From Rhizobium subbaraonis (GTDB lineage: Bacteria > Pseudomonadota > Alphaproteobacteria > Rhizobiales > Rhizobiaceae): a stretch of DNA of 64,000 bases. The notes beneath the pieces are model-generated. The model did not search any database and had not been told where the DNA came from. It saw only the letters and a program-made list of their open reading frames with translations. A program made the translations under genes and the position numbers. This document shows, one piece after another, positions 1 through 64,000 of the stretch. Every line of letters begins with the position of its first letter. The stretch's first letter is position 1. The stretch lies in NCBI RefSeq assembly GCF_900220975.1, contig NZ_OBQD01000012.1, positions 124,001-188,000 on the forward strand. Reading direction: 5' to 3'.

Positions 1-442
1 AGGTGAGGAGCGAATAGCCGCACCGCGGGAGGCCGTATGGGCCGCGCTGAACGACCCGGAGACCTTGAAGGCCTGCATTCCGGGCTGCCAGTCACTGACG
101 ATGAAGTCGCCCACCGAGCTCGAAGCCACGGTGAAGATCAAGGTCGGCCCCGTCTCCGCCACCTTCAACGGCGAAGTGACCCTGTCCAACCTCAACCCGC
201 CGGAAAGCTACACGATCGCGGGTGAAGGCAAGGGCGGGATCGCCGGTTTTGCCAGGGGCGGCGCGGACGTCACGCTGACCGAGGAGGGAAGTGAAACGCT
301 GCTGTCCTACACCGTGCGCGCCGAGATCGGCGGCAAGCTGGCCCAGCTCGGCGCACGCCTGATCGATTCCACTTCGAAGAAACTTGCCTCGCAGTTTTTC
401 GCCGATCTGACACAACGGCTCAACGGCGGGCATAACGCCTGA
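1..442 (+). CDS. CoxG/SRPBCC-family protein, 5'-truncated by window edge
   Basis: The reading frame is open from base 2 and already reads as the CoxG N-terminal region (GEERIAAPREAVWAALNDPE, then LKACIPGC). The start codon therefore lies upstream of the window and a downstream TTG at 65 is not the real start. The rest reads KIKVGPVSATFNGEV and ends at TGA 440-442, which fits the roughly 150-residue CoxG family (START-like ligand-binding fold). CoxG proteins are associated with carbon monoxide dehydrogenase and related molybdenum hydroxylases, where they are linked to membrane recruitment or maturation. No such enzyme is visible here because the upstream DNA is missing. The family call is firm and the substrate is unknown. 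Confidence 0.85.
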   Translation, partial: GEERIAAPREAVWAALNDPETLKACIPGCQSLTMKSPTELEATVKIKVGPVSATFNGEVTLSNLNPPESYTIAGEGKGGIAGFARGGADVTLTEEGSETLLSYTVRAEIGGKLAQLGARLIDSTSKKLASQFFADLTQRLNGGHNA

Positions 443-511
443 GGTCTACAGGTTTTTCCCGCACTTCGCCTGTGTCGACAGCCTGCCCCCAACCTCATTC
501 CCAGCGCTCCG

Positions 512-616
512 GGGATAGCCCTCGCCCTAACCCTTTCCCCGCACGCGGGGAGAGGGATAAGGAACGGTGAGGCTCACACCCTTGCCCCCGCCTGGCAGGC
601 GGATGAGGGGCAAAAG
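512..616. repeat. Interspersed palindromic repeat, copy 1
   Basis: A near-perfect hairpin lies at 531-556 (arms CCCTTTCCCCGC and GCGGGGAGAGGG). It is followed at 594-610 by GGCAGGCGGATGAGGGG. The same hairpin plus tail arrangement recurs at 42001-42118, and a diverged inverted tail at 11544-11580. It fills the space between two convergent genes. Such GC-rich palindromic elements are common between genes in Rhizobiales genomes. Confidence 0.65.
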
Positions 617-656
617 CGCATTGCAGCGCCCGTCCAGCCCCACGCAGATCCCGGCC

Positions 657-998
657 CTATTTCGGCGCCGACAGCAGCGACTGAGCGGCGAGCGTTTCGG
701 CGCGCGCCTTCTGCTTGTCGGCTTCCGTCTGCCACTTGACGGCTTCGGTCGCCTCGACGCGGGCGCGCTTGCGGTACTTGTGCTGGCTGACCCAGGTGGC
801 GACGGCGCCGAGGATCATGCCGAGGATCAGCGAGAGAAACAGGAAGACGAAGAACGGCGCCGTCATCGACAGCAGCGTGTCCTCGGGCCGGAACGGGTTC
901 AACGCCATACGCACCGGCTGGCGATTTGCCACCGACAGCACGATCAGGATGATGCCGATCGGCACGAGCACGACGAGATTGACGATTTTCTTCAGCAT
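657..998 (-). CDS. LapA-domain (DUF1049) inner-membrane protein
   Basis: This 113-residue protein begins MLKKIVNLVVLVPIGIILIV and has two hydrophobic segments (about residues 4-24 and 47-70). A charged, Ala/Lys-rich cytoplasmic tail follows, which is the architecture of the lipopolysaccharide assembly protein A domain. In Escherichia coli, LapA works with LapB in controlling LPS synthesis, but the rhizobial homologues are poorly studied. The start at 998 is preferred over an upstream in-frame ATG at 1046 because the family begins at the first membrane helix. It lies downstream of sppA and ihfB on the same strand and probably belongs to that operon. Confidence 0.8.
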   Translation of the reverse strand: MLKKIVNLVVLVPIGIILIVLSVANRQPVRMALNPFRPEDTLLSMTAPFFVFLFLSLILGMILGAVATWVSQHKYRKRARVEATEAVKWQTEADKQKARAETLAAQSLLSAPK

Positions 999-1090
999 GG
1001 CCGCCTCACGCGATGGATTGGCTCTGGAGCAATTCCAAGAGCGCACGCGGGGTGCTGCGTCTGGAACCGCAAAAATAGCGGGAACGGCAC

Positions 1091-1114
1091 GGCCGCCGAA
1101 TCAGATCGGCGGCC
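1091..1114 (-). terminator. Hairpin between ihfB and the lapA-domain gene
   Basis: Arms GGCCGCCGA (1091-1099) and TCGGCGGCC (1106-1114) form a 9-bp stem with a 6-base loop. On the minus strand a T-run (TATTTTTG) appears only about 13 bases after the stem. This may be an attenuator that lowers expression of the downstream gene rather than a full terminator. Confidence 0.4.
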
Positions 1115-1138
1115 TTACTGCCGGTCGGCGACCGTGCG

Positions 1139-1444
1139 TCAGTCGGCGTCGCCGTCATCGAGATGGTCGGGGTTCAGCCGCTCGCGCAGCTCCTTGCCGG
1201 TCTTGAAAAAGGGCACCCACTTTTCCTCGACGAAGACACTGTCGCCCGTGCGCGGATTGCGCCCGGAACGCGACGGCCGGTTCTTGACGGAAAAGGCGCC
1301 GAAGCCGCGCAGTTCCACCCGGTTTCCGGCAGCAAGAGCATCGGAAATCTCGTCCAGCACGGCATTGACGATATTCTCGACGTCACGATGATAAAGATGC
1401 GGATTACGAGCGGCGACGATCTGTACCAATTCAGACTTGATCAC
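1139..1444 (-). CDS. ihfB: Integration host factor subunit beta
   Basis: This 101-residue HU/IHF-family DNA-binding protein has the standard N-terminal helices ([15 protein letters not shown]) and the beta-arm motif RNPRTGD (about residues 62-68). It pairs with IhfA to bend DNA at promoters, including sigma-54 promoters, and at recombination and replication sites. The start is GTG at 1444-1442, preceded on the minus strand by GAGGGGG, a strong ribosome binding site. It lies 27 bases downstream of sppA, and the order sppA-ihfB-lapA is typical of Rhizobiaceae. Confidence 0.95.
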
Positions 1445-1471
1445 TGTTGCCCCCTCAAAACTCTTGTCTTT

Positions 1472-2422
1472 TCAATCACGTCCAACCTGCCAAACCGAAA
1501 CAAGACCGTCAAGGAACAACTTTTCGCCGCCCAGCTTCTTGAGAGCGTCCGTACTGCCGGTACCGAGGTCGAAGATGCCCTTCAAAAGGTCCGCGGAATC
1601 GATGCCGATGCCAAACAGACTGGTGCGGCGCGGGGGCTCATAGTCGACGACCGGCAAGGTGCGCGCCACATCGCGCGTTTCCAGATAGTCGCGGATCTCC
1701 GGGTCACCGCCAAGCGCATCGACAAGCTTGACCTGAAGCGCCTGGCGACCGGTGTAGATGCTGCCGTCGGCAAGCTTGAGCACGTCTTCGCGCGGCAACT
1801 TGCGACGGTCGGCGACGAGATCGACAAACCAGGCAAAGCTGTCCTCCACCATGCGCCGGACCATCGCCTTGGCGTCTTCGCTGGGAGGATGGAAGGGCGA
1901 GGGCTCGGCCTTGAGCGGCGCCGACTTGATCTCGTCGAGCGACACACCAACCTTGTCCATCAGGTCCTTGACCTGCGGGTATTGGAAGATAACGCCGATA
2001 GAGCCGGTGATCGAGCTCTCGCCGGCGACGATCCGGTCACCTGCGGCTGCGACCATGTAGCCGGCAGAGGCGGCAAGGGTGCGCACGTCGGAGACGACCG
2101 GCTTCTTCTCCGCAACCCGGCGCAGCGCCTTGAAGATCGTCTCGCCGCCGTAGGTCGTGCCGCCCGGCGACGTGATGGAGACGACGAGCGCCTTGGCGTG
2201 TTCGTTCCGGGCGATGCGGTCCAGACGCTCCAGAAGTTCACGGTCGTCCTGGATGATTCCGCTGATGGAGACGCGGGCGACGTGATTCTGGCCGGAAGCC
2301 GCCGGATAGCTGGATGCTATCGCTGCAAAGGCGGCGATGGCGGCGATAAGTACTGCGGCAACACGCCAGAAGGTCAGTTTCCGGCGCAGTTGGCGGCGGT
2401 CGGCTATGGCAGACTGGTCCAT
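1472..2422 (-). CDS. sppA: Signal peptide peptidase SppA, short form
   Basis: This 316-residue serine protease of family S49 is membrane anchored by a helix at about residues 15-40 (FWRVAAVLIAAIAAFAAIA). It carries the nucleophile region SSITGSIGVIFQ and an upstream segment matching the lysine-bearing part of the fold. SppA degrades signal peptides left in the membrane after secretion. The length matches the single-domain bacterial form rather than the roughly 600-residue E. coli tandem form. It is the first gene of the sppA-ihfB-lapA unit and is divergent from lptC. Confidence 0.92.
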   Translation of the reverse strand: MDQSAIADRRQLRRKLTFWRVAAVLIAAIAAFAAIASSYPAASGQNHVARVSISGIIQDDRELLERLDRIARNEHAKALVVSITSPGGTTYGGETIFKALRRVAEKKPVVSDVRTLAASAGYMVAAAGDRIVAGESSITGSIGVIFQYPQVKDLMDKVGVSLDEIKSAPLKAEPSPFHPPSEDAKAMVRRMVEDSFAWFVDLVADRRKLPREDVLKLADGSIYTGRQALQVKLVDALGGDPEIRDYLETRDVARTLPVVDYEPPRRTSLFGIGIDSADLLKGIFDLGTGSTDALKKLGGEKLFLDGLVSVWQVGRD

Positions 2423-2467
2423 CGCGAGGTTCCCGTGCGGTCATTCAGCGTGGCGAACGGCATCAAG

Positions 2468-2515
2468 GCCATTTGCCAAGTGCCTCATCGATATGGCATT
2501 ACCCGGGCAAATGGC
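2468..2515. promoter_or_regulatory. Inverted repeat between divergent sppA and lptC
   Basis: Perfect 10-bp arms GCCATTTGCC (2468-2477) and GGCAAATGGC (2506-2515) are separated by 28 bases. It sits 46 bases upstream of the sppA start and 137 bases upstream of lptC. It could be a two-site operator or an RNA hairpin in the sppA leader. No regulator is identifiable from this window. Confidence 0.35.
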
Positions 2516-2651
2516 AAATCATCTATACCAAAATTTGGACATCCATTGTTTGTTCAGGAATAATCGCCATATGGGGCGCGTTAATGTGGTGCAGGGAACA
2601 GGCGGCTGAGCCGGCGCGGGCCCGCAGGCCCGAGAACTTCGAACAAGGTAC

Positions 2652-3314
2652 ATGCTGACAACAGTCGCAGACATGCATGCCGAACCGAATGCCCGGTCGA
2701 CGGAAGCCTACCGTCTGGCGGCGCGGCATTCCGCGCGCGTGCGCTTCCTTAAGATCGCCCTTCCAATCGCCGGCCTGCTGATCGCGGCCATCTTCGCGAT
2801 CGTGTCCATCATCAGCACCTACATACCCGATCAGCTCGACGTCGAGAGCGCCACGATCGAGGACGGCAAGGTGGTGATGAAGAACCCCGCAATCGCCGGC
2901 CGAAACCGCGACGGTATCAGCTATTCGATGAAGGCCGACCGGGCGCTGCAGGACATGAAGAATCCGGACATCATCCAGTTGGAGAACATCCGGGCACAGA
3001 TGCCGGTCAACGAAACGATGATCGCGCAGGTCGACGCAGTCACCGGCATCTACGATCGCGGCCGCAACATACTCGACATGACCGCACCCTTCACCATCCG
3101 CCTCAATACCGGGCTGGAGGCGGCCTTCCGCGACGCCCATCTCGACATCAACGCCGGCCGCATGGCCACCCAGCAGCCCGTGACCATCCAATCGAAGGAA
3201 GCTTCGATTGTTGCGCAGTCGCTGCGAATGACAGATAAAGGGCGGACGGTCGTCTTCGAGGGAGACGTCGTCGTGAATGTCGATCCCGCCGCCATCCGCA
3301 ACCGAGAGAAGTAG
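2652..3314 (+). CDS. lptC: LPS export system protein LptC
   Basis: This 220-residue bitopic protein has a single membrane helix near residues 33-56 (KIALPIAGLLIAAIFAIVSI) followed by a periplasmic beta-jellyroll region. LptC takes LPS from the LptB2FG extractor and passes it to LptA across the periplasm. Sequence similarity is weak, as is usual in alphaproteobacteria, but the position directly before lptA and lptB is decisive. The start at 2652 leaves a 30-residue cytoplasmic tail, and an ATG at 2673 is an alternative. Confidence 0.85.
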   Translation: MLTTVADMHAEPNARSTEAYRLAARHSARVRFLKIALPIAGLLIAAIFAIVSIISTYIPDQLDVESATIEDGKVVMKNPAIAGRNRDGISYSMKADRALQDMKNPDIIQLENIRAQMPVNETMIAQVDAVTGIYDRGRNILDMTAPFTIRLNTGLEAAFRDAHLDINAGRMATQQPVTIQSKEASIVAQSLRMTDKGRTVVFEGDVVVNVDPAAIRNREK

Positions 3315-3321
3315 GGCCACG

Positions 3322-3885
3322 ATGTCCGCATTTTCTGAACCCGCGCAAAGACATGCCATTCTCCCGCTTCTCGCCGCCGGCTTTCTGCTGGTTGCCACAG
3401 GGGCGGGAGCGCAGGAAACGAAGAGCCAGCTGAAGGGGCTTCAGCTGTCCAACGACCAGCCAATCCAGATTCAGAGCGACAAGCTGGAAATCCAGCAGCA
3501 GTCGAACACCGCCCAGTTCACTGGCAACGTCAAGGTCGTCCAGGGGACGACGACCCTGCAGGCCGGCAATATGGTCGTGCACTACAGCGCCGAGGGCGGC
3601 GGCTCGATCTCGAGCGGCGACGCCAACATCGAGAAAATCGACGTTTCCGAAAAGGTGTTCCTCCAGTCCGGAACGCAGGAAGCGACCGCCGACACCGGCA
3701 CGTTCAACCTCGTAGACGAAGTTTTTGTCCTCAAGGGTGACAAGGTCGTGCTTTCGGAAGGCAAGAACGTCTTCGTGGGATGCCAGCTGACCGTGCTGAT
3801 GCGCACCGGTGAGGCCAAGCTCGACGCCTGCGGCGGCCGGGTGATGATCCAGCTCGACCCCAAGTCCCGCAAAACCACGAACTGA
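3322..3885 (+). CDS. lptA: LPS transport periplasmic protein LptA
   Basis: This 187-residue protein has a signal peptide (PLLAAGFLLVATGAGAQE, cleavage after about residue 30). An OstA-type jellyroll follows (QPIQIQSDKLEIQQQSNTAQ, VVQGTTTLQAGNMVVHY). It bridges the periplasm as a polymer carrying LPS from LptC to LptD. The start at 3322 follows lptC by 7 bases, and an upstream in-frame ATG at 3277 lies inside lptC. It is co-directional with lptC and lptB. Confidence 0.9.
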   Translation: MSAFSEPAQRHAILPLLAAGFLLVATGAGAQETKSQLKGLQLSNDQPIQIQSDKLEIQQQSNTAQFTGNVKVVQGTTTLQAGNMVVHYSAEGGGSISSGDANIEKIDVSEKVFLQSGTQEATADTGTFNLVDEVFVLKGDKVVLSEGKNVFVGCQLTVLMRTGEAKLDACGGRVMIQLDPKSRKTTN

Positions 3886-3893
3886 CGACGCCC

Positions 3894-4703
3894 GTGTCCC
3901 TCGTTTCCATATCCCGCATGTCGCGCCGCGTGAAGAAGGCCGAACCGGTCATCAAGCGGACCGCCGACACGTCCCGCTACGAGGGCACGCTGATCGCCCG
4001 CAACCTTACGAAGACCTATGGCGGCCGGCGCGTCGTCAATGGCGTGTCGCTCGTCGTGCGCAGGGGCGAAGCGGTCGGCCTGCTGGGGCCCAACGGCGCC
4101 GGCAAGACCACATGTTTCTACATGATCACCGGGCTCGTGCCGGTGGACGAGGGCACGATCGAGCTGAACGGCAACGACGTGACGACGATGCCGATGTATC
4201 GCCGCGCCCGCCTCGGCGTCGGTTACCTGCCGCAGGAGGCGTCTATCTTCCGCGGCCTGACGGTGGAGCAGAATATCCGCGCCGTGCTCGAAGTGCACGA
4301 CCGCGACAAGGCGCGCCGGGAGCGCAAGCTCGATAGCCTGCTTGCCGAATTTTCGATCTCGCACCTGCGGAAATCGGCGGCGATCGCGCTGTCCGGCGGC
4401 GAGCGCCGACGTCTGGAAATCGCCCGCGCACTTGCTACCGATCCAACCTTCATGCTGCTCGACGAACCGTTTGCCGGCGTCGATCCGATCTCGGTTGCCG
4501 ACATCCAGGCGCTGGTGCGCCACCTGACGTCGCGCGGGATCGGCGTGCTGATCACCGACCATAACGTGCGCGAGACGCTGGGCCTGATCGACCGCGCCTA
4601 TATCATCCATGCGGGCGAGGTCCTCACCCATGGCCGCGCTAACGACATCGTCGCCAATCCCGACGTCCGTCGCCTCTATCTTGGCGACAATTTCAGCCTC
4701 TAG
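3894..4703 (+). CDS. lptB: LPS export ABC transporter ATPase LptB
   Basis: This 269-residue ABC ATPase has Walker A GPNGAGKTT, a Q-loop at YLPQEASIF, the signature LSGGERRRLEIARAL, Walker B FMLLDEPFAGVDP and switch histidine TDHNV. The ATPase dimer powers LPS extraction by LptFG. An N-terminal extension of about 30 basic residues precedes the domain. The start is GTG at 3894, 8 bases after lptA, and an ATG at 3918 is a possible alternative. The next gene is rpoN, the usual arrangement in proteobacteria. Confidence 0.93.
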   Translation: MSLVSISRMSRRVKKAEPVIKRTADTSRYEGTLIARNLTKTYGGRRVVNGVSLVVRRGEAVGLLGPNGAGKTTCFYMITGLVPVDEGTIELNGNDVTTMPMYRRARLGVGYLPQEASIFRGLTVEQNIRAVLEVHDRDKARRERKLDSLLAEFSISHLRKSAAIALSGGERRRLEIARALATDPTFMLLDEPFAGVDPISVADIQALVRHLTSRGIGVLITDHNVRETLGLIDRAYIIHAGEVLTHGRANDIVANPDVRRLYLGDNFSL

Positions 4704-4732
4704 GCCCAAAAGCTCACATTGCTGATTTTGGA

Positions 4733-4761
4733 CCCGCCACTCAAATTTCAGGGGTGGCGGG
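4733..4761 (+). terminator. Hairpin after lptB
   Basis: Arms CCCGCCAC (4733-4740) and GTGGCGGG (4754-4761) can form an 8-bp stem with a 13-base loop, 30 bases past the lptB stop. No T-run follows, so it may be an RNA-stabilising hairpin or weak terminator. Confidence 0.4.
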
Positions 4762-5163
4762 CAACTAAATTGCGCGAAAGCGCGGCCGCAATCACGAAAA
4801 ATTCAAAATTCCAGCACCGTGCGGGCAATGAAATTCACCTTATCGCCCAACGGCTGCTTGACCAAACCGGATAAAAAAGCAATTTTTGGGCCAGCTTGAA
4901 ATTCAGGGCGAAGATTTCGGTCTTGCCGCTTGGAAATCCGGCATTGGCGCACCTGTCCGAGACGGGGGTTTTGGGGCGGCGGCCAGGATGTATGCTGCAC
5001 CACACGTCCGAAAAGGACGTTCCGAGGAGGCAGTAGAACAACAATCTGCGCATCTTCCGCTCGGGAAAATCAACCTCGATTTCCGGAGGGTGCATGTTTT
5101 TGTGTGCGGCGTCCTTAAGCGTCTGTCGACGTTGAAGTTGCGCCAGGGAGTTTAAGCGTCCGC
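4762..5163. other. Gap between lptB and rpoN
   Basis: About 400 bases without a convincing gene. It must contain the rpoN leader and probably its own promoter, but I could not identify a clear -35/-10 pair. A short GCGC-GAAA-GCGC tetraloop hairpin lies near 4774. Small ORFs here have no recognisable product and no good ribosome binding site. Confidence 0.5.
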
Positions 5164-6732
5164 ATGGCACTCGCAGCCAGCCTTCTTCTGCGGCAGAGCC
5201 AGTCTCTGGTCATGACGCCGCAACTGATGCAGTCGATCCAACTGCTGCAGATGACGCATCTCGAATTGACGCAGTTCATCGAGAGCGAGGTCGAGCGCAA
5301 TCCGCTTCTCGAGCTCACCGCAGGCGACGACGGAGCGCGCGGCGACGAGGCAGCGGCCTCGGACAATGACTATTATTCCGTCAATGAAGAGCGGTCCGGC
5401 CACGATGACGGTGCGGTCGACGGCGCCTATGCGAGCGATCTCTACGATACCGCGACGGCCGGCCGGGCCGAGGCCATTTCCGACACGCTCGACGCGAGCC
5501 TCGACAACGTCTTCCCCGACGATGCAGGGCCGCGCGCGGCCGATGCGCCGGAACTTCTCGGGCAGTGGAAGTCGATGCCCGGCGCCGCCGACGGCGAGGG
5601 TTACGATCTCGACGACTTCGTCGCCGGCCAGACCAGCCTGCGCGATTATCTGGGCGAACAGGTGCCCTTCACGCTCGCCTCGCCAGTCGACCGCCTCATC
5701 GCAAGCCACCTGATCGACCTGCTGGACGAGGCCGGATATCTGACGGCCAATATCGCCGAGACGGCCTTGAAGCTCGGCAAGCCACTTGCCGAGGTCGAGC
5801 GGGTGCTCGATGCGCTGCAGCAGCTCGACCCGCCGGGCGTGTTCGCCCGCTCGCTGGCCGAGTGCCTGGCGATCCAGCTGCGTGCGCGAAACCGCTTCGA
5901 TCCCGCGATGGCCGCACTGGTCGGCAACCTGGAACTCCTGGCACGGCGCGACTTCGCGACGCTGAAGCGACTGTGCGGCGTCGACGAGGAGGACCTCATC
6001 GACATGCTGGCGGAGATTCGCAAGCTGGACCCGAAGCCAGGCACCCGTTTCCAGCCCGGCGTCTCCGAGTCGGTCGTGCCCGATATCATCGTCCGTGCTG
6101 CTCCGGATGGCAGCTGGCACGTCGAGCTCAACCAGGAGACCCTGCCGCGCGTGCTTGTGAACAACGAATACTACGCCTCCGTATCGCGGCGCACGGAGCG
6201 GGCCAGCGAAGACCATGCCTTTCTCAACGAATGCCTGCAGAACGCGAACTGGCTGACACGGAGCCTGGACCAGCGCGCCAAGACCATCATGAAGGTCGCA
6301 ACCGAAATCGTACGCCAGCAGGACGCCTTCCTGATGCACGGCGTCGATCACCTCAGGCCGCTGAACCTGAAGACGGTCGCCGATGCGATCAAGATGCACG
6401 AATCCACCGTCAGCCGTGTGACGTCGAACAAGTACATGCTGACGCCGCGCGGCCTGTTCGAGCTGAAGTATTTCTTCACCGTATCGATCGGCTCTTCGGG
6501 CGGCGGCGAATCGCATTCCGCCGAATCGGTGCGCCACCGCATCCGCACGATGATCGCCCAGGAAGCGCCCGACGGCGTGCTCTCCGACGACGACATCGTC
6601 GATATCCTGAAAAAAGGCGGCGTCGACATTGCCCGGCGCACGGTGGCGAAGTACCGCGAGGCGATGAATATCCCCTCCTCCGTCCAGAGACGGCGGGAAA
6701 AGCGCGCGTTGGCGAAGGCTTCCGGCTTTTAG
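5164..6732 (+). CDS. rpoN: RNA polymerase sigma-54 factor
   Basis: This 522-residue protein has the Gln/Leu-rich activator-contact region I (LLLRQSQSLVMTPQLMQSIQ), acidic region II (about 50-130) and the core-binding domain. A helix-turn-helix follows (ESTVSRVTSNKYMLTP, about 420). The RpoN box ARRTVAKYRE, which reads the -24 element, lies near 490-499. It directs transcription of nitrogen assimilation, dicarboxylate transport and other activator-dependent genes. hpf and ptsN follow, the conserved rpoN cluster that links sigma-54, ribosome hibernation and the nitrogen PTS. Confidence 0.98.
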   Translation: MALAASLLLRQSQSLVMTPQLMQSIQLLQMTHLELTQFIESEVERNPLLELTAGDDGARGDEAAASDNDYYSVNEERSGHDDGAVDGAYASDLYDTATAGRAEAISDTLDASLDNVFPDDAGPRAADAPELLGQWKSMPGAADGEGYDLDDFVAGQTSLRDYLGEQVPFTLASPVDRLIASHLIDLLDEAGYLTANIAETALKLGKPLAEVERVLDALQQLDPPGVFARSLAECLAIQLRARNRFDPAMAALVGNLELLARRDFATLKRLCGVDEEDLIDMLAEIRKLDPKPGTRFQPGVSESVVPDIIVRAAPDGSWHVELNQETLPRVLVNNEYYASVSRRTERASEDHAFLNECLQNANWLTRSLDQRAKTIMKVATEIVRQQDAFLMHGVDHLRPLNLKTVADAIKMHESTVSRVTSNKYMLTPRGLFELKYFFTVSIGSSGGGESHSAESVRHRIRTMIAQEAPDGVLSDDDIVDILKKGGVDIARRTVAKYREAMNIPSSVQRRREKRALAKASGF

Positions 6733-7085
6733 ACTTTCGACCCAAATCGCTCGCCAGGAGCGCAACTTCACGCAATCGTGCACGCGACCTGAACCGGGCG
6801 TGACGATCCTCTTTAAGCCCGGCTGCTCACAGCATTTTCCGCCTCACGCGGCGGGGCGCCGCGGCACTCTGCGACGGCCCGGCATGCCAGGGTTGGATCG
6901 ATTTTTCGCCTGCGTCGTTATACCTGCCGACGAAAACGTGACGCGTGTCCTGCACCCGGCGCTGTTGACTCTCGGTAAAGGAACGGATAGATGCCCGCCC
7001 CAATTCCGAAGCGAAGACAGGCCGGTCCCAGAACCCCCGTTTTCCACGGTACGGCAGGCGAAAGGGTGTTGCTCGCGTGAAGTGC
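6733..7085. other. Gap between rpoN and hpf
   Basis: About 350 bases with no convincing gene. GC-rich inverted segments (around 6848-6862) could fold in RNA, but no clear rpoN terminator with a T-run was found. The candidate hpf promoter lies at its right end. Confidence 0.45.
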
Positions 7086-7114
7086 TTGGATGACGGGTCC
7101 GGTTGGAATAGACT
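7086..7114 (+). promoter_or_regulatory. Candidate hpf promoter
   Basis: TTGGAT (7086-7091) and TAGACT (7109-7114) are separated by 17 bases, and 34 bases separate the -10 from the hpf ATG. The match is moderate (4/6 in the -10). Confidence 0.4.
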
Positions 7115-7148
7115 GTGACACGCAAATCACAATGAGAGAGGAAACTCC

Positions 7149-7724
7149 ATGAGTGTGCGTGTATCCGGCAAACATATGGAAATCGGTGAAACCTTCCGAC
7201 TGCGAATTGAAGAGCAGATCGGATCGGCGGTTACCAAGTATTTCGATGGAGGATATTCGAGCCAGGTCACCGTGGAAAAGTCCGGTTCGCGATTTAGCGC
7301 CGACTGCAAGGTTCACCTCGATACCGGGGCGGCCCTGCAGGCCAACGGTGAGGCGAACGATCCGATTGTCGCTTTCGATGCGGCTTCCGATCGGATCGAA
7401 AAACGCCTCCGCCGCTACAAGCGCAAACTTAAGGATCATCATAACGGGAATGGTCATGACGCCTATGCGGAAGTGGCCTACACGGTGATGGACGCCGTCC
7501 CCGAAGATTCGGACGAACTCCCGGCCGACTATGCGCCGACCATCGTTGCGGAAAGCACGAAGACGCTCAAGACGATGTCTGTCGCCAGTGCCGTGATGGC
7601 ACTCGACATGACGGATGAACCGGTTCTTCTCTTTCGTAGTGTCGGCCAGGAACAGCTCAATATCGTCTACAGGCGAAACGACGGAAATATTGGCTGGATA
7701 GATGCAGCCAGTATCAAAAGCTAA
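7149..7724 (+). CDS. hpf: Ribosome hibernation-promoting factor, long form
   Basis: This 191-residue protein has an N-terminal S30AE domain (MSVRVSGKHMEIGETFRLRI, residues 1 to about 100). The C-terminal ribosome-dimerisation domain follows (DEPVLLFRSVGQEQLNIVYR, about 155-191). Long HPF joins two 70S ribosomes into inactive 100S particles in stationary or starved cells. The start has a GAGAGAGGAAAC ribosome binding site. Its position between rpoN and ptsN is conserved in proteobacteria. Confidence 0.95.
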   Translation: MSVRVSGKHMEIGETFRLRIEEQIGSAVTKYFDGGYSSQVTVEKSGSRFSADCKVHLDTGAALQANGEANDPIVAFDAASDRIEKRLRRYKRKLKDHHNGNGHDAYAEVAYTVMDAVPEDSDELPADYAPTIVAESTKTLKTMSVASAVMALDMTDEPVLLFRSVGQEQLNIVYRRNDGNIGWIDAASIKS

Positions 7725-7733
7725 GGTGGCAGG

Positions 7734-7761
7734 GGAAAGCGCCCGGGGCTGGGCGCTTTCC
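7734..7761 (+). terminator. Hairpin between hpf and ptsN
   Basis: Perfect 11-bp arms GGAAAGCGCCC (7734-7744) and GGGCGCTTTCC (7751-7761) flank a 6-base loop just after hpf. The following bases are only moderately T-rich (GCTTCATTCCTTTC). It may cause partial termination, leaving ptsN less expressed than hpf. Confidence 0.6.
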
Positions 7762-7799
7762 GCTTCATTCCTTTCACTGCGGCTCACGAGGACAAAAGA

Positions 7800-8264
7800 A
7801 TGGCATTGGCAGGTTTGCTGCAGCAGAGCGCAATTATCCCGGCTATGAAGGCCAATTCGAAGAAGCAGCTACTTCAGGAACTGGCAATAAAAGCGGCGAA
7901 ATTAACCGGACTTCCGGAGCGCGAGATATTCGACGTCATCCTCCAACGCGAGCGTCTCGGCTCGACGGGGGTCGGCAACGGTATCGCCATCCCGCATGGG
8001 AAGCTCAAGGAACTGGACCAGATCACCGGTCTTTTTGCCCGTCTTGAAACACCTGTGGACTTCGAGGCCCTGGACGACCAGCCGGTCGATCTCGTTTTCC
8101 TGCTGCTGGCGCCCGAAGGAGCGGGTGCCGATCATCTCAAGGCCTTGTCGCGCATCGCCCGCGTGCTGCGCGATCCCGCCATGGTGGCAAAGCTCAGGAC
8201 CTCGGATTCGGCGACGGCGATCTATGCCTGCCTGAACGAGGAACAGGCGTCCAACGCCGCCTGA
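7800..8264 (+). CDS. ptsN: Nitrogen-PTS EIIA component PtsN
   Basis: This 154-residue EIIA(Ntr) protein has the phospho-acceptor histidine in GIAIPHGK (His66) and the family motif PVDLVFLLLAPEG. In the nitrogen PTS, phosphate flows from EI(Ntr) through NPr to PtsN. PtsN controls potassium uptake, ABC transporters and stress responses by protein contact. The ATG at 7800 is used, and an internal ATG at 7845 is an alternative. It follows hpf by 75 bases and is followed by a strong terminator. Confidence 0.95.
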   Translation: MALAGLLQQSAIIPAMKANSKKQLLQELAIKAAKLTGLPEREIFDVILQRERLGSTGVGNGIAIPHGKLKELDQITGLFARLETPVDFEALDDQPVDLVFLLLAPEGAGADHLKALSRIARVLRDPAMVAKLRTSDSATAIYACLNEEQASNAA

Positions 8265-8393
8265 CGCGGCTCGGGCCGACGTGCCGGCACAAGGGAACGC
8301 CCGTGGCGTTTGTCCCTGTCTGACGCTATTGTGCATCCGCCTCTGCCCTCACCCTGCCGCCTGCCTTGCGGCGGCTGCGTGTAAGGAAACAGC

Positions 8394-8427
8394 AAAAACC
8401 GGCAGCCTTGTGGCGAGCCGGTTTTTT
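8394..8427 (+). terminator. Rho-independent terminator after ptsN
   Basis: Arms ACCGGC (8398-8403) and GCCGGT (8417-8422) are extended by A-run and T-run pairing, and a run of six T (8422-8427) follows. It lies 130 bases past the ptsN stop. Confidence 0.75.
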
Positions 8428-8498
8428 CATGCACGATGGCGGGCTTCGTTCCAGACAGACGAGATGACCTCCGGTCAGCGCGTCAGTTAGCGGTGACG

Positions 8499-8534
8499 AA
8501 AAAGCCCGGCAAGCGTGTGGCTGCCGGGCTTTTT
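8499..8534. terminator. Bidirectional terminator between ptsN and grpE
   Basis: Arms AAAAAGCCCGGC (8499-8510) and GCCGGGCTTTTT (8523-8534) are perfectly complementary, with flanking A and T runs that work on both strands. It mainly terminates grpE, whose stop codon is at 8557-8555. Confidence 0.8.
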
Positions 8535-8554
8535 GAATGCCGATAGAGCGTGCC

Positions 8555-9175
8555 TTAGCCTTGCTCGGGCTTGTCCGCTGCGGCGGCGGCCTTCGGGCCA
8601 CCCTTGGACACGCCGACCATTGCCGGACGCAGCACACGATCGCCGATCTTGTAGCCGTCCTGGACGACCTGGAGAACGGTCGCATTCGGCACCTCGGTGT
8701 TGGGCACCTCGAACATCGCCTGATGGAAGTTCGGATCGAACTTCTCGCCAATCGGCTCCAGCTTGCGGACGCCGTGACGCTCGAGTGCAGAAAGCATGGA
8801 GCGCTCGGTCATCTCGACACCCTCGATCAGCGCCATGAGGCCGGCATCGGCCGCCTCGCGCGCCTCGGCCGGAATGGCATCCAGGCCGCGGCGCAAGTTG
8901 TCGGAAACGGCCAGCATGTCGCGGGCAAAGCCGGCGATCGCATAAGACTTCGCATCCTTCACGTCGCGCTCGGTACGCCGGCGCAGATTGTCCATCTCGG
9001 CCGCCAGGCGCAGATACCTGTCGCGAAGGTCGGCATTTTCCGCCTTCAGGAGTTCGACGGGATCGGCCGCGCCTTCGGCGCCCTGTTCCGTCTGGCTGGT
9101 TTCGGGCGACACAGCGGCGCTTTCGGCCTCGTCATTCGGGGCCTCGGGGGCGTGCTTGCTCGTATCGTCGGTCAT
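8555..9175 (-). CDS. grpE: Nucleotide exchange factor GrpE
   Basis: This 206-residue GrpE has an acidic, low-complexity N-terminus (about 1-40) and a long coiled-coil (about 40-95, including [20 protein letters not shown]). The C-terminal beta domain carries [13 protein letters not shown] and [21 protein letters not shown]. It releases ADP from DnaK during refolding. The start has GGAGAAACCG in front. It lies downstream of hrcA with its own promoter-like site at 9352-9380. Confidence 0.97.
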
Positions 9176-9351
9176 CGGTTTCTCCGGCTTGAGAAATCAC
9201 ACATGTCGCGGAGCGCTCCCGCCCTGCGGCCATGCATGGGTTGATGGGTCAAAGCGACCTGCCGCTACCTCTCGGCTGGGCGGCGCTCACGTGTTCCCGC
9301 AAGGTCCGTGCCGCCCAACGGCGCCCGGGCAAATGACGGGAGTTGAGGCGG

Positions 9352-9380
9352 ATATCGAGCTTCGCACCGAAAAAATCAAG
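9352..9380 (-). promoter_or_regulatory. Candidate grpE promoter, possibly heat-shock type
   Basis: On the minus strand CTTGAT (9380-9375), a 17-base spacer and CGATAT (9357-9352) resemble both the alphaproteobacterial housekeeping consensus and the RpoH -35 CTTG element. The leader to the grpE start would be about 170 bases. No CIRCE element was found here. Confidence 0.5.
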
Positions 9381-9416
9381 GCTCATTGGAAAACTCATCC
9401 GCCGGTCGGCGGCGCA

Positions 9417-10499
9417 TCAGCGCGAAAGCTGGGACATCAACTGTGCAGTATAGTCCACCATCGGCACGATCCGCGAATAATTCAGCCGCGTCGGGCCAAT
9501 CACCCCGACAGCACCGACGATGCGCTCGTCGCTGTCGCGATAGGGCGCGACGATCAGCGACGAGCCCGAAAGCGAAAACAGCTTGTTTTCCGAGCCGATG
9601 AAGATGCGGACGCCCGGCCCGCTTTCGGCGAGGTTCAGGAGCTGGATCAGGCTGTCCTTCTTTTCCAGGTCGTCGAACAGCATCCGAAGCCGATCGACGT
9701 CCTCGGCACCGGCAAGCCCCTCCAGCAGGTTTGCGCGGCCGCGAACGATCAACCGGGTGGGCTTGGTTTCCTCCTCATCGCCGCCGGACCACACCGCAAG
9801 GCCGCGCTCGACGAGATCCTGCGACAGCGCGTCCAGCTCGCCGCGCACCTGCTGGCGCAGCCTTTCGAGCTTGGTGCGCGCCTCGAATATCGTGTTGCCC
9901 GCCAGATGGGCGTTCAGGAAGTTCGCCGCCTCGGTCAACTGCGAGTTGGTCGTTCCCGCTGGCAGCTCGATGATGCGGTTCTCCACCTGGTCATGGTCGC
10001 CGACGAGCACGACCAGCGCCTTGGTCGGTTCCAGCCGGATGAACTCCACGTGCTTGAGCACCGTATCGTTCTTCGCCGTGATGACGATGCCGGCGCCGCG
10101 CGACATGCCCGACAGCATGCGGCTCGCCTCGGCCATCATCGTCTCGACGCTCTGGCCGTGGCTGGGACGATGGACATGCCGGTCGATCGACGCCCGATCC
10201 TCCTCGGAGACCTTGCCGACCTGCATGAAGGCATCGACGAAAAAGCGTAGGCCCAGTTGCGTCGGCAGACGGCCGGCGCTGACATGCGGAGAATAGATCA
10301 GGCCAAGCGCCTCGAGGTCGCTCATGACGTTGCGAACCGAAGCCGGCGACAGCGACATCGGCAGGATGCGGGAGAGATTGCGCGAGCCGAGCGGCTCGCC
10401 GTGCTCCAGATAGCTCTCGACGATCCGGCGGAAAATCTCGCCGGCGCGCTCGTCCAGCGCCGCATATACGTCCGTGTCCGCGGGAGTCCTCAGTACCAT
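9417..10499 (-). CDS. hrcA: Heat-shock repressor HrcA
   Basis: A 360-residue protein is read from the ATG at 10499. A winged-helix N-terminus ([33 protein letters not shown]) is followed by a GAF-like domain and the C-terminal segment [19 protein letters not shown]. HrcA represses groESL and sometimes grpE-dnaK by binding CIRCE, with GroEL as its thermosensor partner. The frame continues upstream to 10565, but that extension has no family resemblance. It is divergent from rph, with a 14-bp palindrome between them. Confidence 0.95.
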
Positions 10500-10595
10500 G
10501 CCGATCGAACAAACCTTCTCATTGACCTCAATATAGGGGCTGCCCACCGTGCCGCACAAGCACATTCGCCTGCAAGCGCGGTGGAAGAGCGCCCG

Positions 10596-10609
10596 CGAAA
10601 TCGATTTCG
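10596..10609. promoter_or_regulatory. 14-bp perfect palindrome between hrcA and rph
   Basis: CGAAATCGATTTCG is self-complementary and lies 97 bases upstream of hrcA and 61 bases upstream of rph. It is not a CIRCE (TTAGCACTC-N9-GAGTGCTAA). It could be a regulator site for either gene or a chance palindrome. Confidence 0.3.
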
Positions 10610-10669
10610 ATTCTCGGTCTTATGCGCTAGAAGCACCGCAGACCTCAAAGATGAACAACGGAGTACGCG

Positions 10670-11386
10670 ATGCGGCCGTCAGGCAGAAAGACCGACCAGA
10701 TGCGCAAGGTCACCTTCGAGCGCAATTTTTCCAAGCATGCGGAGGGTTCCTGTCTGGTAAAATTTGGCGACACGCATGTGCTGTGCACCGCAAGCCTTGA
10801 GGAAAAGACGCCGCCGTGGCTGCGCAACAGCGGCAAAGGCTGGGTAACGGCCGAGTACGGCATGCTGCCGCGCGCCACCGGCGAGCGCATGAGGCGCGAG
10901 GCGGCAGCCGGCAAGCAGGGCGGGCGCACCCAGGAGATCCAGCGCCTGATCGGCCGGTCGCTGCGCGCAATCGTCGATCTGACCGCGCTCGGCGAGCGCC
11001 AGATCACCATCGACTGCGACGTCATCCAGGCGGACGGCGGCACACGCACGGCATCGATCACCGGCGCCTGGATCGCCCTGCACGACTGCCTGAAATGGAT
11101 GGAGACGCGCAGCATGATCAAGGTCGACAAGGTGCTGAAGGACCATATCGCCGCCATCTCCTGCGGCATCTTTGCCGACCAGGCGGTGATCGACCTCGAC
11201 TACCTCGAGGATTCGGCTGCCGAAACCGATGCAAACTTCGTCATCACCGGCTCGGGCGGCATCGTCGAGATCCAAGGCACGGCCGAGGGCAAGCCCTTCA
11301 CGGAAGAAGAGTTCGCCAGCCTGATGGGTCTTGCCAAGACCGGCATCGCCGAGCTTGTCGAGATGCAGAAGCAGGCAGTCGCCTGA
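10670..11386 (+). CDS. rph: Ribonuclease PH
   Basis: This 238-residue phosphorolytic 3'-5' exoribonuclease trims tRNA precursors. It begins [20 protein letters not shown] and includes [39 protein letters not shown] (the phosphate and active-site region) and [18 protein letters not shown]-type segments near 180-200. Length equals the family norm. A ribosome binding site CGGAG precedes the ATG. rph-rdgB-hemW order is usual in rhizobia, and here a VOC gene is inserted between rph and rdgB. Confidence 0.97.
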
Positions 11387-11543
11387 GAGGCCGGCCCCAG
11401 TTCCTCTTCGCGAGGGCAGAAGCGCTGAGGCGGTGAGGGTCCAGAGGATTGCGGCGCATGCGGAGCGCATCTCTCTTGCCTTGACCCTGCGGCATCTTGC
11501 CCCCACCCGGGGGTGAGATGCCGCAGGGCCGCGGAACTTCTCC

Positions 11544-11580
11544 CTTGCCCCTCACCTGCCCTTCGGGCACCCTTTCCCTT
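11544..11580 (-). repeat. Interspersed palindromic repeat, diverged inverted copy 2
   Basis: TTGCCCCTCACCTGCCC and GGGCACCCTTTCCC match the reverse complement of the tail seen in copies 1 and 3 (TGAGGGG, GGCAGG, GGGGA..GG). The whole 11387-11647 spacer is GC-rich and holds further partial inverted segments (CCCACCCGGGGGTG near 11506). The hairpin is decayed relative to copy 3. Confidence 0.4.
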
Positions 11581-11647
11581 GGAGGCAGAGAGGCGCCGGC
11601 GGCACCTCTCAGCCTCCCCGGAAAGACGCGAGGCGGGAGAAACATAG

Positions 11648-12088
11648 ATGGCCGATCCGGACAACCTCCTCGCCGGCATCCTCGAGACCGCGCTCTACGC
11701 AGAGAACCTCGACGCGGCCGAAGCCTTCTATGGCGGCCTGCTTGGCCTTGAGAAAATCACGCGACAGGCGAACCGCCATGTCTTCTTCCGCTGCGGGCCC
11801 GGCGTCCTTCTGATCTTCAATCCGAAGGAGACCGTGGTGCCGCCGCCCCCGCAGGCTTTTCCCGTGCCCGTGCACGGAATGACGGGACAAGGCCATGTCT
11901 GTTTTCGCGCATCGGCCACGGCGCTTGATTTCTGGGTGGAAAAGCTGAAAGAAGCAGATGTCGCCATCGAGGCGGATTTCCGCTGGCCGAATGGCGCCCG
12001 CTCCATCTATTTCCGTGATCCCGCCGGAAACAGCCTCGAATGCGCCGAACCCGGCCTCTGGGGCCTCAACCCTGGCGACCCGACCTGA
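11648..12088 (+). CDS. VOC-family (glyoxalase/dioxygenase fold) protein
   Basis: This 146-residue protein has the paired beta-alpha-beta-beta-beta modules of the vicinal oxygen chelate superfamily. One is [20 protein letters not shown] (residues 10-30) and the second is near [20 protein letters not shown]. It ends [16 protein letters not shown], whose glutamate is a usual metal ligand. Substrate cannot be assigned. The stop is 11 bases before rdgB, so the two are probably co-transcribed. A GGGAGA ribosome binding site precedes the ATG. Confidence 0.88.
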
Positions 12089-12099
12089 CAGGAACAGAC

Positions 12100-12744
12100 A
12101 TGCGCAAGCTCGATACCCGTACGATCGTCGTGGCCAGCCACAATGCCGGCAAGATCCGCGAAATCCGCGATCTGATCGGCCCGCTCGGTTTCGAGGCCAG
12201 GTCGGCCGCCGACCTGAACTTCGTCGAACCGGACGAGACGGGCACGACATTCGAGGAGAACGCGGCTATCAAGGCGCTGGCGTCGGCCAAGGCTGCCGGC
12301 ATGCCTGCCCTCTCGGACGATTCGGGAATCGTCATCGATGCGCTCGGCGGCGCACCCGGCGTCTACACCGCCAACTGGGCAGAAAAGGAAGACGGCAGCC
12401 GCGACTTCGCCATGGCGATGGAGAAAGTCGAAAACGCGCTGGGCGAGAAAGGGGCTACGGCACCGGCCGATCGCACCGCCCGCTTCGTATCCGTCCTCTG
12501 CCTTGCCTGGCCGGACGGGCATACCGAGATGTTCCGCGGCGAGATCGACGGTACCGTCGTCTGGCCGCCGCGTGGCAGCCAGGGCTTCGGCTATGATCCG
12601 ATCTTCCAGCCGGAAGGCCACACGGTCACGTTTGGCGAGATGAGTGCTGAGGAAAAGCACGGCTGGAAGCCCGGCGAGGCCCAGGCGTTGTCGCACCGCG
12701 CCCGCGCCTTCAAGCGTTTCGTCGAAACCTGCCTGGAAGCGTAG
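12100..12744 (+). CDS. rdgB: dITP/XTP pyrophosphatase
   Basis: This 214-residue HAM1/RdgB-family enzyme removes inosine and xanthosine triphosphates from the nucleotide pool. It shows [17 protein letters not shown] (nucleotide-binding N-terminus), [30 protein letters not shown] and [15 protein letters not shown]. The ATG at 12100 follows an ACAGGAACAGAC spacer, and an upstream in-frame start at 12040 would overlap the VOC gene. hemW follows after 8 bases. Confidence 0.97.
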
Positions 12745-12752
12745 AGCAGCAG

Positions 12753-13949
12753 ATGACGGCGGTCACCCCTTTCGCACCGAGACAGCCGATTGCGGACGAT
12801 CCGCTGGACCCCGGCTTCGGCGTCTATGTGCACTGGCCGTTCTGTGCCGCCAAATGCCCCTATTGCGACTTCAACAGTCATGTCCGCCATCAGCCGGTCG
12901 ACCAGGACCGGTTCGTCTCCGCCTTCCTGAAGGAGATGGAGACGATGCGGCGGCTGACCGGCCCGCGCACGGTCACAAGCGTCTTCATGGGCGGCGGCAC
13001 ACCTTCCCTGATGCGACCGTCGACGGTCGACGCGATCCTGTCGGGGATCGCGCGCCAGTGGCATATGCCCGACGGTATCGAGATCACCATGGAGGCCAAC
13101 CCCTCCAGCGTCGAGGCCGAGCGCTTCCGCGGCTATCGCGGGGCCGGTGTCAACCGCGTCTCGCTCGGCGTCCAGGCCCTGAACGACCGCGATCTGAAAT
13201 TCCTCGGCCGGCTGCACGACGTCGAAGACGCGCTGAAGGCGATCGGTCTGGCGCGCGAGATCTTCCCGCGCATGTCCTTCGACCTGATCTATGCCCGGCC
13301 GAACCAGACGGTGGCAGAATGGGATGCCGAGCTGAAGCAGGCTGTATCCTATGCCGTCGACCACCTCTCCCTCTACCAGCTGACGATCGAGGAGGGGACG
13401 CCGTTCTACGGGCTGCACAAGGCCGGCAAACTGATCGTTCCCGACGGCGAACAGTCGGCCGTCCTCTACGAGGCGACGCAGGAGATCACGGCGCGCGAGG
13501 GCATGCCCGCCTACGAGGTGTCCAACCATGCCCGCCCCGGCGCCGAAAGCCGGCACAACCTCACCTACTGGCGCTACGGCGACTATGTCGGCATCGGCCC
13601 CGGTGCCCATGGCCGGTTGTCGACCGGTGGAGCCAAGATAGCGACGGCCACCGAGCGCCATCCGGAGACCTGGCTCTCGCTCGTGGAGGAAAATGCGCAC
13701 GGCATGGTGGATCAGGCGGTGCTGGAGTTGTCGGAACAGGCCGACGAACTGCTCCTGATGGGGCTGCGCCTCACCGAGGGGGTGGATCTCGCCCGCTGGC
13801 AGGCGCTTTCGGGCCATGACCCCGATCCGGCGCGCGAGCAATTCCTCATCGACCACGGCTTCCTCGAGCGCCTCGGCAATTCCCGCCTGCGCTGCACGCC
13901 CGCCGGCATGCTGATCCTCGACGCCGTTGTGGCGGATCTCGCCTGCTGA
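12753..13949 (+). CDS. hemW: Radical SAM haem chaperone HemW
   Basis: This 398-residue protein has the radical-SAM cluster motif CAAKCPYCDF (CxxxCxxC) near residue 31, then SVFMGGGTPSLM and EANPSSVE. RVSLGVQALNDRDLKFLGR and HNLTYWRYGDYVGIGPGAHG complete the HemW/HemN-like pattern. HemW delivers haem to target proteins and lacks coproporphyrinogen oxidase activity. It closes the rph-VOC-rdgB-hemW run and is convergent to dnaA. Confidence 0.95.
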   Translation: MTAVTPFAPRQPIADDPLDPGFGVYVHWPFCAAKCPYCDFNSHVRHQPVDQDRFVSAFLKEMETMRRLTGPRTVTSVFMGGGTPSLMRPSTVDAILSGIARQWHMPDGIEITMEANPSSVEAERFRGYRGAGVNRVSLGVQALNDRDLKFLGRLHDVEDALKAIGLAREIFPRMSFDLIYARPNQTVAEWDAELKQAVSYAVDHLSLYQLTIEEGTPFYGLHKAGKLIVPDGEQSAVLYEATQEITAREGMPAYEVSNHARPGAESRHNLTYWRYGDYVGIGPGAHGRLSTGGAKIATATERHPETWLSLVEENAHGMVDQAVLELSEQADELLLMGLRLTEGVDLARWQALSGHDPDPAREQFLIDHGFLERLGNSRLRCTPAGMLILDAVVADLAC

Positions 13950-14273
13950 GGCCGAGATCGTTCCAGCAAGCAGCAACGCTCACACCAGCCTGAAACAGAC
14001 GCTGCCTTCGACCACCGGCCCCATGTGCCGGCCGGTCGTGACGGCGATGTTTCTCGCGACCGGATTGAACCGGCTCTTCAGGAGGGGGTAGCCGCCGACC
14101 CCGATGCCCTCCTGCTGTCCACACCTGAAAGGCGGCCGCGATTGTGATCGACAGACAGGCATGACGGTCTCCCTGACCGAAGCCGACGCGTGCTGCCTTC
14201 GCCCCGGCGAACCACCCGAGAAAGCCGGATTCGCAAGCTTCGGCCGCATCCATAGCCAGCTCAGCAACCGCAC
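13950..14273. other. Gap between hemW and dnaA, possible gene remnant
   Basis: No convincing gene. On the minus strand an open frame at 14273-13980 (97 codons, ending GPVVEGSVCFRLV) and an overlapping second frame give protein-like stretches. I cannot match these to a family, and neither has a clear ribosome binding site. They may be a decayed, frameshifted gene or chance frames in GC-rich DNA. Confidence 0.25.
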
Positions 14274-14308
14274 AAAAAAAGAGCCCGGGGCCTCGCGCTC
14301 CCGGGCTC
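14274..14308 (-). terminator. dnaA Rho-independent terminator
   Basis: Arms GAGCCCGGG (14281-14289) and CCCGGGCTC (14300-14308) lie 30 bases past the dnaA stop. A run of seven A (14274-14280) on the plus strand gives a U-run on the dnaA transcript. Confidence 0.85.
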
Positions 14309-14338
14309 AAGGGCCGCACCCCCAGGCGCGTATGCCAG

Positions 14339-15889
14339 CTATTCGTTGATCAGGCGCTTCAAAAGCTCAATCTCGTGGCTGAGCTTTGTATCGGAGGCGA
14401 CCAGATCCTCGATCTTGCGCACGGCGTGCAACACGGTGGTATGGTCGCGTCCGCCGAACCGACGCCCGATCTCCGGGAAGGAGCGCGGCGTCAGGGTTTT
14501 GGACAGATACATGGCGATCTGGCGCGGCATGACGACAACGCGCGTGCGGCGGCTGGAGACCAGTTCCTGGCGCGAGACGTTGTAGTGCTTTGCGACGACG
14601 CGCTGGATATCCTCGATACGTACGCGGCGGGGTTCGCCGGCACCCACGAGATGGGCGAGCAGCTCGTCAACCCGTTCCACCGTCAGCTGCGGCTCGAAGG
14701 TACGCCGGAACAGCAGCTGATTGAAGGCGCCCTCCAGTTCGCGACCGCTGGCGGTGATGTTGCGCGCGACGTGACTGAGGATCTCCGCGGGAATGTCGAG
14801 CGAGCCGTCCTCCTGCTTGGCAACCTCGAGGCGACGCTGCAGGATCTCGAGACGCATTTCGTAGTCCGGTCCTTCCATCTCGATCGCCACGCCGCCCTGA
14901 AGACGGGAGCGGACGCGCGGATCGAGCGATTCCAGCTCCCAGGGCGCGCGGTCTGCAGCGACCACGACTTGCTTGGCGGAATCGAGCAGCATGTTGAGCA
15001 GATGGCAGAACTCGTTCTGGATCGAGTTACCCTGCAGAAACTGCATGTCGTCGATGACGAGCAGATCGATGTTGCGCAGCGTCTCCTTCAGCGACAGCGC
15101 ATCGTTGTCGCGGATGGCCGTGGCAAACCGCCACATGAAGTATTCGGCCGTCAGATAGACCACGCGCGGGCTGCGCGCGCTGGAAAGGGCTGCATTGGCG
15201 ATTGCCTGCAGCAGGTGCGTCTTGCCTAGGCCGACGCTGGAATGGATGAACAGCGGATTGAAACGCACCGCACCGGCACCCGCCTCCGCGATCGTCTTGG
15301 CCGCGGCAAGCGCCACACGGTTGGACGAGCCCTCGACGAAGCTGTCGAAGGTATAGCGCGCGTCGAGCGGCGAACCGAAGAGCGGCGTCTGCGCCGGCTG
15401 ACGCAGCGGCGCCGGCGGCGTCAGACCGCTGACGGCCTGTGCGATCGGCTGCGGACCCGTCGAGCGGCGGGCCTGGGCGACCGGGGCCGCATCGGCGATC
15501 GCCGCCGTTTCCTCGACGCCCACGGGCCGGGCGCCGCGGGTCGCCGTACGAACCAGGATTTCAACCTTCAGGATCTCTGGCTCTTCCTGCTGGAACAGCG
15601 AGGTGATGAGCTCGAGGTAGCGGTTGTTGATCCAGGATTTCAGGAAGGTCGTCGGCACTGAGAGCCGGACGACGGTCTTGGAATAGGAATGGAGCTTGAG
15701 CCGGCCGAACCAGCTCGCAAAGACGTCCTGGCCGACCTGCGCCTTGAGGCGCGTGCTGACCCGTTCAAAGAGGGCGTCATGCTTGGTCTCGGATTTGTCC
15801 CCTGGCTTCTCACTGCTTGCCGGGACTGCCTTGAGTACGCTTTCCCCATTCGCATATGCACCGACAGACGTGGCCGTGTTTGCTTGCAT
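14339..15889 (-). CDS. dnaA: Chromosomal replication initiator DnaA
   Basis: A 516-residue protein is read from the ATG at 15889. Domain I ([20 protein letters not shown]) is followed by a variable linker (about 130-175). The AAA+ domain has Walker [10 protein letters not shown] and Walker [11 protein letters not shown]. The C-terminal DNA-binding helix-turn-helix carries [20 protein letters not shown]. It binds DnaA boxes and melts oriC. The first Walker A position reads HSS rather than GG, a variant I recall from rhizobial DnaA. The ATG at 15889 has AAAGG 7-11 bases upstream. In-frame starts at 15910 and 15925 are possible but lack a clear site. Confidence 0.97.
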
Positions 15890-16703
15890 TTTGCCGCCTT
15901 TCAAGTTCATTCGACGCACCGGCACGTCATGCCGGGCCCATGTTCATTCGTCCCAGGCCGCATCACCGGAGCCATCGGCGATACGATCTCGGCCTTGCCG
16001 GTCGCACGCCCCACTCCGAACGCGACCAGCACAACGGGCCATCTGCCGGAACCTGCCTTTCGACCGCTCCAACTTCCTGCCGCCCGGACAACGCGAACTC
16101 CTCGTACAGATCGCGCGACCGTCTTCTGCCTTTCACTTCCTCTCCGATTTCCTTCGGCGCCGTCCTCGCGGCCTCCGCAGGATGCAGTCGAACAACGGCG
16201 AAAGTTTCACCGCTCCGGCCCTTGCCTTGCGGCGGCCAGTCGACTGCTTCGGATTTCAGATGAAACGGAGCTATGCGCTCCGCACAGGGCCGAAACTCTT
16301 TCCCACCGGCCCGTAAGGCTGATGTTCGGTGTCTCGTATGCACTTATGTGTGCGCCCCCTGTGGAAGGCATTTAGGCAGGATCACCCGGTAAGATCAATG
16401 GCGAATTTTACACGAGATTAAGACGCAGCCGTTGACTCACACTGTGCAATTTGCCTCGGAAATGGGGGACTGCGGAAGAATCCGTTATGAATCAATGGCT
16501 TTGTTTTTGGGGTCGTTTCAACGCGCGCGCGAATCGAGAAAAATAATAATTTTCTTGACTCCAAGGGCGCCCCAATTGCTCCCAGCGATGGCGACAACTC
16601 CGCGGCCATCCTTTTATAAATAACTGATTTTAAATGATTTTTCCTGTCATGCCTTTGACATGGGCGCAGCTTTGCACGTTAACCATAGCGGCGACAAAAA
16701 GGC
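15890..16703. other. Long dnaA upstream region without a gene
   Basis: About 800 bases between the dnaA start and the rpsT terminator. The part nearest dnaA (15890-16340) is GC-rich with plus-strand frames that look like shadows. The part from about 16400 is AT-rich and carries the GANTC cluster. A CtrA-like half-site TTAACCAT lies at 16679-16686. I found no exact DnaA box (TTATNCACA). If the promoter is in the AT-rich part, the dnaA leader would be over 500 bases long. Confidence 0.6.
16434..16562. promoter_or_regulatory. Cluster of five GANTC methylation sites upstream of dnaA
   Basis: GANTC occurs at 16434, 16478, 16489, 16532 and 16558. GANTC is the target of the cell-cycle adenine methylase CcrM in alphaproteobacteria. 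The random expectation is about one site per 256 bases. In Caulobacter, the methylation state of GANTC sites in the dnaA promoter affects dnaA transcription after the replication fork passes. The position here suggests the same type of timing control. Confidence 0.6.
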
Positions 16704-16733
16704 AAAGAAAAAGCCCGGCGCAACCGCCGGGCT
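16704..16733 (-). terminator. rpsT Rho-independent terminator
   Basis: Arms AGCCCGGC (16712-16719) and GCCGGGCT (16726-16733) sit about 30 bases past the rpsT stop. The plus-strand A-rich run AAAGAAAAA (16704-16712) gives a U-rich tail. This separates rpsT transcription from dnaA. Confidence 0.8.
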
Positions 16734-16764
16734 CCATCAAAATTGCATAGCTCGTGCCGTCAAA

Positions 16765-17031
16765 TCAGGCAGAGAGCGTCTTTACGCGATGAGCGAGTCG
16801 CGAAACCTTGCGGGACGCGGTGTTGGCGTGAAGAACGCCCTTGGTCGCAGCGCGCATCAGTTCGGGCTGTGCGGCCTTGAGGGCTGCAGCCGCTGCTGCG
16901 GCGTCGCCTGCTGCCAGCGCCTCTTCGACCTTGCGAACGAAGGTACGAACGCGCGAACGGCGAGCCTTGTTGATATCGGTGCGGCGAGCGATCTTGCGGG
17001 TCGCCTTTTTCGCCGAAGTGGTATTGGCCAT
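16765..17031 (-). CDS. rpsT: 30S ribosomal protein S20
   Basis: This 88-residue basic helical protein ([20 protein letters not shown], and [20 protein letters not shown] near the end) binds 16S rRNA early in 30S assembly. The length is typical. A candidate promoter lies at 17190-17162, giving a leader of about 125 bases that could carry translational autoregulation. rpsT directly upstream of dnaA is conserved in rhizobia. Confidence 0.98.
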
Positions 17032-17161
17032 GGATGCCTCTCTTCAGAAACCGGACGCGAACTCCGCCTTCGCCGTGCCGGGTCACTGCGACCTGTCATC
17101 TGAGCAATTCGGGAGCAATCTCGGAAAACCTTGGAAGCGGCTTTCCAAACTGTGGGGCGGC

Positions 17162-17190
17162 GTATAGCGGGAATTGGCCGGCCCGTCAAC
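17162..17190 (-). promoter_or_regulatory. rpsT promoter
   Basis: On the minus strand GTTGAC (17190-17185), a 17-base spacer and CTATAC (17167-17162) closely match the alphaproteobacterial housekeeping consensus CTTGAC-N17-CTATAT. Confidence 0.65.
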
Positions 17191-17332
17191 GCGCAAATTG
17201 AAGAAATCGGGACGCGAAATGCGCCGAACCGATTCAAAATGCGGCACTTGAGCCACCCTGCCCCGGGCGGCGCCTCCAGGCCAAGGAGCTATAGCCAGAT
17301 AGCCGTGCCTGATGTCGGCCTTGCCGCATCAT

Positions 17333-18223
17333 CTACTTCTGGCACACGGTGCAGTGGAAGGTCGAACGGCCAGACTGGACAAGACGGCCGATCGTGCCGG
17401 CGCAGCCCGGCGTGCGGCATGCCCCGCCTTCGCGGTCGTAGACGGAAAAGGAATGCTGGAAATAGCCGAGCGAGCCATCTGCTCGGATGTGATCGCGCAG
17501 TGTCGAGCCGCCCGCCTCGATCGCTTCGGCGATCACCGTGCGGATCGCCTCCGTCAGCAACACGAGTTCCTTTCTTGGCTTTCCCGCCGCTGTCACGAGA
17601 CTGCCTGCCGCCCGCTCCGGCGAGAGATGCGAGCGCCATAAGGCCTCGCATACATAGATGTTGCCGAGGCCGGCAATCGTCTTCTGGTCCAGCAGGGCGG
17701 CCTTCAACGGCTGGCTTCGGCCACGGAATCGCGCGCCGAGATAGGCGGGATCGAGAGCGTTGCCAGTAGGCTCGATGCCGAGTTCGCGAAGATAGGGATG
17801 CTCGGCAAGGCTTTCGCGGCGGGCAAGGTCCATGAAGCCGAAGCGGCGCGGGTCATTATAGACGACGCGGCACGCACCGTTCGGGGTCTGAAGATGCAGC
17901 ACCACGTGGTCGTGCCGCTCGTCCTTTCCCCGCGGCATATGGAAGTCACCGGGCGCGACCTCTTCCCCCGCCCCCACAACCCGGAACGAGCCGGACATGC
18001 CAAGGTGGGCGATGACGACGTCACCGCCGTCCAGATCGATCAGCAGGTACTTTGCGCGCCGACCGAGTGCGACGACGCGCTTGCCCGAAAGCGCCTCTGC
18101 GAAACGGGCGGGAAAGGGGAAGCGCAGGTCCGGGCGGCGCAATTCGGCGCGGTCGATCACAGCACCCTCCATCACCGGCGCCAGTCCGCGCCTGACCGTT
18201 TCCACCTCCGGCAATTCCGGCAT
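17333..18223 (-). CDS. mutM: Formamidopyrimidine-DNA glycosylase
   Basis: This 296-residue enzyme excises 8-oxoguanine and formamidopyrimidines. The true start at 18223 gives [14 protein letters not shown]. Pro2 is the catalytic amine and Glu3 the acid, so the in-frame start 8 codons upstream (18247) cannot be used. The C-terminal zinc finger CRTPGCAGT...FHCTVCQ is complete and the middle carries the H2TH region ([18 protein letters not shown]). It is divergent from ubiE. Confidence 0.97.
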
Positions 18224-18429
18224 CACAAACTCCTGATGCTGTTTCACGCGTGCGATTTAACCCTGCGGCGGATTTGCCGCGGGCTGGCAATTCCCTATTG
18301 CCCATCTTTATCCTATATACCAGCGCGACGATGCCGCAGGTCGGGGCGGGATGCCGCTACGGGTTCTGTGCTGCAATCGCGGCGCGAAAGGGGCGGCACG
18401 CGCCCCAACGCGCAAAAGCAGGAGAAACG

Positions 18430-19212
18430 ATGATGAGCGATCGGGACCGCACCTCGGCCAATGGCGGCATGGAAACCTCCTACGGCTTCCGGAAGGTGGC
18501 CGAGGGCGAAAAGCAGGCGCTCGTCAACGACGTCTTCCACAAGGTGGCCAAGCGCTACGACATCATGAACGACATCATGTCTGCCGGCCTGCACCGGGCC
18601 TGGAAGGATGCGATGATTGCAGCCCTCAACCCGCGCAAGGACGCCGCCTACCGCACGCTGGACGTTGCCGGCGGCACCGGAGACATCGCGTTCCGCATCG
18701 TCGAGGCGTCGAACCGGCTGGCGCACGCCACCGTACTCGACATCAACGGCTCGATGCTGGCCGTCGGCGCCGACCGGGCCGCGAAGAAAGGGCTTTCCGC
18801 CAATCTCGACTTCGTCGAGGCCAATGCCGAGGAACTGCCGTTCGAGAACAACACCTTCGACGCCTATACGATCGCCTTCGGCATCCGTAACGTGCCCCGC
18901 ATCGACGTGGCGCTGTCGGAAGCCTACCGGGTGCTGAAGCGCGGCGGCAGGCTGCTCGTGCTGGAGTTCTCGGAGGTTGAGATGCCGCTGCTGGATCGGT
19001 TCTACGACGCCTGGTCGTTCAAGGCGATCCCGCAGTTCGGCAAGATGGTCACCGGCGAGGCCGAGCCTTACCAGTACCTGGTCGAATCGATTCGCAAGTT
19101 TCCCAACCAGGCCGATTTCGCCGAGATGATCCGCACGGCCGGATTTTCCCGCGTCAGCTTTACCAACTATACCGGTGGCATCGCGGCACTGCATTCCGGC
19201 TGGAAGCTCTGA
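18430..19212 (+). CDS. ubiE: Ubiquinone/menaquinone C-methyltransferase UbiE
   Basis: This 260-residue SAM-dependent methyltransferase acts in ubiquinone synthesis (C2 methylation of the benzoquinol ring). It shows [20 protein letters not shown], the SAM motif [13 protein letters not shown], and [20 protein letters not shown]. The ATG at 18430 has AGGAG 7 bases upstream, and an ATG at 18433 is equally possible. The frame extends to 18250 without family similarity. A -10-like CTATAT lies at 18313-18318. Confidence 0.96.
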
Positions 19213-19331
19213 CGCATGCAGGCTTGCTTCAATACCGCGATCGTGTGCCAGCGCGCCCTGCGTGATGCTGCGGCCGTTGGCATGAGATCGTCCGCTCTCA
19301 CTGGCGCCCCGCACGCCCGCGGTGCACGTGC

Positions 19332-20906
19332 ATGAGCAGCCCCGCTGCCTATCTCCGGCTTGCCCGCGTCGGATGGGTCCTTGTGCGCGAGGGCGTCGTC
19401 ACCGAACTGCCGCTGCAGGATCTGCCGGCCTCCGCGCGCTTTCTCGCCCGCGTCGCCGGGCTTTTCGCCCGGAGGCGCAAGCCCGACGAAGGCCGGAGCG
19501 CCCGCCTCGCCCATGCGATCGAGCGGCTCGGCCCGTCCTACGTGAAAATGGGTCAGTTTCTCGCCACCCGGCCCGATGTCGTGGGGGTGGCGATCGCCGA
19601 CGATCTTTCCTCCCTGCAGGACCGCATGGCAACCTTCACGATGGCTGCGGCGAAGGTGACCGTCGAGGGCTCGCTGGGGCGTTCGATCGGCGACCTCTAT
19701 GTAAGCTTTGGCGAACCTATCGCCGCCGCCTCCATCGCCCAAGTGCATCCCGCCGTCGTCCGCGACAAGGATGGCGAGCGCCGCGTCGCCGTCAAGGTGA
19801 TCCGCCCTGGCGTGCGCCAGCGCTTCGTCCATGACCTCCAGGCCATGTATGCCGCCTCGCACCTGCAGGAGCGATTGCTGCCGCATACGCGCCGGCTGAA
19901 ACCGGTGGAAGTGACGCGCACGCTGGAGCAGACCACCAAGGTGGAGATGGACCTGCGGCTGGAGGCCGCCGCCCTCTCCGAACTCGGGGAGAATACGGCG
20001 AACGACCCAGGCTTCCGCGTGCCAAAGGTCGACTGGGAGCGCACCGGCCGTGACGTCGTCACCATGGAGTGGATCGACGGCGTGAAGATGTCGGACATCG
20101 AGGGCCTGCGTGCGGCAGGCCACGACCTGAACGCACTCGCCGACACGCTGATACAGTCGTTCCTGCGCCATACGCTGCGCGACGGCTTCTTCCATGCCGA
20201 CATGCACCAGGGCAACCTGTTCGTCGATCCGCAGGGACACATCGTCGCCGTCGACATGGGCATTGTGGGCAGGCTGGGGCGCAAGGAGCGCCGCTTCCTC
20301 GCCGAAATACTCTTCGGCTTCATCACACGCGACTATGTGCGCGTGGCGAACGTCCACTTCGAGGCCGGCTACGTCCCCTCGCACCATGACGTCGCAAGCT
20401 TCGCCCAGGCGATCCGCGCCATCGGCGAGCCGATCCATGGCCAGCCGGCCGAGACGATCTCGATGGCGAAGCTCCTGACGCTCCTGTTCGAGGTGACGGA
20501 GTTGTTCGACATGGAGACACGCACCGAACTCGTCATGCTGCAGAAGACGATGGTCGTCGTGGAAGGGGTGGCGCGCACGCTGAACCCCCGCTTCAACATG
20601 TGGAAGGCGTCCGAACCCGTCGTCGGCGGCTGGATCCGCGACAATCTCGGGCCGAAGCGCATCCTCGCCGACCTGCGCGAGGGCGCACATGCGGCGCTCC
20701 GTCTTGCCGAGGCCGCACCGGAGATCGCCGCCAAGGCGGAAAAGCTCTCGCTCGATCTTGCGACGATGGCGGACAAGGGGTTCCGGTTCGACGAGGCCAC
20801 CGCAGAGGCGATCGGCAGGTCCGAGGCGCGGCACGGCCGATCCGGCCGCGTGGCACTTTGGATAATCGCGGCGGCGTTGACCTACATCGCCTGGTCGTTA
20901 GGTTAG
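19332..20906 (+). CDS. ubiB: UbiB/ADCK-family atypical kinase for ubiquinone synthesis
   Basis: This 524-residue protein has the family KxGQ motif (SYVKMGQFLATRPD), the Ala-rich loop AAASIAQVHPAVV, VAVKVIRPG and the catalytic-loop-like FFHADMHQGNLFVD. It ends in a hydrophobic membrane anchor (VALWIIAAALTYIAWSLG). UbiB is an ATPase that supports ubiquinone intermediates at the membrane. It follows ubiE by 119 bases, the usual order before coaBC, although two accessory genes intervene here. Confidence 0.95.
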   Translation: MSSPAAYLRLARVGWVLVREGVVTELPLQDLPASARFLARVAGLFARRRKPDEGRSARLAHAIERLGPSYVKMGQFLATRPDVVGVAIADDLSSLQDRMATFTMAAAKVTVEGSLGRSIGDLYVSFGEPIAAASIAQVHPAVVRDKDGERRVAVKVIRPGVRQRFVHDLQAMYAASHLQERLLPHTRRLKPVEVTRTLEQTTKVEMDLRLEAAALSELGENTANDPGFRVPKVDWERTGRDVVTMEWIDGVKMSDIEGLRAAGHDLNALADTLIQSFLRHTLRDGFFHADMHQGNLFVDPQGHIVAVDMGIVGRLGRKERRFLAEILFGFITRDYVRVANVHFEAGYVPSHHDVASFAQAIRAIGEPIHGQPAETISMAKLLTLLFEVTELFDMETRTELVMLQKTMVVVEGVARTLNPRFNMWKASEPVVGGWIRDNLGPKRILADLREGAHAALRLAEAAPEIAAKAEKLSLDLATMADKGFRFDEATAEAIGRSEARHGRSGRVALWIIAAALTYIAWSLG

Positions 20907-21117
20907 TAAAAACTTACGCTTTTTGCTCCTTCCGCGCTGCACCGCAACGCGCGGTGCCTTCCGCGTGTGCCAAAATGGTTCAACCGATATTCCGGTTGCA
21001 TCGTCGGCAATTACGCGGACTAATGCCACGCGAAACCGATCGTCGACGGGAGGAGAACCGATCCAGCAGCACGCATGCATCATGACTGATTCCCATCATG
21101 AAATGGAGCACGTGACT

Positions 21118-22914
21118 ATGCAGCGAAATGATCACGACGACAGACCCAATAGCGAGCGCGCACTCAGCCGCCGCGACCTTCTGCTTGCGGGGAGCGCACT
21201 GACCGCCGCATCTCTGGTGGTGCCTTCGGCGGCGAATGCCCAAACGCAATCACAGGATCAACAGCAGCCGTCCACGGCATCCGGCAAGCCCAACATCCTC
21301 GTCATCTTCGGCGACGACATCGGGATCGCCAACATCAGCGCCTACACGCACGGCCTGATGGGCTACCCCACGCCGAATATCGACCGCGTCGCCAGCGAGG
21401 GTCTGATGTTCCTCCACTACTATGCCGAACAATCCTGCACGGCGGGCCGGGCGGCCTTCCTGACCGGACAGCACGGCATCCGCACCGGCCTGACAAAGGT
21501 CGGCTTTCCCGGCGCGCCGATGGGCATGAGCCAGCTCGATCCCTCGATCGGCGGGCTGCTGAAGAACCTCGGCTATGCAACCGGACAGTTCGGCAAGAAC
21601 CATGTGGGCGACCGCAACGAGACATTGCCGACGGTGAACGGCTTCGACGAATTCTTCGGCAATCTCTATCACCTCAACGCCGAGGAGGAGCCGGAACTGC
21701 CGGACTATCCGAAAGACCCCGCTTACCTGGCCAAGTTCGGCCCGCGCGGCGTCTTGCGCTGCAAGGCGACCGACGTCGACGATCCGACCGAGGATCCGCG
21801 CTTCGGCCGCGTCGGCAAGCAGACGATCGAGGACACCGGCGCGCTTACGAAGAAACGCATGGAGACGATCGACGACGAGACCTCTGCGGCAGCGATCGAT
21901 TTCATGAAGCGGCAGCAGACCGCCGGCCAGCCCTTCTTCTGCTGGTTCAATTCCACGCGGATGCACCTGCGCACCCATGTGCGCGACAGCCACCGCGGCC
22001 GCTACCAGCACGGCGACAGCGAATACATCGACGGCATGATGGAGCATGACGACACGGTCGGCACGCTGCTGCAGGCGCTGGACGACATGGGGGTGACGAA
22101 CGACACCCTCGTCCTCTACACCACCGACAACGGCCCGCACATGAACACCTGGCCGGACGGCGCGATGACCTGGTTCCGCTCGGAGAAGAACACCAACTGG
22201 GAAGGCGCCTTCCGCGTACCATGCTTCGTGCGCTGGCCGGGCGTCATCGAGCCGGGGACGGTGACGAACGAACTGATGAGTCACAACGACTGGGTGCCGA
22301 CGCTCTGCGCGATCGCCGGCGAGCCGCAGATCGTCGAAAAGCTGAAGGCGGGTTATACCGCCAACGGACTGAACTACAAGGTACACCTGGACGGCTACGA
22401 CCAGTCGACGTTCCTGCGCACCGTACGCGGGACGGCGACCGTCAACAACGGCGTCAAGAGCGCCCGCGACAAGTTCTTCTATTCCGACGACGACGGGCTG
22501 CTGGTAGCCATGCGGCACGGCGACTACAAGTACGTCTTCTCCGAGCAGCGCAAGGAAGGGACCATGGGGGTCTGGGCGGAACCCTTCACCACGCTGCGGC
22601 TGCAGAAGATCTTCAACCTCTATCAGGATCCGTTCGAACGCGCCGACATCACCTCCAATACGTTCTGGGATTGGCAGCTCAACCACGTCGGCAGCGCCTA
22701 TGGGATGATGGACGACGTCTTCACGTTCGTGGCGACGTTCAAGGACTTCCCGCCTCGCTCCTTCCCGCCGAGCTTCAATCCCGCCAACGTGATGGAATCG
22801 ACGCTCGACGGCATCAAGCGCAGGGAGGCGTTGAAGCAGAACCTCGATCTCGAGCGCATCCGCGGCGGCCTCAACAACATGCTCGACGACGTGCTGCAGC
22901 ACCGCGCGCAGTAA
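21118..22914 (+). CDS. Tat-exported arylsulfatase-family protein
   Basis: This 598-residue sulfatase is read from the ATG at 21118. A twin-arginine signal SRRDLLLAGSALTAA (residues 17-31) with cleavage near AANAQ suggests folded export to the periplasm. The metal-site start ILVIFGDDIG, the modification motif C-T-A-G-R (Cys107, CxAxR type) and YTTDNGPH are all present. The cysteine would need oxidation to formylglycine by a separate enzyme, which is not encoded in this window. Upstream ATGs (21082 and earlier) would lengthen the region before the signal. The substrate is unknown. The gene sits between ubiB and coaBC with the ion channel gene. Confidence 0.88.
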   Translation: MQRNDHDDRPNSERALSRRDLLLAGSALTAASLVVPSAANAQTQSQDQQQPSTASGKPNILVIFGDDIGIANISAYTHGLMGYPTPNIDRVASEGLMFLHYYAEQSCTAGRAAFLTGQHGIRTGLTKVGFPGAPMGMSQLDPSIGGLLKNLGYATGQFGKNHVGDRNETLPTVNGFDEFFGNLYHLNAEEEPELPDYPKDPAYLAKFGPRGVLRCKATDVDDPTEDPRFGRVGKQTIEDTGALTKKRMETIDDETSAAAIDFMKRQQTAGQPFFCWFNSTRMHLRTHVRDSHRGRYQHGDSEYIDGMMEHDDTVGTLLQALDDMGVTNDTLVLYTTDNGPHMNTWPDGAMTWFRSEKNTNWEGAFRVPCFVRWPGVIEPGTVTNELMSHNDWVPTLCAIAGEPQIVEKLKAGYTANGLNYKVHLDGYDQSTFLRTVRGTATVNNGVKSARDKFFYSDDDGLLVAMRHGDYKYVFSEQRKEGTMGVWAEPFTTLRLQKIFNLYQDPFERADITSNTFWDWQLNHVGSAYGMMDDVFTFVATFKDFPPRSFPPSFNPANVMESTLDGIKRREALKQNLDLERIRGGLNNMLDDVLQHRAQ

Positions 22915-23063
22915 CACGCCGCCCGGCCCGGCTAGCAGTTTGCGTCCGGGCGGGGCGGCAATGCCGGCGGCGGAACATCCCACCGGGGCGACTTCCGCCG
23001 GGCGCACCGGCCAGCGCGCCTGTGCCGCTTGACCCGGAGAACGCGCGCCTTAAATTGCAGCAA

Positions 23064-23861
23064 ATGGCAGAGCGAGACGACAGTGCAGGGCCCGTAACGA
23101 CGATGCAGGCGCTGCGCCGGCACCTGCGCGGCCTTTATTTCGGCAGCGATCCGCGCGCGCTCGCCTTCCAGCTGGCGATGATGGTCATCGACCTCGCCAT
23201 CATCGTCTTCTTCATCGCCGGCCCCTATCTGCGCGCCGGCAATGCCTATCTCCTGGTCGACTACGTCGTGGCCGCGATCATCACCTTAGAGACCGTGGCA
23301 CGCATGCTGGTGGCGCCAAACCTGCGCTATTGGCTGGCCCGGCCGATGACCTGGATCGACCTCGTCATCCTGGCCACCCTGCTCTTTCCCAACCAGCTCG
23401 CCAACTTCGCCTTCCTGCGGGCATTGCGCATCTGGTCGATCAGCCAGAGCCGGCTGTTCTCGCTGCTCCTTCGCCGTCAGGGCCTTTCCGACTACGAGGA
23501 TACGATCCAGGCCTGCGTCAATTTCCTGGTCTTCCTGTTCCTCGTCACCGGCTTCGTCTATTCGACCTTCTTCTATGGCGAGAACGTCAGCGGCTTCGTC
23601 GATGCGCTGTATTTCACCGTCGCCACTGTCACCACCACCGGCTTCGGCGACATCACGCTCCCCGGCACGCTCGGCAAGCTGACCTCGATCGTCACCATGA
23701 TCATCGGCATCTCGCTGTTCGTTCGACTGGCTCAGACGATCGTCAAGCCGCACAAGGTGCCCTTTCCCTGCCCGCAATGCGGCCTGAAGCGCCATGACGC
23801 AGACGCGGTCCACTGCAAGGCCTGCGGCCACGTGCTGAACATTCCCGACGAGGGCACGTGA
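23064..23861 (+). CDS. Six-helix potassium-channel-like protein with C-terminal zinc ribbon
   Basis: This 265-residue ion-transport-family protein has six predicted membrane segments (about residues 34-58, 63-85, 97-112, 117-140, 152-175, 210-230). The pore filter TVTTTGFGDI (about 188-197) is typical of potassium channels. The fourth segment is Arg-containing (LRALRIWSISQSRLFSLLLR), a weak voltage-sensor pattern. After the last helix a short tail holds CPQC (236-239) and CKAC (251-254), which looks like a zinc ribbon. The ATG at 23064 is chosen because family similarity begins soon after. The frame stays open upstream through the sulfatase as a shadow. Confidence 0.85.
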   Translation: MAERDDSAGPVTTMQALRRHLRGLYFGSDPRALAFQLAMMVIDLAIIVFFIAGPYLRAGNAYLLVDYVVAAIITLETVARMLVAPNLRYWLARPMTWIDLVILATLLFPNQLANFAFLRALRIWSISQSRLFSLLLRRQGLSDYEDTIQACVNFLVFLFLVTGFVYSTFFYGENVSGFVDALYFTVATVTTTGFGDITLPGTLGKLTSIVTMIIGISLFVRLAQTIVKPHKVPFPCPQCGLKRHDADAVHCKACGHVLNIPDEGT

Positions 23862-23993
23862 CGCCGGCGGTCGAAAACGCGGCTATCCTTTCGGGCGACG
23901 CGCTTGTGCTTGGAAAAGGCCGACTTAGGCGATAGGAACGGTGACGCCTGCCCATCGTGCTGCAGGCGAACGATTGAAGGACAGGAACGGCCG

Positions 23994-25220
23994 ATGACCC
24001 TGAAGGACACGCGCATTCTTCTGATCATCTCTGGCGGGATCGCGGCCTACAAGAGCCTCGACCTGATCCGCCGCCTGCGCGAGCGCGGCGCCAGGGTCAT
24101 TCCGGTCATGACCGCCGGCGCGCAGCAGTTCGTGACGCCGCTTGCGGTCGGCGCGCTTTCGTCCGGCCACGTCTTCACCGATCTCTTTTCGCGCGAGGAC
24201 GAGCAGGACGTCGGCCACATCCGGCTGGCACGGGACTGCGATCTGGTGCTGGTCGCGCCGGCAACTGCCGACCTGATGGCGAAAATGGCAAACGGCCTGG
24301 CCGACGACCTCGCCTCGACAGTGCTGCTCGCCGCCGACCGGCCGGTGTTGATCGCGCCGGCGATGAACCCGAAAATGTGGTCCCATCCCGCAACCTTGCG
24401 CAATGCCGAAACGCTTGCCGGCGACGGCATCCGCTTCGTCGGCCCCAAGGCCGGAGAGATGGCCGAAGGCGGTGAGGCGGGACTTGGCCGCATGGCCGAA
24501 CCGCTGGAGATCGTGGCAGCCGTCGAAGGGCTCCTTGATGCCCGCGCAGGCGGCCAGCCTTTGCCGCTTTCAGGCAGGCGCGCGATCGTCACGTCAGGAC
24601 CGACGCACGAGCCGATCGACCCCGTGCGCTACATCGCCAACCGTTCCTCGGGCAAGCAGGGCCATGCGATCGCAGCAGCCCTTGCGAAGCTCGGGGCCGA
24701 GGTCACGCTCGTCTCCGGTCCGGTGGAAATCGCCGACCCATCAGGCGTCCGCGTCGTCCACGTCGAACGCGCCGAGGAGATGCTGGACGCGGTTGTCGCG
24801 GCCCTGCCCGCCGACATCGCCGTGATGGTCGCAGCCGTCGCCGACTGGCGCGTGGCGGCATCGGCGGGCGAGAAGATCAAGAAGAAGCCCGGCGAGGCGC
24901 CGCCGCCGCTGCAACTGGCAGAAAATCCCGACATCCTGAAGACGATCGGCCACCATGCGGCGCGGCCCAGGCTCGTCGTCGGCTTTGCCGCTGAGACCCA
25001 GAACCTCGAGGCGAATGCCCGCGACAAGCTGAAGCGCAAGGGCGCCGACCTCATCGTCGCCAACGACGTGTCGCCTGCTACCGGCATCATGGGCGGCGAC
25101 CGCAACAACGTGAAGATCGTCAGCAGCGACGGCATCGACGCATGGCCCGAGCTGTCGAAGCAAGAGGTCGCCGAAAGGCTGGCGAACCTTATTGCAACAC
25201 GGCTGACGGAGCTTCGCTAG
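23994..25220 (+). CDS. coaBC: Bifunctional phosphopantothenoylcysteine synthetase/decarboxylase
   Basis: This 408-residue coenzyme A biosynthesis enzyme has two domains. The N-terminal FMN-dependent decarboxylase CoaC carries ISGGIAAYKSLDLIRRL, ANGLADDLAS and APAMNPKMW. The C-terminal CTP-dependent synthetase CoaB begins near residue 190 (IVTSGPTHEPIDPVRYIANR, SSGKQGHAIA). The ATG at 23994 begins the conserved region, and an upstream frame start at 23904 is not needed. It is convergent with the next gene. Confidence 0.97.
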   Translation: MTLKDTRILLIISGGIAAYKSLDLIRRLRERGARVIPVMTAGAQQFVTPLAVGALSSGHVFTDLFSREDEQDVGHIRLARDCDLVLVAPATADLMAKMANGLADDLASTVLLAADRPVLIAPAMNPKMWSHPATLRNAETLAGDGIRFVGPKAGEMAEGGEAGLGRMAEPLEIVAAVEGLLDARAGGQPLPLSGRRAIVTSGPTHEPIDPVRYIANRSSGKQGHAIAAALAKLGAEVTLVSGPVEIADPSGVRVVHVERAEEMLDAVVAALPADIAVMVAAVADWRVAASAGEKIKKKPGEAPPPLQLAENPDILKTIGHHAARPRLVVGFAAETQNLEANARDKLKRKGADLIVANDVSPATGIMGGDRNNVKIVSSDGIDAWPELSKQEVAERLANLIATRLTELR

Positions 25221-25251
25221 CGCCCTCGCCTAAAGGCTCACCTCTTCCCGC

Positions 25252-26082
25252 TCAACCCACGACAGCAAGGTCCGGTCGCCGTTGCGCCGTCTTTGGCGCC
25301 AGGCGGGCGGCTGGCGAAAACAGTCGGACGTCGACGCCGTCCTCGCCGAGCACCACAGCGCTTCCGTCCGGAATCTCCACCCACGCCTCGGTGTCGTCGT
25401 TCAGCGGCTCGGAGACAAGGCAATAGCCACCCGTCCCGCCCATTGGCGCGGCGTAGAGCGTGGGCGCGCGATCATCGGTGGCGTAACGGATCGCGTAGAG
25501 GGTCTTTCCATCGGAAAGGGCGGCCGTGAAGCGCACCAGCACCTTACGCTCCAGATGCTGCGCCAGCCGCTCGACGAAGGAAATCGCCTCTGCGATGGCG
25601 GTCAGGGGATCGTGAGCGAGGCCGAACTGCAGGGCGAGCAGAAACAGAAGTTCCGAATCCGTAGCCCCGGTGCGGGCCGCATAGAGATCGTTGTCGAGCA
25701 TCGTCTCCATCGGCCGGCGCAGATGTTCGAAATCGGCGATCTGGCCGTTGTGCATGAACGACCAGACCCCATGGACGAAAGGATGGCAATTGTCGCGGCG
25801 CGTGCCGCCGCCGGTTGCCGCACGGACATGGGCGAGGAACAGTCTTGAGCGGATCTGCCGCGCAATGCTCTTGAGATTGCAGTCCGACCAGGCCGGAAGG
25901 ATATCGCGGTAGCGGCCTGGCTCCGGGCGTTCGCCATACCAAGCGATGCCGAAGCCGTCGCCGTTCGTCGCCGTCTTGGCGCGGGTGGCGCAATGCGACT
26001 GCACGATCAGCGAATGCGCCGGCGAGGAGACGATTTCCTCCAGGAAAAGCGGTTCACCGCGATAGGCTGCCCAACGGCACAT
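25252..26082 (-). CDS. Class II glutamine amidotransferase, YafJ/EgtC-like
   Basis: A 276-residue protein starts MCRWAAYRGEPLFLEE, so processing would expose Cys2, the nucleophile of class II (Ntn-type) amidotransferases. NGDGFGIAWYG, FLAHVRAATGGG and HPFVHGVWSFMHNGQI are family motifs. Homologues include EgtC (ergothioneine pathway) and the YafJ group of unknown substrate. No other egt gene is present, so no pathway is assigned. The start at 26082 is dictated by the Cys2 rule, although the frame is open to 26343. Confidence 0.88.
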   Translation of the reverse strand: MCRWAAYRGEPLFLEEIVSSPAHSLIVQSHCATRAKTATNGDGFGIAWYGERPEPGRYRDILPAWSDCNLKSIARQIRSRLFLAHVRAATGGGTRRDNCHPFVHGVWSFMHNGQIADFEHLRRPMETMLDNDLYAARTGATDSELLFLLALQFGLAHDPLTAIAEAISFVERLAQHLERKVLVRFTAALSDGKTLYAIRYATDDRAPTLYAAPMGGTGGYCLVSEPLNDDTEAWVEIPDGSAVVLGEDGVDVRLFSPAARLAPKTAQRRPDLAVVG

Positions 26083-26336
26083 AGGCTCAACTCGCTTGGC
26101 TGCCGGCCATAGCGGCCGAAGGGACGAATGCATGCATGTGCTGGTGTCAGAATCATCGAAAATGGGTAAAAATGCGTTAACGAAAGTAAATTTCCGGAAA
26201 CCATGTTCGCTCCTCCAGTCACGACGGGAGCACCGCGCGACATCCCCTCTCAGGCGTACTTGCCCGGCGAGGGCTTTGCCGGCGCCTGTCGTGTGCTTCA
26301 ACAGCTTTTCGGGATGGCGGGAGACCCGGACTTGGC

Positions 26337-26365
26337 TGGACAAGGTGAAGATGCGGGTATTTAAT
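26337..26365 (+). promoter_or_regulatory. Promoter of the DUF1326-DUF2182 pair
   Basis: TGGACA (26337-26342, 5/6 to consensus), a 17-base spacer and TTTAAT (26360-26365, 5/6) form a strong housekeeping-type promoter. The -10 box lies inside the left half of the palindrome at 26357-26383, so a bound protein would block transcription. The rest of the 26083-26336 spacer shows no gene. Confidence 0.65.
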
Positions 26366-26383
26366 TAGCAATCAATTAAATAC
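26357..26383. promoter_or_regulatory. Perfect palindromic operator before the DUF1326 gene
   Basis: Arms GTATTTAATT (26357-26366) and AATTAAATAC (26374-26383) are perfectly complementary around a 7-base centre. The site covers the -10 box and the predicted start of transcription and ends 16 bases before the ATG. AT-rich inverted repeats of this size are typical of ArsR-, MarR- or TetR-family repressors. No regulator gene is adjacent. Confidence 0.7.
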
Positions 26384-26399
26384 GGCTTCGGAGGGCGTC

Positions 26400-27038
26400 A
26401 TGGCGAACGTCGAGTGGAAGCTTCAGGGACGCGAGTTCATTCACTGCAATTGCGCCTACGGATGCCCGTGCCAGTTCAACGCGCTGCCGACGCACGGCAC
26501 TTGTTATGCGGTCGGTGCGATCGACATCGAAGATGGTTTTCACGGCGAAACCCGGCTCGACGGGTTGCGGATCGCCATGATCGTCGCATGGCCCGGCGCG
26601 ATCCACGAGGGCGGCGGCCAATGCGTGCCGATCGTCGACGAGCGGGCGACGCCGCAACAGCGCGAAGCGCTCTTGCGCATCATGAGCGGAGAGGACACCG
26701 ATCCGGGCGCGACCTTCTTCGCCGTCTTCGCCACCACCTTCGCTACGGTACACGACCCGGTTTTCAGCCGGATCGACTTCGATCTGGACATCGACGCTCG
26801 CACCGCCCGGATCGTCATCCCCGGATGGATGGATACGCGTGGCGAGCCCATCCGCAATCCCGTGACGGGAGAAGACCACCGCGCCCGCATCACCCTGCCG
26901 CACGGGTTCGAATACGACACATGCGAGGTGGGGCGCGGCTGGGCGGAGACGAAGGGACCGATCGAGCTCTCGCTTGCCGACAGCCACGCCCATTTCAGCA
27001 GGCTGCACATGACCGGCGCCGGCGTCGTCCACGGCTGA
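26400..27038 (+). CDS. DUF1326-family protein with N-terminal Cys cluster
   Basis: This 212-residue protein of the uncharacterised DUF1326 family has no signal peptide or membrane helix. Near its N-terminus lies HCNCAYGCPCQF, with Cys16, Cys18, Cys22 and Cys24, plus Cys35 in THGTCY. This is a likely metal or redox site. The ATG has a strong CGGAGGG ribosome binding site. It is separated by 6 bases from the DUF2182 gene. Both would be read from the palindrome-controlled promoter. Biochemical function is unknown. Confidence 0.9.
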   Translation: MANVEWKLQGREFIHCNCAYGCPCQFNALPTHGTCYAVGAIDIEDGFHGETRLDGLRIAMIVAWPGAIHEGGGQCVPIVDERATPQQREALLRIMSGEDTDPGATFFAVFATTFATVHDPVFSRIDFDLDIDARTARIVIPGWMDTRGEPIRNPVTGEDHRARITLPHGFEYDTCEVGRGWAETKGPIELSLADSHAHFSRLHMTGAGVVHG

Positions 27039-27044
27039 AACATC

Positions 27045-28073
27045 ATGGGAGACCCAGCACTCGAAAGGCTGCTCAAGCGCGACCGGGCAATCGTCGCCGT
27101 GTGCCTGGTTGTCATGACGGTGCTAGCCTGGCTCTACCTGCTCTCGCTCGCCCGATCCATGGGCGCGGCCCACGTGCCGGTGAACGGCGCGGGCACCATG
27201 GAAGGCATGCCGGGAATGGAGGATATGCCGGGGATGGACATGTCGGGTATGCAGACCTCCGACGTGGCGCCGGCGGGATGGAACTCGGACAATACGGTGC
27301 TCGTGGTCGCCATGTGGTTCGTGATGATGGTCGGTATGATGCTGCCGTCAGCCGCGCCGATGATTCTCCTCTATGCCCGGGTGGGGCGCCATGCGAGCGC
27401 GAAGGGGGCCCCCTTTGCGGCAACCGGCGTGTTCTGCGCCGGCTATCTTGCAGTCTGGTTCCTGTTTTCGCTCGCAGCGACGCTGGCACAGTGGATATTG
27501 GAGCAGGCGGTGCTGATCACGCCGATGCTGGACAGCGCGAGCCCCCTTCTCAGCGCAGCCCTTCTGATCACGGCCGGGCTCTACCAATGGACACCGCTGA
27601 AGAGCGCATGCCTCGGCAAGTGCCGCGCGCCGGCCGCCTTCCTGCAGGCCGCCGGCGGCTTCAGGCGCGATGCGGCCGGTGCGTTTCTCATGGGCATGCG
27701 CCACGGCGCCTACTGCGTCGGCTGCTGCTGGCCGCTGATGCTGCTGCTGTTCGTCGGCGGGGTGATGAACATCCTGTGGATCGCCGTGATCGCAATCTTC
27801 GTGCTGGCGGAGAAGCTTCTGCCCGGCGGCGACCGCATGGGCCGCGCCGCTGGCGTCGTTCTGATAGCCGCCGGCGCATGGCTGATGCTGCGCGGGATGG
27901 CGCACGCGGAACCGCTGCAGCGGCTGTCGCTGGCGGCTCTCGGCATGAAAACACCCGCGTGGATCAAATACCACGCGGGCGTCCACGATCTTCTTCCTTC
28001 GACTACGCCGGAGCAGCCGACAAAGGCGGCGATGAGGGGCCTCACGCCGCCTTGGCGACGTGATACTCCTTGA
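27045..28073 (+). CDS. DUF2182 predicted metal-binding membrane protein with Met-rich loop
   Basis: This 342-residue multi-helix membrane protein has a first helix at about residues 16-38. A loop with seven methionines between residues 52 and 69 (MEGMPGMEDMPGMDMSGM) follows and resembles copper-binding Met motifs. WFVMMVGMMLPSAAPMILLY is the DUF2182 hallmark, and SACLGKC and YCVGCCW are paired Cys motifs in or near helices. The last 50 or so residues are polar and run over a hairpin (27954-27979) and the end of prfC (32-bp overlap). This looks like an extension past the normal family end. The metal role is inferred, not shown. Confidence 0.88.
   Translation: MGDPALERLLKRDRAIVAVCLVVMTVLAWLYLLSLARSMGAAHVPVNGAGTMEGMPGMEDMPGMDMSGMQTSDVAPAGWNSDNTVLVVAMWFVMMVGMMLPSAAPMILLYARVGRHASAKGAPFAATGVFCAGYLAVWFLFSLAATLAQWILEQAVLITPMLDSASPLLSAALLITAGLYQWTPLKSACLGKCRAPAAFLQAAGGFRRDAAGAFLMGMRHGAYCVGCCWPLMLLLFVGGVMNILWIAVIAIFVLAEKLLPGGDRMGRAAGVVLIAAGAWLMLRGMAHAEPLQRLSLAALGMKTPAWIKYHAGVHDLLPSTTPEQPTKAAMRGLTPPWRRDTP
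27954..27979 (-). terminator. prfC terminator hairpin inside the DUF2182 reading frame
   Basis: Arms CCCGCGTGG (27954-27962) and CCACGCGGG (27971-27979) form a perfect 9-bp stem. On the minus strand TGTTTTC follows, about 60 bases past the prfC stop. The plus-strand side has only ATACCA-type sequence in the loop and no T-run, so it serves mainly prfC. Confidence 0.6.
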
Positions 28074-29625
28074 TCGCTGCCATCTTTATCGCCGGATAGC
28101 GCTCGGCCTCGTAGCGCAGCGAGAACGCGTCCTGCGCCAGGAACACCGGGTCGCCGTCGAGATCGCGGGCGATGTCGCCACGCCGCGCGGTGACGAACTT
28201 GTCCAGGTCAACGGGACTGTCGGCCGAGATCCAGCGGCAGACGGAGAAGCGCGACATCTCGAAAGACACCGGCAGACCGTATTCCGCCTGCAGGCGCTCC
28301 TTCAGCACGTCGAGCTGCAGCGCGCCGACAACGCCGACGATCGCAGGCGAACCGTCCTCCGGTGAAAACAGCTGCACGACGCCCTCTTCGGCCATCTGCT
28401 GCAGGGCTTCCTTCAGCTTCTTCGCCTTCATCGCGTCCTCGAGGCGGACGCGGCGCAGGATTTCCGGCGAGAAGTTCGGTACGCCCTCGAAGACCAGCGC
28501 CTCGCCCTCGGTCAGCGTATCGCCGATGCGCAGCGTGCCGTGGTTCGGAATGCCGACCACGTCGCCGGCATAGGCCGTATCGGCAAGCTGGCGCTGCGAG
28601 GCGAAGAAGAACTGCGGCGCGGTGAGACCAAGCTGCTTTCCAGTGCGCGACAGCCGCGCCTTCATGCCGCGCTCCAGCTTGCCGGAGCAGACGCGGGCGA
28701 AGGCGATGCGGTCGCGGTGGTTCGGGTCCATGTTCGCCTGGATCTTGAACACGAAGGCAGTCATCTTGTCTTCGGCAGCATGCACGGTGCGGGTGTCGGC
28801 AACCTGGTCGCGCGGCGGCGGGGCAAAGGCACCGAGCGCATTGATGAGGTCGCGCACGCCGAAATTGCGCAAGGCCGAGCCGAAGAAAACGGGTGTCAGG
28901 TGGCCTTCGAGGAAAGCCTTCTTATCGAACGGCTTGCAGGCCTCGATCGCCAGGGAAAGCTCGTCGACAAACGCCGCGCGCTCGTTTTCCGGCAGCCGAT
29001 GCGAGGCCGTCTCCGGATCGTTGACGCGGGTCAGGCGTTCTTGCGTATCCGAGCCGCGCACCTCGTTGGTGGAGAGGTGGTAGGAGCCGCAGAAGGTCTT
29101 CGAGCGGCCGATCGGCCAGGTCACCGGCGCGCAATCGAGCGCCAGCTTCTCCTCGACCTCGTCCAGGATCTCGAAGGGATCGCGGCTCTCGCGGTCCATC
29201 TTGTTGACGAAGGTGATGATCGGGATGTCGCGCATGCGGCAGACCTCGAACAGCTTCAGCGTCCGCGGCTCGATACCCTTTGCCGCGTCGATGACCATGA
29301 CAGCCGCGTCGACCGCCGTCAGCGTGCGGTAGGTGTCGTCGGCGAAGTCCTCGTGGCCGGGCGTGTCGAGAATGTTGAAGACATTGCCTTCATATTCGAA
29401 CGTCATCACCGAGGTCACGACCGAGATGCCGCGCTCGCGCTCGATCTTCATCCAGTCCGAGCGGGTCTGGATGCGGTCCTTCTTGGCCTTGACCTCGCCG
29501 GCGAGCTGGATCGCGCCGCCGAACAGCAGCAGCTTTTCGGTCAGCGTCGTCTTGCCCGCGTCCGGGTGGGCGATAATAGCAAAGGTGCGGCGGCGGGAGA
29601 CCGCCTCGGCGAGACTTTCTGCCAT
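28042..29625 (-). CDS. prfC: Peptide chain release factor RF3
   Basis: This 527-residue translational GTPase removes RF1 and RF2 after peptide release. G1 is AHPDAGKTT, then RERGISVVTSV, G3 DTPGHEDF and G4 NKMD. The C-terminal domain is complete. The ATG at 29625 gives MAESLAEAVSRRRTFAIIAH, and the frame open to 29907 has no family similarity. It is divergent from dut and overlaps the 3' end of the DUF2182 gene by 32 bases tail to tail. Confidence 0.97.
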   Translation of the reverse strand: MAESLAEAVSRRRTFAIIAHPDAGKTTLTEKLLLFGGAIQLAGEVKAKKDRIQTRSDWMKIERERGISVVTSVMTFEYEGNVFNILDTPGHEDFADDTYRTLTAVDAAVMVIDAAKGIEPRTLKLFEVCRMRDIPIITFVNKMDRESRDPFEILDEVEEKLALDCAPVTWPIGRSKTFCGSYHLSTNEVRGSDTQERLTRVNDPETASHRLPENERAAFVDELSLAIEACKPFDKKAFLEGHLTPVFFGSALRNFGVRDLINALGAFAPPPRDQVADTRTVHAAEDKMTAFVFKIQANMDPNHRDRIAFARVCSGKLERGMKARLSRTGKQLGLTAPQFFFASQRQLADTAYAGDVVGIPNHGTLRIGDTLTEGEALVFEGVPNFSPEILRRVRLEDAMKAKKLKEALQQMAEEGVVQLFSPEDGSPAIVGVVGALQLDVLKERLQAEYGLPVSFEMSRFSVCRWISADSPVDLDKFVTARRGDIARDLDGDPVFLAQDAFSLRYEAERYPAIKMAAIKEYHVAKAA

Positions 29626-29722
29626 GTCGTGAAAATCCTGTTGATCGCGCGCTATGTAACGGTTCCGTGGAAAACTTTCAATTCGCGTTTGACCCGGACA
29701 GCAGCCGATCCGCAAATGGGGG

Positions 29723-30193
29723 ATGAACATCCGACACGCTCCCCACCCGACCCTGAACCTCGTCCGCCTGCCGCATGGCGCCGGCCTCGATCTGCCGGCG
29801 TACGAAACGGCCGGCGCTGCCGGCATGGACCTGCGCGCCGCGGTCGAGACCGGCGAGACGCTGGTGCTTGCCCCGGGCAGCCGCGCGCTGGTGCCGACCG
29901 GCTTCATCTTCGAGATACCGGAGGGCTACGAGGCACAGATCCGCCCACGCTCCGGCCTCGCCTTCAAGCACGGCATTACCTGCCTGAATACGCCCGGCAC
30001 GATCGATAGCGACTATCGCGGCGAAGTGAAGGTGCTGCTGGTCAACCTCGGTGCGGCGGATTTCGTCATCGATCGCGGCATGCGCATCGCCCAGATGGTG
30101 ATCGCGCCGGTCGTGCAGGCGCAGGTGCGCGAGGTGACGGAGGCGGGCGCGACCGAGCGGGGTGCGGGCGGCTTCGGTTCGACCGGGGTCTAA
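29723..30193 (+). CDS. dut: dUTP diphosphatase
   Basis: This 156-residue trimeric dUTPase has the five motifs visible: [38 protein letters not shown] and the C-terminal arm [10 protein letters not shown]. It keeps uracil out of DNA and supplies dUMP. The start ATG has GGGG just before it. The acetyltransferase gene follows after 14 bases and is probably co-transcribed. Confidence 0.97.
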
Positions 30194-30207
30194 GGAACAA
30201 CCGGCAG

Positions 30208-31104
30208 ATGACTGACGATCGGGCCGGGCTGATCTTTCGCGAGGACTATTTCGGCGATCCCGCCGGCTGGGCGGCGGTGAAGGCGCTGCTTGTCGACGTC
30301 TTCGGCGTCGATGTCAGCCCGCTCGACCGGCTGGGCGGACCTGACCAGACACTGATGTCGTCGGCCTGGTTCGACGAAAGCGCGCGGTGCGTGGCGAATT
30401 TTTCCGCCTTTTCGATGCCGCTCGTGATCGATGGGCGCCCGGTGAAAGCGGCCGCGCTGCAATCCGGTGCAGTGCTGCCGCAATATCGTGGTCGTGGCCT
30501 CTTCCGCGATCTCGTCCGCCGCGTGCTGCAGCGCTGCGACGCGCAGGGCTTCGAAGCGATCTTGCTCTACACCGACAAGCCGCAGCTCTACGAACCCTAC
30601 GGTTTCGGGATCCTGCCGGAACATCGCTTTGCCGGGGGTGCGCCGGCCGTGAGCGCGGCATCGCCGTCCTTCCGCACGCTCGACATGAACGATGCCGACG
30701 ACGTTTCCCTTGTTCGCGGCCTACTGGAAAGCCGCGCTGCGGTCTCGCAGCGACTTGCCGTGATCCGGAACATGCAGACGTTCCTGCTCAACACCGTGCT
30801 CGTGCAGGGCGTGACGTTCAGCCTCCTGCCGCAGCATTCGGCCGTCGTTGCCTGGAGCGAAAACGCAGAGGGCACCGTTTTCACGCTGCACGACGTGGTG
30901 GCTGCCAGCATGCCATCGCTTTGCGAGATCCTGCAGGCCATTGGAAGGCAGCCGGAAAGGGTCGAAGTTCTGTTCGCCCCGGATCAGCTTGGCTGGCAGG
31001 GCGAAGGCATTCCCGAAGACGGCGATCTGCGCTTCATGCTGCGCAGCCAGCCCGGCCTTTCCCCGAATGGTCCTTGCCGGCTTTCGCCCATGGCAGAGTT
31101 CTGA
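30208..31104 (+). CDS. GNAT-family N-acetyltransferase
   Basis: This 298-residue protein has an N-terminal GNAT domain with acetyl-CoA binding motif LPQYRGRGLFRDLVRRVL (about 90-108) and the following LLYTDKPQLYEPYGFG. A further 150 residues follow. The long layout resembles Eis-like multi-domain GNATs, but I cannot assign a substrate. A TAAGGAAC ribosome binding site lies in the dut stop region. Confidence 0.85.
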   Translation: MTDDRAGLIFREDYFGDPAGWAAVKALLVDVFGVDVSPLDRLGGPDQTLMSSAWFDESARCVANFSAFSMPLVIDGRPVKAAALQSGAVLPQYRGRGLFRDLVRRVLQRCDAQGFEAILLYTDKPQLYEPYGFGILPEHRFAGGAPAVSAASPSFRTLDMNDADDVSLVRGLLESRAAVSQRLAVIRNMQTFLLNTVLVQGVTFSLLPQHSAVVAWSENAEGTVFTLHDVVAASMPSLCEILQAIGRQPERVEVLFAPDQLGWQGEGIPEDGDLRFMLRSQPGLSPNGPCRLSPMAEF

Positions 31105-31476
31105 GCCGCATTTAAGGGCTAAGCCCCCGGCAGCCGCCGCTTTGCCGAGGTCGGCACGACCGTCGACCTGCTGGTCTTCGCGCGCTCTGCACTGCCAGCC
31201 AAAAGCCCGTCGAAGTTCTTCCATGCGTGCAAAGATGCGCGCCTTGAAACGGTCGCCACCGGTGACCTTGCCGCATTCCACGCATTGCGGCATCTCCTGG
31301 ACCATCCACTTTAAGATGTGGAACGGACCCCGGCATGTCCCGCAGCCGGTACAGTTTGCAGGCTCCGCAGTCATCCTGCGGCGGGCGTGGCGCTTGGCCG
31401 GCCGGCGTGCGGCCCGATCCATTCCTACGCCTGGGCGGGTAACGTCCGGCAACACGCCGGACGTTAACCGGATTCT
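31105..31476. other. Gap with a possible Cys-rich minus-strand ORF
   Basis: No confident gene in 372 bases between the convergent GNAT and dps genes. On the minus strand an ATG at 31374 opens MTAEPANCTGCGTCRG, followed by MPQCVECGK. This pattern of CxxCxxC and CxxC could be a small zinc-ribbon or ferredoxin-like protein. The frame has no stop until 30721 and runs antisense through the acetyltransferase, so it may be a 5' remnant of a gene or chance. Confidence 0.25.
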
Positions 31477-31995
31477 TCACTTCGCCTGTCGGGTCGTCTC
31501 GAACAGGAACCAGGTGCGGCGCTCGGCCTCGTCGATCCAGTTTTCCAGGAGGCTGGCGGTGGCGACGTCGTTGTGCTCGTCGCACAGGTCGTGCGTTTCA
31601 CGTAGGAGGGAGACCAGGTGCTTGTTGTCCTCCAGCAGTTCGGCCAGCATGTCCCCGGGCGTCACGTAGTCGGCGTCATTGTCGGGGATCCGCTGCAGCC
31701 GTGCCGCATGGCCGATGGAACGCAGGGTTGTTCCGCCAATCTTGCGGGCCCGCTCGGCAATGTCGTCCGTCGTCGCGAAGATCTGCTCGGCCTGTTCGTC
31801 CAGCAGCAGGTGGTAATCACGAAAGTGGGGGCCTGAGACGTGCCAGTGGAAATTTTTCGTCTTGAGGTACAATGCGAACATGTCGGCAAGGAGGGTGGTG
31901 AGCGCGGCCGAGATATCGGTGATCGCATTCGAGGGCAAACCGGAGGGGGTCTTGAGTGGTGCAATCCTGCGTTTTTCGGCAGAGGAGGAAGACAT
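31477..31995 (-). CDS. dps: Dps-family ferritin-like protein
   Basis: This 172-residue member of the Dps/bacterioferritin family has ferroxidase-site residues in NFHWHVSGPHFRDYHLLLDE and the following EQAEQIFATTDDIAERA. Dps dodecamers oxidise and store iron and bind DNA under starvation and peroxide stress. The start at 31995 has an AAGGAGAG ribosome binding site. The open frame upstream to 32253 is not similar to the family. It is divergent from the LysE-type gene. Confidence 0.95.
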   Translation of the reverse strand: MSSSSAEKRRIAPLKTPSGLPSNAITDISAALTTLLADMFALYLKTKNFHWHVSGPHFRDYHLLLDEQAEQIFATTDDIAERARKIGGTTLRSIGHAARLQRIPDNDADYVTPGDMLAELLEDNKHLVSLLRETHDLCDEHNDVATASLLENWIDEAERRTWFLFETTRQAK

Positions 31996-32270
31996 GCGGG
32001 CTCTCCTTGTTGGGACAGATAAGGCAATGAACCGACGCAACGTGCACTTGGCGCTCGTCGGGAAATCGAAATCGGGCCGCTCTTCGGCGGTTGACGACCG
32101 CACCAAAGCTAGAGCGAAGGGCGCAATCTTCAACGGCCTTCGGCCTGTCGCGCGCCTTGTCCGGCATGCCGGCCGCGCCCGATTTTCTTTGCCGCCAAAC
32201 GCGCTCCCTGCCGGGCGCTTGAAAGCCCATCTGCCGAGGCGTAGAGAGAACACAGAAGAGAGATCCAGAC

Positions 32271-32888
32271 ATGACCCTTGCCGCCCTTCTTGCCTATAGC
32301 GGAGCCCTCTTCATTGCTGCGGTGATCCCCGGCCCGGGCATCACCGCGATCGTTGCCCGCGCGCTCGGCTCGGGCTTCCGAGAGACGTTCTTCATGGGAC
32401 TGGGGCTGATCCTCGGCGACATGATCTACCTCACGGCGGTGATCCTGGGGCTCGCCTTCATCGCACAGACGTTTACGACCGCCTTCATGGTCATCAAGAT
32501 CGCGGGCGCACTCTATCTCGGCTATATCGCGTGGAAGCTCTGGACCACGGGCCTCGTGCCGCAGGAAATCCAGGCACGCCGCTCATCGAACGTCGCGATG
32601 TCGTTTCTTTCCGGGCTGCTGGTCACGCTGGGCAATCCGAAGACGATGCTATTCTACGTGGCGCTCGTGCCGACGCTCATCGATCTCGGCGCGATCGGCC
32701 TGAACGACTATGGGCTGCTGCTGGGGGCGACCTTCGTCGTGCTTCTCGTCGTGCTGATCCCTTACATGGCGCTGGCCTCGCGGGCGCGCACGCTTTTGAA
32801 GAAGCCGAGCGCGCTACGTACGTTGAACCGCGTGGCAGCGGGCATCCTTGCCAGCACCGCGGCCTACATCGCAACGCGCGCTGCTTGA
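32271..32888 (+). CDS. LysE/RhtB-family exporter
   Basis: This 205-residue membrane protein has six predicted helices and the family start AALLAYSGALFIAAVIPGPG, followed by GLGLILGDMIY and LVTLGNPKTMLFYVALVP. The family exports amino acids and related compounds. The specific substrate cannot be told from sequence. The start is ATG 32271. Its next neighbour is cysK, which could hint at sulfur amino acid export, but that is conjecture. Confidence 0.9.
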   Translation: MTLAALLAYSGALFIAAVIPGPGITAIVARALGSGFRETFFMGLGLILGDMIYLTAVILGLAFIAQTFTTAFMVIKIAGALYLGYIAWKLWTTGLVPQEIQARRSSNVAMSFLSGLLVTLGNPKTMLFYVALVPTLIDLGAIGLNDYGLLLGATFVVLLVVLIPYMALASRARTLLKKPSALRTLNRVAAGILASTAAYIATRAA

Positions 32889-33022
32889 AATAAAGATTTC
32901 CATTCAACCGGATTGCGAAGCGTTTTTTCCACTCCGTCGGCCACACATGGGTGATCCCCCACTGGTCTCGGCTGCCGTCGAAACCTATTCTCCCCTCAAT
33001 GCAGATTTGAAGGGAGATTGAA

Positions 33023-33991
33023 ATGCCTGAGACCCGCAAGCCCGGCCGCGGCCGCGTCTACGCCTCCATAACCGAGACGATCGGCGATACGCCGATCGTG
33101 CGCCTCGACAAGCTCGCAAGGGAGAAGGGCGTCAAGGCCAATCTTCTGGCAAAGCTGGAATTCTTCAACCCGATCGCCTCGGTGAAGGACCGCATCGGCG
33201 TCGCCATGATCGAGGCGCTGGAGGCACAGAGCAAAATCACCCCCGGCAAGACCACGCTGATCGAGCCGACATCGGGTAACACCGGCATCGCGCTCGCCTT
33301 TGCCGCGGCCGCAAAGGGTTACAAGCTGATCCTCACCATGCCGGAGACAATGTCGATCGAGCGCCGCAAGATGCTGGCGCTGCTGGGTGCAGAACTCGTA
33401 CTCACCGAAGGGCCGAAAGGCATGAAGGGGGCAATCGCCAAGGCGGAAGAGCTGGCATCGACGCTTCCCGATGCCGTCATTCCGCAGCAGTTCGAAAATC
33501 CTGCCAATCCGGAAATTCACCGCAAGACGACGGCCGAGGAGATCTGGAACGATACCGAGGGCCAGGTCGACATCCTCGTTTCCGGCATCGGTACCGGCGG
33601 CACGATCACCGGCGCCGGTCAGGTGCTGAAGCAGAAGAAGCCGGGCCTCAAGGTGGTCGCGGTCGAGCCCGCAGACAGCCCGGTCCTTTCCGGCGGCAAT
33701 CCCGGACCGCACAAGATCCAGGGAATCGGCGCCGGCTTTGCGCCGGCGATCCTCGATACCAAGATCTACGACGAGGTCGTCACCGTCAGCAACGACGAGG
33801 CATTCGAGAACGCCCGGCTGGTGGCGCGGCTCGAAGGGGTGCCGGTCGGCATCTCCTCCGGTGCGGCACTGACCGCGGCCATCAAGGTGGGCAGCCGCCC
33901 CGAGAATACGGGAAAGACCATCGTCGTCATCATTCCCTCCTTTGCCGAACGTTATCTCTCAACCGCACTGTTCGAGGGTCTGGGCGGCTGA
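33023..33991 (+). CDS. cysK: Cysteine synthase A (O-acetylserine sulfhydrylase)
   Basis: This 322-residue PLP enzyme makes cysteine from O-acetylserine and sulfide. The PLP lysine lies in [10 protein letters not shown], the substrate loop is [12 protein letters not shown], and the phosphate cleft is [12 protein letters not shown]. The ATG at 33023 has AGGGAG upstream. The length is usual for CysK. It is followed by a hairpin terminator. Confidence 0.96.
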
Positions 33992-34015
33992 TCCCAAGCC
34001 GCCGAGCTTGCCGTG

Positions 34016-34050
34016 AGACGGGCGCTCCGCCCAGGATGCGCCCCGTCTTT
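34016..34050 (+). terminator. cysK terminator
   Basis: AGACGGGCGC (34016-34025) pairs with GCGCCCCGTCT (34038-34048, one bulged C), and TTTCCC follows. A second hairpin (GGCGGCT/AGCCGCC, 33983-34003) overlaps the cysK stop codon. The remaining bases to 34213 hold no gene. Confidence 0.5.
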
Positions 34051-34213
34051 CCCGCTCGGCGCCGCCTCTCAAGTGTCGCTACCGCCGCAGCGAGCGGTCG
34101 CGCGGGGGAATGGCGCAACTCTGCAAAGCCGTGCGCGGCTCAGGAGATGGGCTTGTGGCCTACGCACGGCCCCCGCGGATCGACGATCGGATCGAGACGC
34201 GTGTTGTTCGCGC

Positions 34214-35746
34214 TCAGGCCGCCGCGGCCAGACGCTCCCCTGCAATCCGGTAGGAAATCGCTTCGGCGAGATGTATGCGGCCGACGATATCCTTGCCGTC
34301 GAGATCGGCGAGCGTGCGGGCGACCTTGAGCACACGATGATAGCCGCGGGCGGAAAAGCGCATCTTTTCGGCCGCGTCCCGCAGCAATTGCAGACCGCCG
34401 GGATCGGGTTCGACGATACGCTCGATCAGCGCGGTCGACGCCCGGGCATTTGTGGAAATCCCGGAGTGGCCGAGGGCTAGAAACCGGTCACGCTGCGCCT
34501 CACGCGCCCGCGCCACGCGTGCGGCCACCGCGGCACTGGCCTCCGCCGCCATCGGCCGGATCAGATCGCTCGCCGAGACAGCCGGCACATCGATGCGGAT
34601 GTCGATACGGTCCATCAACGGCGCGGAGATACGGGACTGGTAGTCGGCCATGCAGCGCGGACCGCGCGCGCAGGTCTGCCCCGGCTCGCCCGCCATGCCG
34701 CAACGGCACGGGTTCATCGCAGCGACCAGCTGGATTGCGGCGGGATAGCTGACCCGATGATTGGCACGCGCAATGACGCATTCGCCGGTTTCGAGCGGCT
34801 GGCGCAACGCATCCAGAACCTGAGGAGAAAACTCCGGGAACTCGTCAAGGAACAGAACGCCGTGATGGGCCAGCGACGCCTCGCCGGGGCGAGCGCGAAA
34901 ACCGCCGCCGACGAGAGCTGCCATGGTCGCCGAATGGTGCGGCGCGCGATAGGGGCGGCGGTCGGACAGACGCCCGCCGGCCAGCTGGCCGGCGATGGAA
35001 TGGATCATCGAGACTTCGAGAAGTTCGGCAGGCGCCAGTGGCGGCAGTATCGACGGCAGGCGCGCAGCGAGCATCGACTTGCCGGATCCCGGGGGCCCCA
35101 CCATCAAGAGGTTGTGTCCGCCGGCGGCGGCGACCTCCAGCGCACGCTTGGCGCTTTCCTGGCCCTTGATGTCAGCGAGATCGGGCAGGTTCGCGGGCGC
35201 TGCGCGAATTGCGGGTTCGGGACGCGACAGCACCTGGGTGCCGCGAAAATGGTTCGCCAGCGCGATCAGGCTTCGCGGCGCGAGGATGTCGAGCTCGCTC
35301 CCCGCCCACGCCGCTTCCGCGCCGCTGTCGGCGGGGCATATCAATCCCTTGCCGAGGGCGTTGGCGCCGATCGCGGCCGGCAGCGCTCCGGCGATGGCGG
35401 CAATCGTGCCGTCGAGATTGAGTTCGCCGATCACGACATAGCCCTCCAGGGCATCGGCGGGAATGGCGCCGAGCGCAGCCATCAGGCCCAGGGCGATGGG
35501 GAGATCAAAGTGGCTGCCCTCCTTCGGCAGGTCGGCAGGCGCGAGATTAACCGTCACGCGCTTGGCCGGCAGCGACAGCCCCGAGGCATGAAGGGCGGCC
35601 TGGACTCGTTCGCGGCTTTCCGCCACCGCCTTGTCCGGAAGGCCGACGATCTGCATGCCGACCTTGCCGGGCGCCACCATCACCTGGACATCGACGGGAA
35701 CGCCGTCGATGCCCTGAAATGCAACCGTACTGACCCGTGCCACCAT
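34214..35746 (-). CDS. ComM/YifB-family Mg-chelatase-like AAA+ ATPase
   Basis: This 510-residue protein has an N-terminal Lon-like fold (VARVSTVAFQGIDGVPVDVQ, KRVTVNLAPADLPKEGSHFD). The AAA+ ATPase has Walker A MVGPPGSGKSM and Walker B VLFLDEFPEF. A Cys cluster lies in NPCRCGMAGEPGQTCARG, and a C-terminal chelatase domain follows. ComM is a helicase that promotes branch migration during natural transformation in Vibrio and Haemophilus. The rhizobial role is not established. The start at 35746 begins the conserved domain, and the frame is open to 35863. Confidence 0.92.
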   Translation of the reverse strand: MVARVSTVAFQGIDGVPVDVQVMVAPGKVGMQIVGLPDKAVAESRERVQAALHASGLSLPAKRVTVNLAPADLPKEGSHFDLPIALGLMAALGAIPADALEGYVVIGELNLDGTIAAIAGALPAAIGANALGKGLICPADSGAEAAWAGSELDILAPRSLIALANHFRGTQVLSRPEPAIRAAPANLPDLADIKGQESAKRALEVAAAGGHNLLMVGPPGSGKSMLAARLPSILPPLAPAELLEVSMIHSIAGQLAGGRLSDRRPYRAPHHSATMAALVGGGFRARPGEASLAHHGVLFLDEFPEFSPQVLDALRQPLETGECVIARANHRVSYPAAIQLVAAMNPCRCGMAGEPGQTCARGPRCMADYQSRISAPLMDRIDIRIDVPAVSASDLIRPMAAEASAAVAARVARAREAQRDRFLALGHSGISTNARASTALIERIVEPDPGGLQLLRDAAEKMRFSARGYHRVLKVARTLADLDGKDIVGRIHLAEAISYRIAGERLAAAA

Positions 35747-36179
35747 GAATGCCCCCTGCGGCGGCCTCATGCCGCCGAACGTGCTGGCGAAAGAAGTGCG
35801 CATGACGGGAAGCGAGCTTGCGGCTTCCCACAATTGCATCCGCCCACCACAACCAATCTTCAAGTTGCGGTTGACACGATTACACGGGACGCGGAATATA
35901 ACAAGAACAATTATCGAACAAACGCGCGTATTTTTCCCGCTCAGGCTGCATCAGGTTGCAATGGGAGAACACACGGTCCGTTTCCTTCTGCGTCACGGGG
36001 CCCCTGCCCGCCGACGGATGATGTCCACGGGCACATGTGCACGCGCGGGTATCAACGGAAGGAAGCGGAACGCAGGAACGATGGTCGACCCTTGTCCATC
36101 ATCCGTACCTGCGCCCGGCATTGCGGGCGCCGGCTGAACGCTCGGGCGCGACCGCCGCTTGGAATATCGGCGCGATTGC
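35747..36179. other. Gap between the comM-like gene and gshB, with an orphan promoter-like site
   Basis: About 430 bases without a convincing gene. On the plus strand TTGACA (35871-35876) is followed at 18-20 bases by AATATAAC (35895-35902), a fair promoter match. It points away from both flanking minus-strand genes. The downstream stretch could encode a small RNA, but I see no clear terminator. Confidence 0.3.
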
Positions 36180-37124
36180 CTACCGCTTGGTTTCGATCGC
36201 GTCCCACAGCAGGCTTGCGATGTCGGCGCCGCCGAACTTCTTCACCTCGCGGATGCCGGTCGGCGAGGTGACGTTGATCTCGGTCATGTAGTCGCCGATG
36301 ACGTCGATGCCGACGAGCAGGAAGCCGCGAGCCTTCAGGGCAGGCCCGATGCGGGCGCAGATTTCCTCCTCGCGCTTCGTCAGCGCGGTCGCCTCGGCGC
36401 GGCCGCCGACATGCATGTTGGAGCGGCTGTCGTGCTCGGCGGGAACGCGGTTGATCGCGCCGACCGGCTCGCCGTCGACGAGGATGATGCGCTTGTCGCC
36501 CTTGCGCACGTCCGGCAGGTACTGCTGCGCAATGAAGGGCTCGCGGAACATCTGGCCGAACATTTCCAGGAGGGAGGAGAGATTGCGGTCGTCGCGGGTG
36601 GAGTGGAAAACGCCGGCACCGCCGTTGCCGTAGAGCGGCTTGAGGATGATATCGCCCATCTCCTCGCGAAAACGGCGAATTTCCGCCGGGTCGCGGGTGA
36701 TCAGCGTTGCCGGCATCAGGTCGGCAAATTCGGTGACGAAGATCTTCTCGGGCGAGTTGCGTACCCAGGCCGGATCGTTGACCACCAGCGTCTTCGGATG
36801 GATGCGCTCCAGAAGGTGGGTGGAGGTGATGTAGGCCATGTCGAAAGGCGGATCCTGGCGCAGCAGCACCACGTCCATGGTGGAGAGGTCGATACGCTCG
36901 GGCTCGCCGAGCTCGTAGTGATCGCCCTTGATGTCGCGAAGGGTCATCGGCTCGACGGTGGCAAAGACCTTGCCGTCGCGCAGGCTGAGCTTTTCAGGCG
37001 TGTAGTGGAAGAGATTGTAGCCGCGCGCCTGGGCTTCCAGGCTCATCGCGAAGGTGGAATCGCCCGCGATATTGACGGTGGACACATGGTCCATCTGGAC
37101 CGCGACGTTCTTGATCTTCGCCAT
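36180..37124 (-). CDS. gshB: Glutathione synthetase
   Basis: This 314-residue ATP-grasp enzyme adds glycine to gamma-glutamylcysteine. It shows [52 protein letters not shown] and [15 protein letters not shown]. The start at 37124 gives [19 protein letters not shown] as in other proteobacteria, and the frame open to 37205 is rejected. The length is standard. Confidence 0.97.
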
Positions 37125-37326
37125 GTAATTGCCCTCAGGAATTTGCCCGTCACATTTAGGGCTGCGGCCCGGCAAACGCAACGGGCGGGCATGGCATGCA
37201 GACACGTCTTTGACCCACTTTCGCAGATGACCCCGCGCGCGGTCTACGAGGGCAGCGCTCGCTCAGGGCAGGAACGCGCCATCCGCGCAGATCCGGCAGG
37301 TCGGATCGCCCGCCGTCGACAGGCGC

Positions 37327-37827
37327 TCAGGCGGCGAGGCCGCCGCGTGCGGCACCGGGGCGCATCATGTCGCGCAGGCGGAATGCGGCAGCCACGGGCG
37401 CAGGGAACGGCTTGCGGCAGAAGGCGATCTTGCGGACATAGTCATCGACGCGCCAGGTTGCCCAGGTCTTGCCGGCGAAATAGGCGATGTCGCCGGCGCG
37501 CAGCGTCCGCTCGACGCCGTCCTCGGTGGTGACGTGCACCTCGCCGTTCAGGATCATCACCGTCTCATCCCAGCCGAAATACCAGCGAAAGGCGCCGGCG
37601 GTGCAATCCCAGACCGCGGTTGTCGACTGGTCGTCGTGGCCGCGCGAATGCAGGGCGAGACGCGCGCGCGGAGCGCCCTCGAGGATCCAGGACGGCTCGA
37701 TCGGCGCGTCCACCATCTCCATCTCGTCCATGGAGGCCGCGATCAACGGCCTCGGAGGCAGCGCCCTTGCCGGAATCGTGCGTACCGCCATGCCGATCGC
37801 GCTTGCGAGCATCAGTTTCAGAACCAT
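37327..37827 (-). CDS. Cupin-domain protein, DUF861/EutQ-like
   Basis: This 166-residue single cupin has the pattern WDCTAGAFRWYFGWDETVMI, ILNGEVHVTTEDG, LRAGDIAYFAGKTWATW and VRKIAFCRKP. This matches the cupin_3 group (ethanolamine and ureidoglycine-type cupins). The first 28 residues are hydrophobic to basic and could be a signal or anchor. The start at 37827 has GAGGGGA upstream. Function is unknown. Confidence 0.8.
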   Translation of the reverse strand: MVLKLMLASAIGMAVRTIPARALPPRPLIAASMDEMEMVDAPIEPSWILEGAPRARLALHSRGHDDQSTTAVWDCTAGAFRWYFGWDETVMILNGEVHVTTEDGVERTLRAGDIAYFAGKTWATWRVDDYVRKIAFCRKPFPAPVAAAFRLRDMMRPGAARGGLAA

Positions 37828-38084
37828 CGAAGTCCCCTCTCCGCCATTCGCGCGACCATAGGACAAGAAGGTTCGAGGTGGGTTCATGCGCTTGCTACAA
37901 TTTTAGCAATCGTGCGGATTTGGCGTGACGGGACGGAAGGTGTTCTCGTAACTGGCTTCCGATAGCCCCCTGCAAGGACACCGCATCGATCGCGCGCCCG
38001 CCCGCAGGCCGACGCCCGACCGCGTCCCGCACGGCAGCGACCGGGCAGAGATCACCAAAGGCGGCCGCGAAGAGCGAGCAAGAC

Positions 38085-39080
38085 CTATGCGAACCCCTCG
38101 ACGGTGCAGACGATGAGGTCGTGGTCGGAGAGCGGCCGCCCGGTCTCGTCGAGCGAGGGGACGATCCAGGCCCCGCCAATGACCAGGCCGCGGGCCAGGA
38201 ACCAGTCGAGCTTCATCGCCCGGTCCGGCCACCGGGTGATCAGGCTCGGCCGGGTGGTCATCTGGTCCAGCGGGCCGCCGTGGCGGGAGAAGCCGCGGAG
38301 GGCGGCCTCCCGGAACAGGCCCTCGGCCTCGAAGTCGCCGCCCGTGTGGTTGCCGGTGTTGAGATCGCCGCCAATCAGGACCGGCAGGCCGGGAAAGGCG
38401 TGATCCAGAGCGTCGATCAGGGCCACCACCTGGCGTTCGCGATAGGCGGCAGTGGCAGCGCTTTCGAGATGAACGGAAACGGCGACGAAGGGGCCGGCTT
38501 CCGTCTCGATGATCGCGCCGATCGCCATGCGCTCTCCGAGCCGCGGCTGGTCGCCGCCGTCGACGAACCACAGCCGCCCGCCTTCGAGGCGAAGCATGAA
38601 GGGCTGCGTCAGCGGCACGGCTGCCATCAGGCCGTTGCCGTGGAAGCCGTGCAGATTGAAATCGTCCCGGCAGAAATCTCGCTCGGTCTGCGAACCGAGG
38701 CCAAGCTCGAGGAACTCGACGCCGTAGGCATAGGCCATGCCAAGATGGCCGGCGAGTTCAGCCGTGGTGTTGCGCTGGCCGGTGCGGGCCATGCCGCTGT
38801 CCATTTCCGAGACGAGCACGACGGGTGCCGGCGTCGCCCGCCGGAGCAGGCCTGCGGTCGCTTCGGGAAACAGGCAGCGTTCCAGGTTCCAGGCGCCGAC
38901 CTCGAAGGGAAGGGCGAGCGGGCCGGCGGAAACGGCACTGCCACCGGTCTCGATCGCGTTCATGAAGGGCAGCGACGCCATCTTGTCGTCATGGGCTTCG
39001 ACGGTGCGCGGCAGGGCAGCGACCTGCAAGCGCGCCTCTTCGGGCACGCCCACGAGTGCCGGAACGGTCGTGCGGATCAT
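38085..39080 (-). CDS. Endonuclease/exonuclease/phosphatase-family hydrolase in the ugp operon
   Basis: This 331-residue EEP-fold metal-dependent hydrolase has AWNLERC near residue 64, VSEMDSGM, the [15 protein letters not shown] signature and the terminal [12 protein letters not shown]. The family covers nucleases, phosphodiesterases and sphingomyelinase or phospholipase-like enzymes. No signal peptide is clear. Its ATG overlaps the ugpC stop by four bases (ATGA), so translation is coupled. The context suggests it may free glycerol 3-phosphate or phosphate from an imported phosphodiester, a role usually given to UgpQ. Confidence 0.85.
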
Positions 39081-40213
39081 CGGGCGGTCTCCAGAAGGTC
39101 TGCGGCCGTGGTCGAGCGGTTCGGCTCGACCGACGACCAGACAAGGCGGCGTCCGCTCTCGGCATCAAAGAAGTGCAGCCGGCCGAGCGGAACCGCGACC
39201 TGCATCTCACTGGTCAGCGGCGCGTCGGAGGACATCGCGACCGTGATGGTTTGATCGCCGAGCGTGCCATGCACGAGGCGCTGCGAACCCAGCTCCTCGA
39301 CATAGTCGACGCGCAGCGGCATCGTGGCGGAGCCGATCTGGGCGCTTGCGTCGACGGGGGCGCCGACCGCCTGCAGGTCCTCGGCACGGAAGCCGACGGT
39401 GACGGCGCCTTGTGTGGGCAGCGTGTCGCCAAGGTCGATCAGTGCAGGCCCGATCGCAAGCTTGCTGCCGTGCAGTTCACCCTGAACGAGGTTCATCGCC
39501 GGCGAGCCGATGAAGCTTGCGACGAAGGTGGAGGCGGGCGCGTGGTAGACGTCGAGCGGCCGGCCGATCTGCTCGATCCGGCCGCCGTTGAGGACGACGA
39601 GCCGGTCGGCCAGCGTCATCGCCTCCAGCTGGTCGTGGGTAACGTACAGCGAGGTGGTGCCGACGCGGCGCTGCAGGCGCTTGATCTCGCCGCGCATGGA
39701 CACGCGCAGCTTGGCGTCGAGGTTGGACAGGGGCTCGTCGAACAGGAAGGCGGAGGGGTGGCGGACGATGGCGCGGCCCATGGCGACACGCTGGCGCTGG
39801 CCGCCGGAGAGCGCGCGCGGCTTGCGGTCGAGATAGGGGCCGAGCTCCAGCATGCGGGCGGCCTCGGCGACACGCGCCTCGATCTCCGGCTTGGGCGTGC
39901 GGCGGTTCTTCAGCCCGTAGGCGAGGTTCTCACGCACGGTCATGTGCGGGTAGAGCGCGTAGTTCTGGAACACCATGGCGATGTCGCGGTCGGCCGGCTC
40001 GACGTCGTTGACGATGCGGCCGCCGATACGCACTGTGCCGCTGGAGATGTTCTCCAACCCCGCCACCATGCGCAAGAGAGTCGACTTGCCGCAGCCGGAG
40101 GGGCCGACCAGGACGATGAACTCGCCGTCGGTGATCTTGATATCGACCTCGCTCACCGCCGGCACGTTGCCATGATAGACCTTCGATACCTTGTCGATCT
40201 CGATCGTTGCCAT
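39077..40213 (-). CDS. ugpC: Glycerol-3-phosphate ABC transporter ATPase UgpC
   Basis: This 378-residue ABC ATPase of the sugar (MalK/UgpC) class has Walker [10 protein letters not shown], the signature [15 protein letters not shown], Walker [16 protein letters not shown] and switch HDQLEAM. A C-terminal TOBE-type regulatory domain occupies about residues 235-378. The ATG at 40213 gives [20 protein letters not shown]. It follows ugpE by 10 bases. Substrate assignment rests on the BAEC gene order and the binding protein. Confidence 0.9.
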
Positions 40214-40223
40214 CGACTTATCC

Positions 40224-41066
40224 TTACTTGTCGCTTTCGGTGAGGCCCTTGATGAACCAGCTCTGAAAGAGCACCACCATGAGGACCGGCGGCAGCATGG
40301 CGAGGACCGCCAGTGCAAAGGCCTCGTTGTAGTCGGGGATCTGCGAGCCGATCCAGACCTGGAGGATCTGCTTGATGCCGCGCATCAGGGTGAAGAAGCG
40401 CTCGTCGGTGGTCATCAGCATCGGCCAGAGATACTGGTTCCAGCCATAGACGAACATGATGATGAAGATCGCCGCGATCATCGTCTTCGACAGCGGCACG
40501 AGCACGTCGATAAAGAACTTGAACGGCCCGGCGCCGTCGATGCGGGCGGCCTCCAGCAACTCCTCCGGCACCGACTTGAAGAACTGGCGGAAATAGAAGG
40601 TGCCGGTCGCGGATGCGAGCAGCGGGACGATCAGGCCGGTATAGCTGTTGATCAGGCCGAGGCTGCTCATTACCTCGTAGGAGGGCATGATGCGGACTTC
40701 GAGCGGCAAAAGCAGCGTGGTGAAGATCACCCAGAAGGCGAGCGTTGCAAACCGGAAGCGGAAATAGACGATCGCATAGGCGGCGAGCATCGAAAGCGCG
40801 ATCTTTCCGACCGCGAAGCCGATGCCGAGAATGAAGGAATTCATCATCATCCGCGCGCCGGTCACCTGGCCGGTGAAGCCGCCCTTTCGCGTCAGCACCG
40901 TCTCGTAGGTCTCGACGAGATGGCCGCCGGGCGAGAGCATCAGCCCCGTGGAGTGGATCGCGGCCGCCTCGTGCGTCGAGGTCATGAAGGCGACGACCAC
41001 CGGAAGCGTCAGGAACAGGGCGCCGAGGATCAGGACGGCATGGTCGAGGATGCGGGTTCGGTGCAT
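40224..41066 (-). CDS. ugpE: Glycerol-3-phosphate ABC transporter permease UgpE
   Basis: This 280-residue MalG-like permease has six predicted helices. The EAA loop [20 protein letters not shown] (about 190-209) contacts the ATPase. It lies between ugpA and ugpC with a 7-base gap from ugpA. Together with UgpA it forms the inner-membrane channel. Confidence 0.92.
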
Positions 41067-41073
41067 GGGCGCC

Positions 41074-41955
41074 TCAGGTGTAGTGGATGCGCCGCTCGAT
41101 GAAGCGGAACTGCAGCACGGTGAGCACGAAGACGACGATCATCAGGATCACCGACTGGGCCGACGAGCCGCCGATGTCGTTGCCGCGAAAGCCGTCCATG
41201 TAGACCTTGTAGACCAGCGTGATCGGGTTGTTCGCCGCCTTGTCCTTCACCATCACGTCGATGACGCCGAAGGTGTCGAACAGCGCGTAGGTGACGTTGA
41301 TGATCAGCAGGAAGAAGGCGGTCGGCGCGAGTAGCGGGAAGATCACTGTCCAGAAACGCTTGATGCCGGAGCGGCAATCGATGGCGGCCGCCTCGCGCAC
41401 GGACGCCGGCAGCGCCTGCAGGCCGGAGAGGAAGAAGATGAAATTGTAGGGGATCTGCTTCCAGACGGCGACGAAGATCATGGCAAAGGCGGTGTCAAAA
41501 TAGCTGAGGCCCACCTTCATCTCCCAGCCGAAAAAGGCGGCGATCTTGACGAAGGGGCCGATGTGCTGGTCGAAGAACATCATGCCGATCAGGCCGGCGA
41601 CCGGCGGGGCGATGGCATAGACGGAGATCAGCAGCGTCTTGTAGGCGGCATTGCCGCGGATCACCGCATCCGCCTTGACGGCGAGCAGCAGGCCGAGCGC
41701 CAGCGAAAAGAAGGTGACGAGCGCGGTAAAGAGAGCCGTGAAGCGCGCGATGGACAGATATTCGGGACTGAGCAGCACGCCCAGATAGTTGTCGAAACCG
41801 ACGAAGGTCGAGCCGAAGCCGAAGGGGTCCTCCAGATAGAAGGAGGACTGGATCGCCCGCACCGACGGCCAGTAGAAGAAGATGACGATCACGGCCAACT
41901 GCGGCGCCAGGAACAGATAGGGCAGCAGCGGCGAGGAGAACTGGACGCGCTTCAT
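41074..41955 (-). CDS. ugpA: Glycerol-3-phosphate ABC transporter permease UgpA
   Basis: This 293-residue MalF-like permease begins MKRVQFSSPLLPYLFLAPQL and contains the EAA loop REAAAIDCRSGIKRFWTVIF. The start at 41955 is preferred. The open frame upstream to 42156 is translated interspersed repeat and has no family similarity. It is separated from ugpB by 240 bases that hold the palindromic repeat, which is unusual inside an operon. Confidence 0.92.
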   Translation of the reverse strand: MKRVQFSSPLLPYLFLAPQLAVIVIFFYWPSVRAIQSSFYLEDPFGFGSTFVGFDNYLGVLLSPEYLSIARFTALFTALVTFFSLALGLLLAVKADAVIRGNAAYKTLLISVYAIAPPVAGLIGMMFFDQHIGPFVKIAAFFGWEMKVGLSYFDTAFAMIFVAVWKQIPYNFIFFLSGLQALPASVREAAAIDCRSGIKRFWTVIFPLLAPTAFFLLIINVTYALFDTFGVIDVMVKDKAANNPITLVYKVYMDGFRGNDIGGSSAQSVILMIVVFVLTVLQFRFIERRIHYT

Positions 41956-42000
41956 GAAAACCTTCGAGCGGATGGGGCAATGGGCGCCTCTTGGATGAGA

Positions 42001-42118
42001 GCCCCTCACCCCAGCCCTCTCCCCGCAAGCGGGGCGAGGGAGATGAAGACGTTGCGGCGAGTGGTCCTTCTCCCCGCTTGCGGGGAGAAGGTGGCCGGCA
42101 GGCCGGATGAGGGGGGCC
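42001..42118. repeat. Interspersed palindromic repeat, copy 3, inside the ugp operon
   Basis: Two hairpins lie in tandem. One is at 42015-42040 (CCCTCTCCCCGC with GCGGGGCGAGGG). A 26-base near-perfect palindrome follows at 42066-42091 (arms CCTTCTCCCCGC and GCGGGGAGAAGG). Outer inverted arms CCCCTCA (42002-42008) and TGAGGGG (42108-42114) enclose the unit. It shares hairpin and tail with copy 1. In the ugp transcript it would protect the ugpB message or reduce read-through into ugpA. Confidence 0.75.
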
Positions 42119-42195
42119 GCATGACGCGTGGGCTTGCAGCGTTCACGCCGATGCACTCCATCATTGGCGCACCGCCAGCCGGCAGCGGCGCTGCC

Positions 42196-43494
42196 TCAAC
42201 CCGCCGTCTTGGCGAAGCGGGCGAGCAGTTCGTTGCCCTCGCGCTCGATCGTGTCGAAGGCGTCCTTCACCGTGGTCTCGCCGGAGAAGATGCGGCCGTA
42301 TTCGCGCTCCATGATCTCGCGGATCTGCGGATAGAAGCCGAGACGGTAGCCCTTCGACCACTCGCCGGCCGGCAGCATCAGCTGCTTGATGCCGACTTCG
42401 GCGACCGGGGTCTTCTCATAGTAGCCTTCCGACTTGGTCAGCTCGTAGGCGGCGGTGGTGATCGCGACGTAGCCGGTGGCCTGGTGGTAGAACTTCTGGA
42501 TTTCCGGCGAGGTCAGGAACTGGAAGAAGTCGGCAACGCACTTGTTCTCCTCGGCCGGCTTGCCGGCCATGGCGAAGAGGGCCGCACCGCCGATGAAGGA
42601 ATTTGTGCCGGCGCCGGCGATCGAACCCCAATAGGGCAGGAAGGTGGCCGAGAACGGCATCTGGGCCGTCTTCTGCAGGCCGCCGAAGGAGCCTGACGAA
42701 CCGATCCAGAGGGCGACCTTGTTCTCTTCGAACGGCTTCTGGTTGTCGTTCCAGCCGGCGCCGTAATAGGCGAAATACCCCTCGTCGGCCCAGGACTTCA
42801 GCTTGTCGAACATCATCACGAGGTTCGGGTCTGTGACCTTGAGCTTGGTGTCGACGACGCTGTCGTAGCCGTTGTTGTTGGTGGCGAACTGGATGTTGTT
42901 GCGGGAGAAGAAGTTTTCGGTGAACTGCCAGGTCAGCTGCGCCTGGACCAGCGGGATGTAGCCGGCTTCCTTCAGCTTCGGCGCGGCTGCCTCGAACTCT
43001 TCCCAGGTCTTCGGCGCCTCGACGCCGGCCTTCTTCAACGCCTCGTCGTTGATGTACATGATCGGCGCGGAGGAATTGAACGGCATGCCGACGAACTTGC
43101 CGTCGCTGTCGGCGTAGAAGTAGCGAACACCCTCGATGAAGGCGTTGCGGTCGAAATCATAGCCCGCTTCCTTGATCAGGTCCTCGGCCGGCACAACGGC
43201 GCCCTTGGCGTTGATGATGGTGGCCGCGCCGGCGTCAAAAACCTGCAGGATGTTCGGCTGCTCGCCGGAGCGGAAGGCGGCGATGCCGGAGGCAAGAGCC
43301 TCCTCGTAGGTGCCTTTGGAGACGGGCGTCAGCGCGCAGGCGGTCTGCGCGGCGTTGAACTTCTGGGCCACCTCGTTGATGACCTCGCCATTGCGGCCGG
43401 CCATGCCGTGCCACCAGGTGATGTTGGTCGCGGCGAGCGACGAGGTCGCGGTCAGGGCGATCGAAATTGCTGCGAGCGAAAACTGCTTGATCAT
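42196..43494 (-). CDS. ugpB: Glycerol-3-phosphate-binding periplasmic protein UgpB
   Basis: This 432-residue extracellular solute-binding protein has a signal peptide (MIKQFSLAAISIALTATSSL, cleavage near SLAA). It matches the UgpB type (TNITWWHGMAGRNGEVINEV, QFTENFFSRNN, SFIGGAALFAMAG). UgpB binds glycerol 3-phosphate and glycerophosphodiesters in E. coli. It is the first gene of the operon, with a Pho-box-like array about 60-90 bases upstream. Confidence 0.92.
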   Translation of the reverse strand: MIKQFSLAAISIALTATSSLAATNITWWHGMAGRNGEVINEVAQKFNAAQTACALTPVSKGTYEEALASGIAAFRSGEQPNILQVFDAGAATIINAKGAVVPAEDLIKEAGYDFDRNAFIEGVRYFYADSDGKFVGMPFNSSAPIMYINDEALKKAGVEAPKTWEEFEAAAPKLKEAGYIPLVQAQLTWQFTENFFSRNNIQFATNNNGYDSVVDTKLKVTDPNLVMMFDKLKSWADEGYFAYYGAGWNDNQKPFEENKVALWIGSSGSFGGLQKTAQMPFSATFLPYWGSIAGAGTNSFIGGAALFAMAGKPAEENKCVADFFQFLTSPEIQKFYHQATGYVAITTAAYELTKSEGYYEKTPVAEVGIKQLMLPAGEWSKGYRLGFYPQIREIMEREYGRIFSGETTVKDAFDTIEREGNELLARFAKTAG

Positions 43495-43554
43495 GGAAGG
43501 ATCCTCTCCACCGGTTGCATCGGTGTGCGAGTGCCTATTGCCCTTCCGTGACGA

Positions 43555-43587
43555 TCGCTTAACAGGAGTATGTCAGTTCGATTACAT
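43555..43587 (-). promoter_or_regulatory. Pho-box-like direct repeats upstream of ugpB
   Basis: On the minus strand three successive 11-base units read ATGTAAT-CGAA, CTGACAT-ACTC and CTGTTAA-GCGA. They match the PhoB half-site CTGTCAT at 5/7, 6/7 and 5/7 positions with exact 11-base spacing. A weak -10 (AATAGG, 43539-43534) follows at a suitable distance. ugp genes are members of the Pho regulon in E. coli and Sinorhizobium. Confidence 0.55.
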
Positions 43588-43621
43588 TTCACATACCTTT
43601 CGAACTGATTTCGTTTTTACT

Positions 43622-43979
43622 TCAAAAGGCTCCCGGCAGATGGCGGGGCAGACGCCACGGCAGGACGGCGACGATATCGTAGCGGATCGACAGGCGATGT
43701 GCGTCGGGCTGGCGCGACAGCCAGATGTCGCTTGCCGCGCGGATGCGATGCTGGGATGCGGCCGTCACCGCGAAGATCGCGCTTTCCTCGCTCGCCCGCG
43801 CCTTGACCTCGACGCAGGCGACCAGGTCGCCCTTTCGCGCGATGATGTCTATCTCGCCAAGCCTGGTTCGGTGGCGGATCGCCATGATGCGATACCCCCT
43901 GGCGATCAGGTAGAGGGCGGCGATGTATTCCGCGAGATGCCCGCGGCGAAAGGCCTTGCGGCGGAGCTTTCTGCCCGCC

Positions 43980-43990
<11 letters not shown>
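43622..43990 (-). CDS. UPF0102 (YraN-family) nuclease-like protein
   Basis: This 122-residue protein has the PD-(D/E)XK-like core [20 protein letters not shown], with the conserved E-x-D-x-n-E-V-K pattern, and [18 protein letters not shown]. The family is often encoded next to rsmI and is suspected to act on DNA or RNA, but no function is proven. It overlaps the rsmI 3' end by 11 bases, indicating coupled expression. Confidence 0.9.
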
Positions 43991-44915
<925 letters not shown>

Positions 44916-45043
44916 GTTCCTGCTTTTCGTCCCGGTCGAGGCGGGCTAGCTTCCTTATGGGCGAGACCGGGACGGGCCGCAAGGGCGCGGGAACGGTGGG
45001 GGACGGTTCTATCCCCTATGGCAATCGCCATGCCTCTTGCAAT

Positions 45044-45075
45044 TGGACGGATAAATCTGCCAATTTGCCCGTCCA
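45044..45075. promoter_or_regulatory. Inverted repeat upstream of dnaN
   Basis: TGGACGG (45044-45050) and CCGTCCA (45069-45075) are complementary 7-base arms 18 bases apart, in the divergent rsmI-dnaN spacer, 83 bases before dnaN. It could be an operator or chance. Confidence 0.25.
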
Positions 45076-45157
45076 CATCCTTCCGGCGCCAGCCGGCAAA
45101 CAAGAAGACGTCGCGCCGGCATGACCGGCGGGCAGAGCGGTCGAAAGCGGTACTCCA

Positions 45158-46276
45158 ATGCGCATCACAATCGAACGGTCCAATCTCCTGAAGTCGCTCA
45201 ACCATGTCCATCGCGTGGTCGAACGCCGCAACACGATACCGATCCTTTCGAACGTGCTGCTGCGTTCCGAAGGCGCGGGCCTTGAGATGAAGGCGACCGA
45301 CCTCGACCTGGAAATCACCGAAGCGACGCCCGCGCAGATCGAGCAGGCGGGTGCCACGACCGTTCCGGCACATCTGCTCTATGACATTGTCCGCAAGCTG
45401 CCCGACGGCTCCGAAGTGCTGCTGGCCAACACGCCGGACGGCGGCGCGATGACGGTCGCCTCCGGCCGCTCGAAGTTCTCGCTGCAGTGCCTGCCGCAGT
45501 CCGATTTCCCCGACCTGACGGCCGGCAGCTTCAGCCACACCTTCCGCCTGAAGGCGACAGACCTGAAGATGCTGATCGACAGAACGCAGTTTGCGATCTC
45601 GACGGAAGAGACCCGCTACTACCTCAACGGCATCTTCATGCACACGATCGAAAGCGCCGGCAAACTGAAGCTGCGCGCCGTCGCAACCGACGGTCACCGG
45701 CTGGCGCGCGCCGACGTGGAGGCACCTTCGGGGTCGGAAGGCATGCCGGGCATCATTATCCCGCGCAAGACCGTCGGCGAACTGCAGAAGCTGGTCGACA
45801 ATCCGGAACTCATCGTCACCATCGAGGTTTCGGACGCGAAGATCCGCTTCACGCTCGGCTCCGTCGTGCTCACGTCCAAGCTGATCGACGGCACGTTCCC
45901 CGACTACCAGCGCGTCATTCCGACCAACAACGACAAGGAACTGAAGATCGACTGCCAGTCCTTCGCACAGGCGGTCGATCGCGTGTCCACCATCTCCTCC
46001 GAACGCGGACGCGCGGTGAAGCTCGCGATCGGCGACGGCCAGATGACACTGACGGTTAACAACCCCGATTCAGGCAGCGCCACCGAGGAATTGCCAGTCG
46101 GCTACGACAGCGACCCGCTCGAGATCGGCTTCAACGCGAAATACCTGCTCGACATCACCTCGCAGCTTTCCGGCGAGGAAGCGGTGTTCATGCTGGCCGA
46201 TCCGGGTTCACCGACATTGGTGCGCGATCTTGCGGGCGACGATGCCCTCTATGTGCTGATGCCGATGCGCGTTTGA
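45158..46276 (+). CDS. dnaN: DNA polymerase III beta subunit (sliding clamp)
   Basis: This 372-residue clamp protein has three repeated domains. It starts MRITIERSNLLKSLNHVHRV and shows TEETRYYLNGIFMH-type and KLRAVATDGHRLA segments in domain 2, ending ALYVLMPMRV. It holds polymerase III on DNA. The length is standard. A strong terminator follows. dnaN lies about 30 kb from dnaA, as expected in rhizobia where the two are not adjacent. Confidence 0.98.
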   Translation: MRITIERSNLLKSLNHVHRVVERRNTIPILSNVLLRSEGAGLEMKATDLDLEITEATPAQIEQAGATTVPAHLLYDIVRKLPDGSEVLLANTPDGGAMTVASGRSKFSLQCLPQSDFPDLTAGSFSHTFRLKATDLKMLIDRTQFAISTEETRYYLNGIFMHTIESAGKLKLRAVATDGHRLARADVEAPSGSEGMPGIIIPRKTVGELQKLVDNPELIVTIEVSDAKIRFTLGSVVLTSKLIDGTFPDYQRVIPTNNDKELKIDCQSFAQAVDRVSTISSERGRAVKLAIGDGQMTLTVNNPDSGSATEELPVGYDSDPLEIGFNAKYLLDITSQLSGEEAVFMLADPGSPTLVRDLAGDDALYVLMPMRV

Positions 46277-46299
46277 GGCGCATCGAGGCTGAATGCTTG

Positions 46300-46330
46300 A
46301 AGGCGGGTCGAAAGGCTCGCCTTTTTCTTT
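46300..46330 (+). terminator. dnaN Rho-independent terminator
   Basis: AAGGCGGGTC (46300-46309) pairs fully, with two G-U pairs, with GGCTCGCCTT (46314-46323) around a GAAA loop. TTTCTTT follows, 24 bases past the stop. Confidence 0.85.
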
Positions 46331-46478
46331 ACAAGTCAAACTGTTGATCCGGCGCGATCAGACTTGTTTTTGACGCAAATAGCCACACATAGTGGCGCAG
46401 AGAATCGACACGGTTCGAGGCATCTGCGCTGCAGGGGTGGCGGAGCAGTTCCTTGACGGCCACAACCGGGGAAACAAA

Positions 46479-47081
46479 ATGAGTTTGCGGGTGAAGGTGA
46501 AGGAACGGCTCGGCAAGAAATTTGACGAGGAGATCCGCTTCTTCAAGGGTTGGATCAGCAACACGCGCGCCGTCGGATCCATCATCCCGACGTCTTCGTT
46601 CACCGCGCGGCGCATGGCCGGTGTCATCAACCCGCATTCCGGCCTGCCGGTGCTGGAACTCGGTCCCGGAACGGGAGCGATTACCAAGGCGATCCTGGAA
46701 AGGGGCGTGGCGCCCGACAAGATCGTCTCGATCGAATACTCGAACGATTTCTACAATCACCTGGTGGAACGCTTCGACGGCGTGCACTTCATCAACGGCG
46801 ATGCCTTCGACCTCGACCGGACGCTTGGCGCGCTCAAGGACCAGCAGTTCGACAGCGTGATCTCGGCCGTGCCCCTGCTTAACTTCCCCATGCACCGGCG
46901 CGTTTCGCTGATCGAGGACCTGTTGCGGCGCATCCCGGCGGGAAGACCCGTCGTGCAGATTTCCTATGGACCGGTGTCGCCCGTCACCGCCATGCCGGAC
47001 CGATACCAGATCAGCCATCTCGATTTCGTCGTGCGCAACATCCCGCCGGCGCAGCTGTGGACCTATCGCAAGTCACACTGA
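46479..47081 (+). CDS. pmtA: Phosphatidylethanolamine N-methyltransferase, Sinorhizobium type
   Basis: This 200-residue class I SAM methyltransferase has ERLGKKFDEEIRFFKGWISN, VGSIIPTSSFTARRMAGVI and the SAM loop PVLELGPGTGAITKAIL. PmtA methylates phosphatidylethanolamine three times to phosphatidylcholine, a membrane lipid important for rhizobia with their hosts. The ATG at 46479 has GGGGAAAC upstream, and the frame open to 46392 is rejected. The histidine phosphatase gene follows after 9 bases. Confidence 0.88.
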   Translation: MSLRVKVKERLGKKFDEEIRFFKGWISNTRAVGSIIPTSSFTARRMAGVINPHSGLPVLELGPGTGAITKAILERGVAPDKIVSIEYSNDFYNHLVERFDGVHFINGDAFDLDRTLGALKDQQFDSVISAVPLLNFPMHRRVSLIEDLLRRIPAGRPVVQISYGPVSPVTAMPDRYQISHLDFVVRNIPPAQLWTYRKSH

Positions 47082-47090
47082 GCGAGGCCG

Positions 47091-47675
47091 ATGCTGGCGC
47101 TCTACATCACCCATCCGCAGGTGCGGATAGAACCGGACGTGCCGGTCCCGCGATGGGGTCTTTCCGCGAAAGGGCGCGAGCGCGCGACCCAGGCGGCGCA
47201 AGCCGATTGGGCACGCACGCTGAAACGTATCATCTCCAGTGACGAGACGAAGGCGGTCGAGACGGCTGAAATCCTTGCGCAGGCGAGCGGCCTCACCGTC
47301 GAGGTGGTGGACGGAATGGGCGAGAACGACCGCTCCGCCACCGGCTTTCTCCCACCAGAGCGCTTCCAGGAGGCTGCCGACTGGTTCTTCGCCCATCCGA
47401 CGGAGAGCTTTCGCGGCTGGGAGCGGGCCGTCGACGCGCAGGCACGGATCGTCGCCCGGGTGGAGGCCATCCTGAACGACCACGGCACCGCAGGGCCGAT
47501 CGCCTTTGTCGGGCATGGCGGCGTGGGAACGCTGCTCAAGTGCCATCTTTTCGGCCTGCCGATCGCCCGGCGTCACGACCAGCCCGGTGACGGCGGCAAT
47601 CTTTTCGCCTTCCGGCTTGAAGATCGCTCCGGCGCATGCGACTGGACAGCGATGGAAACATGGAAGGGGTTTTAG
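47091..47675 (+). CDS. Histidine-phosphatase-superfamily protein with altered active-site motif
   Basis: This 194-residue protein has the branched phosphoglycerate mutase fold. The first motif reads YITHPQV where RHG is expected, so the catalytic histidine (His8) is kept but the phosphate-binding arginine is Thr. A second site reads [14 protein letters not shown] with Lys for the usual Arg. The second histidine motif [11 protein letters not shown] is intact. It may be a weak or specialised phosphatase. It is placed between pmtA and pyrF with short gaps, so the three are probably co-transcribed. Confidence 0.85.
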
Positions 47676-47677
47676 GG

Positions 47678-48376
47678 ATGGAAGCGCGCGAACGACTGAT
47701 CGTCGGGCTGGATGTTCCGACCGTGGCGGAGGCCGAGGAGAAGGTCCGCGCGCTCAGCGACAGCGTGGTCTTCTACAAGATCGGCTACCAGCTGGTCTTC
47801 GCAGGCGGGCTCGAGTTCGCCCGCGATCTTGCCAGGGACGGCAAGAAGGTCTTCCTCGACATGAAACTGCTGGACATCGACAACACGGTAGCGAAGGGCG
47901 TCGAGAACATCGCGAAGATGGGCATGTCGATGCTGACGCTGCACGCCTATCCGAAGGCGATGCGCGCAGCGGTGGAGGCGGCAGCCGGCTCCGGCCTGTG
48001 CCTGCTCGGCGTCACCGTGCTGACCTCCATGGATGCTGAAGACCTGATCGAGGCGGGATACAACGACACCCCGCAGGCACTGGTGCGGCGCCGGGCCGAA
48101 CAGGCGCGCGCCGCCGGTATGGGCGGCATCGTCTGCTCGGCCGAGGAGGCTGCCGCCGTGCGCGGCATTGTCGGTCCGGGCATGGCGATCGTCACGCCGG
48201 GCATTCGCCCGGCCGGTGCGGAGAAGGGAGACCAGAAGCGGGTGATGACGCCGGCAGAAGCCCTGAAGGCCGGATCGAGCCATCTCGTCGTGGCGCGGCC
48301 GATCGTCAAGGCCGCCGATCCGCGCGCGGCAGCAGAGGCCATCCTGGCCGAGATGACGGACGCGCTCAAAGCATAA
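47678..48376 (+). CDS. pyrF: Orotidine-5'-phosphate decarboxylase
   Basis: This 232-residue TIM-barrel enzyme performs the last step of UMP synthesis. [17 protein letters not shown], the catalytic array [20 protein letters not shown] (Asp-Lys-Asp) and [20 protein letters not shown] are present. The ATG at 47678 lies two bases after the previous stop. An upstream in-frame start at 47636 overlaps that gene and is not needed. Confidence 0.97.
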
Positions 48377-48392
48377 TCAAGGGAGAGACAAA

Positions 48393-48680
48393 ATGGCCAA
48401 GGGATACTGGATCGCACGCGTGGATGTTCGCGACGCCGAACGCTATAAGGACTATGTGGCGGCCGCCAAGCCGGCCTTCGAAAGGTACGGCGCCAATTTC
48501 CTCGCCCGCGGCGGCGCCTTCGAGAAGCTTGAAGGACAGGTTCGCGCCCGCAACGTCGTGATCGAATTCCCTTCGCTGCAGGCGGCGATCGACTGCTACA
48601 ACTCCCCCGAATATCAAGTCGCCGCCGCCATCCGCCAGGAAGTCGCGGACGCGGAGATGGTGGTCGTCGAAGGGGTCTGA
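48393..48680 (+). CDS. DUF1330-family small protein
   Basis: This 95-residue alpha-beta barrel-like (dimeric ferredoxin fold) protein reads YWIARVDVRDAERYKDYVAA, FLARGGAFEKLEG and EFPSLQAAIDCYNSPEYQ. Function is unknown in the family. It follows pyrF by 16 bases on the same strand and is probably co-transcribed, the usual placing in Rhizobiaceae. Confidence 0.93.
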   Translation: MAKGYWIARVDVRDAERYKDYVAAAKPAFERYGANFLARGGAFEKLEGQVRARNVVIEFPSLQAAIDCYNSPEYQVAAAIRQEVADAEMVVVEGV

Positions 48681-48799
48681 CGCACTGACAGCTAAGGCGC
48701 GCAAGTTGCAGCCAGGCACGTGCAGACAAGCCTTCACCTCCCCGGTGGTTTGGGCTATGTAGGCCTCACCTACCTTCGCCTATTCCAGGAGCTTCCCGC

Positions 48800-49774
48800 A
48801 TGACCCTCTCCAACCTTCCGCCGCAGGTCACCGTATTCGGTGGTTCCGGATTTGTCGGCCGTCATGTGGTGCGTGCGCTCGCAAGGCGCGGCTACCGCAT
48901 CCGCGTTGCCGTGCGGCGGCCGGATCTGGCGGGTTTCCTGCAGCCGATCGGCGGGCTCGGGCAGATCTCCTTCGTTCAGACGAACCTGCGCTACCGCGAC
49001 TCGATCGACCGCGCGGTTCACGATGCCGACCACGTCGTCAACTGCGTCGGCATCCTGTTCGAGAAGGGACGCCAGCGCTTCGACGCCTTGCAGGATTTCG
49101 GCGCACGCGCCGTTGCCGAGGCAGCCCGCGCCCGCGGCGCCACGCTGACGCACATCTCGGCAATCGGCGCTGACGCCAACTCGGCTTCCGACTACGCCCG
49201 GTCCAAGGGCCGTGGCGAACTGGGTATCCGCGAGGTGCTGCCGGAAGCCGTGATCCTGCGTCCGTCGATCGTCTTCGGACCGGAAGACGGCTTCTTCAAC
49301 AAGTTCGCCAACATGTCGCGCTTCGCACCCGTCCTGCCGCTGATCGGCGGCGGCCACACGAAGTTCCAGCCGGTCTACGTCGCCGACGTGGCCGAAGCCG
49401 TGGCGCGCTCCGTCGACGGACACGCCACCAGGGGCGCGACCTACGAACTGGGCGGCCCGGAAATCCTGACCTTCCGCCAGTGTCTGGAACTGATGCTCGA
49501 CGTCATCGACCGCAAGCGTCCTTTCGTCTCGCTGCCCTTCGGCATCGCCTCGATGATCGGCTCGTTCGCCTCGCTCGTCCCCTTCGTCGAGCCGCCGCTG
49601 ACGCCGGACCAGGTGCGGTTGCTGCGTTCGGACAACATCGTCTCCGACGAGGCGAAGAAGGAAGGGCGTACCCTCCAGGCGCTCGGCATAGCGCCGGTGC
49701 TCGCCGAGGCGATCCTGCCGTCCTATCTGGTCCGGTACCGCCCGCAGGGCCAGTTCACGCGCGGAACCGCCTGA
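48800..49774 (+). CDS. NDUFA9-like NAD(P)-binding protein (complex I associated family)
   Basis: This 324-residue extended short-chain dehydrogenase-like protein has the Rossmann motif VTVFGGSGFVGRHVVRAL and VNCVGILFEKGRQRF. Segment SASDYARSKGRGEL keeps the YxxxK pair. The family includes the NDUFA9 accessory subunit of mitochondrial complex I. In bacteria its role is unproven. A terminator hairpin follows. Confidence 0.88.
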   Translation: MTLSNLPPQVTVFGGSGFVGRHVVRALARRGYRIRVAVRRPDLAGFLQPIGGLGQISFVQTNLRYRDSIDRAVHDADHVVNCVGILFEKGRQRFDALQDFGARAVAEAARARGATLTHISAIGADANSASDYARSKGRGELGIREVLPEAVILRPSIVFGPEDGFFNKFANMSRFAPVLPLIGGGHTKFQPVYVADVAEAVARSVDGHATRGATYELGGPEILTFRQCLELMLDVIDRKRPFVSLPFGIASMIGSFASLVPFVEPPLTPDQVRLLRSDNIVSDEAKKEGRTLQALGIAPVLAEAILPSYLVRYRPQGQFTRGTA

Positions 49775-49813
49775 GGCCTTCCAGCATATCAAGCGCATCG
49801 CGCAAACGATGAC

Positions 49814-49840
49814 CGCCGCCCGGCATAGGGCGGCGTTTTC
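49814..49840 (+). terminator. Rho-independent terminator after the NDUFA9-like gene
   Basis: CGCCGCCC (49814-49821) pairs with GGGCGGCG (49828-49835) around GGCATA, then TTTTC follows, 40 bases past the stop. Confidence 0.85.
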
Positions 49841-50075
49841 CTTGGACGTCAGAAGCTGTCCGAGGGACATTCGCGCAGGCTCTGTGAACGGCAGCGCGCA
49901 GTGCCGGGACCAAGCGTTGCAGTTGTGCCGCACTGTCGAAAATCAGCACAGCATTTACGTGGCATTCAACATGTTCGGTTATTGATGTTTCGCAGGGCGG
50001 CGAATACACACCGCCTCGCGCAAGGGGCCGGACCGGCGAGACCCGCGTACATCTTTCCTCAAGGACTTCTTCGAC
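49841..50075. other. Gap upstream of the small exported protein
   Basis: About 235 bases, presumably the promoter and leader of the 50-residue protein. I see no clear -35/-10 pair. An ORF starting at 49901 in another frame is a shadow. Confidence 0.4.
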
Positions 50076-50228
50076 ATGGGCAAGGCAATTGCACTTTTCT
50101 TCGGCTGCGCGGCGCTGGTGATCCTGGCAGGCTCCTTCATGGCACCGAGCACCGTCGCCGCCGGCAAGCACGGCTGCGCCCCGGCCTATGGCGTCGACCC
50201 CTGCACGACCTCGTCGATCCAGCGTTGA
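50076..50228 (+). CDS. Small exported protein, 50 residues, unknown function
   Basis: ATG at 50076 with AAGGAC about 10 bases upstream opens a 50-residue protein starting MGKAIALFFGCAALVILAGS. It has a hydrophobic signal segment (4-24), cleavage likely near STVAAGK, and a short tail with two cysteines (Cys34, Cys43: CAPAYGVDPCTT) that could form a disulfide. A GC-rich hairpin (GGCCGG/CCGGCC, about 50238-50260) follows the stop. I do not recognise the family. Confidence 0.55.
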   Translation: MGKAIALFFGCAALVILAGSFMAPSTVAAGKHGCAPAYGVDPCTTSSIQR

Positions 50229-50293
50229 ACGAAGAAAGGCCGGACGACGAACGCCCGGCCCCTGATATCTGCGCCCGAAGGCGCCTGCATCGT

Positions 50294-50314
50294 CGCGAAC
50301 CGGTCGGGTTCGCG
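50294..50314 (-). terminator. Hairpin after uppP
   Basis: CGCGAACC (50294-50301) and GGTTCGCG (50307-50314) form an 8-bp stem just past the uppP stop. No U-run follows on the minus strand, so the termination role is uncertain. Confidence 0.4.
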
Positions 50315-50321
50315 AAATCCC

Positions 50322-51128
50322 CTACCCCCAGAGCGCCAGGCCGATAAGGCCAGCGACACCGATGACGATGCGCCAGATCGCAAAGGGCGCGAAACCGCGG
50401 CGCGAGACGAAGTCCAGCAGCGAGCGGACGACAAGCAGCGCTGAGAAGAATGCGGCAACGAAGCCGATGCCGATCACGATGCCGTCATCGAAGCTCAGTG
50501 CATCGCGGTTCTTGTAAAGGTCGAGCGTGAACGCGCCGAGCATCGTCGGCATGGCGAGGAAGAACGAGAACTCCGCAGCCGAGCGCTTGTCGGCGCCCAT
50601 CAGGAGTGCACCGGCGATCGTGGCGCCCGAACGGGAGGTGCCGGGAATCATGGCGAGGCACTGGAAGAAGCCGATCTTGAGCGCCAGCGACGGCGGATAG
50701 TCCATCACGTCCTTATAGCGCGGCTTCAACGGCAGCCGATCGATGACGTAGAGCACGATACCCCCGAGGATCAGCACGATGCAGATGAGCTGCGGCGTCT
50801 CGAACAGGACCGTCTTGATGAAATCATGGGCAAAGACACCGATGACCGCGGCCGGCAGGAAGGCAAGCAGGACGCAGAATACGAAGCGCCTCGCCTGGGC
50901 GCTGGTCGGCAGGGCCAGTGCGATGTGGATGAGTTTGGCCGCATAGACGGCAAGGATCGCCAGGATAGCGCCGAGCTGGATCAGGACGGCGAAGGTGTTC
51001 CCCGGGGACTTGAAGCCCATGAAGTGGCCTGCGAGCAGGACGTGGGCTGTCGAGGACACGGGTATGAACTCTGTCAGGCCTTCGATCACTCCGAGAACGA
51101 GGGCGCTGACAATCGACTGGTCGGCCAT
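50322..51128 (-). CDS. uppP: Undecaprenyl-diphosphatase UppP (BacA family)
   Basis: This 268-residue, about eight-helix membrane enzyme recycles the undecaprenyl lipid carrier for peptidoglycan and surface polysaccharides. The two active-site motifs are [15 protein letters not shown] (about 18-32) and [13 protein letters not shown] (about 162-174). Overexpression in E. coli gives bacitracin resistance. This is not the unrelated symbiotic BacA transporter of rhizobia. It is divergent from the GST gene. Confidence 0.96.
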
Positions 51129-51297
51129 GGAAAATCCTTGAAGAGATGATGTCGCGAGCGATCATCAAAAACTGATTCGCTTGTGTTTGCGTTGTCATCT
51201 TCCTATAGCTTTGTGTCAGGAGTCGTGAACAGCGCAATCGCATTTCCCGGCCGATGGCCGGTCCGCTTCCTCCGACAATCATCAAAAGAAAAGCCTT

Positions 51298-51990
51298 ATG
51301 CCGACCCTCTATCATCACCCGATGTCCTCCTCCTCCCGTTTCATCCGGCTGGTTCTGTCCGAATACGGATATCAGACCGATCTCGCCGAGGAGCAGCCCT
51401 GGGAAAACCGGCGCGACTTCCTGACTTTGAACCCGGCAGGGACGCTGCCCGTCTATGTCGACGACAGCATGCGCGCGCTCTGTGGCGCCACGGTCATTTC
51501 CGAGTATGTGGACGAGACGCACGGCGTGCTGAAGCGCGACAGGCGGCTTCTGGCGGAGGACCCGTTCCAGCGGGCCGAGATCCGCCGCCTGGTGGAATGG
51601 TTTCTGCAGAAGATGGAGCAGGATGTGACCAGGCCGCTCGTGCGTGAGCGGATCTTCAAGCTGCAGATGACGCCAGACCAAGGCGGCGGGCCGCCGGACA
51701 GCAAGATCCTGCGCAATTCGCGCGCCAACGTCCGCCAGCACATGAAGTATCTGTCCTGGCTTGCCGGTTCGCGTACCTATCTCGCCGGCGACCGGCTGAG
51801 CTACGCCGATCTTGCGGCCGCAGCAGCCGTCTCGGTGCTCGACTATATGGGCGAGATCAACTGGCAGGATGCTCCGCAGGCAAAGGACTGGTACCAGCGC
51901 ATCAAGTCGCGCCCGTCGTTCCGGCCGCTGCTTGCCGAGCGCGTGCGCGGCGTAACCCCGGTCTCGCACTACGCGGACCTCGACTTCTAG
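51298..51990 (+). CDS. Glutathione S-transferase-family protein
   Basis: This 230-residue protein has an N-terminal thioredoxin-like domain ([34 protein letters not shown], with cis-Pro) and a helical C-terminal domain ([20 protein letters not shown]). SSSR near residue 11 may supply the catalytic Ser. The substrate is unknown. queG starts 7 bases downstream. Confidence 0.9.
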
Positions 51991-51997
51991 GGCGACG

Positions 51998-53164
51998 ATG
52001 GCCATGGCCGGCGCGGCGACCAGCGCGGACCGGATCGAGCGGCAGCGCAACAAGCTCAAGGCCTTCCTCCTTGCCGAGGCGGCCGACAAGGGCTTCGACG
52101 TCTGTCGCGTGGCGCGCCCGGATTCCATTCCCGACGCGCCTGCCCGCCTCGATGACTTTCTCGCCGCCGGGTATCACGGCACGATGGACTGGATGGCGGA
52201 GACGCGTGATCGCCGCGCCGATCCCCGCGCGCTCTGGAGCGAGGTGCGTTCAGTCGTGCTGTTCGGGATGAACTACGGGCCCGACGAGGACCCGCGCGAT
52301 GTGCTCGCGATGAAGAACAGTGCGGCAATCTCGGTGTATGCGAAGAACCGAGACTACCACGACGTCATAAAGGGCAAGCTGAAAGAGGTCGCCACCCGCT
52401 TTGCCGCACGCGCCGGCGAGGACGTTAAGGTGTTCGTCGATACCGCGCCTGTGATGGAAAAGCCGCTTGCCATGCAGGCAGGACTTGGCTGGCAGGGCAA
52501 GCACACGAACCTCGTAAGCCGCGATTTCGGCTCCTGGCTCTTCCTCGGCAGTATGTTCACCACCGCCGAGCTCATCGCCGACGACCCGGAGCGCGACCAT
52601 TGCGGCTCCTGCCGGGCATGCCTGGATGCCTGTCCGACAAGCGCCTTTCCCGCACCCTACAGGATCGACGCCCGCCGCTGTATCTCCTACCTGACCATCG
52701 AGCACAAGGGGACGATAGAACGCGAACTGCGCCCCCTGCTCGGAAACCGCATCTACGGATGCGACGACTGCCTCGCCGCCTGCCCCTGGAACAAGTTCGC
52801 AGCCGTTGCGGCGGAAATGAAGTTTCACGCGCGCGACGACCTGCGCGCGCCGAAGCTTGCCGAGCTTCTGACGCTCGACGATGCCGCCTTCCGGACACGC
52901 TTTTCCGGATCTCCCGTCAAGCGCATCGGCCGCGACCGCTTCGTGCGCAACGTCCTGATCGCGGCGGGCAACAGCGGCGATGCCGCGCTCGCACCGATAT
53001 GCGCGACGTTGGCAAGCGACCCCTCCCCGACCGTCCGCGGCATGGCCGTCTGGGCGCTTCGGCAATTGCTGGCTAGAGACAGCTTCGAGAAGTTTGCTAG
53101 AAGAGCAGCCGACGAGACCGACCCGGAGGTACGGGCGGAATACGAGGCAGCGACGGAGGTCTGA
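51998..53164 (+). CDS. queG: Epoxyqueuosine reductase QueG
   Basis: This 388-residue cobalamin- and iron-sulfur-dependent enzyme performs the last step of queuosine tRNA modification. [13 protein letters not shown] (about residue 204) and [11 protein letters not shown] (about 254) ligate two 4Fe-4S clusters, and a C-terminal HEAT-like region follows ([13 protein letters not shown]). The start is ATG 51998, with 52004 as an alternative. It is co-directional with the GST and SDR genes, with gaps of 7 and 2 bases. Confidence 0.95.
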
Positions 53165-53166
53165 TC

Positions 53167-54039
53167 ATGCGTCTTCTGGTGTTGGGAGCAGGCTTCTCCG
53201 GCCGTGCGATCGCGCAGGCTTTCCAGGCCGCAGGATATGGCGCGACCGGCACAACGCGTTCCAAAGAGAAGGCGGACGCCCTCGCCGCCCTAGGGATGGA
53301 CGCCATAATCTACGACGGCGAGGCGATCTCCGACACACTGTTCCAGGCCATGGGCGAGACCACGCACCTCGTGCAGTCGATTGCGCCTGGCAAGAGCGGA
53401 GATCCACTGTTTCGTGACGGCGTCCCGCCGATCGGCGAGCTGATGCCAAAGCTGCTGTGGGCGGGCTATCTTTCCACCGTGGGCGTCTACGGCGATCACA
53501 AGGGCGCGTGGGTGGACGAGGACACGCCTCTGCACCCCGTCTCCGCCCGCTCGATCGAGCGCGTGGACGCAGAAAACCGCTGGCTCGCATATTCGCAGGC
53601 AAGCGGGGTCCCGGTCGCGATCCTGCGCCTTGCCGGCATCTACGGCCCGGGGCGAAACGCGCTTCGGAACGTCGCGGAGGGCACGGCGCGGCGACTGGTG
53701 AAGAAGGACCAGGTGTTCAACCGCATCCGCGTGGAAGATATTGGCGCGGCGGCGTTGTTTCTGGCCGAGCACGGGCATTCGGGTGTGTTCAACATTACAG
53801 ACAACAAGCCCGGTCCGCCGCAGGACGTGGTGGCCGAGGCCGCGCGCCTGCTGGGGGTGGAAATCCCCCCCGAGGTTCCCGTCGAGACGGCCGAGCTTTC
53901 GCCCATGGCCCGCTCCTTCTACGGCGAGAACAAGCGCGTCTCCAATGCCAGGATGCGGGCACTCGGCTTCCGCTTCCGCTATCCCGACTACCGCATGTCG
54001 CTTGCCCAGATGCGCAACGACGACAGCTGGCGCGGCTGA
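53167..54039 (+). CDS. SDR-family NAD(P)-binding protein, YeeZ-like
   Basis: This 290-residue Rossmann protein has VLGAGFSGRAIAQAFQAAGY, YLSTVGVYGDHKGAWVDEDT, ILRLAGIYGPGRNAL and VFNITDNKPGP. It resembles atypical extended SDRs whose Tyr-Lys pair is lost or shifted, so catalysis is uncertain. It follows queG by two bases. Confidence 0.87.
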   Translation: MRLLVLGAGFSGRAIAQAFQAAGYGATGTTRSKEKADALAALGMDAIIYDGEAISDTLFQAMGETTHLVQSIAPGKSGDPLFRDGVPPIGELMPKLLWAGYLSTVGVYGDHKGAWVDEDTPLHPVSARSIERVDAENRWLAYSQASGVPVAILRLAGIYGPGRNALRNVAEGTARRLVKKDQVFNRIRVEDIGAAALFLAEHGHSGVFNITDNKPGPPQDVVAEAARLLGVEIPPEVPVETAELSPMARSFYGENKRVSNARMRALGFRFRYPDYRMSLAQMRNDDSWRG

Positions 54040-54424
54040 ACCAACGACTTCGTTAACAGACGATTACCGAAAAGTGCTTTGACCCGCCCAAGTTTGGCCT
54101 CTTTTTTGCAACCAAGGATAGAGCAAACCAGAAAAAAGTTTCGGATTGGCGTACCAAATTCGGCTGATGTGCAACTTTTTTCCAGTTTTCTCGGCCGAGG
54201 TCGGCAGGAAATTCCACTTTTGTCAACACTTCGAGATTCGCACTGATTCTAAAGGCATTTTAGGAACCGTTGTCGAAATCCGGAAGGATAGACAGCATTC
54301 TATGCAAATTCTCTCGAAGATCATCGGCAAGTAGTCCGGACGGGCCGAGGCCATTTTTCGCCATTTTTCGCCCCAATAGACAGACCTGTCAGAAGATACT
54401 GGACACCAGCACTGAGGGGTCAAC
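54040..54424. other. AT-rich region before the RlpA-like gene
   Basis: A 385-base region richer in A and T than its surroundings. It contains a tandem repeat CCATTTTTCG (54351-54360 and 54361-54370) and two GANTC sites (GATTC near 54235 and 54243). It probably holds the promoter and a long leader for the RlpA-like gene. No gene is supported, and a frame at 54146-54334 lacks family resemblance. Confidence 0.45.
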
Positions 54425-54790
54425 ATGTCTATCAAGTCCTCTACTGTGGCACTCGCCGCATTGATTATCGCTGCGCCCGTTACCTTCGCATCCACGGCGG
54501 AGGCTGCCGGCTGTGGCCGTGCATCCTGGTACGCGCTCACCTCGAAGACCGCCTCCGGCGAGCGCATGAATCCGGCCAAGCTTACCGCCGCCCACAAGAC
54601 CCTGCGCTTCGGCACGAAGGTCAAGGTCACCAACGCCAAAAACGGCCGCAGCGTCGTCGTTCGCATCAACGACCGTGGTCCCTTCATACGCGGCCGCGTC
54701 CTCGATCTTTCCAAGGCGGCCGCCTCGCAGATCGGCATGATCGGTGCGGGACACGCGAGCGTCTGTTATCAGATCGTCAGCGCAAGCTGA
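54425..54790 (+). CDS. RlpA-like double-psi beta-barrel secreted protein
   Basis: This 121-residue protein has a signal peptide ([20 protein letters not shown]) and then a double-psi barrel ([60 protein letters not shown]). Full-length RlpA is a septal lytic transglycosylase with a SPOR domain. This protein has no SPOR domain and no lipobox, so it is a short periplasmic form. It is followed by the rsmB-type gene after 163 bases. Confidence 0.85.
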
Positions 54791-54953
54791 CAGTCAGACC
54801 GGCTTCGCCTCCGGCGACCCGGTCGACTGAATGACGGCGTGGCCGCGCACCCGGTGCGGTTACGCCGTAAAGATGGTTCCGGCACAATTCGGCGCCCACG
54901 GCTTGCTCTCGCCGCGCTTCGCCGCTACCACGGCGGCAAAACGGAGTTGAGCA

Positions 54954-56240
54954 ATGCGATTGGGCGGACGGCTTTCGGGAGCCATCGAGGTTTTGGCGGA
55001 TATCGAGGCGCGCAAGCGTCCCGTCGCCGATGCGCTGAAGGACTGGGGCCTCGCCCATCGTTTCGCCGGCTCCGGCGACCGGGCGGCGATCGGCAACATC
55101 GTCTACGACGCGCTCCGGATGAAGCTGTCGCACGCCTACCTGATGGATGACGACAGCGCTGCCTCGCTCGGCCTCGGCGTGATGCTGCGGCAATGGGGCC
55201 TGACGCCGGAAAGCCTTGCGCGCGAGCTGGAAGGCGACAAATTCGCTCCCGAACTTCCCGCCGACCGCCTGAAGGCCTTTGCGAGCCGCAGGCTCGAGAA
55301 TGCGCCGCTGCACGTACAGGGCGACATTCCAGAATGGGTCCAGCCCTCGTTCGAGGAAAACTTCTCCGAGGACTGGCTCGAAGAGGCGAAGGCCCTCACC
55401 GGGCGCCCGACCCTCGATCTGCGCGTCAACACCTTGAAGGCCACCCGGGAGAAAGTCCTGAGGGCACTGGAGCGCAGCGGGGCAGAGCCTGCCAGGATCG
55501 CGCGTCAGGGTATCCGCATTCCGGCCGGCGAAGGCCCGTCGAGATTGCCGAACGTCACCGCCGAACTTTCCTTCCAGAAAGGCTGGTTCGAAGTCCAAGA
55601 CGAGGGCTCGCAGATCGTCGCCGATCTCGTCCTCGCCCGGGAGGGCGAGCAGGTGCTGGACTATTGCGCCGGCGGCGGCGGCAAGACGCTCGCCATGTCG
55701 GCGGCGATGAACAACAAGGGCCAGGTGCACGCCTACGACGCCGACCGCAAGCGCTTGGCGCCGATCATCGAGCGGCTGAAGCGCGCCGGCACCCGCAACG
55801 TCCAGGTTCACGAGGACCTCGCCTCGCTTGCGCCGTTTGCCGAACGCTTCGACCGTGTCCTTGTCGATGCGCCATGCACCGGCACCGGCACCTGGCGCCG
55901 GCGGCCAGACACGAAATGGCGGTTGACCGAGAAGAACCTCGAGGAAAGACTGGCCCAGCAGGAGGAGGCGCTGGCAAGTGCAGCGACCTTCGTTCGCCCG
56001 GGCGGCACCCTTGTCTATGTGACGTGTTCGGTTCTGCCTGAGGAGAACGAAAACCAGGTCTACAGCTTCTGCGAGGACAACCCGGAATTCGAGATCCTGT
56101 CGGCGGCGGGCGCCTGGGAAGAGCTGTTCGGCACCGACAAGCCGCAACCGTGGTCCGCCGACATGAAGACGGTCACCCTTACCCCGGCCTCGACCGAAAC
56201 GGACGGCTTCTTCTTCTGCGCCATGGGCCGCAAGGCCTGA
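54954..56240 (+). CDS. RsmB/NOP-family rRNA cytosine-C5 methyltransferase
   Basis: This 428-residue protein has an N-terminal NusB-like region (about 1-120) and a SAM-dependent domain. The SAM loop is YCAGGGGKTLAMSAAMNN, and the DAPCTGTGTWRRRPD and VTCSVLPEENE motifs carry the two catalytic cysteines. This matches the RsmB (16S rRNA m5C967) family, though the exact target base is not certain. Length is normal. Confidence 0.92.
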   Translation: MRLGGRLSGAIEVLADIEARKRPVADALKDWGLAHRFAGSGDRAAIGNIVYDALRMKLSHAYLMDDDSAASLGLGVMLRQWGLTPESLARELEGDKFAPELPADRLKAFASRRLENAPLHVQGDIPEWVQPSFEENFSEDWLEEAKALTGRPTLDLRVNTLKATREKVLRALERSGAEPARIARQGIRIPAGEGPSRLPNVTAELSFQKGWFEVQDEGSQIVADLVLAREGEQVLDYCAGGGGKTLAMSAAMNNKGQVHAYDADRKRLAPIIERLKRAGTRNVQVHEDLASLAPFAERFDRVLVDAPCTGTGTWRRRPDTKWRLTEKNLEERLAQQEEALASAATFVRPGGTLVYVTCSVLPEENENQVYSFCEDNPEFEILSAAGAWEELFGTDKPQPWSADMKTVTLTPASTETDGFFFCAMGRKA

Positions 56241-56307
56241 ACGATTCCCCCGCATCTATACTGCGTTCCATGAGGCGCTGCGCGTCTCATGCGCAGCACT
56301 GAGCGAG

Positions 56308-56324
56308 TGTTGAATTGTTCTAAA
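56308..56324 (+). promoter_or_regulatory. Possible Irr (ICE-type) box before the imelysin operon
   Basis: TGTTGAA-TTG-TTCTAAA is a 7-3-7 imperfect palindrome. It matches the rhizobial iron control element half-sites TTTAGAA/TTCTAAA at 5/7 and 7/7. A TTGACA -35-like hexamer follows at 56334-56339. In rhizobia the Irr protein acts at such sites according to haem and iron status. Confidence 0.4.
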
Positions 56325-56480
56325 CTATACACTTTGACACAAGTTTATTTTTGAGCGAATAGAAGTCCACCTGATACTATCCATCGCCCGGCCACGGGCG
56401 AGGTCCCGGCACATCGTTCGCCCGCACGGGGAGGGGCGCCGGGAAGGAACCAGACCTTTAACGGGACCCCAGGAGAAAAC

Positions 56481-57761
56481 ATGAAGACGTCCTTCCTCCG
56501 CACGGCAGTGCTGGCGCTTTTGACGGCGACCTCCGCACTCGCCTTCCAGCCGGCGTTTGCCGCAACCGACGATGCCGCCGTCGTCAAGCACTATGTCGAT
56601 GTCGCCCATGCCAAGTTCTCCGACGCGCTTGCGACGGCCAAGGCGCTTTCGACCGCCGTCGATGCGTTGATCGCAGACCCGAAAGACGAAACGCTGAAGG
56701 CAGCACGCGAGGCCTGGATCAAGGCACGCGTTCCCTACCAGCAGACGGAAGTCTACCGCTTTGGCAACGCCGTCGTCGACGAATGGGAAGGCAAGGTCAA
56801 CGCCTGGCCGCTCGACGAAGGCCTGATCGACTATGTCGACGCCAACTACGGCACGGAAAGCGACGAAAACGCGCTGTTCGTTGCCAACGTGATCGCCAAC
56901 CCGAAGATCAAGATCGACGGCAAGGACGTGGACGCCACCAACCTGACGCCCGAATTCCTGGCAGGAACGCTGCAGGAAGCAGGTGGCGTGGAGGCGAAAG
57001 TCGCCACCGGCTACCACGCCGTCGAATTCCTGCTCTGGGGCCAGGACCTGAACGGCAACGGGCCGGGCGCCGGCAACCGACCGGCAACCGACTTCGATAC
57101 GAAGAACTGCACAGGCGGCAATTGTGACCGCCGCGCCGCCTACCTGAAGTCGGCAACGGAGCTTCTTGTCGCCGACCTGCAGGAGATGGTCGACAAGTGG
57201 GCCCCGGAGGGCGAGGCCACCAAGGCCGTCAGCGCCGATCCGAAGAGCGGCGTCAGCGCCATCCTGACCGGCATGGGATCGCTCTCCTATGGCGAACTCG
57301 CCGGCGAGCGGATGAAGCTCGGCCTGCTGCTGCACGATCCGGAGGAAGAGCACGATTGCTTCTCCGACAACACCCACAACTCTCACTACTATGACGCGCT
57401 CGGGATCCAGAGCGCCTATACCGGTGAGTACGTGCGTGCTGACGGCACGAAGATGACCGGTCCGTCGCTCTCCGAACTGGTTGCCGCGAAGGACCCGGCG
57501 CTCGACAAGGAAATGAAGGCGCAGCTCGACACGACGATTGCCGCGATGCAGGCGATGGTGAAGCGGGCCGAAACAGTCGAGGCCTACGACCAGATGATCG
57601 GCGAGGGCAACGCGGAAGGCAACGCCGTCGTGCAGGCCGCCATCGACGGTCTCGTGAACCAGACGAAGACGATCGAGCGCGTGATCTCGGCGCTGGACCT
57701 CGGCCAGATTGAGCTTGAAGGTTCCGACAGCCTGGACAATCCTAACGCCGTCTTCCAATAA
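56481..57761 (+). CDS. Imelysin (M75) family periplasmic iron-regulated protein
   Basis: This 426-residue protein has a signal peptide (ending AFQPAFAATD) and the imelysin motif GYHAVEF (Gly177, His179, Glu182), the GxHxxE site thought to bind metal. The domain is shared with EfeO-type iron carriers and IrpA. The wider LLHDPEEEHDCFSDNTHNSH segment is Asp/His-rich. It heads a run with a di-heme oxidoreductase, a second imelysin and DUF1513, a set known as iron-responsive in several proteobacteria. An intercistronic hairpin follows. Confidence 0.92.
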   Translation: MKTSFLRTAVLALLTATSALAFQPAFAATDDAAVVKHYVDVAHAKFSDALATAKALSTAVDALIADPKDETLKAAREAWIKARVPYQQTEVYRFGNAVVDEWEGKVNAWPLDEGLIDYVDANYGTESDENALFVANVIANPKIKIDGKDVDATNLTPEFLAGTLQEAGGVEAKVATGYHAVEFLLWGQDLNGNGPGAGNRPATDFDTKNCTGGNCDRRAAYLKSATELLVADLQEMVDKWAPEGEATKAVSADPKSGVSAILTGMGSLSYGELAGERMKLGLLLHDPEEEHDCFSDNTHNSHYYDALGIQSAYTGEYVRADGTKMTGPSLSELVAAKDPALDKEMKAQLDTTIAAMQAMVKRAETVEAYDQMIGEGNAEGNAVVQAAIDGLVNQTKTIERVISALDLGQIELEGSDSLDNPNAVFQ

Positions 57762-57773
57762 GATGCAAAAGGC

Positions 57774-57798
57774 GGGCCGCATCCCATAGGTGCGGCCC
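57774..57798 (+). promoter_or_regulatory. Intercistronic hairpin between the imelysin and di-heme genes
   Basis: GGGCCGCA (57774-57781) and TGCGGCCC (57791-57798) form an 8-bp stem around a 9-base loop. It lies 12 bases after the imelysin stop. No T-run follows, so it probably stabilises the imelysin mRNA or tunes read-through. Confidence 0.5.
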
Positions 57799-57807
57799 GA
57801 TCCCAAA

Positions 57808-59349
57808 ATGAGCGCCGCACCCTTCAACCGCCCGCATGCCGTCCTCGGCGCGCTGCTGCTGTCGCTCGCAGCCGGTGCAGCCGTCGGCTTCGACGAGTTG
57901 CCGGGATCGGGAGGGCGCGCCGACCTGTCCGAAGCCGACAAGGCGCGGGTGGCGACAATCACCCGACCGACGCGGAATTTCTCGAAAGCCGAACGCTACG
58001 AGGCTATGTCGGGCGGCGCGGCGACGTCGACCGCGGCCATCAACGCCGACAGCTTCTCGCATTTTTCCGAAAATCTCACCTTTCAGCAGGAAGAGGGCTT
58101 CAAGCTCGGAAACGCGCTGTTTCGGAAGGTCTGGGTGTCCTCCCCCTCCTCCACGCATGCGTCCGACGGCCTCGGCCCTCTGTTCAATTCGCGCGCCTGC
58201 CAGAACTGCCACCTCAAGGACGGGCGCGGGCGCCCGCCAGAGCCCGGCGCGACAACGAGCACGACGTTCTTCCGGCTGGCCCGGCCGCCCGCTGACGATG
58301 CCGAACGCGCGCAGCTCGATGCGTTGAAGGTTCTGAACTTCCCTGACCCGGTCTACGGCGGCCAGCTTCAGGACTTTGCCGTTCCGGGGCTTGCCGCCGA
58401 AGGGCGGATGCAAGTGGAATACACCGAAGAGACCGTAACGCTGAAGGGCGGAGAAAAGGTATCGCTGCGCCGGCCGCATTACTCCGTGACCGATCTCGGC
58501 TACGGCGCGATGGATCCCACCACGACTCTGTCGCCGCGCATGACGCCGCCGATGATCGGGCTTGGGCTGATCGAGGCGATCCACGAGGCCGACATCATGG
58601 CGCTCGCCGATCCCGACGACGGTGACGGCGACGGCATCAGCGGCAAGGCGGCGCTGGTGCGCGACAAGGAAAGCGGAAGGCTGGTGCTCGGCCGCTTCGG
58701 CTGGAAAGCGCAGAACGCCAGCGTGCGCAAGCAGAGCGCCGAAGCTTTCGCCGGCGACATCGGCATTTCCAACCCGCTGGCACCCGCCGCCCAGGGCGAC
58801 TGCACACCGGCACAGACGGCCTGCCTCGCCATGCCGGACGGCGTGCAGAAGCGGTTGGGCGACACCGAGGCGCCCGACCCGGTGCTGGACCTCGTCACCT
58901 TCTACTCCGAGAACCTGGCCGTTCCCGCCCGCCGCAAGGCGAGCTTCGCGCCGACGCTTGCGGGCAAGAAGGCGTTCTACGACATTGGCTGCATTGCCTG
59001 CCACACGCCGAAATTTGTCACCCGTCGCGATGCCCGCGACACGGCGCAGGCGTTCCAGCTGATCTGGCCTTATTCCGATTTTCTCCTGCACGACATGGGC
59101 GATGGGCTCGCCGACGGCCAAACGGTCGGATTGGCGAACGGCCGGGAGTGGCGCACGCCGCCGCTATGGGGTATCGGCCTGACGAAGACCGTCAGCGGCC
59201 ACACCTTCTTCCTGCACGACGGACGCGCCCGCAACCTGACGGAGGCGATCCTCTGGCACGGCGGCGAGGCGCAGGCCGCCCGCGAACGCTTCATCGACCT
59301 CGAAAAGGCCGATCGTGACGCTCTGCTTACATTCCTGGAGTCTCTTTGA
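57808..59349 (+). CDS. Di-heme thiol-oxidoreductase-like protein (DUF1111)
   Basis: This 513-residue exported protein of the di-haem oxidoreductase family (MauG-like) has haem motifs CQNCH (from residue 131) and CIACH (from residue 395), with LHDMGDGLADGQ near the end. The signal peptide is AVLGALLLSLAAGAAVGF. The ATG at 57808 is chosen over the GTG at 57790, which lies in the hairpin. Redox partner and substrate are unknown. Its place between two imelysins suggests a role in iron redox state at the periplasm. Confidence 0.92.
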   Translation: MSAAPFNRPHAVLGALLLSLAAGAAVGFDELPGSGGRADLSEADKARVATITRPTRNFSKAERYEAMSGGAATSTAAINADSFSHFSENLTFQQEEGFKLGNALFRKVWVSSPSSTHASDGLGPLFNSRACQNCHLKDGRGRPPEPGATTSTTFFRLARPPADDAERAQLDALKVLNFPDPVYGGQLQDFAVPGLAAEGRMQVEYTEETVTLKGGEKVSLRRPHYSVTDLGYGAMDPTTTLSPRMTPPMIGLGLIEAIHEADIMALADPDDGDGDGISGKAALVRDKESGRLVLGRFGWKAQNASVRKQSAEAFAGDIGISNPLAPAAQGDCTPAQTACLAMPDGVQKRLGDTEAPDPVLDLVTFYSENLAVPARRKASFAPTLAGKKAFYDIGCIACHTPKFVTRRDARDTAQAFQLIWPYSDFLLHDMGDGLADGQTVGLANGREWRTPPLWGIGLTKTVSGHTFFLHDGRARNLTEAILWHGGEAQAARERFIDLEKADRDALLTFLESL

Positions 59350-60476
59350 TGCTGCCCCTTCGCGCCCCCCGCCTCCGTAGCGCCCTTCTCGGTCTTGCTG
59401 CCGCAGCCTTCTCGCTGCCAGCCTTGGCGCAGGACGCCAATCCGATCCCCCCGGCCGAGCTGACCGATGCGGCGATCCTGCCGGTGATGGAACGCGCGGT
59501 GGACGAGGTGATCCGCCCCGGCTATCGCGACCTCAGCACATCCGCAACGAGGCTTTCGCAGGCCGTTGCAGCCTACTGCGCGGCCCCCTCGCCCGACACC
59601 CGGGCTGCGGCGCATGCTGCCTTCGACGATACGGTCGCGAAATGGTCGTTCATCGAGATCGTTCGCGATGGGCCGGTGCTGCAGCAGAACAGGTTCGAAC
59701 GCATCCTCTTCTACCCCGACCGCAAGAGCACGGGGCTAAAGCAGGTGCAATCGCTCCTTGCAAAGGCGGACGAAAAGGACACCGACGCTGCCGCGCTTCC
59801 CGGAAAGAGCGTTGCGGTCCAAGGCCTGGGAGCGCTGGAATACGTCCTCTACGGCACGGGATCAGACGCGCTCGACACGGGCAAGGACAGCTTCCGCTGC
59901 CGTTTCGGTGCGGCGGTGGCCGAGAACATCGCCGCCACGGCAAACGCGCTCAGCGCCGAGTGGGAAAAGCCGGACGGCGTCCAGAAGGACTGGAAGCATC
60001 CCGGCCCCGACAACCCGGTCTTCCGCGACGGCAAGGAGGCGATCACAGCGCTGCTCGGCGTTCTCGTCCACGGAGCGGAGACCATTCGCGACCAGCGCAT
60101 CGAATCCTTCTACAAAGGCGAGGACACGCCGCCGCGGCCGAAATCGGCCGTCTACTGGCGCTCCGGCAACACCTGGAAATCGATCGAAGGCAATCTGGAC
60201 GGGCTGAATACGCTTTTTCGCAGGTCCGGAATGGAAGAGCTGCTGGATCCCGGCGAGGCCTCGATCGCAGGATCGGTCGAGTTCGTGATGAAATCTCTGG
60301 AGCGGACAGCGCCGAAGATCGACAGCGACATCGAAAAGGCTGTCACGGAACCGACCGAGCGCAAGAAGATCGACTTCCTGATCATCAATGCGCGCGATCT
60401 CGTGCTCCGGCTCAGCAACGATTTCGGCGGCGCGATCGGGCTCGGCGCCGGCTTCTCCTTCTCGGACGGCGACTGA
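59349..60476 (+). CDS. Second imelysin-family protein, lacking the motif histidine
   Basis: This 375-residue periplasmic protein has a signal peptide (ALLGLAAAAFSLPALAQD). Its motif reads GLGALEYVLYG, with Gly161 where GxHxxE has His, and Glu164 kept, so metal binding must differ from the first imelysin. The ATG at 59349 overlaps the preceding stop (TGATG), showing translational coupling. An upstream TTG at 59346 is less likely. Confidence 0.9.
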   Translation: MLPLRAPRLRSALLGLAAAAFSLPALAQDANPIPPAELTDAAILPVMERAVDEVIRPGYRDLSTSATRLSQAVAAYCAAPSPDTRAAAHAAFDDTVAKWSFIEIVRDGPVLQQNRFERILFYPDRKSTGLKQVQSLLAKADEKDTDAAALPGKSVAVQGLGALEYVLYGTGSDALDTGKDSFRCRFGAAVAENIAATANALSAEWEKPDGVQKDWKHPGPDNPVFRDGKEAITALLGVLVHGAETIRDQRIESFYKGEDTPPRPKSAVYWRSGNTWKSIEGNLDGLNTLFRRSGMEELLDPGEASIAGSVEFVMKSLERTAPKIDSDIEKAVTEPTERKKIDFLIINARDLVLRLSNDFGGAIGLGAGFSFSDGD

Positions 60477-60561
60477 GCGAAAGGTTTTGACAACGGCGCC
60501 CCAAAGGCGCAGATGGCTTTCGTGCCGGACACTTGCGGCACGTGACAAAAGGACCAACCCG

Positions 60562-60615
60562 ATGAACCCCGACAGTCGAAGTCGAGTCGCAGAACTCTCG
60601 ATCGTCAGGTCCTGA
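60562..60615 (+). CDS. Possible 17-residue leader peptide upstream of corA
   Basis: ATG at 60562, with AAAAGGAC 8-15 bases upstream, opens a 17-codon ORF (MNPDSRSRVAELSIVRS) ending at TGA 60615. It is followed by a hairpin that hides the corA ribosome binding site. Short leader ORFs control corA (corL) and mgtA (mgtL) in enteric bacteria. The peptide itself shows no homology I recognise. Confidence 0.35.
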   Translation: MNPDSRSRVAELSIVRS

Positions 60616-60622
60616 TCCAAAG

Positions 60623-60657
60623 GGCTCCGGCGGTCGTCCGACTCGCCGCATGGAGCC
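60623..60657 (+). promoter_or_regulatory. Hairpin sequestering the corA ribosome binding site
   Basis: GGCTCC (60623-60628) pairs with GGAGCC (60652-60657), which contains the GGAG site for the ATG at 60662. GGCG (60629-60632) and CGCC (60644-60647) can extend the stem. It begins 7 bases after the leader ORF stop. Confidence 0.4.
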
Positions 60658-60661
60658 TGCT

Positions 60662-61648
60662 ATGCTGTCCATCTTCCAAAATCGCGACAACCACCTCGTT
60701 CGCGTCGATACCTTCGGCGACGCAGAATTGCAGCCCGCCATCTGGTGCGATCTGCTGAGCCCCACAGGCGAGGAAACGCGCCTCGTGGAGCACAATCTCG
60801 GCATCGAGATCCCCACACGGGACGAGATGCAGGAGATCGAACTGTCCGATCGCCTCTATCAGGAGGCGGGCGCGCAATTCATGACGATGACCGCCGTCGC
60901 CGCGCTCGACAGCGAGGTGCCCGCCAAGGTGCCGGTGACGTTCATCCTCAAGGGGCCGACGCTCGTGACCGTCCGGCATGCCAGCCCGCGGCCGTTCTCC
61001 ACCTTCACCGCCCGCAGCCAGAAGCCGAACGGAGCGCCCTGCAGCTCCGGCGAGGCGGCAATGCTGGGTCTGATCGAAGCGATGATCGACCGGACCGCGG
61101 ACGCGCTGGAGCATGCCGGCCTCGAAATCGACGGGATTTCGCGGGAGGTCTTTCGTAAGAAGAGCGCCAGCGCGACGAAGACGACACGCGATCTGCAGTC
61201 GCTGATCGACCGGATCGGGCTGAAGGGCGACCTTTTGACCGCCGTTCGCGAAAGCCTCGTCAGCATCGGCCGGCTGATCGCCTATCACACCGCGGTTGAA
61301 GATCGTGGCGGCCGGCGTGCGCCGAAGGAAACGCGGCAGCGCCTGAAGCTCATCCAGCGTGACGCCGCCTCGCTTGGCGAGCATGCGGAGTTCCTGTCCA
61401 ACAAGATAAACTTCCTGCTGGACGCAACTCTGGGGCTGATCAACCTGGAGCAGAACCAAATCATCAAGATCTTCTCGGTCGCATCCGTGGTGTTTCTGCC
61501 GCCGACGCTGGTCGCCTCGATCTACGGCATGAACTTCCAGATGATGCCGGAATTGCAATGGGATCTGGGCTATCCGGGCGCGCTGGCACTGATGGTGCTT
61601 TCCAGCCTGCTGCCGTATCTCTATTTCAAGCATCGGGGATGGCTTTGA
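60662..61648 (+). CDS. corA: CorA-family divalent metal ion transporter
   Basis: This 328-residue pentameric channel protein has a long cytoplasmic funnel and two C-terminal membrane helices. The family signature YGMNF (near 286) is present. CorA moves Mg2+ and also Co2+ or Ni2+, and related ZntB-like forms move Zn2+. The ATG at 60662 with GGAG 7-10 bases upstream is preferred over the ATG at 60650, which precedes that site. It interrupts the imelysin-DUF1513 run and is followed after 25 bases by DUF1513. Confidence 0.92.
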   Translation: MLSIFQNRDNHLVRVDTFGDAELQPAIWCDLLSPTGEETRLVEHNLGIEIPTRDEMQEIELSDRLYQEAGAQFMTMTAVAALDSEVPAKVPVTFILKGPTLVTVRHASPRPFSTFTARSQKPNGAPCSSGEAAMLGLIEAMIDRTADALEHAGLEIDGISREVFRKKSASATKTTRDLQSLIDRIGLKGDLLTAVRESLVSIGRLIAYHTAVEDRGGRRAPKETRQRLKLIQRDAASLGEHAEFLSNKINFLLDATLGLINLEQNQIIKIFSVASVVFLPPTLVASIYGMNFQMMPELQWDLGYPGALALMVLSSLLPYLYFKHRGWL

Positions 61649-61673
61649 CCCGCGCCGAACGACAGAGGAAAGC

Positions 61674-62759
61674 ATGCGCACACCGCTTCTCGACCGCCGC
61701 AGCTTCATGAAGATGGCGGGCGCCGCCTGGACGGCGACGCTCGCCCCCTCGGCGCTATACGCGCTCGAGCGCAGCGACGCCGTGTTCGCCTCCGGCTTCA
61801 TGGCGCGCGATGGCGGTTTCGGCGTTGCCACGCTCTCCGAGGACGGGACGATCATCGACACGGTGTCGCTTCCCGCGCGAAGCCACGGCATGGCCTATAG
61901 CGCTGAGAGCGGCCATACCGCAGCCTTCGCAAGGCGCCCGGGCACCTTCGCCCTGATCTTCGATACGCGCCGGCAGGCGGAGCCGGTGACGATCCATGCC
62001 GGCGAGGGACGGCATTTCTTCGGGCACGGCAGCTTTTCACCGGACGGACGCCTCCTCTATGCCAGCGAGAACGACTTCGACGGGAGCCGCGGCGTGATCG
62101 GGCTTTACGACGCAACCGACCGCTACCGCCGCGTCGGCGAATTCGACACCCACGGCATAGGCACGCACGACATGACCGTCTCCGACGACGGGCGCATGCT
62201 GGTCGTGGCCAATGGCGGCATCGAGACGCATCCGGATTTCGGCCGCACCAAGCTGAACCTCGACCATATGGAACCGTCGCTGGCATTGATCGATGCCGCC
62301 ACCGGCATGCTGATCGAGCGCCATGCGATGCCTCCGGCGTTGCGCCAACTCTCGACCCGGCATGTCGATATCGACGGCAGGGGGCGCGTCTGGTTCGCCT
62401 GCCAGTACGAGGGGCCGCGCAACGATCTGCCGCCGCTCGCCGGGCACTTCGCCAAGGGCGAGGACATCACCTTCCTGGAACTTCCCGCAGAAACCACGCA
62501 TGGGCTCGCCAACTATGTCGGCGCGATCGCGGTCAACCGGAGCCAGGGGCTCGTCGGCCTGACATCGCCCAAGGGCGGCACGGCCGTGACGATCGACGCA
62601 GCCACAGGCCGCGTCATCCGCGAGGACCGCATTGCCGATGCGGCCGGCATCGCGGCTTCCAGGCGCGGCTTTACCGTCTCCTCCTATGACGGTCGCTTTG
62701 ACGACCAGAGGGCTGGTCTTTCCTGGGACCAGCACATCGTCCGCTTCGGAAAGCTTTGA
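61674..62759 (+). CDS. DUF1513-family Tat-exported beta-propeller-like protein
   Basis: This 361-residue protein has a twin-arginine signal DRRSFMKMAGAAW (residues 7-19). Propeller-like repeats with Asp/Gly turns follow (HGSFSPDGRLLYASENDFDG, THDMTVSDDGRMLVVANGGI, RHVDIDGRGRVWFACQYEG). It is typically encoded with imelysins and the di-heme protein and probably acts with them in the periplasm, but its activity is unknown. A GAGGAAAG ribosome binding site is present. Confidence 0.92.
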   Translation: MRTPLLDRRSFMKMAGAAWTATLAPSALYALERSDAVFASGFMARDGGFGVATLSEDGTIIDTVSLPARSHGMAYSAESGHTAAFARRPGTFALIFDTRRQAEPVTIHAGEGRHFFGHGSFSPDGRLLYASENDFDGSRGVIGLYDATDRYRRVGEFDTHGIGTHDMTVSDDGRMLVVANGGIETHPDFGRTKLNLDHMEPSLALIDAATGMLIERHAMPPALRQLSTRHVDIDGRGRVWFACQYEGPRNDLPPLAGHFAKGEDITFLELPAETTHGLANYVGAIAVNRSQGLVGLTSPKGGTAVTIDAATGRVIREDRIADAAGIAASRRGFTVSSYDGRFDDQRAGLSWDQHIVRFGKL

Positions 62760-62837
62760 AGCTGTCGTGTCTTTGTCGTGTCTCGGGCGTGGCCGGCCGC
62801 TCCGCCGCGGAGACGACGCGTCTTGATCGGACGGGCT

Positions 62838-63386
62838 TCAGGCTGCCCCGGCGTCGCGGGCGATCAGGATGTGCAGATCGCGCCAGGCATAGGCGACCTG
62901 TTCGTAGCGATGTCCGCCGAGCGTGATGGTGCCGGTTTCGACGGCAGACGCGCCGAGACGCTCGTAGAAGAGCCGGTTGGGATTGGTGGCGAGCACCCAC
63001 GCGCAGAGCGTCATTGCGCCACCCTCGACCATGTAACGGGCCACGCTGCGCACGAGTTCGACGCCGACGCCTCGGCCCTGGTAGGCCGGCAACACATAGA
63101 GCGCGTAGATCTCGCCTACGGGGGTCGGCGTCGCATAACGGGCCGGACCATAGTTGACGAAGCCGACCAGATTGCCGGTTTTTCTCTCGATCGCCACGAA
63201 ATGGCCGACGCCCACCGCGTTCCGGCGGCCCATATGGCGAACGGCCTGCTCGGCCGGCGACATGCCCTGAAGGAAAGCATCGTCAAGCAAGCCCCGAAAG
63301 GTCGCCCTCCAGGTTTCCACCAGCACCCTACCGATCGCGAAGACGTCGGCGGTGCGTCCCGGCCTGATCTCGATCGCGTGATCCAT
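62838..63386 (-). CDS. GNAT-family N-acetyltransferase
   Basis: This 182-residue single-domain acetyltransferase has IYALYVLPAYQGRGVGVELVR (motif A, acetyl-CoA binding, about 92-112) and ATNPNRLFYERLGASAV. The substrate is unknown. It is convergent with the DUF1513 gene and divergent from the TspO gene. Confidence 0.88.
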   Translation of the reverse strand: MDHAIEIRPGRTADVFAIGRVLVETWRATFRGLLDDAFLQGMSPAEQAVRHMGRRNAVGVGHFVAIERKTGNLVGFVNYGPARYATPTPVGEIYALYVLPAYQGRGVGVELVRSVARYMVEGGAMTLCAWVLATNPNRLFYERLGASAVETGTITLGGHRYEQVAYAWRDLHILIARDAGAA

Positions 63387-63473
63387 GGAAAAGATGTAGG
63401 GCGGCTTGCGATCCGTGCAATGGCGCGCACCGGCAGACTGGACACGGGGGAGACCGCGCCCTAACTGAGCGCC

Positions 63474-63929
63474 ATGAACAGCAAAGCCTTGACCTACCTC
63501 TCCTTTCTCGTGCTCGTCGTCGGCGGCGGCCTGCTCATCGGCCTCTTCAACCTGCCTGACGCCTGGTATCGATCCCTGGCAAAGCCCGCCTTCAATCCAC
63601 CGGACTGGGTCTTTGGGCCGGTCTGGACGCTGCTCTATGCGATGATTGCCGTCGCGGGTGCGCGTACCTTCATCGGTTTCCGTAAGACCTCGGCCATGCG
63701 GATATGGTGGGCCGCGCTCGCCTTGAACTTCGCCTGGTCGCCACTGTTCTTCGGCCTCCGCGAGCCCGCGCTGGCGCTCATCGTCGTCATCGGGCTTGTG
63801 GTGAGCGTCCTGCTCTACATTCTGTCCAGCTGGAAGCAGGATCGGCCTTCGGCCCTTCTGTTCCTTCCCTATCTCGCCTGGACGTCGTTTGCAGCCGTCC
63901 TCAACGGCGCGATCGTGGCGCTCAATTGA
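63474..63929 (+). CDS. TspO/MBR-family membrane protein
   Basis: This 151-residue, five-helix protein shows the family motifs KPAFNPPDWVFGPVWTLLYA, ALNFAWSPLFFGLR and LPYLAWTSFAAVLN. TspO binds porphyrins, and in Rhodobacter and Sinorhizobium it takes part in stress and nutrient control. The last 71 bases of the window after it hold no gene. Confidence 0.93.
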   Translation: MNSKALTYLSFLVLVVGGGLLIGLFNLPDAWYRSLAKPAFNPPDWVFGPVWTLLYAMIAVAGARTFIGFRKTSAMRIWWAALALNFAWSPLFFGLREPALALIVVIGLVVSVLLYILSSWKQDRPSALLFLPYLAWTSFAAVLNGAIVALN

Positions 63930-64000
63930 CGTCTTGCAGCGCGCGGGCGCGCGTGCGAGGGTTTCGACCGAAAACGGGCGCGGACTTTTGCGACAAGCCC

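Follow-up and report, generated by a model that had tools for sequence, protein, structure and literature searches.

The locus considered here raises the question of what two adjacent genes, one for a soluble cysteine-rich protein and one for a membrane protein rich in methionine and cysteine, do for the cell. It lies within a stretch of 64,000 nucleotides from Rhizobium subbaraonis, referred to as the window in the following. The original prediction described the pair as a palindrome-controlled DUF1326-DUF2182 operon and as a likely undescribed metal-handling system. To our knowledge, the entry of copper into the bacterial cytosol and its delivery to enzymes have been described for few systems only. 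The genes and their immediate surroundings are represented by the following features:

26390 to 26394, + strand: ribosome-binding site GGAGG, as read by eye, its position relative to the start codon being our own reading
26400 to 27038, + strand: DUF1326 gene (212 amino acids; PF07040, E = 9.8e-53; structure model with pLDDT 93.1)
27045 to 28073, + strand: gene for a membrane protein of the PpoB2 family, formerly DUF2182 (342 amino acids; PF09948, E = 1.8e-66; structure model with pLDDT 76.5, i.e., of moderate confidence)
27906 to 28073, + strand: C-terminal extension specific to the window's PpoB2 reading frame, reaching approximately 40-50 residues beyond the end of the 34 other aligned sequences

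The two reading frames are located on the + strand and separated by 6 bases, as proposed originally, and this spacing, together with a common upstream promoter, suggests that they are co-transcribed. Upstream, the neighboring gene on the opposite strand matches families of class-II glutamine amidotransferases. Downstream, an opposite-strand reading frame (28042-29907), which we take to be prfC based on its sequence, overlaps the PpoB2 reading frame by 32 bases; the C-terminal extension crosses a hairpin (27951-27982) and enters the 3' end of this opposite frame. The DNA between the PpoB2 gene and the opposite gene is longer in the window than in the orthologous loci L051-L054. A known RNA element was ruled out, since an Rfam scan of positions 26200-28200 returned nothing at the gathering threshold. 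Rhizobium rhizolycopersici is the closest named relative, its two proteins being 93% and 92% identical to those of the window, and Mycoplana falls into the group nearest to the window's pair in the tree.

Both family assignments were unambiguous, with 179.3 bits for PF07040 (curated cut-off 25; full-length match) and 224.1 bits for PF09948 (curated cut-off 28.7). Pfam lists DUF1326 (PF07040/COG5588) as a family of unknown function, and PF09948 currently carries the name 'PpoB2, Copper chaperone'. According to passages of the review PMC2855505, the only publication on COG5486 found in the open-access literature searched, PpoB2 of Marinomonas mediterranea belongs to a tyrosinase operon, transfers copper specifically to tyrosinase and was the first COG5486 protein with an assigned physiological role. 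The view that both families are of unknown function thus has to be abandoned for PF09948/COG5486. Likewise, the term 'undescribed' is no longer appropriate for the family of the membrane protein, which is a named copper chaperone, and remains valid for DUF1326; a described function was found neither for DUF1326 nor for the DUF1326-linked class of PpoB2 in the open-access literature searched.

Conserved pairing of the two families in other genomes had been named beforehand as a check on the original prediction, and such pairing was found. Among 61 relatives, DUF1326 was detected in 18 and PpoB2 in 24 genomes, all of the 18 being included in the 24; in one relative (G054), the two genes reside on separate contigs. 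In a set of 299 genomes drawn across the phylum Pseudomonadota, DUF1326 occurred in 31 genomes and PpoB2 above the cut-off in 35 (of 37 at E ≤ 0.001), and all 31 genomes encoding DUF1326 were among these 35 (P = 4e-38). Within this set, 41 out of 45 DUF1326 matches were situated no more than 1.5 kb from a PpoB2 gene on the same strand, the other four being apart, and only 5 out of 46 PpoB2 matches above the cut-off lacked an adjacent DUF1326 gene. DUF1326 comes first in 24 and PpoB2 in 17 of the 41 adjacent pairs. Adjacency preserved in both gene orders represents strong evidence of joint function, and the association of the two families is genuine and ancient. In the collection of named loci, which leans towards the window's PpoB2 class because it was collected with the window's PpoB2 as the query, DUF1326 lies directly upstream of PpoB2 in 35 of 41 loci; two of the six loci without an upstream DUF1326 gene (L089 and L090) start near a contig end. 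Besides Pseudomonadota, the pair was detected in Acidobacteriota, Chloroflexota, Omnitrophota, Planctomycetota, Nitrospirota and Verrucomicrobiota, these six phyla being represented by metagenome-assembled genomes.

A third conserved gene beside the pair was rejected for the 60 clusters listed, where nothing recurred beyond near relatives except a response-regulator-type reading frame, present in 5 of 41 loci among these clusters. No copper-homeostasis gene recurred among 149 neighboring reading frames, as judged from the 25 of 164 families listed; the scan covered 149 of 158 frames, those left out being one from L096 and every frame from L126 and L127. Two plasmid loci deserve mention. On plasmid pHG1 of Cupriavidus necator H16, a small gene for a GDCCVxC domain-containing (seleno)protein follows directly after the DUF1326-DUF2182 pair (L091, 7464-7691). 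On plasmid p_1 of Sinorhizobium meliloti, a DUF1326 gene (L092, 6001-6636), whose product is approximately 39% identical to that of the window, has no annotated PpoB2 gene within 6 kb, and DUF1326 genes similar to it are found on many Sinorhizobium plasmids.

The residues that may bind a metal were evaluated in alignment A1 (DUF1326; the window and 30 of 35 loci of the named collection) and alignment A2 (PpoB2; the window and 34 of 41 loci):

26445 to 26504, + strand: codons of the five DUF1326 cysteines C16, C18, C22, C24 and C35, invariant in 31/31 sequences
27198 to 27251, + strand: Met-rich loop MEGMPGMEDMPGMDMSGM of PpoB2, residues 52-69, predicted to be extracytoplasmic (7 Met in 18 residues; net charge -3.8)
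27324 to 27341, + strand: MMxxMM in transmembrane helix 2, residues 94-99 (M94 34/34, M95 32/34, M98 34/34, M99 35/35)
27609 to 27623, + strand: CLGKC (CLxxC), residues 189-193, in a loop predicted to be cytosolic (C189 and C193 35/35; loop net charge +3.0)
27714 to 27728, + strand: CVGCC (CxxCC) in transmembrane helix 5, residues 224-228 (C224, C227 and C228 35/35)

The C-x-C-x3-C-x-C cluster reported for the first protein is present as C16/C18/C22/C24, and the five cysteines are common to the window and its 30 relatives. The fifth, C35, had been overlooked and is more conserved than the Met loop of PpoB2. No signal peptide was seen by eye in DUF1326. Its AlphaFold model displays only a weak fold likeness to acetoacetate decarboxylase (Foldseek E = 5e-5, TM approximately 0.4), and a profile search of the PDB returned nothing useful, that is, no sequence relative of known structure.

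For PpoB2, the loop with seven methionines as well as the CLGKC and CVGCC motifs were all found as described. Nine residues are invariant in the 35 sequences, namely C189, C193, C224, C227, C228, W229, M232, M241 and M99. The loop keeps its Met content, varying in sequence and length: 33 of 35 sequences contain 2-12 Met between the first transmembrane helix and W79, nearly the whole region is missing in L086 and L087, and a Cys occurs inside it in L065, L068, L079, L081, L082 and L085. MMxxMM, which the original prediction had missed, is conserved more strongly than this loop. The mean charge pattern fits an external Met loop combined with a cytosolic N-terminus and a cytosolic CLxxC loop. Taken together, the conserved ligands and the charge topology point to a ladder of ligands spanning the membrane, and the proposal of a two-gene unit with soft-metal ligands is supported by the pairing and the invariant Cys and Met residues. 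Met-rich Cu(I) proteins of the Cop/Pco and Ctr types appear to resemble the window's PpoB2 in having a Met-rich extracytoplasmic segment and Met within a membrane helix. In contrast to these proteins, PpoB2 had no match of use in sequence and profile searches of the PDB, and PF09948, matched by all 35 members of the alignment, was the only Pfam family found to be common to them. Foldseek with the PpoB2 model yielded no useful solved fold (best E = 0.71).

The most likely reading, to which a probability of roughly 0.45 is assigned, is that DUF1326 and PpoB2 act as a Cu(I) relay from the periplasm to a cytosolic carrier. PpoB2 would take up copper at the periplasmic face via its Met-rich loop, and the metal would cross the membrane via MMxxMM in helix 2 and CxxCC in helix 5 to reach CLxxC on the cytosolic side. 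The soluble five-cysteine DUF1326 protein would then receive copper from CLxxC and deliver it to copper-using cytosolic proteins. Copper as the metal, its inward flow and DUF1326 as its acceptor are inferred; copper is suggested because PF09948 includes the class of proteins to which copper transfer is ascribed in Marinomonas. A ladder of this kind is usable in both directions, and DUF1326 might instead gather excess cytosolic copper that PpoB2 passes outward to the Met-rich loop. However, no energy-coupling domain was found, PF09948 being the sole family match, and no resistance cluster was present among the neighbor families listed or in eight annotated plasmid stretches, which makes such export or detoxification improbable.

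How far the copper role can be carried over from Marinomonas depends on the relationship between the PpoB2 classes. Like Marinomonas PpoB2, the window's protein is a member of PF09948 and a membrane protein with metal-ligand residues, and the gene of a soluble partner is adjacent. Unlike the former, which is part of a tyrosinase operon, it has DUF1326 as its partner, and the window's genome had no match to tyrosinase (PF00264). In three genomes (G010, G169 and G254), in which DUF1326 was not found, a low-scoring PpoB2 gene is immediately preceded by a tyrosinase gene. These three PpoB2 proteins group in a single clade with support 99, set on a long branch, and CLxxC is missing from two of them (G254 and G010). 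The window's PpoB2 is placed outside this clade and is thus set apart from the three tyrosinase-linked proteins found here, the Marinomonas sequence itself being outside the comparison. A copper role for the window's protein is therefore carried over a deep split, given that the tyrosinase-linked class occupies a separate long branch and has fewer cysteines. Tyrosinase was rejected as a client of the pair, as it is lacking in the window's genome and shows no association with DUF1326 in the 299 genomes (3/31 versus 18/268, P = 0.37). A clean division of PpoB2 by partner fails as well. All four PpoB2 genomes without DUF1326 in the set of 299 encode tyrosinase, but this applies to only one of six such genomes among the 61 relatives, the other five having neither partner family, and the solitary PpoB2 proteins L085 and L129 branch in the tree among the DUF1326-linked sequences.

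The role reported for Marinomonas PpoB2 also suggests an explanation in which the pair is the dedicated copper-loading chaperone of a single enzyme, with a client other than tyrosinase, e.g., SBP56. The window's genome encodes SBP56, and SBP56 was detected in 15 of 31 DUF1326 genomes versus 8 of 268 others (23 genomes counted, of 26 at E ≤ 0.001); by genus, the association amounts to 12/19 versus 7/135. Nitrile hydratase, taken as an unrelated control, was likewise enriched (18/31 versus 24/268), its 42 counted genomes being those of 45 that remained when the weak matches G143 and G190 were excluded from an over-cut-off tally of 44. The SBP56 association nevertheless persisted when stratified by nitrile hydratase (odds ratio 7.9, P = 4e-5). 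Both SBP56 proteins read, that of the window's genome included, start without an obvious signal peptide as judged by eye, so that a cytosolic carrier could reach them. On the other hand, SBP56 is missing from 16 of the 31 DUF1326 genomes, lies inside only one of 75 pair loci and, in the window's genome, sits on a contig different from that of the pair. As described in passages of PMC5739008, the characterized SBP56 of Hyphomicrobium is a copper-dependent periplasmic methanethiol oxidase with SCO1 and MauG genes adjacent; the window's SBP56 differs in this respect, with neither gene among the neighbors scanned. Because the control was enriched too, SBP56 as a proven client was ruled out, its link to the pair is a lead and not a result, and a chaperone dedicated to one enzyme appears rather unlikely.

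One genomic context connects the pair with dimethylsulfoniopropionate (DMSP), the demethylation of which by the DmdA pathway leads to methanethiol. In family f38, probably Rhodobacteraceae given its likeness to Marinovum, genes for DmdA, a YhdH/AcuI-like reductase and a GntR-FCD regulator reside in the same 11-kb stretch as the pair in all seven loci fetched (of eight genomes with a match, G266 being left out). DmdA of Marinovum and of the four f38 loci scanned scored above the NCBIfam equivalog cut-off for DMSP demethylase, and the three other f38 assignments are based on 77-82% identity. The corresponding cluster of Marinovum algicola also holds SBP56, in favor of the latter as a client, and its PpoB2 and DUF1326 were named by the depositors as involved in DMSP breakdown; no paper on a link between DmdA and the pair was found in the literature searched for related terms. 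Given this neighborhood, the cysteine clusters might carry sulfane sulfur or methanethiol-derived thiols instead of a metal. However, the DmdA context is restricted to 8 of 75 pair loci (L096 at 5803-12445, L111, L112, L113, L115, L116, L117 and L128), which fall on a single branch of the tree (support 74; 85 when L110 is included), and does not extend to the window. Furthermore, it is hard to see what the Met-rich loop and the near-invariant MMxxMM would contribute to carrying sulfur, and sulfur or thiol handling is accordingly regarded as quite improbable in comparison with the Cu(I) relay.

Control of the pair was predicted to involve a perfect inverted repeat over the promoter, and such a repeat does overlap the -10 region:

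26337 to 26342, + strand: -35 element TGGACA, present in the window and in 10/10 Rhizobiaceae-type orthologous promoters (L050-L058 and L073)
26357 to 26383, no strand assigned: perfect inverted repeat GTATTTAATT-N7-AATTAAATAC with 10-bp arms
26360 to 26365, + strand: -10 element TTTAAT within TATTTAATTA, 17 bases after the -35 element
26364 to 26379, + strand: match to the NolR consensus (A/T)TTAG-N9-A(T/A) inside the palindrome, the sole match on either strand of the window

The promoter call is based on conservation in orthologues, since a strict sigma-70 scan of positions 26100-28150 listed no promoter. TATTWAATTA was found in nine of the ten Rhizobiaceae-type orthologous promoters, L054 being the exception, and the Chelativorans promoter (L062) has neither this element nor TGGACA. 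The 25-base core of the repeat occurs once in the window, once in the 6.58-Mb genome (spacers of 5-9 bases allowed) and in none of 100 shuffles of the window. In total, the window contains seven centers of perfect 10-bp inverted repeats, compared with a mean of 1.95 and a maximum of 5 in 20 Markov resamples, and of the seven, the promoter repeat alone is AT-rich (81% A+T). In the same register, 8 of 10 arm positions match in the closest relative, 6-7 in five orthologous promoters, 5-6 in L051-L053 and 2 in L054. Six of the ten orthologous promoters reached P < 0.05 for the dyad in a letter-shuffle test, the sequences being related to each other. Among these ten, the left part of the promoter is conserved and the right arm is not, and the perfect repeat was seen only in the window's genome. 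Of 151 family genomes, 3 contain the composite element TGGACA-N15-TATTWAATTA, each with a single copy, located upstream of the DUF1326-PpoB2 operon. A palindrome regulon is ruled out by these counts, and the metal-sensing regulator proposed to act through the repeat is putative, given the poor conservation of the dyad and a promoter element that defines no regulon.

The regulator may instead be NolR, the single concrete candidate to emerge. Its consensus was taken from passages of PMC12445080, which count 308 such sites in S. meliloti. Seven of eleven promoters, including those of the window and the diverged L054, contain the consensus, which is missing from L051, L052, L053 and L057; letter-shuffled promoters matched in 2.4% of cases. 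A stricter form of the motif, (A/T)TTAG-N8-GA(T/A)G, was present in 0 of 11 promoters. The window's genome encodes NolR (L136), with NolR 4omy as the best PDB match (E = 2e-37) and a recognition region identical to that of the solved protein. The match is partly post hoc, since NolR was the sole regulator compared, and binding of NolR rather than a metal sensor to this promoter is possible, if somewhat doubtful. In Mycoplana dimorpha (L054), a different palindrome, ATTAGATTTTTCTAAT, with the NolR consensus on both strands is located upstream of position 5349.

It is speculative, and improbable as a whole, that the pair represents a widespread, undescribed route of Cu(I) uptake and hand-off that feeds copper-dependent enzymes of cytosolic thiol metabolism (SBP56-type methanethiol oxidases), joined the DMSP cluster in one alphaproteobacterial family and is controlled by NolR in rhizobia. 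Seven phyla harbor the module, both of its proteins carry invariant soft-metal ligands, and copper transfer has already been linked to one family member. If the Cu(I) relay were confirmed, DUF1326 would gain a function, the annotation 'copper chaperone' would divide into at least two classes, and copper supply might be connected to the metabolism of DMSP and methanethiol. As a separate observation, a gene of the sulfatase family (PF00884, E = 9e-47) is located on the + strand at 20923-22914, a few kb upstream of the pair.
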